A DNA stretch of 35,969 nucleotides from contig CACWLD010000035.1 of the NCBI GenBank assembly GCA_902761655.1, positions 1 to 35,969 of the forward strand, written 5' to 3'. The notes beneath the pieces were generated by a model. It was not told the origin of the DNA. It did not search any database and saw only the letters and a program-made list of their open reading frames with translations. Shown one piece after another: positions 1 through 35,969 of the stretch. The DNA is from an uncultured Bacteroidia bacterium (GTDB taxonomy: Bacteria; Bacteroidota; Bacteroidia; Bacteroidales; UBA932). Position 1 is the stretch's first letter, and every line of letters begins with the position of its first letter. The position numbers and the translations under genes were made by a program.

Positions 1-183
1 ATAGCAATGCTTGAGATCTGGATCATCCGCAAGTTCATCGTGAAGCCGGAGGAAGTGGTTGCAAAGGTAAAGGCATCGGAAGGAAAGCCTGTTCCAAAGT
101 CCAAGTTCCAGCAGAGGCTGGAGGAGGCCCAGAGAATGCAGCAGCAGCAAATGCGCGCACAACAGAACAACAAGAAGAAATAA
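1..183 (+). CDS. yidC: C-terminal fragment, probable membrane protein insertase YidC
   Basis: Only the last 60 codons of a reading frame that enters from the left edge are present; it ends with TAA at 181-183. The fragment begins with a hydrophobic stretch (LEIWIIRKFIV), which looks like the end of the last membrane segment, followed by a charged Lys/Gln/Arg-rich tail containing SKFQQRLEEAQ. Bacteroidota YidC proteins characteristically end this way, with a final helix followed by a 'K-x-F-x-x-R-L-E-E-A' Gln-rich tail. YidC inserts and folds inner-membrane proteins. The assignment rests on the tail alone, so another membrane protein with a basic cytoplasmic tail remains possible. The next gene begins at the base after the stop. 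Confidence 0.55.
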   Translation: MAMLEIWIIRKFIVKPEEVVAKVKASEGKPVPKSKFQQRLEEAQRMQQQQMRAQQNNKKK

Positions 184-831
184 TTGATAGAGAGTAATTT
201 AAATAATCTATGGAAGGAACTGCCGCCGGATGTAAAATTGGTGGCAGTTTCCAAATATTACCCGGCCGAAGCCATCGAGAGGGCTTACAAGGCCGGCCAG
301 AGAGTCTTTGCGGAGAGCCGTCCGCAGGACTTCGCCGCAAAGGTGGAGATCCTCCCCAAAGACATAGAATGGCACTTCATAGGCCATCTTCAGACCAATA
401 AGCTTAAACTGGTCCTCCCTTATGCGTCGCTTGTGCAGAGCGTGGACACCCGCCATCTCCTGGACGAGATTGAGAAATGGGGCAAGGCCAATGACCACAT
501 CACGGACATTCTCCTAGAAATTCACATCGGCGCCGAGCAGACAAAGCAGGGCTTTGCAGAAGAGGAGGCTCTTGAAATCCTCTTCAATGCCGACAAGTTC
601 CCCCACGTGCGCTTCCGCGGCCTTATGGCAATGGCCACGAACACAGATGATGAAAGCGTCATAGACGCGGACTTCGCCCGCATAGACACCTTTATGGCGT
701 ATGTCAAGGACCTGTTCCCGGAACTGGAAGCCTTTGACCAGCTATCCATTGGAATGTCCGGAGACTACAAGATCGCCTTGCGCCACGGAGCAACAATGGT
801 GCGCATAGGCACCGCCATTTTCGCAGAATAA
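184..831 (+). CDS. YggS/PROSC-family pyridoxal phosphate homeostasis protein
   Basis: This 215-residue protein has the single-domain alanine-racemase-like barrel of the YggS (PLPBP) family. VAVSKYYP near residue 21 carries the PLP lysine, HFIGHLQTNK is the family signature, and the C-terminal SIGMSGDYKIALRHGATMVRIGTAIF contains the phosphate-binding turn. The family buffers free PLP and affects amino-acid and keto-acid balance; it has no well-defined catalytic reaction. The frame opens with TTG directly after the upstream stop. There is no in-frame ATG before the conserved core, so TTG is the best start, but initiation at a nearby non-ATG codon cannot be excluded. The two abutting genes are probably cotranscribed. 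Confidence 0.88.
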   Translation: MIESNLNNLWKELPPDVKLVAVSKYYPAEAIERAYKAGQRVFAESRPQDFAAKVEILPKDIEWHFIGHLQTNKLKLVLPYASLVQSVDTRHLLDEIEKWGKANDHITDILLEIHIGAEQTKQGFAEEEALEILFNADKFPHVRFRGLMAMATNTDDESVIDADFARIDTFMAYVKDLFPELEAFDQLSIGMSGDYKIALRHGATMVRIGTAIFAE

Positions 832-858
832 TAACCACTAATTAAAACTAATACCATT

Positions 859-2418
859 ATGAAAAGGCTTTATGTAATTCTCTTGGCCGCACTCCTGGCA
901 CTGCCCGCCTTTGCCCAGACTGCAAGGATCAAGATTGACACCGACCGCAAGATAGGGGAGATTGACAAGAATCTCTACAGCAACTTCACCGAGCACCTTG
1001 GCCGCTGCATCTATGGCGGACTCTATGACCCGGAATCTTCCCAGGCCGACGAGGCCGGACTCCGCAAGGACGTCCTGCAGGCCATCAGGGACCTTAACGT
1101 TTCCATCACCCGCTATCCGGGAGGAAACTTCGTTTCCAACTACCACTGGCTGGACGGCGTAGGCCCAAACCGCAAGCCCCGCCTGGAACTTGCCTGGCAG
1201 AGGATGGAGTCCAACGAGTTCGGTACCGATGAATTTATGGACTTCGCCCGCAAGGTTGGCACCGAGCCGTATTTCGCAATCAACCTGGGAACTGGAACCA
1301 TTGAGGAGGCCCAGTGGTGGGTTGAGTACTGCAACATCAAGGAAGGCCCTTACTACGCCGAACTGCGCCGCAAATACGGCCACGAGGAGCCCTACAACAT
1401 CAAGTACTGGGGCCTTGGCAACGAGATGGACGGTGACTGGCAGATGGGCCAGCTCTCTCCTATGGACTATGCCAAGAAAGCCCGCGAGGCCGCAAAGATT
1501 ATGACCTACACAGATCCTTCAATCAAGCTCATCGCCTCCGGCTCTTCAAACTACACCCCGGGCGCCAACCCTGACGAGTGGAACCGCACCGTGCTTGACT
1601 ACCTTGACGGATTCGTAGACTACATTGCCCTGCATATGTACGTGGGCAATGCCAACAACAACTACTACGACTTCCTGGCAACCCCTATGATTATGGACCA
1701 GCGTACCCAGCTTGTAAAGGGTATGATCCGTGAATACAACAAGAGCGACCGCCCCATAAAGATAGCCTGGGACGAATACAATGTATGGTATCGCGCGCGC
1801 GACGACGCAAGCTCCGTGGGCATCCACGCCCTTGAGGAGCACTACAACCTTGAGGACGCCCTTGTTATCGCGGGCTTCCTGAACTGCTTCGTGCGCAACG
1901 CTGACATCGTGAAAATGGCCAATATGGCCCAGCTGGTTAACGTAATCGCCCCCATCTTTGTTGAGGACGACAAGATGTACCTCCAGACCATTTACTATCC
2001 TCTGCAGCTCTTTGCCAACAATATGAAGGGCGAGTCCTTGGACGTATTCGTAGACTGTGAGAAGTATGACACCTCAGAGGACTTCTCCCTTGGCCGCAAC
2101 GAGGTTAGCGCCTCCATCACCGACGTTCCTTACCTTGACGTTACCGCAGCCCTTGACGGAGACGAGCTCATCGTGTGCGTAGTCAACCGCAACAAGGACA
2201 AGGCTATTGCCACAGACATCATCTGCCAGCAGGCCAAGTTCAGCGGCCCCGTGGAGGTATACGAGATCAACGGACCTGACATCAAGGCGGAGAACACCGT
2301 AAACAAGACCACGGTGACCACCCAGAAGAAGGCTGACCTCAAGAACCCCGGCAACGCCAACCTGAGGTACTCCTTCCCGGCCCACTCCATCACAATGCTC
2401 AAGGGTAAAGTTAAATAA
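859..2418 (+). CDS. Secreted GH51 alpha-L-arabinofuranosidase
   Basis: The 519-residue protein begins with a clear signal peptide (MKRLYVILLAALLALPAFAQ, cleavage after about residue 20). It then has the GH51 (beta/alpha)8 barrel and a C-terminal beta domain. The acid/base glutamate is E189 in GLGNEMDG and the nucleophile is E306 in AWDEYNVWY; RYPGGNFVSNYHW near residues 85-97 is another family hallmark. It should release arabinose from arabinan or arabinoxylan side chains in the periplasm or at the surface. Two bases separate it from the downstream serine hydrolase, so the pair is likely one transcript. Together with the GH10 xylanase at 29.2 kb it indicates a plant-hemicellulose diet. Length is normal for the family. 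Confidence 0.93.
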   Translation: MKRLYVILLAALLALPAFAQTARIKIDTDRKIGEIDKNLYSNFTEHLGRCIYGGLYDPESSQADEAGLRKDVLQAIRDLNVSITRYPGGNFVSNYHWLDGVGPNRKPRLELAWQRMESNEFGTDEFMDFARKVGTEPYFAINLGTGTIEEAQWWVEYCNIKEGPYYAELRRKYGHEEPYNIKYWGLGNEMDGDWQMGQLSPMDYAKKAREAAKIMTYTDPSIKLIASGSSNYTPGANPDEWNRTVLDYLDGFVDYIALHMYVGNANNNYYDFLATPMIMDQRTQLVKGMIREYNKSDRPIKIAWDEYNVWYRARDDASSVGIHALEEHYNLEDALVIAGFLNCFVRNADIVKMANMAQLVNVIAPIFVEDDKMYLQTIYYPLQLFANNMKGESLDVFVDCEKYDTSEDFSLGRNEVSASITDVPYLDVTAALDGDELIVCVVNRNKDKAIATDIICQQAKFSGPVEVYEINGPDIKAENTVNKTTVTTQKKADLKNPGNANLRYSFPAHSITMLKGKVK

Positions 2419-2420
2419 AG

Positions 2421-3953
2421 ATGAAATCAGTTTCATTAAGAAAATTTTGGCTGTCGGCAGCGGTGCTGCTGACAGCTTTCGCTTGCGCCCACGCATATAA
2501 CGACGGCCTTCCGCGCAGCACTCCGGAGGCCGAAGGCGTAAACAGCGAGTACATTGCCAAGTTCTTCTCTGACCTGGACAAGAGCGGGCTGGAAGTGCAC
2601 AGCATAATGATCATCCGCCACGGAAAGGTCATTGCCGAGCACTGGTGGGCGCCGTACGCACCGGAATACACGCACGCAATGTATTCCTGCACAAAGACTT
2701 TCACCGCAACCGCAATTGGCTTTGCAGTGCAGGAGGGCCTGCTCAAGGTGAGCGACAAGGTGATCTCCTTCTTCCCGGACCTCCTTCCGGACGTGATTTC
2801 GGAGGACCTGGCAAACCTTACAGTAGAGCACCTGCTGTCAATGAGCGTGGGCCACAAGTCCACCTCCTATGCGGGATCCGGCCTTCCGCAGGTTAAGTCT
2901 TTCCTTGCCGCGGAGTTCCAGTATCATCCCGGGACCCATTTCGCATACAACATCTCCGCATCCCATATGCTGTCCAACATCATCACAAGGGTGACCGGCC
3001 TTTCCATCAAGGAATACCTTGAGCCAAGGCTCTTCGAGCCTCTGGGAATAAAGGACATAGTCTGGGAGATGGACGATGACGGCCACAATATGGGCAACGG
3101 CGGATCGCATCTGCGTACATCGGATATGGCCAAGTTTGGCATATTCCTGATGAACAAGGGCAAGTATAACGGCAAGCAGCTCCTGAACCCGGAGTGGATC
3201 GAGACCGGAACCAGGCCGCATATCTACCAGAAGGATCCAAACGGCCCTGAGAAGGACGCCAAGGACGACGGAGGCCAAGGATACGGCTACCAGTGCTGGA
3301 TGGGCCGTAACGGCTCTTATAGGGCCATTGGCGCTATGAACCAGGTTATCCTGGTGTTCCCGGACAAGGACTTTGCAGTAATATCTACCGGAGCCGTAAG
3401 GGATGAGACCACATTCAACGACCTTTGCTATGCAATGCTTCCAGGAGTTGGGGACAAGAAACTCAAGGCTTCCAAGACCAATCTGGATCAGGCAATTGCC
3501 GGCTACGCCCTCAAGAAGCCTTTCGAGCCTTCGGCTCCCCAGGCCAAGTCCGAGACCCGCAAGTTCCGTATGTTCCAGAACCAATACGGCATTGAGAAGG
3601 TTGACTTCCGCTTTGACGCCCAGGGCAACTGCCAGGTTACTTTCGAAACCGCGGCCAGCAACACCAACCTTGATTTTGGCGTAACTGACTGGAAGATCCG
3701 CCAGACGGACCGCAAGATGGCCCTGACACGCTCTTCCTATCCCAATACTGCGGACGTAACTCCTTATTACTCAGCGGGAATTTGCAGTTGGACCGGAAAG
3801 GACCAGCTGTCCGCTCAGTCCCTGTCATTCTTCAACGCAGGCGCAACGGAAAACTTCCGCTTCACCTTTGACGGGGATAAACTGAAGATGGAAATCCTGG
3901 GCTCCGGCCCCAACGCCTCTAACGCTCTCCTTGAAGGAGTGAATTGTAAATAG
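2421..3953 (+). CDS. Secreted serine hydrolase, beta-lactamase class C fold
   Basis: This 510-residue protein has an N-terminal signal peptide and a class C beta-lactamase/DD-peptidase-like domain over roughly residues 40-350. The nucleophile motif SxxK is S89-C-T-K92 in AMYSCTKTF, and the second conserved motif is around Y176-N177. A C-terminal beta domain of about 150 residues follows, as in many Bacteroidota serine hydrolases. Substrate cannot be read from sequence; members include esterases, D-aminopeptidases and transpeptidase-like enzymes, and neighbouring GH51 hints at a carbohydrate-ester role only weakly. Its last 35 bases overlap, in the opposite direction, the 3' end of lpxB, so the two genes converge with coding overlap. 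Confidence 0.88.
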   Translation: MKSVSLRKFWLSAAVLLTAFACAHAYNDGLPRSTPEAEGVNSEYIAKFFSDLDKSGLEVHSIMIIRHGKVIAEHWWAPYAPEYTHAMYSCTKTFTATAIGFAVQEGLLKVSDKVISFFPDLLPDVISEDLANLTVEHLLSMSVGHKSTSYAGSGLPQVKSFLAAEFQYHPGTHFAYNISASHMLSNIITRVTGLSIKEYLEPRLFEPLGIKDIVWEMDDDGHNMGNGGSHLRTSDMAKFGIFLMNKGKYNGKQLLNPEWIETGTRPHIYQKDPNGPEKDAKDDGGQGYGYQCWMGRNGSYRAIGAMNQVILVFPDKDFAVISTGAVRDETTFNDLCYAMLPGVGDKKLKASKTNLDQAIAGYALKKPFEPSAPQAKSETRKFRMFQNQYGIEKVDFRFDAQGNCQVTFETAASNTNLDFGVTDWKIRQTDRKMALTRSSYPNTADVTPYYSAGICSWTGKDQLSAQSLSFFNAGATENFRFTFDGDKLKMEILGSGPNASNALLEGVNCK

Positions 3954-5028
3954 ACTCTGCGATCGCTAGCGATGCGCCGCTGCCTCCAAGGGCCTGGCGG
4001 ATGGCGGCGTAATCGTCCAGCATACGGTTGCGGCGTGCCTTCAAATCTAGGGCGCGGATTTCAGCAACGACATTGTCGGCAGTGAAGTCTTCTTGGATCA
4101 GTTCCTTGAAGGCTTCCTTGTTTAATATCAGGTTGCCCAGGGAGATGTAAGAGATGTGGTCCATCACCTTGAAGATATGCCTTGCCACGAAAGCGGTGAC
4201 TGCCGATGTGCTCCAGCAGACTACCTGCGGAGTGCCAATCAGGGCTGCCTCCAACGAAGCCGTGCCGGAATTGATGATGGCGGCCTGCGCGTATTTGAGG
4301 ATGTCATAAGTGCGCCCGAAGATCAGTTCAACGTTGCTGCGCCCGCCAATGAACGGAGCGTAGTCGGCGGGGGAGCGTGACGGGGCTCCCGCAACCACCA
4401 TCTTGCATCCAAGCTTGTCCGCCACCTCCATACACACGGGCATCATACGCTTGATCTCTCCCTTGCGGGAGCCCGGCAGCAGCGCCACGTATGGCGTGTG
4501 GCTGGCGGGGGAGTAACGGTGATTGTCCACTGAGTCCAAAAGGGGATTGCCCTTGTATACGAAGTCGATGCCGGCTTTCTGGAAGTAGGGGATTTCGAAC
4601 GGGAAAACTATGTACAGCTTGTCCACGTACTTCTTGAGCTTGCGGTTGCGTCCTTCGCGCGACGCCCAGGTCTTGGGGGCAATGTAATAGTATACCTTGA
4701 AGCCCTTTTGGTGGGCGAACTTAGCAATCTTGAAGTTGAAGCCGGGGTAGTCTATCAGGATGACTACGTCAGGATTCCAGGCAAGGATGTCGCTCTTGCA
4801 GAATCGCAGGTTGCCAAGGATCTTCCCGGCCTTGCCCAGGACGTCCGTAAGCCCCATTACAGCGGTATCCGCGTAATGGCGGGCGGGACGCTCCCCGCAG
4901 GCGGCGGACATCAGGTCGCCGCCCCAGAAGCGGAAAGCCGCCTGCGGGTCCGAGGCCCTGAGCCCCTTTATGAGATTGCTTCCGTGAAGGTCTCCGGAAG
5001 CCTCGCCTGCTATTATGTAGTACTTCAT
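3919..5028 (-). CDS. lpxB: Lipid-A-disaccharide synthase LpxB
   Basis: The 369-residue protein opens with MKYYIIAGEASGDLHGSNLI, the glycosyltransferase family 19 signature, and contains the expected PGSRKGEIKRM nucleotide-sugar segment (residue ~185) and the GTASLEAALIGTPQVV motif (residue ~255). It joins UDP-2,3-diacylglucosamine to lipid X to make the lipid A disaccharide at the inner face of the cytoplasmic membrane. It follows surE with a one-base gap, a gene order seen in other Bacteroidota, and is almost certainly cotranscribed from the surE promoter. The 3' end overlaps the convergent serine hydrolase gene by 35 bp. Confidence 0.95.
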   Translation of the reverse strand: MKYYIIAGEASGDLHGSNLIKGLRASDPQAAFRFWGGDLMSAACGERPARHYADTAVMGLTDVLGKAGKILGNLRFCKSDILAWNPDVVILIDYPGFNFKIAKFAHQKGFKVYYYIAPKTWASREGRNRKLKKYVDKLYIVFPFEIPYFQKAGIDFVYKGNPLLDSVDNHRYSPASHTPYVALLPGSRKGEIKRMMPVCMEVADKLGCKMVVAGAPSRSPADYAPFIGGRSNVELIFGRTYDILKYAQAAIINSGTASLEAALIGTPQVVCWSTSAVTAFVARHIFKVMDHISYISLGNLILNKEAFKELIQEDFTADNVVAEIRALDLKARRNRMLDDYAAIRQALGGSGASLAIAESIYNSLLQGER

Positions 5029-5029
5029 C

Positions 5030-5869
5030 CTATTTCTTGTGAAGGTCCTCTACCTGCAGCGACCTTAGCCGCTCGCTTTCCAGGTGGTCCTGGTTGTATA
5101 TGTTATGGGCCACTATTGCAACGTAGCCCTCCTTCAGGAGGCGGTGGTCGCACATATCATTGTTGCCCGGGTTCTCCACGGGGTAGCCTGTCATCATATA
5201 GAGTTCCTCGCCCTCCTCAGGCTCTTCCATATTGAAGATTCCCATATCCTGGAGGTATATGCCCCTCTTGCGGTAGATGTCCGGGTCGAAGGCCTGGTAC
5301 TCTTCCTCCCAGTGTATCTCTCCCAGTCCGGCCACCTTTATGCCCTTTATATCTTCCAGCGAAGCCTTGGGAAAATTGATGTTGTAGTACACGCCTTTCC
5401 TGCGGGGGTTCTCCTCCATAATCTTGCTGAAGATGCCGGGGAAGAGCGCCTTGACGGCGCTGAAGTCCCCTTCCGGGCTGAAATCGTCCAGGGAAACGCC
5501 TATCCCCACAATGCCGTTCACTGCGGCTTCCTGTGCTGCGCCCAGGGTGCCGGAGTACAGCGACGCGGTGGCTGCGTTGGAGCCGTGGTTGATGCCGCAC
5601 ACCACCACGTCCGGACGCTTGTCGCCAAGCAGGATGTTGTCAATTCCAAACTTCACGCAACTGGCCGGGGTACCGTCAAGGTACCAGCGCCCGGGCGCCG
5701 TCTGCTTAACCGCTATCCGCTTGAATCCCAGCGATATGGCCATTGACATTCCTGACTGGTGGTATTTGGGGGCGACAACCGTTATCTCCCCGAACGGACG
5801 CATAATCTCAATCAGAGCCTCCAGTCCGCGGGCCTTGTAACCGTCATCGTTGGTGATAAGTATTTTCAT
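5030..5869 (-). CDS. surE: 5'/3'-nucleotidase SurE
   Basis: The 279-residue protein begins MKILITNDDGYKARGLEAL; the adjacent aspartates D8-D9 bind the divalent metal, and VCGINHGSNAA near residue 95 supplies the conserved Asn of the SurE active site. SurE dephosphorylates nucleoside monophosphates, with roles in stationary phase and stress. A -7 box on the minus strand at 5886-5893 lies about 16 bases upstream of the ATG, giving a very short leader. The gene is divergent from gap and is the first gene of the surE-lpxB unit. Confidence 0.95.
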   Translation of the reverse strand: MKILITNDDGYKARGLEALIEIMRPFGEITVVAPKYHQSGMSMAISLGFKRIAVKQTAPGRWYLDGTPASCVKFGIDNILLGDKRPDVVVCGINHGSNAATASLYSGTLGAAQEAAVNGIVGIGVSLDDFSPEGDFSAVKALFPGIFSKIMEENPRRKGVYYNINFPKASLEDIKGIKVAGLGEIHWEEEYQAFDPDIYRKRGIYLQDMGIFNMEEPEEGEELYMMTGYPVENPGNNDMCDHRLLKEGYVAIVAHNIYNQDHLESERLRSLQVEDLHKK

Positions 5870-5885
5870 AGAAGATTTATTTATG

Positions 5886-5893
5886 CAAATATA
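5886..5893 (-). promoter_or_regulatory. -7 promoter box for surE-lpxB
   Basis: The minus-strand sequence is TATATTTG, a match to the Bacteroides primary-sigma -7 box TAnnTTTG. It lies about 16 bases upstream of the surE ATG and back to back with the gap promoter. Confidence 0.7.
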
Positions 5894-5914
5894 TGAAATA
5901 AGTATTTTATTTAG

Positions 5915-5922
5915 TAATTTTG
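5915..5922 (+). promoter_or_regulatory. -7 promoter box for gap
   Basis: TAATTTTG matches TAnnTTTG inside an AT-rich divergent intergenic region. The leader to the gap ATG would be about 75 bases. No good -33 TTTG is seen at the usual spacing. Confidence 0.6.
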
Positions 5923-5984
5923 CGAGGATTTAGGGACCGCTCCCTGATTACAAGAGTAACAAATTATTATTCAATATTTTTTAA

Positions 5985-7001
<1,017 letters not shown>

Positions 7002-7019
7002 TTTGAAACCACATTATAC

Positions 7020-7061
7020 CGGAGGGTGCGTTCTGCCTTAGAGCCACCCTCCGTTATTTTT
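7020..7061 (+). terminator. Rho-independent terminator of gap
   Basis: CGGAGGGTG (7020-7028) pairs perfectly with CACCCTCCG (7045-7053) around a 16-base loop, and TTATTTTT follows directly. It ends 13 bases before the next ATG. Confidence 0.88.
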
Positions 7062-7074
7062 AGAACTATACCAT

Positions 7075-8265
7075 ATGAAGAAAGTACTCTTTATCCTTGC
7101 CGCAGCGCTCTGCCTCAGCGCATCGCTCTACGCACAGCAAGCAAGAATCGCCTGGCCGGACTACAAGTTCGAGACCGTAAAGGCCAACCCTATCACTTCA
7201 GTTAAGAACCAGGCCAGCAGCGGAACCTGCTGGGCTTTCTCCGCAATTGGATTCCTTGAGTCAGAGGTAATCCGCATAAACGGAATCAAGGATCCTGCAA
7301 AGTATCCTGACCTTTCAGAATTCTTTATCGTTAGCCACTCATACCTTGACAGGGCTGACAAATACATCCGCCTGGACGGAAACCTCACCTTTGGTGCAGG
7401 AAGCGAGGCTGACGACGTGCTTCACGTAATCCGTGACTACGGTATCGTTCCAAACGCCGCAATGACCGGAATGAACTACGGAACCGAACTGCCCCGCCAG
7501 TCCGAGCTTGACGCCGTTCTCAAGGCATATGTAGGCGCAGTGGTACGCAACCCCAACAACACCCTTTCAACCGCCTGGAAGCGCGGTTTCAAGGCCATCC
7601 TGGACGAATACCTCGGCAAGTGGCCCGAGACCTTCACAGTTGACGGAAAGACCTACACACCGGAGTCTTACCGCGACGCCCTCAAGATCAACCCGGACGA
7701 CTACGTATCCCTTACCTCCTTCAGCCATCACCCGTTCTACACACAGTTCGCAATAGAGATCTGCGACAACTGGCGCTGGGACAAGGCATACAACGTTCCT
7801 ATCGACGAGCTTATGCAGGCTCTTGACGCAGCCCTTGACGCCGGCTACACCGTCGCCTGGGGAGCTGACGTCTCCGATGCCGGATTCACCCGCGACGGCC
7901 TTGCAATCTGGGTGGACACCCAGGCCACAGCCGCTGCCGGATCTGACCAGGCACACTGGGTTGGCGTTGACAACAGCAACCAGCCTGTCATTGTTCCCGT
8001 AGAGAAGAAAGTCACTCAGGAGACCCGTCAGATTGACTTCGACAACAAGACAATGACCGACGACCACGGAATGCAGATCTTTGGAATTGCAAAGGACCAG
8101 TGGGGCAACAAGTACTATATGGTAAAGAATTCCTGGGGCGTTACCGGCAAATACGACGGTATCTGGTATGCATCCGAGGCATACGTAAAAGCCCAGACCC
8201 TTGACCTTGTATTCCACAAGGACGCCGTTCCTGCAGCTATCAAGGCTAAACTTGGAATCAGGTAA
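7075..8265 (+). CDS. Secreted C1-family (bleomycin hydrolase/PepC-like) cysteine peptidase
   Basis: The 396-residue protein has a signal peptide (MKKVLFILAAALCLSASLYAQ) and a papain-fold domain of the C1B type. The nucleophile is C52 in QASSGTCWAFS, with histidine in TDDHGMQIFG and asparagine in MVKNSWG near the C-terminus. C1B enzymes usually act as aminopeptidases in the cytoplasm; Bacteroidota carry many exported versions, so this copy should work in the periplasm on peptides. The gene follows the gap terminator closely and overlaps pssA by one base (TAATG), which suggests translational coupling to a functionally unrelated gene. Confidence 0.9.
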   Translation: MKKVLFILAAALCLSASLYAQQARIAWPDYKFETVKANPITSVKNQASSGTCWAFSAIGFLESEVIRINGIKDPAKYPDLSEFFIVSHSYLDRADKYIRLDGNLTFGAGSEADDVLHVIRDYGIVPNAAMTGMNYGTELPRQSELDAVLKAYVGAVVRNPNNTLSTAWKRGFKAILDEYLGKWPETFTVDGKTYTPESYRDALKINPDDYVSLTSFSHHPFYTQFAIEICDNWRWDKAYNVPIDELMQALDAALDAGYTVAWGADVSDAGFTRDGLAIWVDTQATAAAGSDQAHWVGVDNSNQPVIVPVEKKVTQETRQIDFDNKTMTDDHGMQIFGIAKDQWGNKYYMVKNSWGVTGKYDGIWYASEAYVKAQTLDLVFHKDAVPAAIKAKLGIR

Positions 8266-8984
8266 TGAGTCTTAGGAAGCATATTCCAAACATAATCACC
8301 TCCGTCAGCCTCCTTTGCGGGGCGGCGGGGGTTATTTTCGCTTTTTCCGGAAGGCTTGACAGGGCCTTCTACCTTATGCTGGCGGCAGCGTCCTGCGACT
8401 TCCTGGACGGCTTTGCAGCCCGCCTGCTCCACGCATATTCCCCTATGGGGAAGGAGCTGGACTCCCTGGCGGACCTGGTGAGCTTTGGCGTTCTGCCTGC
8501 AATGATGCTGGTGAACCTGAAAGCCGCCGTAAGTTTCGGCTTCCCGCCCATAGCGTGGGTACCTGCAATCCTGGTGCTCTTTACGGCGCTGCGTCTTGCC
8601 AGGTACAACGTTGAGGAATCAGGGCCGCAGTACTTTGCCGGCCTGCCGGCACCGTCCTGCGGACTGATCTGCGGCTCGCTTTGCTATTTCATCTCCTTTG
8701 AGCCGGCATCGTTCCTGTCCCTGTGGGTTCTGAACGACTGGTTCATCCCGGCGCTTACAGTGGTCCTCTGCGCCCTTCTGGTGAGCAGGGTGCCAATGTT
8801 CAGCGCAAAGTTCTCCCTGAAGGATCCGGTGAGCGTCAACCGCAAGCGCATAGCCTTTGCGGTGGACCTGGTCCTGATAGTGGCAATAGTAGCCGCAACC
8901 GGACTCAACTGGTCAATGGTGATCCTGCTGGGCCTGGTTACCTACGTAGTTATGAATCTGATTCTGGCGGCGCTGAAAGTTTAG
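8265..8984 (+). CDS. pssA: CDP-diacylglycerol-serine O-phosphatidyltransferase
   Basis: This 239-residue membrane protein carries the complete CDP-alcohol phosphotransferase motif D-G-x2-A-R-x8-G-x3-D-x3-D at residues 48-70 (D48, G49, A52-R53, G62, D66, D70), surrounded by hydrophobic helices. It makes phosphatidylserine from CDP-diacylglycerol and serine, the precursor of phosphatidylethanolamine. The ATG overlaps the upstream stop codon. The 3' end overlaps the convergent cation-efflux gene by four bases. A phosphatidylglycerol or inositol transferase would share the motif, but the N-terminal IPNIITSVSLLCG is typical of the serine enzyme. Confidence 0.9.
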   Translation: MSLRKHIPNIITSVSLLCGAAGVIFAFSGRLDRAFYLMLAAASCDFLDGFAARLLHAYSPMGKELDSLADLVSFGVLPAMMLVNLKAAVSFGFPPIAWVPAILVLFTALRLARYNVEESGPQYFAGLPAPSCGLICGSLCYFISFEPASFLSLWVLNDWFIPALTVVLCALLVSRVPMFSAKFSLKDPVSVNRKRIAFAVDLVLIVAIVAATGLNWSMVILLGLVTYVVMNLILAALKV

Positions 8985-9931
8985 TCGTCGTCGTGGTCGT
9001 GATGGTGATGGTGGTGCTCGCCGCATTCCTGCTCGTCGCACTCTGAACCCTCACTTTCCATCTCAAGAGTAGAATGGCTGATCCCTCTGTGGGTCAGCTC
9101 TTCTTTTATGGCTTCGCCAATCTGGTGCATACGGGAGACGTCATTGATTACCACGTGGGCCGTGAGGGCGTTTTCAGTGGTGCTGATGGGCCAGATGTGG
9201 ACGTGATGCACGCTGCTCACACCTTCGCATCCGCAGATGGCTTCCTTTACCTGGTCAGGGTCAATTCCTTCAGGCACGGCGTCTATGCTAAGACGCAGGC
9301 TCTCTGAAAGCAGTTCCCAGGTGCTTACAAGTATAACTGCGGCAATAATAAGGCTGACGATAGGGTCTATGACGTTCCAGCCGGTAAGGCTGATGATTAT
9401 TCCGGAGATGACAACGCCAACGGAGACAAGGGTGTCTGCAAGCATATGGAGGAAGGCGCCGCGCGTGTTGATGTCGTGCTTGGAATTGCGCGACAGCAAC
9501 CACGCCGTGAGGCCGTTCACCAATATGCCCACGCCCGCGGTCCAGGAGACGGCGGCGCCGTTCACGGACAGGGTGTCAAGGTTGGAGAACTTGTGGATAC
9601 TCTCAATGATAATGGCGCCCACTGCCACCAGGAGTATTATGGCATTCAGCAGGGATATAAGAACGGAGCTTTTCTTATATCCATAAGTATATCTCCTGGT
9701 GGAATGGCTCATTGACAGCTTGAACGCTATCATAGCAAGCAGCAGGCTGAAAACATCGCCCAAGTTGTGACCCGCGTCCGAAATCAGACCCAGGGAATTG
9801 CTAAAGAAACCCATTGTAACCTCCACGGCTACGAAAACTAAATTCAGGACGATGGAGAATATGTAAACGCCGTTCAGTGACTCAAGCTGACCGACGTGTG
9901 AATGATCGTGGTGGTGATGACTGTGTTCCAT
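8981..9931 (-). CDS. Cation diffusion facilitator (CzcD/ZitB-like) efflux protein
   Basis: The protein of about 316 residues has six predicted membrane helices with the CDF metal sites in SDAGHNLGDV (helix 2) and HMLADTLVSVGV (helix 5), and a cytoplasmic C-terminal domain. It should exchange Zn2+ or a related divalent metal for protons. Both ends are metal-binding: EHSHHHHDHSH at the N-terminus and a tail ending in six histidines and DHDDD. The frame extends upstream to another ATG at 9946, but the -7 box at 9957-9964 would give that start almost no leader, so the ATG at 9931 is preferred. A perfect 13-bp inverted repeat surrounds the promoter. Confidence 0.93.
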   Translation of the reverse strand: MEHSHHHHDHSHVGQLESLNGVYIFSIVLNLVFVAVEVTMGFFSNSLGLISDAGHNLGDVFSLLLAMIAFKLSMSHSTRRYTYGYKKSSVLISLLNAIILLVAVGAIIIESIHKFSNLDTLSVNGAAVSWTAGVGILVNGLTAWLLSRNSKHDINTRGAFLHMLADTLVSVGVVISGIIISLTGWNVIDPIVSLIIAAVILVSTWELLSESLRLSIDAVPEGIDPDQVKEAICGCEGVSSVHHVHIWPISTTENALTAHVVINDVSRMHQIGEAIKEELTHRGISHSTLEMESEGSECDEQECGEHHHHHHDHDDD

Positions 9932-9946
9932 AAGAAGACAAATCAA

Positions 9947-9980
9947 ATAACGGAAACAAAGTTAGGCTTGTTTCCGTTAT
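9947..9980. promoter_or_regulatory. Perfect 13-bp inverted repeat enclosing the cation-efflux promoter
   Basis: ATAACGGAAACAA (9947-9959) is the exact reverse complement of TTGTTTCCGTTAT (9968-9980) with an 8-base spacer. Part of the minus-strand -7 box (9957-9964) lies in the spacer. It may be an operator of a metal-responsive dimeric regulator, a terminator for the upstream aminotransferase gene (which ends at 9988 on the same strand), or both; the T-rich run after the stem is short. Confidence 0.6.
9957..9964 (-). promoter_or_regulatory. -7 promoter box for the cation-efflux gene
   Basis: The minus-strand sequence TAACTTTG matches TAnnTTTG, with a TTG about 20 bases upstream at the -33 position. 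It lies 25 bases before the preferred ATG. Confidence 0.65.
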
Positions 9981-9987
9981 CAATCAA

Positions 9988-11187
9988 TCACAATTTATTG
10001 GGATATGCTTCCAGTGCTTTCTCCAGGATGTGAAGGGCGCGCCTGAGCTTTGGAACCTCAAGCACGTAGGCCACCCTCACGTGCCGCTTGCCCAGACTCT
10101 TGTCAAGGTAGAACGAAGCGGCGGGGGTTACCATTACGGTTTCTCCGTCAAGGCGGAATTCAGTGAGGAGCCATTTGGCGAAGGCTTCTGCATCGTCCAC
10201 GGGAAGTTCCGCTATGGTGTAGAAGGCTCCGTCCGGCTTTGGAGTGAAGACGCCGGGGATCTTGTTGAGGCACTCTATGGCGCAGTCCCTGCGGGCTATG
10301 TACTCCTCCTTTGTCTGGTCAAAGTACTCCTGCGGGGCGTCAAGGGCGCCCAGCGCGGTGTACTGGCCCAGCACAGGAGGGCAGAGGCGCGCCTGCGCCA
10401 GCTTGACCACTGCGGCCATCACTTCTTTGTTATGTGATATGGTACAGCCTATACGGCATCCGCACAGGTTGTAACGCTTTGATACTGAGTCAACCAGGAT
10501 TACGTTCTGCTCCAGGCCCTTGAGGTTCATTGCAGAGTAGTGGGGCTCGTCCGTGTAGCAGAATTCGCGGTAGACCTCGTCAGAAATGAGGAAGAGGTTG
10601 TGCCTGCGGCAGAATTCTCCAAGGATTTCCATTTCTGCCTTGGTGTAGACCACGCCGGTAGGGTTGCCCGGATTGCTTATCATAAGGGCCTTGGTGCGTG
10701 GTGTGAGGGCTTTCTCGAATTCCTCTATTCCCGGTACGCGGAAGCCTTCGCGGATGTTGGTGCGCACTACGTTCACGCCAACGCCGTACTTGAAGGCAAG
10801 GGTGTAGTAATTGGTGTAGTAAGGCTCAATGAGGAGGATTTCATCTCCGGGGTCGCAGGTGATCTGGATTGCGAATTCTACGCCCTCGCTGCCGGCCACG
10901 TTGATGACTATCTCATCTATTCCAACATCAATGCCTATCTTCTTGTAGTACTTCTCTATCATATCCCTGCGCAGTTCAATGAGGCCTGCGGAGTTTGTGT
11001 AGGATACGTGATGGAGATTGATTGCCTTTATGGCATCCAGGGCGCAGTCAGGGGACTTGATGTCCGGGGCGCCAACGTTCAGGTGATACACTTTTACGCC
11101 GGAGGCCTTTGCGGCGTCGGCGAATGGAACTAACTTTCTGATTGCGGAAGCAGGTAATTGCTGAGTCCTTGATGATATTTGAACCAT
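9988..11187 (-). CDS. Class I pyridoxal-phosphate aminotransferase (aspartate/aromatic type)
   Basis: The 399-residue protein is a complete fold-type I aminotransferase. The PLP lysine is K237 in VDSVSKRYNLCGCRIG, D203 in ISDEVYREF contacts the pyridine nitrogen, and SNPGNPTGVVY (residue ~171) is the family hallmark. The N-terminal LNVGAPDIKSP replaces the commoner 'LxxGEPDFxTP'. It transfers the amino group between aspartate, or an aromatic or branched amino acid, and 2-oxoglutarate in the cytoplasm; the exact substrate cannot be decided. It is divergent from the exonuclease gene. Confidence 0.9.
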   Translation of the reverse strand: MVQISSRTQQLPASAIRKLVPFADAAKASGVKVYHLNVGAPDIKSPDCALDAIKAINLHHVSYTNSAGLIELRRDMIEKYYKKIGIDVGIDEIVINVAGSEGVEFAIQITCDPGDEILLIEPYYTNYYTLAFKYGVGVNVVRTNIREGFRVPGIEEFEKALTPRTKALMISNPGNPTGVVYTKAEMEILGEFCRRHNLFLISDEVYREFCYTDEPHYSAMNLKGLEQNVILVDSVSKRYNLCGCRIGCTISHNKEVMAAVVKLAQARLCPPVLGQYTALGALDAPQEYFDQTKEEYIARRDCAIECLNKIPGVFTPKPDGAFYTIAELPVDDAEAFAKWLLTEFRLDGETVMVTPAASFYLDKSLGKRHVRVAYVLEVPKLRRALHILEKALEAYPNKL

Positions 11188-11207
11188 ATTACTAATGCTA
11201 TTAAAAA

Positions 11208-11215
11208 CAAAGATA
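11208..11215 (-). promoter_or_regulatory. -7 promoter box for the aminotransferase gene
   Basis: The minus-strand sequence TATCTTTG matches TAnnTTTG 20 bases upstream of the ATG. A second box for the divergent gene lies 13 bases away. Confidence 0.68.
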
Positions 11216-11228
11216 ATGGATTTTTATG

Positions 11229-11236
11229 TATCTTTG
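11229..11236 (+). promoter_or_regulatory. -7 promoter box for the exonuclease-rlmI-rluA unit
   Basis: TATCTTTG matches TAnnTTTG 21 bases upstream of the ATG at 11258. Confidence 0.7.
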
Positions 11237-11257
11237 CACCTGTACTCAGCAATTTAA

Positions 11258-11944
11258 ATGTATAAAGTCAGCATCAAGCCTGAAGAGATGGAAAAACTGC
11301 CGCTGGCAGGTTTCCAGGGTGAAATACAGGTGATAGATAAGAAGGGCCTGAAATATCTCAGGGCCCTGGATTATCTGAACAGGCAGCAGGTAATAGGTTT
11401 TGATACGGAGACCCGTCCCACCTTCTCCCCAACGCAGAAGAGCTACGGAGTGTCCCTGCTTCAGCTGTCCGGTCCTGACAAGGCGTTCCTTTTCAGGGTC
11501 AAGTTGCTGGGAATGACTCCCAGGCTGTGCCGCCTTATGGCCAATGAGAAGATTGCCAAGGTTGGCGCCGCAACGGCCGATGACGTGCGCGGCCTCCAAC
11601 GCCACGCCAAGTTCAAGCCTGCCGCTTTCATTGACCTTCAGAAGATTGTGTGGGAGTACGGCATCAAGGACAAGAGCGTCAAGAAGATGGCGTGCATCAT
11701 TTTGGGCTTCCGCATTTCCAAGACCCAGCAGCTTTCCAACTGGGAGGCGGAGGAGCTGTCCGAAGCGCAGAAGCGCTACGCAGCTACCGACGCCTGGGTG
11801 TGCCGGGAGATGTATCTGAAGCTTCTTGCAAGCGAGAAGAATCCGCTGGACGCGGAGGAGCTGATGCCGCCGCCACAGCCGCCGCAGCCTGCAGTTGAGG
11901 CCAAACCTGAGACAAATGGTAAGAATCGTCCTAAAAAGAAATAG
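11258..11944 (+). CDS. DEDDy 3'-5' exonuclease domain protein (WRN/RNase D-like)
   Basis: The 228-residue protein is a stand-alone DnaQ-fold exonuclease. D49 and E51 in IGFDTETRP form motif I, D108 or D109 in AATADDVRGLQ lies in motif II, and Y174 with D178 in RYAATDAWVCREMY form the DEDDy motif III. The C-terminal tail (after residue ~200) is Pro/Lys-rich and probably disordered. Family members degrade the 3' ends of structured RNA or DNA. The next gene starts inside it, so this gene, rlmI and the rluA-like gene form a tight operon; the two partners modify rRNA, which favours an RNA-processing role by inference only. Confidence 0.88.
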   Translation: MYKVSIKPEEMEKLPLAGFQGEIQVIDKKGLKYLRALDYLNRQQVIGFDTETRPTFSPTQKSYGVSLLQLSGPDKAFLFRVKLLGMTPRLCRLMANEKIAKVGAATADDVRGLQRHAKFKPAAFIDLQKIVWEYGIKDKSVKKMACIILGFRISKTQQLSNWEAEELSEAQKRYAATDAWVCREMYLKLLASEKNPLDAEELMPPPQPPQPAVEAKPETNGKNRPKKK

Positions 11945-13217
11945 GGAGGAGTCGCTCCTGCGTTTCCATCCTTGGGTCTTCTCCGGAGCCATCGCCCAAA
12001 TCCAGGGCTCTCCGGCGGAAGGCGACGTCGTTGCCGTCTATGCCGCCGACGGTTCTTTCCTGGCCATCGGGCACTACCAGATCGGCTCTATCGCCGTGCG
12101 TGTCCTTAGCTTTGAGTATGACACTCTTCCTGCAGATTTCTGGGAGACTTCGCTCCGCCGTGCACTTTCTGTTAGAGTTGCGGCTGGGTTAGTGCTCCGG
12201 ACAGAGGTGTCTGTTGGAAAGTGCCACAAAGCAGGCAAAGCCGAAAGCACTTTCCAACAGACACCTCTGTCCTCCGACAGTACTGACAAAGCAGGCAAAG
12301 CCGAAAGCTCCGTGACCAATTGCTACAGGCTGGTGCACGGGGAGGGGGATAACCTGCCGGGGCTGATCATTGATTATTACGACGGGGTGTGCGTGATGCA
12401 GGCGCATTCGGTGGGGATGTTTCGGGCTAAGAAGCAGATTTGCGATGCGCTGAGAGCGGTGTATGGGGACGCCTTGAAGGCGGTTTATGACAAGAGTTCC
12501 GGGACGGCGCCGTTCAAGGCGGGTCTGGAACTCGTGGATGGTTACCTGTACAAGGCGGACGGCTTCGAGGACCAGAGCCAGGTGGTGCTGGAGAACGGGC
12601 ACAAGTTCATCGTCAACTGGACGGAAGGGCAGAAGACCGGGTTCTTCCTGGACCAGAGGGAGAACAGGGCCCTGGTGGGCAGGATGGCCGCCGGAAGGCG
12701 CGTGCTCAACCTGTTCTGCTATACCGGAGGCTTCTCCATTTACGCGCTGGCCGGCGGCGCCCTGCACGTAGATTCCGTGGACAGTTCGGCCCGGGCGCTG
12801 GCGCTGGTGGACAAGAACGTGGAGCTGAACGGCTTTGACGCTTCTATGAACGAGAGTTTCTGCACGGACGCAATAGAGTTCCTGCGCAATTCGCCGCAGG
12901 ATAAGTATGACCTTATAATAGTGGATCCGCCGGCATTTGCCAAGCACCGCGGAGCCCTGGGGAATGCCCTGCGGGCATACCAGAGGCTCAACGCGGCCGC
13001 CATCGCTAAGGTGGCGCCCGGCGGGCTGGTGTTCTGCTTCAGCTGTTCGCAGGTGGTTACCAAGGAGGACTTCGCCCTGGCGGTATTCTCCGCCGCGGCC
13101 CAGACCGGCCGCCGTGTCCGTATCCTTGACCGGCTCAACCAGCCGGCAGACCACGCCGTAAATATCTATCATCCGGAAGGGGAGTATCTGAAGGGGCTTC
13201 TGCTTTACGTGGAGTAG
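11916..13217 (+). CDS. rlmI: RlmI-like 23S rRNA methyltransferase with in-frame palindromic insert
   Basis: The protein has about 433 residues. It has an N-terminal PUA-type domain (LKRNREESLLRFHPWVFSG), the linker YRLVHGEGDNLPGLIIDYY, and a SAM-dependent methyltransferase domain with NLFCYTGGFSIYA (motif I, SAM binding) and DLIIVDPPAFAKH (motif IV). The RlmI family makes 5-methylcytosine in 23S rRNA. ATG 11916 is chosen because it begins exactly at the conserved VRIVLKRNREE; a TTG at 11895 is less likely. The start overlaps the exonuclease gene by 29 bases. Residues ~95-131 (RTEVSVGKCHKAGKAES and onwards) have no counterpart in the family and are encoded by the 115-bp palindromic element at 12194-12308, between the first domain and the methyltransferase linker. 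Confidence 0.92.
   Translation: MVRIVLKRNREESLLRFHPWVFSGAIAQIQGSPAEGDVVAVYAADGSFLAIGHYQIGSIAVRVLSFEYDTLPADFWETSLRRALSVRVAAGLVLRTEVSVGKCHKAGKAESTFQQTPLSSDSTDKAGKAESSVTNCYRLVHGEGDNLPGLIIDYYDGVCVMQAHSVGMFRAKKQICDALRAVYGDALKAVYDKSSGTAPFKAGLELVDGYLYKADGFEDQSQVVLENGHKFIVNWTEGQKTGFFLDQRENRALVGRMAAGRRVLNLFCYTGGFSIYALAGGALHVDSVDSSARALALVDKNVELNGFDASMNESFCTDAIEFLRNSPQDKYDLIIVDPPAFAKHRGALGNALRAYQRLNAAAIAKVAPGGLVFCFSCSQVVTKEDFALAVFSAAAQTGRRVRILDRLNQPADHAVNIYHPEGEYLKGLLLYVE
12194..12308 (+). repeat. Coding palindromic element A, copy 1 (in rlmI)
   Basis: This 115-bp segment is shared with 13537-13651 at about 92% identity (9 differences by hand count). A 26-bp arm (12199-12224) is perfectly complementary to 12247-12272. 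The 22-base loop begins a 23-bp unit (12226-12248) that recurs exactly at 12286-12308. It is read through in frame and gives about 38 extra residues, including KAGKAES twice. In mRNA it would form a long hairpin. Confidence 0.92.
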
Positions 13218-13219
13218 CC

Positions 13220-14650
13220 GTGCTTCCGGAAAAGTTCACATATCCGTTCTGCTATGTTCCGCACCCGCTTATCCGGGAGGCGGCGGCCGCTCTCATTGAG
13301 CGCATTGACGCCTCCGATTACCTGCGGGGGCTTTTTGGGGAAGGGAAGATGATGGGCGCCCTGCTGGTGCAGGATGCCGCCGGAGACACCCGGGTGCTCT
13401 ACGGCTTTTCCGGCGTGGCTGGAGGCACCGCCCTGGTGGAGGGCTTCGTTCCTCCCATCTTTGACCTTACAGAGCCGGGAGGTTACTACCGTGCCGCCGA
13501 AGCGCGGATAACGGCGATCAATGAACGGCTAGCGTTGCTCCGGACAGAGATGTCTGTTGGAAAGTGCCACAAAGCAGGCGGAGCCGAAAGCACTTTCCAA
13601 CAGACATCTCTGTCCTCCGACAGCACCCACAAAGCAGGCGGAGCCGAAAGCGTGGAGGCGCTTGAGCGGGAGCGGCACGCGCTGTCGGTGGAGCTGCAGG
13701 ACTGGATCTTCAGCCGCTACCGCGTGTCCAACGCGCGCGGCGAAAGCCTCTCCATAAAGGAGGTGTTCGCCAGGCGCGGGTTGGTGCCGCCGGGCGGCAC
13801 GGGGGACTGCGCGGCGCCAAAGCTGCTCCAGTATGCATATAGCCACGGGCTGAAGCCACTGGCGATGGGCGAGTTCTGGTACGGAGCCTCCCCGCGCCGC
13901 GAAGTCCGCACGCAGGGCCGCTTCTATCCGTCCTGCACCGGCAAGTGCGGCCCGCTCCTGGAGTTTATGCTCCAGGGCTTGGACGTGGAGCCCAACCCCC
14001 TCGCACAACTCTCCACCCGCGAACCGCGCATCGTCTTTCAGGACCAGTACATAATAGTGGCGGAGAAGCCCTCCGGGATGCTCGCCGCCCCGGGACGCTA
14101 TGTGTCCCACTCTATGGTCAGCGCCCTTGAGAAACTCACAGGGGCGGAGGTCTTCTCCTGCCATCGGCTGGATATGGATACCTCCGGCCTGATGGTCTTT
14201 GCCAAGACCACGGCCGTCCAGGCAGCGCTCCACCGGCAGTTCGCGGCCGGGGAAGTGCACAAGCGCTATCAGGCGCGCCTCCAGCCCGGCCGCGAACTCC
14301 CCGCGGAGCAGGGCGAAATCAGCATCCCGCTCTCGCTGGACTACTACGACCGCCCCCGACAGATGGCCGATTGGGAGTCCGGCAAGCCCGCTCTCACACG
14401 CTATCGGGTGCTCCGTCACAGGCGTGACGGCAGCACCGATATCGAGTTCGAGCCGCTCACCGGCCGGACCCACCAGCTCCGCGTCCACGCTGCTCACGCG
14501 CTGGGCTTGGGCCGCCCCATAGCCGGAGACCGGCTCTACGGCGGCGACCCCGCCACCCCGGACGCTCCGCTCGCCCTCCACGCCTCGCGGCTGGAATTCC
14601 GTCACCCCGTGACGGGGGAGCCGCTCCTCTTCCAATCCCCTTTAAAATAA
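13220..14650 (+). CDS. RluA-family pseudouridine synthase with in-frame palindromic insert
   Basis: The 476-residue protein has an N-terminal extension typical of the longer Bacteroidota/gamma-proteobacterial RluA-like enzymes (PFCYVPHPLIREAA) and a C-terminal pseudouridine synthase domain. The catalytic aspartate is D318 in CHRLDMDTSGLMVFAKT, and EPLTGRTHQLRVHAAHALG is the conserved substrate-side motif. It isomerises uridines in rRNA or tRNA. The start is GTG, two bases after the rlmI stop; no ATG lies before the conserved N-terminus. Residues ~108-144 (RTEMSVGKCHKAGGAES and onwards) are encoded by palindromic element A copy 2, which sits in a helical region before the catalytic domain and keeps the frame open. 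It is the last gene of the exonuclease-rlmI-rluA unit. Confidence 0.92.
   Translation: MLPEKFTYPFCYVPHPLIREAAAALIERIDASDYLRGLFGEGKMMGALLVQDAAGDTRVLYGFSGVAGGTALVEGFVPPIFDLTEPGGYYRAAEARITAINERLALLRTEMSVGKCHKAGGAESTFQQTSLSSDSTHKAGGAESVEALERERHALSVELQDWIFSRYRVSNARGESLSIKEVFARRGLVPPGGTGDCAAPKLLQYAYSHGLKPLAMGEFWYGASPRREVRTQGRFYPSCTGKCGPLLEFMLQGLDVEPNPLAQLSTREPRIVFQDQYIIVAEKPSGMLAAPGRYVSHSMVSALEKLTGAEVFSCHRLDMDTSGLMVFAKTTAVQAALHRQFAAGEVHKRYQARLQPGRELPAEQGEISIPLSLDYYDRPRQMADWESGKPALTRYRVLRHRRDGSTDIEFEPLTGRTHQLRVHAAHALGLGRPIAGDRLYGGDPATPDAPLALHASRLEFRHPVTGEPLLFQSPLK
13537..13651 (+). repeat. Coding palindromic element A, copy 2 (in the rluA-like gene)
   Basis: It has the same 115-bp structure as copy 1. 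Arms 13542-13567 and 13590-13615 are perfectly complementary over 26 bp, and the 'ACAAAGCAGGC...' unit is repeated at 13569-13591 and 13629-13651. It is translated in the same frame as copy 1, giving KAGGAES twice. Base differences from copy 1 come in mirrored or repeated positions. Confidence 0.92.
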
Positions 14651-14651
14651 A

Positions 14652-14682
14652 TTTGCATTTAGAGCAAAATCCCTTATATTTG
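14652..14682 (+). promoter_or_regulatory. Promoter of tRNA-Cys (TTTG-N19-TAnnTTTG)
   Basis: TTTG (14652-14655), a 19-base spacer and TATATTTG (14675-14682) form a complete Bacteroides-type promoter ten bases before the tRNA. Confidence 0.85.
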
Positions 14683-14692
14683 CATTCCCAAC

Positions 14693-14763
14693 GGTGCGTT
14701 GGCCGAGTGGCTAGGCGCAGGTCTGCAAAACCTGTCACAGTGGTTCGATTCCGCTACGCACCT
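14693..14763 (+). tRNA. tRNA-Cys (anticodon GCA)
   Basis: The acceptor stem GGTGCGT (14693-14699) pairs with ACGCACC (14756-14762). The anticodon stem CAGGT/ACCTG closes the seven-base loop CTGCAAA with anticodon GCA, and the T arm is AGTGG-TTCGATT-CCGCT. The discriminator base is T, the usual identity base for cysteine. CCA is not encoded. It is transcribed alone, with its own promoter and a terminator immediately downstream. Confidence 0.97.
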
Positions 14764-14766
14764 CCC

Positions 14767-14805
14767 AAATGCCCCAGGAGATAACCCTCCCGGGGCATTT
14801 TCCGT
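14767..14805 (+). terminator. Terminator after tRNA-Cys
   Basis: AAATGCCCC (14767-14775) pairs with GGGGCATTT (14792-14800), and a pyrimidine-rich tail (TTTCCGTTTTCTT) overlaps and follows the stem. Confidence 0.82.
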
Positions 14806-14832
14806 TTTCTTCTGTCAAGCCCCATTCTGGAC

Positions 14833-14940
14833 CATGGAGTGTAACTACCTCTAAATCAGTAAATTAAACCTTTCAACGGTAACTTGCAGACGACCGTTGA
14901 AAGTTTCTTTTGCTTGATAATCAACGCGTTACACTCCACG
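14833..14940 (+). repeat. REP-like palindrome 1
   Basis: The outer stem TGGAGTGTAAC (14835-14845) pairs with GTTACACTCCA (14928-14938). The inner stem CTTTCAACGGT (14870-14880) pairs with ACCGTTGAAAG (14893-14903). Both stems are perfect over 11 bp. GGAG at the 5' foot resembles the GTAG/GGAG head that RAYT enzymes recognise in REP sequences. Confidence 0.88.
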
Positions 14941-14972
14941 CACTTTTTTCATTGCCGTTCAAATTATTCCAA

Positions 14973-14980
14973 TAACTTTG
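14973..14980 (+). promoter_or_regulatory. -7 promoter box for the RAYT gene
   Basis: TAACTTTG matches TAnnTTTG, with TTG at 14952-14954 near the -33 position. It lies 26 bases upstream of the ATG at 15007. Confidence 0.65.
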
Positions 14981-15006
14981 TAATGTAATCATTGAAGGGA
15001 CGGCTT

Positions 15007-15600
15007 ATGGGAAGAAGTTACAGGAAATACCAGGATGGAAACATCTGTCACGTCTATTGTAAGGCAGTAAATGGAAATATCATTTTCTATTCATCCCGGG
15101 ACATCATATTTTATTTAACCCTTTACTATCATCTGGCCCGGAGGTACGGAATAGTCACCCGGGCCATTGCCATTATGCCCAACCACGTGCATTCCAACGA
15201 ACAGGCCAGGACCACGGAATCCTTCATCAGTTTCCATAGGGACATTAACAGGATTTTTACCAAGGAGTACAACCAGGAACATAAAAGGTCAGGACGTGTT
15301 TTTATAAAGCCTTTCGGGTATGCTCCAAAGTATAAAGGAAAAACAATCAGGCAAAACATAACCTATATTGTCAACAATCCGGTAGTTGGGGGACTGTGCA
15401 AGGATATCGATTCCTACAGATGGACCCTGATGGCATACAGGAATTCAGATCATCCCTTCTCTGAGAAGATAGTCTTGAATAAGGCATCCTTCCGGCTCAG
15501 ACGTTCCCTAACCCGGCTGCAGTACTACTTCGATAACGGAATTCCCCTTAAGAGTGCTTTTCCAAGGGCTGAATCCCAAAGAGACAGCCCAACTGACTGA
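15007..15600 (+). CDS. REP-associated tyrosine transposase (Y1_Tnp/RAYT), catalytic part
   Basis: The 197-residue product contains the whole HUH single-strand transposase domain. The metal-binding HUH pair is H60-V-H62 in IMPNHVHSNEQ and the nucleophile is Y120 in ITYIVNNPVVGGLC, the classical Y1 transposase signature. RAYT enzymes cleave REP hairpins in single-stranded DNA and are thought to spread them. ATG 15007 is preferred over an in-frame TTG at 14992, because MGRSYRKYQDGNICHVYCKA matches the family start. After residue ~180 the frame runs into a short unrelated tail and stops. The expected C-terminal region continues in the next frame from about 15554, so the gene appears frameshifted. 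Confidence 0.85.
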   Translation: MGRSYRKYQDGNICHVYCKAVNGNIIFYSSRDIIFYLTLYYHLARRYGIVTRAIAIMPNHVHSNEQARTTESFISFHRDINRIFTKEYNQEHKRSGRVFIKPFGYAPKYKGKTIRQNITYIVNNPVVGGLCKDIDSYRWTLMAYRNSDHPFSEKIVLNKASFRLRRSLTRLQYYFDNGIPLKSAFPRAESQRDSPTD

Positions 15601-15913
15601 TAGGATCATATCAATGCATAACTGCTTGGATTATAACAGGATAGCCAAATACTACAACAATAGTATTGAGAATGCAGTTTTGGCAATTAGCGCCAACTCC
15701 GGAACTGAGTACGACATCAAGGAGGACTCTGAGGATTACAGCCTGTACAGGACTATGACAAAGATTGCCCTTGAACAGGGAGTCGATCTTAAACGGTGCA
15801 ACTTTGAAAAGATGGATGTAGAACAATTGGCCAGACTGGCAGACAGGTTCCTTTGGGCCGGAGTGCCGCCAAGATTGGTCTGCAAGTTCCTCCATATGGA
15901 ACAGCTCAAGTGA
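15554..15913 (+). pseudogene. Displaced C-terminal part of the RAYT protein (frame +1)
   Basis: This frame reads GLNPKETAQLTDRIISMHNCLDYNRIAKYYNN, then NSGTEYDIKEDSEDYSLYRTMTKIA. That resembles the C-terminal extension seen on longer Bacteroidota RAYT-like proteins. The upstream frame ends KSAFPRAESQ; removing one T from the run of four at about 15557-15560 would join KSAF to QGLNPKE and give one protein of about 300 residues. It could be a decayed gene, a programmed frameshift, or a separately translated protein from GTG 15554 or ATG 15614. Family memory, not alignment, supports the join. Confidence 0.6.
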
Positions 15914-15945
15914 CAGCATCAAGTGGTACGTTCTTTGGAAATGTA

Positions 15946-15953
15946 TATCTTTG
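15946..15953 (+). promoter_or_regulatory. -7 promoter box for the RAYT passenger gene
   Basis: TATCTTTG matches TAnnTTTG, 34 bases before the ATG at 15988, so the passenger can be transcribed independently of the transposase. Confidence 0.6.
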
Positions 15954-15987
15954 TAAAGAATATTGGAATTATCATACAGTTTAGAAT

Positions 15988-16518
15988 ATGAAAAAGTTAC
16001 TTGTTACAGTCTGCCTTGCGTGTGTAACGTTATTCTCTTTTGCCCAGAATACCGCCCTGCGCCAGAGATTGGAAATTGTAGAAGTTGAAATAAACGACGG
16101 CGAAACAATGCTGGAGGTATTCCAGATGGCGGACAACGGCCGATACTACCTTTCTGTAGGACACCTTGGGATTGGTGACGATATAATCCAGTTCCAGGTG
16201 GATCCGGTTTTTGAACTGTTCATCCCCCTCGGGGAAACCCTCGAGGAATCTATGGGTACACTTAGACAGCTTCAAGAACACCTGAAACAACCGGTTGGAC
16301 AGACCATAGAGATTCAGGGATGCCTGAGCCTTGCATATCCCAATGACGAATGGGAAACCGTTAAGGTAACCACCAGGCAGTTCCTGTTCAGCAAGTTGCT
16401 GGAATTCAGTCTTGAAAGAGACGGATATATCCGTGCAACACATATAGCCAGAAGCGAGTTCAACAGCCTGGTGACATCTGCCAATTTCTACCAGAAACTG
16501 CATCCGAACGAAAAATAG
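15988..16518 (+). CDS. Secreted protein of unknown function, passenger of the RAYT cassette
   Basis: The 176-residue protein has a clear Sec signal peptide (MKKLLVTVCLACVTLFSFAQ). I do not recognise the mature part. It is acidic, mixed alpha/beta in pattern (LEIVEVEINDGETMLEVFQMADNGRYYLSVGH), with one cysteine in the mature region and no repeats. It has its own promoter box and ends three bases before the second REP-like palindrome. Its placement inside the palindrome-bounded cassette suggests it travels with the transposase, but it may equally be a resident gene around which the palindromes arose. Confidence 0.75.
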   Translation: MKKLLVTVCLACVTLFSFAQNTALRQRLEIVEVEINDGETMLEVFQMADNGRYYLSVGHLGIGDDIIQFQVDPVFELFIPLGETLEESMGTLRQLQEHLKQPVGQTIEIQGCLSLAYPNDEWETVKVTTRQFLFSKLLEFSLERDGYIRATHIARSEFNSLVTSANFYQKLHPNEK

Positions 16519-16520
16519 CG

Positions 16521-16628
16521 CGTGGAGCGTAATTTGCTGATTTTCAGCGAAGAAAGCGTTTTAACGGTCACCTTTGGGACACCGTTGAAACGCTTTTCTC
16601 ATTGATTTACAGGGAGTTGCGCTCCACG
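16521..16628 (-). repeat. REP-like palindrome 2 (inverted relative to palindrome 1)
   Basis: The outer stem CGTGGAGCGTAA (16521-16532) pairs with TTGCGCTCCACG (16617-16628) with one G-T pair. The inner stem AAGCGTTTTAACGGT (16554-16568) pairs with ACCGTTGAAACGCTT (16581-16595) with one G-T pair. Read on the minus strand it aligns along its length with palindrome 1. Confidence 0.85.
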
Positions 16629-16703
16629 GGCAATTGGGGTGCTTTATGGGTGATATAGAGGTAGATAGGACTGAGGGGTAGGGAGGAAGTCAAGACCTGG
16701 AAA

Positions 16704-17210
16704 CTAGCGGGATTCCAGGTGGAGGAGGGAGGATTTGGTGGGGAGGCCGGCGGCGTAGCCGGTGAGGCGGCCGCCCGCGCCCACCACGCGGTGGCAGGGG
16801 ACGATCAGGGAGACGGGGTTGCGGCCGACGGCGGAGCCGACGGCCCGGGCCAGAGTCCGGCAGGACGGCCTGGCCCCCGTCGCGGAGCCGGCACCCACCA
16901 GGGCGGCAATCTCCCCGTAGGTGGCCGTGCGGCCGTAGGGGATGGTCCGGAGGACCTCCCAGACGGCCTTCTGGAACGGAGTTCCTATAAGGCGCAGAGG
17001 GGGAGTGAAGTCCGGCTCTCGGCCACTGAAATAGACGTCCAGCCACCGCCGGGCCTGGCCAAAGACCGGCAGGTCCGCCTCCAGGCATTCCGGGCCCAGG
17101 ACGGACCCAAAGTGTTTCTGGCCATCGAACCAAAGGCCTGTAAGCGCCTCTCCGTCACTGGATAGGGTAATCCCGCCAAGCGGGGAAGTGTAATGCTGAA
17201 CGTAATCCAT
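16704..17210 (-). CDS. ogt: Methylated-DNA-protein-cysteine methyltransferase (Ogt/AGT)
   Basis: The 168-residue protein (from ATG 17210) has the alkyltransferase domain with nucleophile C139 in LIVPCHRVVGAGG and the helix-turn-helix preceding it (FQKAVWEVLRTIPYGRTATYGEIAA). It removes methyl groups from O6-methylguanine in a one-shot reaction. The frame stays open upstream to an ATG at 17246, but a good promoter (-7 box 17216-17223) ends five bases before ATG 17210, so the shorter start is chosen. Between YGEIAALVG and ARAVGSAVGRNP there are about eight more residues than usual (GSATGARPSCRTL), encoded over an imperfect hairpin at 16847-16876. Divergent from the BASS transporter. Confidence 0.9.
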   Translation of the reverse strand: MDYVQHYTSPLGGITLSSDGEALTGLWFDGQKHFGSVLGPECLEADLPVFGQARRWLDVYFSGREPDFTPPLRLIGTPFQKAVWEVLRTIPYGRTATYGEIAALVGAGSATGARPSCRTLARAVGSAVGRNPVSLIVPCHRVVGAGGRLTGYAAGLPTKSSLLHLESR

Positions 17211-17215
17211 CAGTA

Positions 17216-17223
17216 CAAATATA
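17216..17223 (-). promoter_or_regulatory. -7 promoter box for ogt, close to the start codon
   Basis: The minus-strand sequence TATATTTG has a TTTG 20 bases upstream (17244-17247). Only five bases separate the box from ATG 17210, so the transcript would be leaderless or nearly so. Confidence 0.6.
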
Positions 17224-17257
17224 TCCAAATACCTTCCCACCTCCAAAAGATTATGGT

Positions 17258-17265
17258 TACCTTTG
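17258..17265 (+). promoter_or_regulatory. -7 promoter box for the BASS transporter gene
   Basis: TACCTTTG matches TAnnTTTG 19 bases upstream of the ATG at 17285. Confidence 0.62.
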
Positions 17266-17284
17266 CCTTATAAGCGCATAGGAT

Positions 17285-18229
17285 ATGAAACGGATTTGCA
17301 AATGGATATCGGACTATATGGGAGTACTGGTGCTGCTGTCGGCAGTGGCGGCACTTCTGTGGCCGGAAGCGATAGGGCTGCTGAAGCCCACGCTCATCAA
17401 TCCGTTGCTGGGGGTGATTATGTTCGGAATGGGCCTGACGCTCAAGGCGGAGGATTTCCGCGTGGTGTTCAGCCGTCCGCGTGACGTACTCATCGGCTGC
17501 CTGGCGCAGTTCACCGTGATGCCGCTCCTGGCCTTTGCGCTTACCCGGATATTCTCCCTTGACGATGCCCTTGCCGTGGGCGTCATCCTTGTAGGATGCT
17601 GCCCGGGCGGCACGGCATCCAACGTCATCACCTACCTGGCCAAGGGAGACCTGGCCTTATCCGTGGGGATGACGGCCACGTCCACCCTCCTGGCCCCGGT
17701 GCTGACCCCTCTCCTGGTATGGCTCTTTGCCGGGGAGACCGTAGACGTGAACGTCTGGGGAATGCTCCTGAGCATACTCTGGGTGGTGATTCTGCCCATC
17801 GCGCTGGGGCTGCTGGTGAAGCGCCTGTGGCCAAAGGCCACTGACCGCGCCACCAGCTATCTGCCCGCGCTCTCCTCCATTGCCATCTGCCTTATTGTGA
17901 TGATAGTCATAGCCGCCAACGCCCACAAACTCCTTTCCGGAGGCCTTATCATTGTCCTTGTGGTAATCCTCCACAATGTCTGCGGCCTGGCCATCGGATA
18001 CCTTATCGGATACCTCCTCAAGCTGACGCCGGCAAAGCGTCGCGCCATCAGCGTGGAGGTAGGTATGCAGAACAGCGGCCTTGCCTCATCGCTGGCCACG
18101 CTCCACTTTGCCGCATACCCTATGGCCACCATCCCCGGTGCCATCTTCAGCGTCTGGCACAACATCAGCGGCGCCATCGTGGCCCGCATCTACGGCCGTC
18201 CTAAAGGAGACCTAAAACTGAAAGGGTAG
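17285..18229 (+). CDS. BASS-family sodium-dependent transporter
   Basis: The 314-residue protein is highly hydrophobic, with about nine or ten predicted membrane helices. It carries the two BASS (bile acid:sodium symporter) hallmarks: GCCPGGTASNVITYLAKGDLALSV near residue 110 and VEVGMQNSGLASSLA near residue 258, which form the crossover and sodium-site region. Bacterial members import bile acids, pantothenate or other organic anions, or export organic acids; the substrate cannot be read here. The last 29 bases overlap the 3' end of the convergent transposase gene, so the final residues (GDLKLKG) are encoded in DNA shared with that gene. Confidence 0.9.
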   Translation: MKRICKWISDYMGVLVLLSAVAALLWPEAIGLLKPTLINPLLGVIMFGMGLTLKAEDFRVVFSRPRDVLIGCLAQFTVMPLLAFALTRIFSLDDALAVGVILVGCCPGGTASNVITYLAKGDLALSVGMTATSTLLAPVLTPLLVWLFAGETVDVNVWGMLLSILWVVILPIALGLLVKRLWPKATDRATSYLPALSSIAICLIVMIVIAANAHKLLSGGLIIVLVVILHNVCGLAIGYLIGYLLKLTPAKRRAISVEVGMQNSGLASSLATLHFAAYPMATIPGAIFSVWHNISGAIVARIYGRPKGDLKLKG

Positions 18230-19841
18230 CTTTCTGAGATTCTGAGAAGGGAGCGGGGGTGCAGGTACCGGTGCCGGAAGGGGTGCAGGGAACGGTGTGA
18301 AAGTCGTCCAGGAGCTCCATAATGCTGCGATAGGGAAGCCCCTTTCCTAATGAATAACGCAGCCAGGTATTCAGCAACAGGCCTATATACTGCAGTATCA
18401 GCACTCCCATTCTAAGGCTGTGTGTCACAGCAATGTTCGCCGGGAATTCCATCAGGGACAGGAACTGGCGCAGGAATTTCTCCTGGTCATACTTCAGGCT
18501 GTATATGGAAACAGCTTCCAGCGGGTCTATATCCAGTCCGGAAGTCACGTTGGCATAAAAACCGGCAGCCGCGCGGGATTCCGTTATGCGGCTTTTGTCC
18601 GGAGAGAAACTCACAACCTTCTGGTTGTCCCGGTCATATTCGGTCTTGAAAAAGAAGAAATCCTGGCGGAGTTTCCGGCGGTCGCTGATGGTAACGCCAT
18701 ACTCGGTTATCTCCTGCAGGGCTTCTAGCTGGGATGCGATACCGGATTCTATCTGCGCCAGCTCAGCCGCACGCCGCTCCGGGTTGAAGAACAGGTTGAG
18801 CCGCAACCCCTGGCCGTCAAGCAGATACTGGCGGTACCAGCGACGGGAGGCGGCGTGGTAGCGCATTCCGGCGGGGTGGGAGCGGAACCGGCCGAAGGCC
18901 TCTATCCGCTCCATCACCGCCGCCTGCTTCACGTCCACGCACATCACCAGGGGCCCCTGTCCGTAGTACGACTCCAGCCCCTGCAGCGAATCGTACCCGC
19001 GGTCCGTGACCACCGTGATGCCTTTCAGCCCGGTCTTCTCCAGTTCGGACCTGAATATCCCCAGCCCGCGGGCGTCAGAGACCGCCTCCGGGAACGAAGA
19101 ACACTCCACCGGAACGTGACTGTCCAGGGAGTACGCCACCGCCTCCACGGTGGAGTTGAAGTGTATGCGTTCCGTCTTCTGTCCCCATCTTCGGTCCGAA
19201 ACCAGGCTTCCGAACGAGTGCTTGAACACCGAATCTACCGCACACAGGTTGTCCGATGCGAACCTGCCGCGCCGGAGCTCCATAAACCTATGGAACGAAG
19301 CGCGGCTTACAGCAGCCAGCGATTCGCTCACCAGGGACTCCAGGGGCCTGTCGGAGGGCGCTTTGGAGGTGGCCTGCCACCTCCCGAAGCGCTGGAACGA
19401 CATCCCCGTGAGGAACGGGAAATACGCCAGCGTAAGGAGGTCGTCCGCGGCCGCGGGGCCGAAGGCTTCGGCCAGATCCGCCCGCAGGGCGAACCTTTCG
19501 CCGATGCGCTCCAGCAGCCAGATGTCGCCGAACGCCTTGCCCGCATCCCCTTCGTTGAAGGGGAGGGCGTGCGCGGCGTTCGCGCTGGCGCCGCCTTCTA
19601 TCGCGGACAGGTCCCAGGCTTCCGGAAATATCAGGCTTCGCCTGACCTCTTCCGGCGCCTGGAGGAACCGCTTCCCCGGGATAAACCTAAAGTCATCCGT
19701 CACAGTTCCCCAATGCACCACGCTGTATTTCCGTTTACCGTTACCGTCAACGGTATATGGGTGCGTGGCTGCGTATGTATGTCCTCCATTCTTATGGATT
19801 GAAACCCGGTAAACACTGTCCGGATGGGATGTCCTGGCCAT
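18201..19841 (-). CDS. IS1634/IS4-like DDE transposase, intact
   Basis: The 546-residue protein has the organisation of IS1634-type IS4-superfamily transposases. The first catalytic aspartate lies in LCAVDSVFKHS, the second in VVTDRGYDSL, and the final glutamate region is Y-x-x-K-Y-D-Q-E-K-F-L (SIYSLKYDQEKFLRQFL). The N-terminus (SVYRVSIHKNGGHTYA) is typical of the group. A promoter box lies upstream. I find no terminal inverted repeats or target duplication around it, and the coding 3' end reaches into the BASS gene, so the element may be old or domesticated. It contains no CATG, unlike recently arrived DNA in this window. Confidence 0.82.
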   Translation of the reverse strand: MARTSHPDSVYRVSIHKNGGHTYAATHPYTVDGNGKRKYSVVHWGTVTDDFRFIPGKRFLQAPEEVRRSLIFPEAWDLSAIEGGASANAAHALPFNEGDAGKAFGDIWLLERIGERFALRADLAEAFGPAAADDLLTLAYFPFLTGMSFQRFGRWQATSKAPSDRPLESLVSESLAAVSRASFHRFMELRRGRFASDNLCAVDSVFKHSFGSLVSDRRWGQKTERIHFNSTVEAVAYSLDSHVPVECSSFPEAVSDARGLGIFRSELEKTGLKGITVVTDRGYDSLQGLESYYGQGPLVMCVDVKQAAVMERIEAFGRFRSHPAGMRYHAASRRWYRQYLLDGQGLRLNLFFNPERRAAELAQIESGIASQLEALQEITEYGVTISDRRKLRQDFFFFKTEYDRDNQKVVSFSPDKSRITESRAAAGFYANVTSGLDIDPLEAVSIYSLKYDQEKFLRQFLSLMEFPANIAVTHSLRMGVLILQYIGLLLNTWLRYSLGKGLPYRSIMELLDDFHTVPCTPSGTGTCTPAPFSESQKATLSVLGLL

Positions 19842-19887
19842 TATAAATAATACATTTATGAGTTAGCGATACAAAAACCAGTATCTG

Positions 19888-19895
19888 CAAATATA
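19888..19895 (-). promoter_or_regulatory. -7 promoter box for the transposase gene
   Basis: The minus-strand sequence TATATTTG lies 46 bases upstream of the ATG at 19841, in an AT-rich divergent region (19842-20021) that otherwise holds no gene. Confidence 0.6.
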
Positions 19896-19992
19896 CCACT
19901 AATTACCTGAATAATAAATAATTATCCCAAATAATTAATTATACATTTTTGCCTTTCCGTGTATAATTTTCGTTAATGCCCCCGCAACAGGG

Positions 19993-20000
19993 TATATTTG
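19993..20000 (+). promoter_or_regulatory. -7 promoter box for the TonB receptor gene
   Basis: TATATTTG matches TAnnTTTG 21 bases upstream of the ATG at 20022. It rules out the in-frame TTG at 19998 as the start, since that codon lies inside the box. Confidence 0.7.
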
Positions 20001-20021
20001 TATGATAAAATCATACAAGAA

Positions 20022-21893
20022 ATGACTAATAAATTCAGGCTTGCGGCAGCCATACTCCTAGCCGCAACAATATCTACAGCCAGCCTTTACGCTGACAACG
20101 ACCCCCAGGAAAGGACGGACACCCTTGCGGCTTCCGTTGTAACCGGCACACGCCTCTCCGTACTCAGGGACGCGCTCCCTGCTCCCGTATCCGTAGTAGG
20201 CCGCGCAACCATCGCCCACAGCGATGAGAGCGCTTTGATGCCGTCCGTAATGGAGCAGGTTCCCGGCCTGTTCGTCACCTCCCGCGGAGTGACCGGATAC
20301 GGCGTCTCCGGAGGAGCCGCCGGATCCATCTCCCTCCGCGGATTCGCCGCCGGTGCCGGCCGCGTCATAATCCTCATTGACGGCCACCCGCAGTTCGAGT
20401 CCATCTACGGCCATCCGGTAGCTGACGAATATATGGCCACCGGCGCCCAGAGGGTTGAGGTTTCCAGAGGCGCAGCCTCCGTACTTTACGGATCCAACGC
20501 TATGGGCGGCGCAATCAACATCATAACCCTCAAGCCCACCAAGGACGGCAACCATATTGATTTCAAAGAGATGTTAGGCTCCTACGGCACATACAGGGTA
20601 AACGTTGCAGACACCTACAAGAAAGGCCGCTTCACATCTTCCGTAACCCTTGGCCACGACGGCACCAAAGGCCACAGGGACAATTCCGCCTTCCGCTCCA
20701 CAAACGGAATGGTAACACTTGGCTACCAGCTCTCCGACGCCTGGAAAACCGGCCTGAGGGCCAGCCTTATGAACGCCTACTCTGAGAATCCCGGCACCGT
20801 CGACGCCCCTATGTTCGAGGCCTGGTCCGACATCATCCGCGGAATGGGCACCCTTTCCCTGGAGAACAATTACGAGAACACTTCCGGTAACATAGACCTC
20901 TATTTCAACTACGGAGACCACACCATCAACGACGGCCATCAAGCCGGCAAGCCTTCCCAGAAGTATATGTTCCACGGAACTGACTTCACCGCCGGCCTCT
21001 CCGCATACCAGGTTGTAAAGCCCTTCACCGGCAACGCCCTCACCTTTGGAACTGACGTGATCTACTACGGCGGAAACGCATACCGCAACCCCGTCACAGA
21101 GATCTACGCAGACCACAAGAGATTGAACGAAGAGGCTGTCTATGTATTTGACCAGCAGACAGTTGGTATGTTTATGTTCAACGCCGGAATCCGTTTCGAC
21201 TATCATAGCGCATACGGCGCAGAGTGGATCCCCCAGTTTGGCGTTTCCTTTATGCCGGCTTCGCACACCAGCATCAAGGCATCGGCCTCCAAGGGCTTCA
21301 GGATGCCCAATATGCGTGAGCTCTATATGTACGCATCAGCCAATGCCGAACTCCTTCCGGAGGAGGCCTGGAGCTACGACCTGACCCTTAGCAACCATTT
21401 CTTTGGCGGAGCCCTCAATACCGAACTGAGCGTGTTCTACACCAAGGGAACCAACATCATAGAGGTAGTCCGCGAGAACGGCCGTCCGCAGAACCGCAAC
21501 GTGGGCGCATTCGCCAACAAGGGCGTTGAGTTTGCAGCAGACTGGCGCATAGCGCCGTCGCTGGCCTTCAACGCCAACTACAGCTACCTGCATATGGACA
21601 CCATCTATACCGGCGCCCCCGTCCACAAGGCATACGCCGGCCTTGACTGGACCCCCGGCCGCTTCAGCGCCAACGTAGGTGCAATGCTCATCAAGGACCT
21701 CTATCTGTCCACCGGCGAAAACGCCGTCACCAGCAACTACGTAGACCTTAAAGCCCGCGTAGGCTACAAGGTAAACGACTGGCTGCAGGTATTCGTACGC
21801 GGCCTGAACCTCCTGAACCAGGACTACCAGACAATGCTCGGATACCCCGAGCCCGGTATGACCATACTGGGAGGAATCGCAATCTCCAAATAA
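20022..21893 (+). CDS. TonB-dependent outer-membrane receptor
   Basis: The protein of about 623 residues has a signal peptide (MTNKFRLAAAILLAATISTASLYA). A plug domain follows (VVTGTRLSVLRDALPAPVSVVG through RVEVSRGAASVLYGSNAMGGAINIIT), then a 22-strand-type beta-barrel ending in an alternating hydrophobic C-terminal strand (MTILGGIAISK). It has no N-terminal carboxypeptidase-like domain and no SusD partner nearby, so it resembles the smaller BtuB/CirA-type receptors for metal chelates or vitamins rather than a SusC glycan importer. Substrate is not determinable. ATG 20022 is set by the promoter box at 19993-20000. The adjacent thiL is convergent and unrelated. Confidence 0.92.
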   Translation: MTNKFRLAAAILLAATISTASLYADNDPQERTDTLAASVVTGTRLSVLRDALPAPVSVVGRATIAHSDESALMPSVMEQVPGLFVTSRGVTGYGVSGGAAGSISLRGFAAGAGRVIILIDGHPQFESIYGHPVADEYMATGAQRVEVSRGAASVLYGSNAMGGAINIITLKPTKDGNHIDFKEMLGSYGTYRVNVADTYKKGRFTSSVTLGHDGTKGHRDNSAFRSTNGMVTLGYQLSDAWKTGLRASLMNAYSENPGTVDAPMFEAWSDIIRGMGTLSLENNYENTSGNIDLYFNYGDHTINDGHQAGKPSQKYMFHGTDFTAGLSAYQVVKPFTGNALTFGTDVIYYGGNAYRNPVTEIYADHKRLNEEAVYVFDQQTVGMFMFNAGIRFDYHSAYGAEWIPQFGVSFMPASHTSIKASASKGFRMPNMRELYMYASANAELLPEEAWSYDLTLSNHFFGGALNTELSVFYTKGTNIIEVVRENGRPQNRNVGAFANKGVEFAADWRIAPSLAFNANYSYLHMDTIYTGAPVHKAYAGLDWTPGRFSANVGAMLIKDLYLSTGENAVTSNYVDLKARVGYKVNDWLQVFVRGLNLLNQDYQTMLGYPEPGMTILGGIAISK

Positions 21894-21908
21894 TAGAAAA
21901 CCGTCAGG

Positions 21909-22949
21909 CTAGAAATGCCTGAACCCTATAAAATCCTGGCTGGAACCTTCCCAGACCAGGGTTTTTTCTTTTGTGATTGTGCCGATGACAAAGTACGGAA
22001 CGGGAGGCTCCGTGCCGGGGGCCATTGTGAAAAGGAGTTCGTAGTCCTCGCCGCCGGTGAGGGCCAGGGTGGTTGCGTCCCAGCCCTGCTGGGCGCACAC
22101 CCGGCGCAGCTCGGCGGAAAGAGGGACGTCCTGCGTACGCACCGCCGCCCCTACGCCTGAGGCCTTCAGTATGTGCCGCAGGTCCGATGCAACGCCGTCC
22201 GATATGTCCATCATTGCGTGGACGCCCGGTGTCGCGGCAAGGGCCTGGCCCTCGCTTACGCGAGGCACCGGCCTGTAATGACGCTCCACCAGCGCCTCCG
22301 CGTCCTGGCCGGCCTCCGCGTCCTGGCCGGCCTCCGCGTCATGGCCGGCTTGACCGGCCATCTGAGATGCCCGATCGAGTCGGGCATGACGTTCAGAGAG
22401 GGCATGACGTTCAAGGATTAGTTTCAGGCCGGCGGCGGAGTCGCCCAGGGGGCCGGTCACGCAGACCAGGTCGCCGGGAACGGCGCTGCTGCGCTTGCGT
22501 GACCGGCCGCGCTGGCACTGGCCAATCACGGTGACGTTGATTGCTATGCCGTCCTGCGAGGTGGTGGTGTCACCGCCGAGCAGGGGAGCGCCGCAGTACT
22601 GCGAGCACTCCTTGTAGCCGGCCAGGAAGGCGTCCATCCAGTCGCTGTCCAGGCCTGCGGGCAGGCCCAGCGACAGGAAAGACCCCACGGGCCGGCCGCC
22701 CATCGCTGCTATGTCGCTGAAGTTCACTGCCGCGCTCTTCCAGCCCAGCAGGCGGGCGGGGATGTCGCCCCTGAGGAAGTGGGAGCCTTCAAGCAGCATA
22801 TCGGTGCTAACCAGGGTCTCCATCCCGCCGGCCTGCGGCAGTACGGCGCAGTCGTCCCCTATGCCAAGGACTCCGTCCGGCATAGGGCCCCCCAGCGCCT
22901 CCTTTATGCGCTCTATCAGTCCAAATTCTCCCAGTTCCTTTAAATCCAT
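21909..22949 (-). CDS. thiL: Thiamine-monophosphate kinase with in-frame palindromic insert
   Basis: The protein of about 346 residues has the PurM/ThiL fold with LGIGDDCAVLPQ (Mg-ATP site, residues ~28-39), VNFSDIAAMGG, LLGGDTTTSQDGIAINVTVIG and VHAMMDISDGVASDLRHI. It phosphorylates thiamine monophosphate to the active diphosphate. Residues ~181-219 (RHALSERHARLDRASQ and onwards, with AEAGQD repeats) are foreign to the family and come from a cluster of palindromes and 18-bp repeats at 22294-22413, placed after the LKLILE helix. ATG 22949 is chosen: the longer frame starts with TTG inside the -7 box. The promoter ends six bases before this ATG, so the mRNA may be leaderless. Confidence 0.93.
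   Translation of the reverse strand: MDLKELGEFGLIERIKEALGGPMPDGVLGIGDDCAVLPQAGGMETLVSTDMLLEGSHFLRGDIPARLLGWKSAAVNFSDIAAMGGRPVGSFLSLGLPAGLDSDWMDAFLAGYKECSQYCGAPLLGGDTTTSQDGIAINVTVIGQCQRGRSRKRSSAVPGDLVCVTGPLGDSAAGLKLILERHALSERHARLDRASQMAGQAGHDAEAGQDAEAGQDAEALVERHYRPVPRVSEGQALAATPGVHAMMDISDGVASDLRHILKASGVGAAVRTQDVPLSAELRRVCAQQGWDATTLALTGGEDYELLFTMAPGTEPPVPYFVIGTITKEKTLVWEGSSQDFIGFRHF
22294..22413 (-). repeat. Coding palindrome cluster B, copy 1 (in thiL)
   Basis: On the plus strand there are three 18-bp units (22294-22311, 22312-22329, 22330-22347). A hairpin ATGGCCGG-CTTGA-CCGGCCAT (22341-22361), a hairpin ATGCCCGA-TCGAG-TCGGGCAT (22367-22387), and a partly repeated 18-bp unit GGGCATGACGTTCA (22382 and 22400) follow. 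All are translated as part of ThiL, giving RHARLDRAS and AEAGQD repeats. Confidence 0.88.
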
Positions 22950-22955
22950 ACAAAA

Positions 22956-22963
22956 CAAAGTTA
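22956..22963 (-). promoter_or_regulatory. -7 promoter box for thiL, close to the start codon
   Basis: The minus-strand sequence TAACTTTG has a TTTG 18 bases upstream (22982-22985). Six bases separate the box from ATG 22949. Confidence 0.65.
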
Positions 22964-22992
22964 TGCCTTTTTGCCCATAAACAAAAATTAAT

Positions 22993-23000
22993 TATATTTG
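22993..23000 (+). promoter_or_regulatory. -7 promoter box for the NapH-ferredoxin/AKR unit
   Basis: TATATTTG matches TAnnTTTG and leaves a leader of about 55 bases before the ATG at 23060. Confidence 0.65.
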
Positions 23001-23059
23001 AAGATGGTGTAAAATGACCACAGAAACCCTTACTGATAATTAAATTCTAAATTATTAAT

Positions 23060-24544
23060 ATGCTAAAGAAATCCCGTATCGCTTTGGCGGCCATCTTTTT
23101 CATTGCAATCTCCCTGCTCTTCCTGGGCATCAGCGGAGAATTGACAAAATGGTTCGGATGGATGCCAAAGTTCCAGTTCCTTCCGGCCGTGCTCGCCGTC
23201 AACGTGGGCGTCATCCTGCTCTTGATTGTGGTGGCACTTCTCTTCGGCCGTTGTTACTGCTCCATAGTCTGTCCTATGGGCGTATATCAGGACATTGTTT
23301 CCTGGCTTAGCAGCAAGCGCAAAGGCAAAAAGATGCGCTTCTCCTACAAGAAAGAAATCAAGTGGCTCCGCTATGGAATATGGGCTCTCTTTGTAGTTGC
23401 CCTCATAGCCGGAATCCAGGTATTCGTGGCCCTTCTGGCACCGTACAGCGCCTACGGAAGGATGCTCCGCACCCTTGTAGCCCCGGCTTCTACCGGAACC
23501 ATAATCATTGCAATAGTCACCTTCCTGGTAGTCACAATCCTGGCCTGGATTGGCGGCCGCACATACTGCAACACAGTATGCCCGGTTGGAACAACGCTCA
23601 GCTTCTTCTCTCGCTTCGCTATGTTCCGCCCCATAATCGATGCTGACAAGTGCAAGGGCTGCCGCGCCTGCGAAAAGCAGTGCAAGGCCTCCTGCATTGA
23701 CATCGCCAACAAGAAGATAGACTACAGCCGCTGCGTTGACTGCTTCAACTGCGTTGAGAACTGCAAGTTCGGCGCCCTCACCTATGGCAAGGCCTGGGGA
23801 AGCAAGATTGCCGGTCAAGCCGGCAATGACGCAGGTGCCGGCAATGACGCAGGTGCCAGCAATGACCAGACCCGTCATGCCCGGCTTGACCGGGCATCTG
23901 AAACCTCCAAGGTTGACGAGGGCCGCCGCGCGTTCATAGCGTCTTCGGCTATCGCCGTGACAGCCGCTACGCTTGGCGCCCAGGAAAAGAAGCTGGACGG
24001 CGGACTGGCGGAGATCATAGACAAGCAGGCTCCGGAGCGCACAGCGCCGCTCACCCCGTTCGGCTCTGACAGCATCAAGGACTTCTACCGCCATTGCACC
24101 GCCTGCCAGCTGTGCGTGGCCAACTGTCCTAACCACGTGCTTCGCCCGTCTATGGACCTTGCCCACTTTATGCAGCCAGAAATGAGCTACGAGAACGGCT
24201 ACTGCCGTCCGGAGTGCACCAAGTGCTCGCAGGTATGCCCCGCGGGCGCTATCAAGCCCATAACCCCTCAGGAGAAGACCCAGTTCCATATTGGTGTGGC
24301 TACCGTAGACCGCAGCCTCTGCGTTGTTGAGCGCGACGGCGTCACCTGCGGCAACTGCGCCCGCCACTGCCCTGTAGGCGCCATAATGATGGTACGCAAA
24401 GACCCTCAGGACAGGCGTTCTCCTCAGATCCCTTCAGTTGACGAGACCAAGTGCATAGGTTGCGGCGCCTGCGAGAACCTCTGCCCTTCACGCCCGTTCA
24501 GCGCAATTCACGTCAACGGACTTCAGGTACACATTAAAGACTAG
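23060..24544 (+). CDS. NapH-like membrane protein fused to a polyferredoxin, with in-frame palindromic insert
   Basis: Residues 1-190 hold about four membrane helices and two CxxxCP motifs (C67-C71 and C170-C174) of the NapH/MauN family. Residues ~198-240 hold two 4Fe-4S motifs (CKGCRACEKQC, CVDCFNCVENC). Residues ~250-281 (AGQAGNDAGAGNDA and RHARLDRASE) come from the palindrome cluster at 23807-23899. After this follows EGRRAFIASSAIAVTAATLGA, which looks like a Tat-type signal or second anchor, and then a ferredoxin region with four further cysteine clusters (CTACQLCVANC, CTKCSQVC, CGNCARHC, CIGCGACENLC). It probably passes electrons from the quinone pool to an exported partner. Six bases separate it from the Tat-exported aldo-keto reductase, its likely partner. 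Confidence 0.88.
   Translation: MLKKSRIALAAIFFIAISLLFLGISGELTKWFGWMPKFQFLPAVLAVNVGVILLLIVVALLFGRCYCSIVCPMGVYQDIVSWLSSKRKGKKMRFSYKKEIKWLRYGIWALFVVALIAGIQVFVALLAPYSAYGRMLRTLVAPASTGTIIIAIVTFLVVTILAWIGGRTYCNTVCPVGTTLSFFSRFAMFRPIIDADKCKGCRACEKQCKASCIDIANKKIDYSRCVDCFNCVENCKFGALTYGKAWGSKIAGQAGNDAGAGNDAGASNDQTRHARLDRASETSKVDEGRRAFIASSAIAVTAATLGAQEKKLDGGLAEIIDKQAPERTAPLTPFGSDSIKDFYRHCTACQLCVANCPNHVLRPSMDLAHFMQPEMSYENGYCRPECTKCSQVCPAGAIKPITPQEKTQFHIGVATVDRSLCVVERDGVTCGNCARHCPVGAIMMVRKDPQDRRSPQIPSVDETKCIGCGACENLCPSRPFSAIHVNGLQVHIKD
23807..23899 (+). repeat. Coding palindrome cluster B, copy 2 (in the NapH-ferredoxin gene)
   Basis: Hairpin ATTGCCGG-TCAAG-CCGGCAAT (23807-23827) is followed by two 18-bp units (23828-23845, 23846-23863, one difference) and by hairpin ATGCCCGG-CTTGA-CCGGGCAT (23877-23897). 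All are translated in frame. It shares the RHARLDRAS peptide and the hairpin type with the thiL copy, with the parts in a different order. Confidence 0.88.
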
Positions 24545-24550
24545 AAAGAG

Positions 24551-25924
24551 ATGGAAGACAAGAAAAACATAAGCAGAAGAGATTTCATAAAGGTGGCCGG
24601 CGCCGGTGCGCTGGCTGTGGGAGCAGCCGCCTGCGCACCTAAGGCCAAGGCCCCTGCCGTAACCGCATCTGCACATCAGACCGGTGACGGAGAAATGGAA
24701 TACCGCATAAACAACAAGAACGGAGACAAGGTATCCCTCCTTGGATACGGCTGTATGCGCTGGCAGATGAAGCGTGACGAGAGTACCGGCCGCCAGGTAG
24801 TTGACCAGGATTCCGTAAACGCCCTTGTGGACAAGGCAATGGCCGGGGGAGTGAACTATTACGACACCTCACCCGCATACCTCCAGGGACAGAGCGAAAA
24901 GGCTGCCGGAATTGCCCTCAGCCGCTATCCCCGCAAGTCATACTACATAGCCACCAAGCTTTCCAACTTCAACAACGCCACTCCGGAGGCATCAAAGCAA
25001 ATGTACTTCGATTCCTTTGATCAGCTGCAGACGGACTACTTTGACTACTACCTGATGCACGGCATCGGCAGTGGCGGATACAGGGCTTTCAGCCAGCGTT
25101 ATGTGGACAACGGAATGATGGACTTCCTGCTCAAGGAGCGCGAATCCGGACGCATCCGCAATATGGGCTTCTCCTTCCACGGAAGGCAGGAGGAGTTTGA
25201 CGAGCTCATCAAGACAAACGACCAGTACCACTGGGACTTTGTCCAGATTGAGATGAACTACATTGACTGGCGCTACGCAAACGCCAGCAACACAGATGCT
25301 GAATACCTGTACGAGCAGCTGGACAAGCTTGAGATCCCCATCACTGTAATGGAGCCGCTCCTTGGCGGACGTCTTGCAACCGTTCCCGAGAACGTTGCAA
25401 GGAGGTTCAAGGAGCGCGACCCGGACGCTTCCATATCCTCCTGGGCATTCCGCTTTGTAGGATCCCATCCGCGCGTGCTCACCGCACTCAGCGGTATGAC
25501 CTATATGGAGCACCTTGAGGACAACCTCAAGACCTTCCGCGGATTCCATCCTATGACAGAGGAAGAGCTCGAGTTTATGAACGACCAGGCTGTCCTCTAC
25601 TCAGAGTTCCCTATGATCAACTGTACGCACTGCAACTACTGTATGCCTTGCCCTTACGGAATCAACATTCCGGAAATCTTCGCATACTACAACAAGTGCG
25701 TCACTGAGGAGAAATACCCCCAGAGTAGGGAACAGGAAAACTACAAGAAGCTCCGCAAGGAATATCTGCGCAACTATGACAAGGCGGTTCCAACACTCCG
25801 TCAGGCAGACCACTGTATTGCCTGCCGCCAGTGTATGCCGCACTGCCCGCAGAGCATCCAGATCCCCAACGAGCTCCAGCGCATAGACCGCTACGTAGAA
25901 TCCCTCAAGCAGGACACTCTGTAG
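24551..25924 (+). CDS. Tat-exported aldo/keto reductase with 4Fe-4S ferredoxin domain
   Basis: The 457-residue protein starts with a twin-arginine signal (ISRRDFIKVAGAGALAVG; R9-R10) that also contains a lipobox-like AAAC (C28). An aldo/keto reductase barrel follows at roughly residues 50-330 (LGYGCMRWQ, YYDTSPAYLQGQSEKAAGIAL, YYLMHGIG). A C-terminal ferredoxin-like domain contains CTHCNYCMPCPYG and CIACRQCMPHCP. Bacteroidota commonly pair such proteins with a NapH-like ferredoxin; here that gene lies six bases upstream. The substrate is unknown. The last 45 bp of the gene are exactly duplicated in tandem just downstream, and the duplication created the present TAG stop. Confidence 0.9.
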   Translation: MEDKKNISRRDFIKVAGAGALAVGAAACAPKAKAPAVTASAHQTGDGEMEYRINNKNGDKVSLLGYGCMRWQMKRDESTGRQVVDQDSVNALVDKAMAGGVNYYDTSPAYLQGQSEKAAGIALSRYPRKSYYIATKLSNFNNATPEASKQMYFDSFDQLQTDYFDYYLMHGIGSGGYRAFSQRYVDNGMMDFLLKERESGRIRNMGFSFHGRQEEFDELIKTNDQYHWDFVQIEMNYIDWRYANASNTDAEYLYEQLDKLEIPITVMEPLLGGRLATVPENVARRFKERDPDASISSWAFRFVGSHPRVLTALSGMTYMEHLEDNLKTFRGFHPMTEEELEFMNDQAVLYSEFPMINCTHCNYCMPCPYGINIPEIFAYYNKCVTEEKYPQSREQENYKKLRKEYLRNYDKAVPTLRQADHCIACRQCMPHCPQSIQIPNELQRIDRYVESLKQDTL

Positions 25925-25968
25925 CGCATAGACCGCTACGTAGAATCCCTCAAGCAGGACACTCTGTA
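25879..25968 (+). repeat. Exact 45-bp tandem duplication of the reductase 3' end
   Basis: 25879-25923 is repeated without change at 25924-25968. The junction forms TAG (25922-25924). In the same frame the second copy encodes the same 14 residues (RIDRYVESLKQDTL) and ends in TAA at 25967-25969, presumably the original stop. Confidence 0.95.
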
Positions 25969-25972
25969 ACCA

Positions 25973-26677
25973 CTAACCTTTCAGGTAGGCCTGGCGGGTG
26001 GTCTCCGGGAAACGCTCAATGGCGTAGCGGAGGGCGGTGCGAGGCATAGTACGGAAGCGGGACTCCAGGAAGGCCTTCAGGGCCTCCGGGTCCCGCTTCC
26101 CGGCTTCCCTGAGCAGCCAGCCCACGGCCTTCTGAATGAGGTCGTGAGGGTGATGCAGGAGGATATCGGCAATGGCAAAGGTATCGTCCAGCTGGCCGTG
26201 ACGGACAAAGGTCATAGTGCTGACAATGCCAATGCGCTGCTCCCAGATGGTCTTTCCGTTACGGGCAAGTTCATAGAGAAGGGAGCGGTCCTTGTCAAGG
26301 AGCCATTCGCCAAGGAGAGGGTAGCAGGACAGGTCCACAAGGTCCCAGTTGTTTATGCGGTCCGTGTGGGAGAGGTAGAAGTCAACGCAGCGGCGCTGCA
26401 GCGCGGGGTCCTTCTTCGCGTGAGCGAAGATCTGGACCAGCGCCAGCAGCGCGGCGAGCCGCAGCTCGTGATACTCGCTGGCAATGCACTCTTCCAGTTC
26501 CTGGAAGCTGGTGCCTTGCCAGCATCGTTTCACTATGCTGCGCGTCACCGGAACCTTGATTCCCAGGAACTTGTCGCCGTAGCCGTACTCTCCGGGCCCG
26601 GTCTTGAAAAACCGTGACAGCCCCGGCACCTGGGCCGGATCCGCCGCCGCATATATTGCGCTCTTTAAATTCTCCAT
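25973..26677 (-). CDS. AlkD-like DNA alkylation repair protein
   Basis: The 234-residue protein is an all-helical HEAT-repeat protein of the AlkD/DNA-alkylation-repair family. It contains FLGIKVPVTRSIVK, YHELRLAALLAL, NNWDLVDLSCYPLLG and WEQRIGIVSTMTFVR, with HDLIQKAVGWLLREAGKRD towards the end. The NNWDLVD aspartate corresponds to the conserved active-site Asp of the family. AlkD enzymes excise N3- and N7-alkylated purines. ATG 26677 starts the conserved region (MENLKSAIY); an upstream in-frame start at 26713 lies within the divergent gene. The -7 box ends four bases before this ATG. Confidence 0.9.
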   Translation of the reverse strand: MENLKSAIYAAADPAQVPGLSRFFKTGPGEYGYGDKFLGIKVPVTRSIVKRCWQGTSFQELEECIASEYHELRLAALLALVQIFAHAKKDPALQRRCVDFYLSHTDRINNWDLVDLSCYPLLGEWLLDKDRSLLYELARNGKTIWEQRIGIVSTMTFVRHGQLDDTFAIADILLHHPHDLIQKAVGWLLREAGKRDPEALKAFLESRFRTMPRTALRYAIERFPETTRQAYLKG

Positions 26678-26681
26678 ATTA

Positions 26682-26689
26682 CAAAAATA
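26682..26689 (-). promoter_or_regulatory. -7 promoter box for the AlkD-like gene
   Basis: The minus-strand sequence TATTTTTG matches TAnnTTTG and lies four bases from ATG 26677. No convincing -33 element is seen. Confidence 0.55.
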
Positions 26690-26691
26690 GA

Positions 26692-26699
26692 TATATTTG
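26692..26699 (+). promoter_or_regulatory. -7 promoter box for the lipoprotein gene at 26704
   Basis: TATATTTG lies four bases from ATG 26704 and only two bases from the oppositely oriented box of the AlkD-like gene. Confidence 0.55.
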
Positions 26700-26703
26700 C
26701 CGT

Positions 26704-27297
26704 ATGAAAGCAATCAAACTTATAACCAAGATTATCCTGGCGGCCGCGCTGGCAGTTGCCGCAGCCGCTTGCGGGCAGCGCAAAGCCTCCAAGGAGGCTG
26801 CGCAGGAGCCCGCTCCGCAGCCCACAACGGCAGACCTCTGCCTTGCCGCCGTCAACAAATACCTCGCAGAACAGATCGGCTCAAACTATCCTGACGCCCA
26901 GTACTGCATCACCTACAGCAACTACACTGACATTGATGAATCCAACCCCAGTGACATCCAGATTCTTGGAGACTTCTGGGTAGAGAAATACAACCTTCAG
27001 GCGGATACCCTTATGTTCACCGCCGGTGGCGACCACCCCGGCAAGATGCACCTGAGCAAAGACGCCCAAGGCGGCTACCAGGTTACCGCTTTCGATCAGG
27101 TTGGAGACGGCTCTACCTTCCTGCCCACCGCAAAGGCCATCTTCGGACCCAAGTTCGACGCATTCTCCCAGGCCCTGAGCAATGACTCCCTCAAGCAGGA
27201 GACCCGCCGCAAGGCCGTGGGCAAATATGTGAAGGCCAACAATATAGCCGCAAAATTCTACAAAGACTACGGCTGGCCCGCCATCAGCATAGACTGA
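26704..27297 (+). CDS. Lipoprotein of unknown function
   Basis: The 197-residue protein has a lipoprotein signal with lipobox AAAC (MKAIKLITKIILAAALAVAAAACGQ), followed by a Lys/Ala/Pro-rich spacer and a globular domain of about 150 residues. I do not recognise the domain; ICSNYTDIDESN-like acidic segments and GDFWVEKYNLQADTLMFTAGGDHPGKMHL suggest a small alpha+beta fold such as the NTF2-like or cystatin-like proteins, but this is a guess. The frame extends upstream to 26614, but the lipobox and promoter position show ATG 26704 is the start. It is convergent with the BIG2 lipoprotein gene, one base apart. Confidence 0.8.
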   Translation: MKAIKLITKIILAAALAVAAAACGQRKASKEAAQEPAPQPTTADLCLAAVNKYLAEQIGSNYPDAQYCITYSNYTDIDESNPSDIQILGDFWVEKYNLQADTLMFTAGGDHPGKMHLSKDAQGGYQVTAFDQVGDGSTFLPTAKAIFGPKFDAFSQALSNDSLKQETRRKAVGKYVKANNIAAKFYKDYGWPAISID

Positions 27298-27298
27298 C

Positions 27299-28765
27299 CT
27301 AGTGGACTACGGCCAGGAAATCGATAGATTCAGTGATGTTCCCGTATAGCAACTGGCCATTCTTGTAGATTGCAGATTTCCTTGTAGTGTAATCGTATAC
27401 AGGGATATAAATGTCCCCGCTCTTGCTGAAACAAGGCTTACTTGCCTGAGAGCAACGGTATCCGGGTATTGTATAAAAAACAGAATTGTTCTTGTATACC
27501 CTTACCTCCTGGGTACTGTCTCCGCTCGCAAATATGTACAGGTCCTTCCCACGGGCAATCAGATGATGAACGTCGTTTGCGTCATTGTCATAGTTGATCG
27601 TGCGCACATAAACCCCGTTCTTATACAGCTTCAAGCCGCTGTTGCTCAAACCTCCAAGGCGGTAGGAGAGCACCCATACATTCCCGTCTGAATCCACATC
27701 CACGGAGAAGGCGGTAAAATCATATTCGCTGCCATTATGCAATCTGGTTTCAGTGACGGTTTGCATATCGCTGGAAATGGTCCACATAGTTGAAGCATAT
27801 CTGCCCACCAGAGAGCTGTCAGGAGTCCTTCCAACCACATAGGTCTTTCCGTCAGGACCTGCCGCCACATCTATGATACGGATATCATCATTATCCGAGA
27901 GGGCTTTTTTGAACACCCAGGTCTTCTTGGAGTAATCATAAATTGTCAAGGGTCCGAACCACCAGAAATACAGATAATTGCCCTTGGCCATTCTGAAGTT
28001 CTCGTTGGGACCTAACTTTACCGGAGCAAGCAGAGATCCATTCTTGTATACTCCTGTCTTGGAATCGTCGCTTGGCAGGATGTATTCGTACATATCGCTT
28101 CCATCGGAATAGAAGGACGTAACTGTGCCGTTGGAACTCTTGTACGGGGTCCCATTAAGGAAGTTCTCGCTATAAGCCCTGTAATATACATCGGAGGCCT
28201 TTACCGTGACCTTGCAGGTGGCAGTGTAGCCGCCTTCCTGGCTTGTTGCCGTAAGAGTGGCCGAACCTATTGCAACGGCAGTAACCTGGCCGCTGCTGGA
28301 GACCTTTGCAATTGACTCGTCGGAAGATTTCCAGGTAACCTTCTTGTTGGCCGCAGTCTCAGGCGAGAACTTGACTTCCAGCTGATTGACATCGGTCACG
28401 CCGCAGGTTATGGATCCCGGTTCCACGGAAATTCCTTTCAGGACAGAAGGATCTGTCACAACCACCTTGCAGCTGGAAGACCTGCTTCCGTCAACCAAAG
28501 TTGCCTTGATGGTAGTGGTGCCTTCCTTGAGGGCGGTCACCTTTCCGCTCTGGTCTACGCTGGCTATGGAGGAATCGTCGGAACTCCAGTTAAAGGCTCC
28601 GTTGGAAGCCTCGGCCGGCTCTATGGATGCGCTCAATGGTGCGGAATCTCCTACATTGAGGTCAAGCGAGCCGGGAACAATCCTGATACTTGTTACGGTT
28701 GGCAAAGGTTTGTCGCAGCCAGCCAAAAGGCATAAGACAGCCATCAATGCAAATAATCTCTTCAT
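27299..28765 (-). CDS. Lipoprotein with two BIG2 Ig-like domains and a propeller-like C-terminal region
   Basis: The 488-residue protein has lipobox LAGC (MKRLFALMAVLCLLAGCDK). Two bacterial Ig-like group 2 domains follow at about residues 23-105 and 108-190 (LNVGDSAPLSASIEPAEASNGAFNWSS and SSGQVTAVAIGSATLTATS are typical). The remaining 300 residues contain repeated short strands with KTGVYKNGSLL, LKLYKNGVYVRTI, VRVYKNNSVFY and SAIYKNGQLLYGN. This looks like a beta-propeller with a 'YKNG' repeat. It is probably surface-exposed; no enzymatic motif is visible. A promoter box lies about 28 bases upstream. Confidence 0.85.
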   Translation of the reverse strand: MKRLFALMAVLCLLAGCDKPLPTVTSIRIVPGSLDLNVGDSAPLSASIEPAEASNGAFNWSSDDSSIASVDQSGKVTALKEGTTTIKATLVDGSRSSSCKVVVTDPSVLKGISVEPGSITCGVTDVNQLEVKFSPETAANKKVTWKSSDESIAKVSSSGQVTAVAIGSATLTATSQEGGYTATCKVTVKASDVYYRAYSENFLNGTPYKSSNGTVTSFYSDGSDMYEYILPSDDSKTGVYKNGSLLAPVKLGPNENFRMAKGNYLYFWWFGPLTIYDYSKKTWVFKKALSDNDDIRIIDVAAGPDGKTYVVGRTPDSSLVGRYASTMWTISSDMQTVTETRLHNGSEYDFTAFSVDVDSDGNVWVLSYRLGGLSNSGLKLYKNGVYVRTINYDNDANDVHHLIARGKDLYIFASGDSTQEVRVYKNNSVFYTIPGYRCSQASKPCFSKSGDIYIPVYDYTTRKSAIYKNGQLLYGNITESIDFLAVVH

Positions 28766-28793
28766 AGCAGAGTGTTTTCTTTGGGTATATCAA

Positions 28794-28801
28794 CAAATAT
28801 A
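28794..28801 (-). promoter_or_regulatory. -7 promoter box for the BIG2 lipoprotein gene
   Basis: The minus-strand sequence TATATTTG lies 28 bases upstream of the ATG at 28765 and faces the divergent box at 28822. Confidence 0.65.
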
Positions 28802-28821
28802 ACAAATAATGAAGTTATTTA

Positions 28822-28829
28822 TAACTTTG
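28822..28829 (+). promoter_or_regulatory. -7 promoter box for the DUF4298 gene
   Basis: TAACTTTG matches TAnnTTTG 22 bases upstream of the ATG at 28852. Confidence 0.65.
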
Positions 28830-28851
28830 TACTAAAGCATATCATACAACT

Positions 28852-29163
28852 ATGAACAGCATCAAGACCAAAAGAGCCATATCACGCATAACGGAAATGG
28901 AGGAGAAATTCGATTCCCTCCGGCAGTCCGTCCGCGCCCTGGAGGACGCCATAATGCAGTCCCAGGACTTCCGGGACAACTACAAGGCTCTCAAAAAGTA
29001 TATGGATTCCGGCAAATGGCTCAAGGACTATGAGACGGACGAGAAAGGCGAACTCCCGTCAGAACTCAAGAGGGGAGTCCTCTCCCAGGACGGCCTCTAC
29101 GACCTTCTCCAGGACGCCTCAGATGTCATTATTTCCCTGAAAGGATTAACAAAACGTCAATAA
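28852..29163 (+). CDS. DUF4298 protein
   Basis: The 103-residue protein is helical and highly charged. RITEMEEKFDSLRQSVRALEDAI begins a coiled-coil-like segment, followed by FRDNYKALKKYMDSGKWLKDYETDEKGELPSELKRGVLSQDGLYDLLQD, which matches my memory of the DUF4298 family. The function is unknown and no secretion signal is present. It has its own promoter and ends just before the xylanase promoter box. Confidence 0.82.
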   Translation: MNSIKTKRAISRITEMEEKFDSLRQSVRALEDAIMQSQDFRDNYKALKKYMDSGKWLKDYETDEKGELPSELKRGVLSQDGLYDLLQDASDVIISLKGLTKRQ

Positions 29164-29168
29164 TTGAT

Positions 29169-29176
29169 TATCTTTG
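29169..29176 (+). promoter_or_regulatory. -7 promoter box for the xylanase gene
   Basis: TATCTTTG matches TAnnTTTG and leaves a leader of about 45 bases to the ATG at 29225. Confidence 0.62.
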
Positions 29177-29224
29177 AAAATCGAACACGTGTACTTACCA
29201 GGCAATTCACAACAATTTATATCA

Positions 29225-30466
29225 ATGAAAAAGTATTCTATTCTGGCACTCATCGCTTCTGTAGTTATGATGAGCGCGTGCGGCCCAAAGGATCCGGGCC
29301 TCAAGGACGCTTACAAAAAGTATTTCAAGATTGGAGTTGCAGTTACCGAGCGTAACGTAACTGACTCCCTCATCTCCTCCATCATCCTCAAGGAGTACAA
29401 CAGTATCACCGCTGAGAACTGTATGAAACCCGGCGAGCTCCATCCGGAAGCCGGCGTATGGAACTTTGAAAAGGCCGATATCATTGCCAACTTCTGCCGT
29501 GAGCACGGCATCAAGATGCGTGGCCACAACCTTGTATGGCACAGCCAGTTCGCAACCTGGATGTTCACCAAGCACGACGAGAACGGCAACCCCGTAGTTG
29601 AACTTGACGAGAAAGGCGACACCGTATGGGTAGAAAGGCCGGCATTCGGTCGCTTCCGCCCCGGCCAGCGTCCCGCTGGCGCCCCCGGCGCTCCCGGCGG
29701 AGCCCCCCAGATTGAAATGACCAAAGTCCCCAAGTACGTGGCAGCCAGCAAGCAGGAGTTCTACGACTCCCTCAAGGTTCACATCCAGACCGTTGTCAAC
29801 CGCTACAAGGACGTCATCTACTGCTGGGACGTAGTCAACGAGGCAATGAGCGACGCCAACAACCCCGACGCACCGTACGAGGACTCCTTCCGCAAGTCAC
29901 AGGCCTACCAGCTCTGCGGCGACGAGTTCATCAAGAACGCCTTCATCTGGGCTCACGAGGCTGACCCCAACTGCGGCCTGTTCTACAACGACTACAGCGC
30001 CTGGACCCCCGCCAAGAGAACCTACATCTACAATATGGTCAAGAAACTCCAGTCAGAGGGCGCCCCTATCACCGGAATCGGTATGCAGGGCCACTACAAC
30101 ATCTTTGACAACCCCACCCTGGAGGACTTTGAGACAGCCATCAATATGTACCTTGAGCTCGTAGACGACATTCAGATCACCGAGTTCGACATCCGCATCA
30201 ACGAAGAGGCCGGCGGTGGACTCCAGTTCAGCCGTGGCGAGGGCCAGCAGTACACAGAGGAGATCCAGAAGCAGCAGGAGAAGAAGTACAAAGACCTCTT
30301 TGAGATTATGCGCAAGTACAGCAAGAACATCTCTTGCGTAACCTTCTGGAACGTCAGCGACCGCGACTCCTGGCTTGGCGCAAACAACTACCCGCTGCTC
30401 TATGACAGCAACTACCAGCGCAAGCCCGTATACTACGTAGTACGCGACTTCAAGAAGAACAAATAG
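29225..30466 (+). CDS. GH10 endo-1,4-beta-xylanase lipoprotein
   Basis: The 413-residue protein has lipobox SAC (MKKYSILALIASVVMMSACG) and a GH10 barrel. The acid/base is E206 in YCWDVVNEAMSD and the nucleophile is E320 in IQITEFDIRI; ITAENCMKPGELHP and HNLVWHSQ are further hallmarks. It cleaves xylan backbones at the cell surface or in the periplasm. Between WMF (residue ~114) and the helix starting YVAASKQEFYD there are about 50 more residues than in a minimal GH10, including the low-complexity PAGAPGAPGGAP. The frame continues upstream to 29174, but ATG 29225 begins the signal peptide. The gene fits with the GH51 arabinofuranosidase at 0.9 kb. Confidence 0.92.
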   Translation: MKKYSILALIASVVMMSACGPKDPGLKDAYKKYFKIGVAVTERNVTDSLISSIILKEYNSITAENCMKPGELHPEAGVWNFEKADIIANFCREHGIKMRGHNLVWHSQFATWMFTKHDENGNPVVELDEKGDTVWVERPAFGRFRPGQRPAGAPGAPGGAPQIEMTKVPKYVAASKQEFYDSLKVHIQTVVNRYKDVIYCWDVVNEAMSDANNPDAPYEDSFRKSQAYQLCGDEFIKNAFIWAHEADPNCGLFYNDYSAWTPAKRTYIYNMVKKLQSEGAPITGIGMQGHYNIFDNPTLEDFETAINMYLELVDDIQITEFDIRINEEAGGGLQFSRGEGQQYTEEIQKQQEKKYKDLFEIMRKYSKNISCVTFWNVSDRDSWLGANNYPLLYDSNYQRKPVYYVVRDFKKNK

Positions 30467-30475
30467 CAGTACCTT

Positions 30476-31417
30476 TTACTTTAGGTATTTGTCCATAAAT
30501 GCAGCCATCCGGGAGTTAACCTCCTGAGATTCTGGCAGATGAGGGTTGGATACGTTATGTACGTGTCTGACCCTCCTGTCATTGGAGTCTATGTCCACAA
30601 AATCCAGCGGACGGGACAGCGAGTCGCAATCTGCCTTAAGGAGCATAGATTCTGAACGAATAAAGTCCCGCTTGCAAGTAGAAAGGAAAAGCGGCCCTGA
30701 GTAGGTGCCAATGTATGTTCGCGGAGAGAGAGTCTGCATCAACTCCTTGTCCTTGTACCGGGGCCCCACGAACCAGGCGATAGCGCTCTTGGACAGGGCT
30801 TCCACTTCCGGGAACATCGCAAAATCATATGCGGGGCAATTTAGCAGGACGCCGCGGGAACGGAATACCTTGGGGCGTATTGGCATCGACTTGTTTTCAA
30901 TGCCTTCGGCCATATACAGGGCGAGGTGCCCTCCTGCAGAATCGCCCGTGAGGAACATCCTGTCAGGGTTGAGCCCCAACTCCCGGGCGTGTGTGGCCAG
31001 ATAGTCCAGGCCTGCTGCGCAGTCCGCAAGTTCATCGGCCACGTCGCGTGTCCCGTCGTTGAGGCGATACTCAATGAGTACCACGTCGAATCCTTCCTTG
31101 AGGAAGAAGGACGCAAAGCGGCGCTTATTCTCCCTTCTGCCTGCAACGTAGAACCCTCCGTGTATGTCCACCAGCACGGCGTCCTTGCGCACAGAATCGT
31201 TGGCGTAATATATATCCAGCACCTGCGCCGGATCCCCGTCCTGGACGTAGGGGAGACCTATCCTCTTCTCCAGCGAATCCGCATACGCCACCTTCGTAGA
31301 TACCTTCATTGACCTGCTCAAAGCCACCTGAAGCATAGGCTTGGTCACCTTGAAGCTGCACCCAGTGAGCCCCAGCAGAAGTGAAAGGAACAGTATTACA
31401 AGTCCGGAACGTTTCAT
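30476..31417 (-). CDS. Alpha/beta hydrolase lipoprotein, HSL/esterase type
   Basis: The 313-residue protein has lipobox LTGC (MKRSGLVILFLSLLLGLTGCS). Its alpha/beta hydrolase domain has the oxyanion HGG in VDIHGGFYVAG (residue ~85), the nucleophile elbow FLTGDSAGGHLALYM (residue ~155), and a catalytic histidine probably in VRHVHNVSNPHLPES. The HGG-GDSAG combination is that of the hormone-sensitive-lipase family, which hydrolyses small esters. It may be an acetyl or feruloyl esterase given the nearby xylanase, but it is convergent with that gene and has its own promoter, so this is inference. Confidence 0.88.
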   Translation of the reverse strand: MKRSGLVILFLSLLLGLTGCSFKVTKPMLQVALSRSMKVSTKVAYADSLEKRIGLPYVQDGDPAQVLDIYYANDSVRKDAVLVDIHGGFYVAGRRENKRRFASFFLKEGFDVVLIEYRLNDGTRDVADELADCAAGLDYLATHARELGLNPDRMFLTGDSAGGHLALYMAEGIENKSMPIRPKVFRSRGVLLNCPAYDFAMFPEVEALSKSAIAWFVGPRYKDKELMQTLSPRTYIGTYSGPLFLSTCKRDFIRSESMLLKADCDSLSRPLDFVDIDSNDRRVRHVHNVSNPHLPESQEVNSRMAAFMDKYLK

Positions 31418-31448
31418 ACGATGTCAGATTAGGATCATTAATCTGCTC

Positions 31449-31456
31449 CAAATGTA
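31449..31456 (-). promoter_or_regulatory. -7 promoter box for the esterase gene
   Basis: The minus-strand sequence TACATTTG lies 31 bases upstream of the ATG at 31417. Confidence 0.62.
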
Positions 31457-31516
31457 CGAATAATTACCATTTCATAACAAATAATTGTATTGTCACAACT
31501 TGTCAATTCCGCCCTG

Positions 31517-31524
31517 TATCTTCG
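31517..31524 (+). promoter_or_regulatory. Possible degenerate -7 box for the J-like/HIRAN pair
   Basis: TATCTTCG differs from TAnnTTTG at one position and lies 30 bases upstream of the ATG at 31555. Confidence 0.35.
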
Positions 31525-31554
31525 CACTTGTAATTAGCAGTAAAGATACAGGAT

Positions 31555-32379
31555 ATGACAACCGCAACCACTCAATCCATCACCCTGCACCCGCAGGTTG
31601 CGGCCCTCCAGGCCCAGTTGAAGGAACTGCAGGAGAAGTCCGCCCGGCTCTTCGCCAAGGCGGAGTATATGCAGTTCGAAGAGCGCCCAATGCTCAACTC
31701 CCTGTACGAAGCCTCCGTAGGCATCCTCCTCCTGGAGGAGTTCAAGCTTCTCATCCAGATCAAGCTAACCCAGCTGGAGATCAACCTAACACAGGCCTAC
31801 ATCAACCACAACGCCCCCATAGACCACCGCCGCATCAGTGAACAGGTCAAGGCCGCCCAGCAGGACTATCAAGCCAAAATAGAGCAAAAGGAAGCCGAAC
31901 TCAAGAAAGCCGAAGACTTTCTCAACGCCCCCTGCCTCAGCAAAGTGGAAACCACAGAACTGCGCAACCTCTACCGCACCATTGCCAAAGCCCTCCACCC
32001 TGACCTCCATCCAGACCAGGGCAGGGAAGAGTGCGACCTCTTCATCAAGGCCGCCAGCGCCTACCGAAAGGGAGACATCCAAACCCTCCGGCAAATATCC
32101 ATCCTCATCCAGACCAAGAACATACAAGACATCCCCGGCCAGGACCTCCTCACCCTCATAGAAAAGGCAAAAGAGTCCATAGCCATCTTCCAGGAGCGCA
32201 TTGACCTTATGAACGCCCAGTTCCCCTTCATCTACCGCGACAAAATCCTTGACCCCCAATGGATTAAGGAACAGCAGGAAGCAATGAAAGAACGCATAAC
32301 CAACGCCCTCAACAGACTCAAAGAACTCAAGGACTATCTAATGATGCTCAAATTATGGAATCCGGACTCATCAAGCTAA
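31555..32379 (+). CDS. Coiled-coil protein with a J-domain-like segment
   Basis: The 274-residue protein is cytoplasmic and largely helical. Residues ~12-125 are heptad-rich (VAALQAQLKELQEKSARLF; QAKIEQKEAELKKAEDFL). Residues ~133-180 read LRNLYRTIAKALHPDLHPDQ then FIKAASAYRKGD, which has the helix II-HPD-helix III layout of a J domain, with HPD at 148-150. The C-terminus is again coiled coil. J domains activate Hsp70 ATPases; if real, this one sits between two coiled coils and lacks the usual Gly/Phe and zinc regions of DnaJ. The HIRAN gene starts inside its last 25 bases, so the two are coupled. Confidence 0.72.
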   Translation: MTTATTQSITLHPQVAALQAQLKELQEKSARLFAKAEYMQFEERPMLNSLYEASVGILLLEEFKLLIQIKLTQLEINLTQAYINHNAPIDHRRISEQVKAAQQDYQAKIEQKEAELKKAEDFLNAPCLSKVETTELRNLYRTIAKALHPDLHPDQGREECDLFIKAASAYRKGDIQTLRQISILIQTKNIQDIPGQDLLTLIEKAKESIAIFQERIDLMNAQFPFIYRDKILDPQWIKEQQEAMKERITNALNRLKELKDYLMMLKLWNPDSSS

Positions 32380-32747
32380 ACCCCCAGTTGATGTCCATCC
32401 TCCACGACGCCAACAGACAGGACATCATCCCCTTCAACCGGGAAATCTTTGTCATCAACGTCTTCGTTGCCGGCACCAGCTACTGCAATAACATAGACCA
32501 GATCCTGGACCAAATCACCGACACAACCCAGCTCACGATGCTCCGCCAGCCCCACAACGAAGTAGACCAATACGCCATAGGAATCTACTTCAACCAAACC
32601 CAATTAGGCTGGGTCCCAATGAAAGACAACCTGGTCATTGCCCGCCTTATGGACGCCGGCAAACTCTTCAACTGCAAAGTGGTCTCCGTCACCAAAACCG
32701 GCCCCTCCAACCCCCGCATCAATGTCAGTATCTATATGGTTGATTAA
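32355..32747 (+). CDS. Stand-alone HIRAN-domain protein
   Basis: The 130-residue protein is essentially a HIRAN domain from about residue 30: IFVINVFVAGTSYCNN, LTMLRQPHNEVDQYAIGIYFNQTQLGWVPMKDNLVIARLMDAGKLF. HIRAN domains bind DNA ends or stalled forks, for example at the N-terminus of HLTF/Rad5 helicases, and occur alone in bacteria. Its 25-base overlap with the J-like gene implies cotranscription and perhaps a joint complex. No nuclease or helicase motif is present in either protein. Confidence 0.82.
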   Translation: MESGLIKLNPQLMSILHDANRQDIIPFNREIFVINVFVAGTSYCNNIDQILDQITDTTQLTMLRQPHNEVDQYAIGIYFNQTQLGWVPMKDNLVIARLMDAGKLFNCKVVSVTKTGPSNPRINVSIYMVD

Positions 32748-32784
32748 CAACAAACCTTGACAGTAAGAACTAAATCTATAAACA

Positions 32785-33021
32785 ATGCAACAAGTCATTA
32801 CCCCCGGCCTTGCCGCTGTGCGTCGAGCTGCCAGATCACGCCTCAATTTAGGTGGCTACATTATCTACATAGGACAATACCAAGACCAGTCTGTCTATAC
32901 TTGCGCCTTTGACGAAGCTATGACCATAGGCGAGCCCGAAGTCTATCTCTGGGACGGCAAGAAAGTCACGACCATAACAGGGGAGAACGCCCTTGAATTC
33001 TTGAATCCGTATAATCTCTAA
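32785..33021 (+). CDS. Small protein of unknown function (78 residues)
   Basis: I do not recognise this protein. The N-terminus is basic (LAAVRRAARSRLNLGG), followed by beta-rich segments (YIIYIGQYQDQSVYTCAF, VYLWDGKKVTTITGENALEFL) that could make a small SH3-like barrel. No signal peptide or membrane segment is visible. It overlaps the next gene by one base (TAATG), which indicates translational coupling, and lies 37 bases after the HIRAN gene, so all four genes from 31555 to 33470 may be one operon. Confidence 0.65.
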   Translation: MQQVITPGLAAVRRAARSRLNLGGYIIYIGQYQDQSVYTCAFDEAMTIGEPEVYLWDGKKVTTITGENALEFLNPYNL

Positions 33022-33470
33022 TGAGAAAGAATGTAATACTTCTGGAAATTCTGCCTAATTATATCAGTTCAGTAGAACAAAAAAAGGATAAGGACGGAAA
33101 TGATATATACTATTACCGTCATTTTGATTGGGACAAGCCGTACTGTAATAATGTCCACAAGGGAGACGAATTCTTTTTAATAAACAGAGAAGATGTTGAC
33201 GAGCCCGGAATATATATGCACGGCTACTTTGAATCAGACGAGATACTAACCCCCGTTTATTGGTCAGAAAGGGGAGTCTCCAAAGTCTATCTGAGAGATA
33301 TCCAAATAGTTAATCCAAAGAAATACCGTCCTCTCAGCATCTACTCCCTCCAAAATGCAATGCCGGAATTCAACTGGAACCCCAGCCCCTCCGGCCGTAG
33401 AATCACTGGGCCCAACATCAGAATAATCCGCCGGATGTGGAAAAAGTATCTCGAGATGAATGAAACTTAA
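33021..33470 (+). CDS. Probable PUA/EVE-like stand-alone domain protein
   Basis: The 149-residue protein contains KGDEFFLINREDVDEPGIYMHGYFESDEI and, near the end, FNWNPSPSGRRI. This order (a 'kGD' turn, 'GIyxxGyfxS', then 'NWxPxxSGxxI') resembles the PUA-like module often fused to HNH or restriction-type endonucleases, where it may read modified bases. No nuclease motif is present here. The similarity is from memory of the pattern and should be treated as tentative. It is translationally coupled to the preceding 78-residue gene. Confidence 0.65.
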   Translation: MRKNVILLEILPNYISSVEQKKDKDGNDIYYYRHFDWDKPYCNNVHKGDEFFLINREDVDEPGIYMHGYFESDEILTPVYWSERGVSKVYLRDIQIVNPKKYRPLSIYSLQNAMPEFNWNPSPSGRRITGPNIRIIRRMWKKYLEMNET

Positions 33471-33516
33471 GCACCTATGAGTTATAGCCCTATCCTCTAA
33501 TTTCATTTAATAGTTG

Positions 33517-33524
33517 TATATTTG
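33517..33524 (+). promoter_or_regulatory. -7 promoter box for the MazG-like gene
   Basis: TATATTTG matches TAnnTTTG 38 bases upstream of the ATG at 33563. Confidence 0.62.
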
Positions 33525-33562
33525 TGTAGCAAGCAATAACCACTTTTAATTAACCTTTTACG

Positions 33563-33892
33563 ATGACTGATATTGAAGAAATCGTATTGAAGTTGCGTGA
33601 ATTCAACCAAGAACGCGACTGGGATCAATTTCACAATGGGAAAGATTTAGCCATTGCCATTTCTATCGAAGCCAATGAGTTGTTGGAGTCTTTTCTCTGG
33701 AAAAAACCGGAGGAGGTTAAGATTGAAAAGATTAGGGAAGAATTGGCAGATGTGCTGAATTATGCATTTCAGATGGCTGACAAGTATAATCTTGACATTA
33801 AAGAGATTATGCTAGAGAAACTTAAGGCTAATGCATTGAAGTACCCGGCGGAGAAAGCAAAGGGTAGGGCTGATAAGTATAACGAACTGTAA
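33563..33892 (+). CDS. MazG-like nucleotide pyrophosphohydrolase
   Basis: The 109-residue protein is a four-helix MazG-type NTP pyrophosphohydrolase. The metal-binding acidic sites are E-A-N-E in AISIEANELLESF (residues ~34-38) and E-x-x-D in EELADVLNYA (residues ~59-63). Such small enzymes remove pyrophosphate from (d)NTPs, often non-canonical ones such as dCTP derivatives. The gene lies ten bases upstream of the DUF2075 nuclease-helicase gene on the same strand. AT-richness is higher than in the core genes. Confidence 0.9.
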   Translation: MTDIEEIVLKLREFNQERDWDQFHNGKDLAIAISIEANELLESFLWKKPEEVKIEKIREELADVLNYAFQMADKYNLDIKEIMLEKLKANALKYPAEKAKGRADKYNEL

Positions 33893-33902
33893 AAGAGGCC
33901 GT

Positions 33903-34943
33903 ATGATAGTCTACAACGAAAACAAAAAGATGTTTGTTCAGGATGTAAAGGACAATATCATCGCGGACAAAATCCTTAATTTAATCCGAGAAAAAGGCTT
34001 TAATGCCGGACAAGAGAGAGAGTTTGAGTCATGGCATAATTCCATGCAATTTATGCGGAATATTGTTGATGATCAGGATATTGACGATGAAGTCCAGGTG
34101 GCAATTGAATACAACATCCCTCAAACATCAAAGCGTATAGATTTCCTTCTGGCTGGTTCAGACGAGGCTTCCGCGGATCATATTGTGATAGTTGAGTTGA
34201 AGCAGTGGAGCAAGGCAGAAGTTGTCGATGACGATATGCATTTCAGTGTCAGGACATATGTCGCAAATGACAAACGTATTGTCTGCCACCCTTCGTATCA
34301 GGCTTACTCTTATTCCAGATTCCTATCTAATTACTCGGAAGTCATTCAACAAGGCGAGGTGGGACTTGTACCTTGTGCCTATCTGCACAACTATCAGCCT
34401 GCCTTTAAGTCAGCATTAACTGATTATATCTACAAAGATTGGTATTCTGCAGCTCCTTTCTTTATCAGGGATGAGGCAAGGGAATTCGCTAAGTTTGTGA
34501 AGAAGTATGTGACCAAGAGGTCTTCCAAAGGTGACCTCCTCTATCTGATTGACCATGGGCGACTCCATCCCACTAAGTCTTTACAAGATGCACTCTCATC
34601 TATGGTCAAAGGAACCCCTATGTTTGACTTATTGGATGAGCAGGCAGTATGTTATGATATGTGTCTCAAAGCTATGCTGCAATGCCAAAAAGATAGGAAG
34701 AAACGCACAATTGTTATTCAAGGTGGACCTGGAACCGGCAAGTCTGTTCTTGCTGTCAACCTTTTGATGCAGATTCTCAATCAAGGCTTAATCACAGCAT
34801 ACGTCACTAAAAACAGCGCTCCAAGAAATGCGTTTTTATCCTTGCTCACGCAAAACAATGCTCATAGAGTCATTGATATCAATCACTTGTTTCGTTCTCC
34901 GTTTGGGCTCTCAAAAGTGCCTTCAAATGGATATGATTTCTGA
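33903..34943 (+). pseudogene. DUF2075 nuclease-helicase, truncated after Walker A
   Basis: The 346-residue product begins with a nuclease-like domain: RIDFLL (D80) followed by HIVIVELKQW (E98, K100) fits the D-x(n)-E-x-K core of the PD-(D/E)XK fold. The helicase part starts with TIVIQGGPGTGKSV (Walker A, residues ~274-281) and runs through VTKNSAPRNAF and DINHLFRSPFG to GYDF, then stops. Full-length DUF2075/Schlafen-type helicases continue with a Walker B 'DEAH' and some 250-300 residues more, so the motor is lost exactly where Walker B should begin. The next gene starts inside its last codons. Three CATG sites lie here, against none in the preceding 10 kb. Confidence 0.82.
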
Positions 34944-35352
34944 ATATAACAAGAAATATGAGTTTTTCCGTAAAATAACAGGAGAGGCTATGAAGGTGCA
35001 TAGCAAGTACCGATATGGCCTTTTGGAATCTGCATACGAGGCAGCACTTAAATATCTTCTGGAACAACAGGGACACAGGGTTGAGCGTCAAGTGCTCCTA
35101 CCAATTTACTGGGATGACGTGCAACTTGACCAGACCTATAGGATGGATTTGGTGATTGACGGCAACATCATCGTCGAACTGAAAGCCATAGCACATATTG
35201 ACACGCCACAACGCCGCCAACTTTGGAACTACATGAATCTAACACATTTACCATTTGGTATGCTTATTAATTTCAGTCCCGATGGACTTTACTCAGAATG
35301 GTATCACCGCGACCCAAAGACGGGCACCATAGACAAAGTGAAGTTGTTGTAA
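34927..35352 (+). CDS. GxxExxY-family protein (PD-(D/E)XK fold)
   Basis: The protein of about 141 residues carries the family motif in YGLLESAYEAALKYLL (G-x-x-E-x-x-Y). The nuclease-like core is YRMDLVIDGNIIVELKAI, with D and E-x-K. PFGMLINFS near the end is also typical. The family is widespread in Bacteroidota, has the restriction-endonuclease fold, and has no settled function. ATG 34927 or 34933 is the likely start; the frame stays open upstream within the truncated helicase gene. Two possibilities fit the context: the gene arrived with the deletion that truncated the helicase, or it was already adjacent. Confidence 0.85.
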   Translation: MDMISEYNKKYEFFRKITGEAMKVHSKYRYGLLESAYEAALKYLLEQQGHRVERQVLLPIYWDDVQLDQTYRMDLVIDGNIIVELKAIAHIDTPQRRQLWNYMNLTHLPFGMLINFSPDGLYSEWYHRDPKTGTIDKVKLL

Positions 35353-35356
35353 AAGA

Positions 35357-35390
35357 GATTTGTAAGATTTGAATAGATTTGTGAGATTTC
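35357..35390 (+). repeat. Phased GATTT repeats downstream of the GxxExxY gene
   Basis: GATTTG occurs at 35357, 35366 and 35376 and GATTTC at 35385, a spacing of 9, 10 and 9 bases. The reverse complement AAATC recurs at 35803 and 35812, nine bases apart, on the far side of the next gene. Confidence 0.7.
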
Positions 35391-35438
35391 TGCCCATAGG
35401 GCACTCCATATAGGTCCTCTAAATTCCAATTTAGCAAC

Positions 35439-35804
35439 ATGGTACTGAAGATTATTAATGAAGATTTTAGCGTCTGCAAAGTAGCAGACTATAAGGGAAT
35501 CAACTTGTCTTCCCCCTATATTTTCATAGGTTCAACGGACGAAGAAAAATCGTTAGTATGTCCAATACAGTTAGTGCCAGACAACACTGTAGAACGTGAT
35601 GATGGCTGGAAAGCTTTCCGTATAGAAGGAACACTGGATTTCTCCCTTATTGGCATTCTCGCAGCTATTTCCAAAGTGCTTGCAGATGGGGGAATTGGTA
35701 TTTTCGCCATTTCCACATTCAACACTGATTATATTCTAACAAAATCACAAAACTTTGAACGAGCTATCGGATTGCTTCAATCCGCTGGCTATTCAATCAA
35801 GTAA
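35439..35804 (+). CDS. ACT-domain protein (CASTOR/ACT_7-like)
   Basis: The 121-residue protein consists of two small ACT-like halves. The second half, DGWKAFRIEGTLDFSLIGILAAISKVLADGGIGIFAISTFNTDYILTKSQNFERAIGLLQSAGY, matches the ACT_7 or CASTOR-like domain found in many bacteria as a free-standing amino-acid sensor. No catalytic domain is attached, so a ligand-binding regulatory role is the best reading. The ATG itself lies in a CATG site. No promoter box is obvious, and it may be transcribed with the GxxExxY gene 86 bases upstream. Confidence 0.85.
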   Translation: MVLKIINEDFSVCKVADYKGINLSSPYIFIGSTDEEKSLVCPIQLVPDNTVERDDGWKAFRIEGTLDFSLIGILAAISKVLADGGIGIFAISTFNTDYILTKSQNFERAIGLLQSAGYSIK

Positions 35805-35823
35805 ATCTCGTAAATCGGAATTT

Positions 35824-35969
35824 ATGGAGGAGAACAAAATAGTGATATATCAGACCGATGACGGACAGACAAAGATTGATGTCCGTCTGGAGAACGAGAC
35901 TGTGTGGCTGACACAGGCTCAGATGGCAATTCTGTTTGATAAAACACCTCAGAATATTACAATGCATAT
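35824..35969 (+). CDS. RhuM-family protein, N-terminal fragment
   Basis: The frame opens at ATG 35824 and runs off the right edge, giving 48 residues. VIYQTDDGQTKIDVRLENETVWLTQAQMAILFDKTPQNITMH matches the N-terminus of the RhuM (virulence protein) family: a short beta hairpin followed by a helix-turn-helix-like segment (LTQAQMAILFDKTPQNI). Such genes are frequent on bacterial islands and near toxin-antitoxin or restriction loci; their biochemical role is unclear. This suggests that the accessory region continues beyond the window. Confidence 0.85.
   Translation, partial: MEENKIVIYQTDDGQTKIDVRLENETVWLTQAQMAILFDKTPQNITMH

Follow-up and report, generated by a model that had tools for sequence, protein, structure and literature searches.

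Two adjacent RNA-modification genes of an uncultured Bacteroidales bacterium probably carry in-frame copies of a dispersed hairpin element

The window analysed here, a stretch of 35,969 nt from an uncultured Bacteroidales bacterium, contains rlmI and an rluA-like gene side by side, and within each lies a copy of one 116-nt sequence, the longest direct repeat listed in the window (12193-12308 and 13536-13651, 92% identity, spacing 1343):

11895..13217, + strand: rlmI, 23S rRNA m5C methyltransferase family, scoring under the NCBIfam equivalog cut-offs
12193..12308, + strand: element copy 1 (116 nt) in rlmI, direct repeat, missing from 29 aligned genus loci
12199..12224, + strand: copy 1, left arm of the 26-bp hairpin
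12225..12246, + strand: copy 1, conserved 22-nt apical loop, CACAAAGCAGGC-AAA-GCCGAAA
12247..12272, + strand: copy 1, right arm, 0 mismatches
12285..12308, + strand: copy 1, second loop unit, without a stem (core 12288-12307; matched weakly by the CM at 12286-12306, E 0.0081)
13220..14650, + strand: RluA-family pseudouridine synthase with an N-terminal extension
13536..13651, + strand: element copy 2 (116 nt) in the rluA-like gene, direct repeat, missing from 29 aligned genus loci
13542..13567, + strand: copy 2, left arm of the 26-bp hairpin
13568..13589, + strand: copy 2, apical loop, CACAAAGCAGGC-GGA-GCCGAAA
13590..13615, + strand: copy 2, right arm, 0 mismatches
13628..13651, + strand: copy 2, second loop unit, without a stem (core 13631-13650; matched weakly by the CM at 13627-13650, E 0.004)

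The two copies share orientation and reading frame, as a preliminary description of this DNA had reported for a 115-bp sequence, and both ORFs run through them free of stops, gaining about 38 residues (TEVSVGKCHKAGKAES... in one copy and TEMSVGKCHKAGGAES... in the other). Each copy contains the perfect 26-bp inverted repeat that had been described, around a 22-nt loop, and the loop sequence appears again 60 nt downstream; the two 23-bp units noted earlier in each copy do therefore recur, the unit being the loop sequence and its second occurrence lacking arms. The copies are near-duplicates, stray second loop included, and so do not represent two independent choices of frame. Because that stray loop is common to both, the two copies would derive from one insert and a short-range copying event.

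The insert in rlmI, whose start may be the ATG at 11916 instead of the TTG at 11895, lies in the linker joining the PUA domain to the catalytic part, and that in the rluA-like gene lies in a length-variable stretch of the N-terminal extension, clear of the catalytic domain (residues 271-474). Among solved structures the closest is 3c0k (yccW), which we take to be E. coli RlmI; it aligns to residues 8-89 and 140-436 of the rlmI query, with nothing between. Homologues were aligned within the genus, and the insert was found in 0 of 29 aligned rlmI loci (L074-L102, from 30 listed; this search gave some match in 80 of 81 genomes, host included) and in 0 of 29 aligned rluA-like loci (L104-L132, from 30 listed). 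Together with the ORFs, these alignments uphold the earlier claim that some 38 residues were added where the families lack them, without breaking either gene, and they yielded no orthologous segment in the genus homologues of either gene. In the sister species, unrelated repeats occupy the same linkers. The rlmI hairpin is complete in the host and in genome G151, is present as a half hairpin in G001 and G130, where half hairpins and remnants were called by eye, and is absent from G431. Among the host, G001, G151 and G431, a further copy lies in folC in all but the host, in the frame of the rlmI and rluA copies. On sequence comparison we think it right to regard both segments as a palindromic element inserted in frame, with no ancestral domain involved.

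A search of the host genome and its relatives revealed a dispersed family, with 26 places in the host, 27 in the sister MAG RGIG10251, 11 in G001, 9 in G130 (a contig end truncates one of them) and 12 or more in G431, a lower bound in a family draw that scored 12 candidates per genome. One row, L197 (20.8 bits, E 0.148), was dropped before hairpins were counted. Carriers number 3 among the 151 genomes drawn from the genus and 2 among the 398 drawn from the family, the host being counted in both; the two draws overlap and stricter filters were used, so absences there are not proof. What had been described as a 115-bp palindromic unit stands as a palindromic insert, but what actually repeats is a hairpin about 70-95 nt long, whose loop is constant and whose stems vary freely, and it is mostly intergenic in the host. 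A strict scan of genome contigs for the loop pattern gave 13 stretches, no Rickettsia record among them; four, all from RGIG10251, have a hairpin on inspection, and the other nine, in which inspection found none, were taken as chance. Three viral contigs also match the loop pattern, with no stem around the loop on inspection, and viral carriage was set aside. Rfam at gathering cut-offs, run over the whole window, gave no family match to the element, its sole match being a tRNA. Five sequence strings from the element did not occur in the literature searched, and among the matches listed there we found neither a name for nor a description of the sequence, or of a family with constant loop and variable stems, in agreement with the preliminary description, which had recognised no named family. 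The hairpin family is lineage-specific, found so far in five related genomes.

Across copies the apical loop is nearly constant, ACAAAGCAGGC-N3-5-GCCGAAA, and is closed by a small GGC/GCC stem, with outer stems of 14-39 bp (median 28). Over 73 hairpins 1827 of 1884 stem pairs (97%) are Watson-Crick, while the stem sequence varies. In a 27-sequence alignment, changes on both sides of a pair number 206 cells as compared to 61.7 in shuffles, and 92.3% of cells are paired as compared to 36-43% when slid. Further pair types, a covariation measure, number 54 as compared to 52.7 in shuffles (197 of 500 shuffles reach 54), and the inner 3-bp stem is invariant in this alignment and so gains no support from covariation. 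Fifteen orthologous pairs with similar stems, picked by hand (a sixteenth, L137:4210 / L047:2322, was dropped as out of register, and junctions with unrelated stems were left out), show 18 compensated double changes and one of another kind, along with 13 single changes, over 382 stem positions; nine of the 18 are transversions. Mismatches on the loop strand comprise 31 A.C as compared to 7 G.T when counted once per stem cluster and position, a count that ignores shared descent, and 40 as compared to 8 overall. This excess is not predicted by pure correction between arms, so selection on the folded strand is possible. The frame used in rlmI and rluA is open in 46 of 72 hairpins (one of the 73 was skipped) and two other frames in 55 and 50, so that use of one frame by the in-gene copies is neither imposed nor exceptional.

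Several comparisons bear on how the family spreads. Three near-identical host copies (L177, L179 and L180) lie on three contigs, and their flanks share no alignable sequence outside the element except a second repeat motif to the left of each; the flanks of four further, similar copies (L138 twice, L137 and L139) are likewise unalignable. At one junction the host has one hairpin and the sister another, beside a surviving right arm of the host type, and the sister's hairpin there is a near copy of one elsewhere in its own genome. Orthologous junctions retain a hairpin while its sequence differs, and in two comparisons (L175:1044 with L190:1568, and L166 with L155) the loop is flipped relative to the flanks with the stem unchanged. 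Replacement at orthologous junctions could instead be fast divergence in place. As to target-site duplication, 68 of the 73 copies have no direct repeat of at least 4 nt within 2 nt of the stem ends, and no duplication longer than 4 nt was found near them.

The intergenic copies cluster at gene 3' ends. Among the 48 that could be classified, 34 lie between convergent genes, 14 between tandem genes and none between divergent genes, orthologous copies being counted separately with shared descent uncorrected, and many lie less than 20 nt from a stop codon. The other 25 of the 73 hairpins were left unclassified, either where the end of a stretch or contig leaves one side without a neighbour or where a predicted ORF covers the copy, a placement that is real for rlmI, rluA and folC and probably spurious in many other cases. 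With ORFs of at least 120 aa in 21 stretches, hairpin spacers are 13 convergent, 5 tandem and 0 divergent, as compared to 4, 24 and 24 among hairpin-free spacers 40 nt or longer; with ORFs of at least 180 aa the counts are 13, 6 and 0 as compared to 5, 14 and 20. The ORF caller behind these counts is crude and, the window aside, the stretches were fetched around hits, so the spacer background is biased. At the 3' end of fba, a hairpin followed by at least four T occurs in 16 of 28 non-carrier loci (one with a weak 6-bp stem), a count made without a shuffle control, and at that same 3' end the host and G001 carry a family hairpin. The clustering at gene ends could reflect a function for the host instead of mere tolerance.

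We consider it probable that rlmI and rluA hold in-frame copies of a hairpin element that is lineage-specific, dispersed and spreading. Such an element would spread in the form of a folded hairpin, inserting into or taking the place of another inverted repeat, for instance a host terminator or an older copy, a step that might resemble the stem-loop-replacing transposition put forward for IS1272. Its arms would remain matched mainly through each arm templating the correction of the other. A rare landing in frame in a permissive linker would then survive since the protein tolerates the peptide, which probably has no function of its own, and hairpin sequence would already have been present in both genes when the sister species split off. 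We only infer how the element moves and whether it ends transcription. A bolder version, which we offer as speculation and rate as distinctly unlikely, is that the family is a mobile terminator, a self-spreading hairpin that trades places with inverted repeats at gene ends. Some enzyme would recognise the constant apical loop as folded single-stranded DNA, the hairpin would then supply the 3'-end function of the site it occupies, the stem sequence would drift freely while arm-to-arm copying kept the pairs, and the rlmI, rluA and folC copies would be off-target events.

The spreading-element reading overlaps in part with two rivals. The family might function as RNA at the 3' ends of genes, acting as a bidirectional terminator or a stabiliser of mRNA 3' ends maintained by selection, with the in-gene copies as strays; this is a realistic possibility, if not a likely one. 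The predominance of convergent junctions close to stop codons argues for it, as do the hairpin and T run in non-carrier fba loci at the position of the family hairpin, the retention of a hairpin at orthologous junctions despite sequence change, the near-constant loop, and the A.C excess, which suggests selection on one folded strand. Yet a TTTT run stands at the stem base in just 2 of 146 ends, so the family hairpins are not ordinary intrinsic terminators, and the two richest genomes hold just 26 and 27 copies, with five carrier genomes in all. Orientation flips, the copies inside coding genes, and the half of compensated changes that are transversions, with no G.U intermediate, also speak against an RNA element. 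Alternatively, the family might be REP-like and depend for its movement on a Y1 (RAYT) transposase, perhaps that of the gene at 14992-15600 in the window; this we regard as quite improbable. Y1_Tnp matches occur in three of the four carriers searched (G151 was left out), namely G000 (three, one over the cut-off, in the window), G130 (two, one over) and G431 (four, three over), but 6 of the 12 non-carrier genomes searched have such matches too, and carrier G001 (74% complete) has none. GTAG lies near the end of 11 of 73 hairpins (15%; background 11.7%) and CGTC, sought from 10 nt outside to 3 nt inside the stem ends, at 6 of 73 (8%; background 16.5%), and the hairpin adjoining the Y1 gene of the window differs in sequence from the family. 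A Y1/RAYT element is not supported by these findings. We note that the spreading-element reading itself draws on no transposase tied to the family and on no directly observed movement.

Two further explanations concern the segments themselves. An ancestral coding domain, or a PARCEL-like protein repeat under protein-level selection, would account for both copies being open in one frame that the folC copy also uses, but it is very improbable: the segment is missing from the 29 aligned genus loci of each gene, the majority of classifiable family copies are intergenic, and the insert-free genus loci, together with the comparison of these linkers among the carriers, led us to reject an ancestral domain in rlmI and rluA. 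An assembly artefact of the host MAG is hardly credible. The assembly is fragmented (63 contigs), and two contigs, C2 at its start and C31 at its end, break off at family hairpins that share a stem and might thus represent a single locus; nevertheless, another MAG carries this rlmI insert too, with its flanks in agreement and its frame kept.

Ogata et al. reportedly described the Rickettsia palindromic elements (RPE), and it was in the spirit of these and of PARCEL repeats that the segments had first been placed; the first likeness holds in behaviour and the second fails. In-frame insertion, open ORFs and copies elsewhere in the genome, as looked for in an RPE, are all seen here, and by the partial descriptions at hand RPE are likewise palindromic, lineage-bound and in frame inside genes that stay open. 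RPE were described from Rickettsia, and it is such descriptions, not sequence comparison, that set our family apart. In the passages cited, one end of the R. conorii RPEs bears a CGTC tag (PMC3733652), a motif without enrichment in our family, and RPE arms lose identity with time (PMC6649704), whereas in our family the arms remain matched during sequence turnover and the loop, not the arms, is constant. PARCELs are portrayed in the portion cited as repeated amphipathic protein domains, often in membrane proteins (PMC2996958); they share with our family coding sequence with dyad symmetry, but the family is mostly non-coding and occurs as single inserts in RNA-modification enzymes and folC.

REPs, as outlined in part of one source, measure 20-40 bp with a GTAG or CGTC tag and stems of 6-13 bp in GTAG families, lie mainly between convergent and unidirectional genes with some inside genes, and in some cases have loops closed by GGC/GCC (PMC3733652). 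On this outline our family resembles them as short palindromes with convergent or unidirectional siting (34 and 14 of 48), some in-gene copies and the same loop closure, and differs in its longer, variable stems and the lack of tag enrichment. IS1272, on the excerpt cited, is a 1.9-kb IS that encodes its transposase, and its palindrome-ended unit replaces an inverted repeat of other sequence with no target duplication (PMC5678879). The hairpin-for-hairpin change at the one clear junction between host and sister recalls that account, with the difference that no transposase gene is tied to our family. Perfect inverted repeats in coding genes are also known from nematomorph mitochondria, for which the section cited names template switching as a possible cause of concerted arm evolution (PMC6649704). 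Those repeats, so described, are mitochondrial and in genes, whereas our family is dispersed, intergenic and has one common loop. The double-hairpin elements of Allomyces, small hairpins proposed to be mobile and dispersed in compact mitochondrial genomes, are alike by description in being dispersed and small, and differ in being mitochondrial. We do not class the family with MITEs, as its arms are the variable part and 68 of 73 copies lack a direct repeat of at least 4 nt. We place it among the mobile palindromic repeats, as a lineage-specific variant.

Mobile palindromes surviving inside proteins are already known from Rickettsia, and the present case lies in the Bacteroidales, where close relatives show several stages: a full copy, half of one, none at all, and different repeats within that linker. 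Conservation in the family is inverted, with a constant loop on a varying paired stem, and this pits arm-to-arm templated correction against selection on RNA. If the exchange between hairpin and terminator is true, transcription ends would belong to the mobilome.

We note in the window a direct repeat of 116 nt (12193-12308 and 13536-13651, 92% identity by repeat search), both copies of which lie inside open reading frames and carry a perfect 26-bp hairpin with a 22-nt loop. The palindromic repeat that the preliminary description had seen in frame within rlmI and the adjacent rluA-like gene is thus upheld, and the second unit it reported in each copy is an armless recurrence of the loop 60 nt downstream. 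The copies and their genes are as follows:

12193-12308, + strand: copy 1, in the gene for an RlmI-family methyltransferase (PUA_3 match over residues 11-73; the catalytic part starts near residue 139)
13536-13651, + strand: copy 2, in the gene for an RluA-family synthase (catalytic domain, residues 271-474)

The tip of the loop (loops at 12225-12246 and 13568-13589) is AAA in rlmI and GGA in the rluA-like gene, and TCC stands in rlmI of RGIG10251, a yak-rumen Bacteroidales MAG with 90.6% identity to the window across one 6.6-kb stretch. TCC being the reverse complement of GGA, it looks as though the inner GGC/GCC hairpin had flipped.

Judged from alignments of homologues, the element is an insert in both genes, as had been proposed. 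The segment is absent from all 29 aligned rlmI loci of the genus, where the linker from the PUA to the catalytic domain is shorter, and from all 29 aligned rluA-like loci; the solved structure 3c0k (yccW) aligned on either side of the rlmI segment and not through it. The position in the rluA-like gene is naturally length-variable, and some genus members have a long insertion there that by eye resembles a coiled coil. Three other genomes of the genus (G008, L281; G065, L282; G058, L283) have unrelated in-frame rlmI inserts of roughly 45-60 residues at a different site, around query residue 315 and so within the catalytic part.

The DNA search of the host genome suggested by the preliminary description turned up related hairpins. 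A covariance model built on 27 of these from the host and RGIG10251 gave 26 full-length places in the host (two at contig ends share a stem and could be one locus), 11 in G001, 9 in G130 (a contig end truncates one of them) and, at E 0.001, none in the remaining 148 of 151 genus genomes. RGIG10251 has 27 places. Among 398 genomes drawn from the family, matches came only from the host and G431, another genus member with at least 12 copies. A strict loop pattern retrieved 13 stretches from the GTDB contig collection, and the hairpin formed only in the four from RGIG10251.

Outer stems in 73 hairpins from four genomes range from 14 to 39 bp, with a median of 28; of the 1884 pairs in them, 1827 are Watson-Crick. 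Stem sequence is highly variable with strong covariation (score 0.710 vs 0.188 in shuffles of the 27-sequence alignment), further pair types being no more frequent than in shuffles (54 vs 52.7) and the inner stem showing no variation in that alignment. The apical part is near-constant: one unpaired side resembling ACAAAG, then a small GGC/GCC stem with a tip of 3-5 nt, then GAAA or CAAA. As judged by eye, the base preceding the bulged A and the one that follows GCC change in concert, C going with G and G with C. No direct repeats longer than 4 nt were seen adjoining the 73 stems, nor were REP tags enriched at their ends.

Near-identical or similar elements occupy different host sites with flanks that cannot be aligned past the element, except for a second repeat motif beside some of them. 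Where junctions are orthologous between species, the hairpin may be shared, shared but flipped, or different; at one junction the host has one hairpin and RGIG10251 another, which is a near copy of a hairpin found elsewhere in its own genome and adjoins a right arm like the host's. Over 382 stem positions in 15 orthologous similar-stem pairs there were 13 single and 19 double changes, 18 of the double changes being compensated (9 of these 18 as transversions) and 1 not, and this favours arm-to-arm templating over stepwise RNA selection. Mismatches on the loop strand, counted once per stem cluster and position, were 31 A.C against 7 G.T in the 73 hairpins, as if the fold of the opposite strand were selected, and this strand bias counts against pure templating.

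Convergent genes flank 34 of 48 classifiable copies, orthologous copies each being counted; 14 have neighbours on one and the same strand, and none has divergent neighbours. The fba (aldolase) 3' end, for which 30 loci were taken from 77 genomes with a match, carries a family hairpin in the host and G001; in 16 of 28 loci from genus genomes without the family, a hairpin followed by at least four T stands there. A T run follows the family's own stems at 2 of 146 ends.

The two modification genes and a third, folC, have a varied history. In RGIG10251, rlmI has the full hairpin and the rluA-like gene its left arm and loop; in both genes an unrelated second repeat comes next, again in frame. In that genome's stretch, L133, this repeat reads TGTCATTCTGAGCG...CAGGATGACA and is accompanied by an 18-nt tandem unit; 15 of the 73 family hairpins have similar motifs no more than 45 nt away. 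By eye, rlmI in G001 and G130 has half a hairpin joined to yet another repeat; in G431 it is without the hairpin. The rluA-like gene retains a short left-arm-like remnant in G130 (by eye), has no insert in G431, and in G001 (L249) bears an unrelated palindromic insert, GCGAGCACCA.../TGGTGCTCGC, which by eye is in frame and occupies this gene's length-variable position. An in-frame copy in folC is present in G001, RGIG10251 and G431 and absent in the host. Of 72 hairpins tested, 46 leave open the reading frame that the copies in these three genes have in common; the shared frame is therefore not forced. The linkers of these genes appear repeatedly to gain and lose palindromic repeats, and the window's two copies are an old pair of near-duplicates and not two independent choices of frame.

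Other features of the window may be recorded here. A Y1_Tnp-like (IS200/RAYT) gene (14992-15600, its reading possibly extending into 15554-15913) closely follows the rluA-like gene and a tRNA. Upstream of it is a hairpin of its own (about 14870-14903), enclosed, by eye, in a further inverted repeat, TGGAGTGTAAC/GTTACACTCCA; this hairpin has no sequence relation to the element. At one gene's end stands a perfect 45-bp tandem duplication (25878-25967), whose two copies adjoin at the gene's stop codon (25922-25924), and a 62-nt inverted repeat pair (22302-22363 and 23805-23866) is 79% complementary, its members 1.4 kb apart.

The likeness to Rickettsia palindromic elements in the preliminary description stands as regards behaviour; the tags by which REP/RPE groups are tested are not enriched in the element. 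In published behaviour, the nearest parallel found is with IS1272, for which stem-loop-replacing transposition has been proposed (PMC5678879). We infer the mode of movement, and we read the element as a lineage-specific mobile palindromic element.
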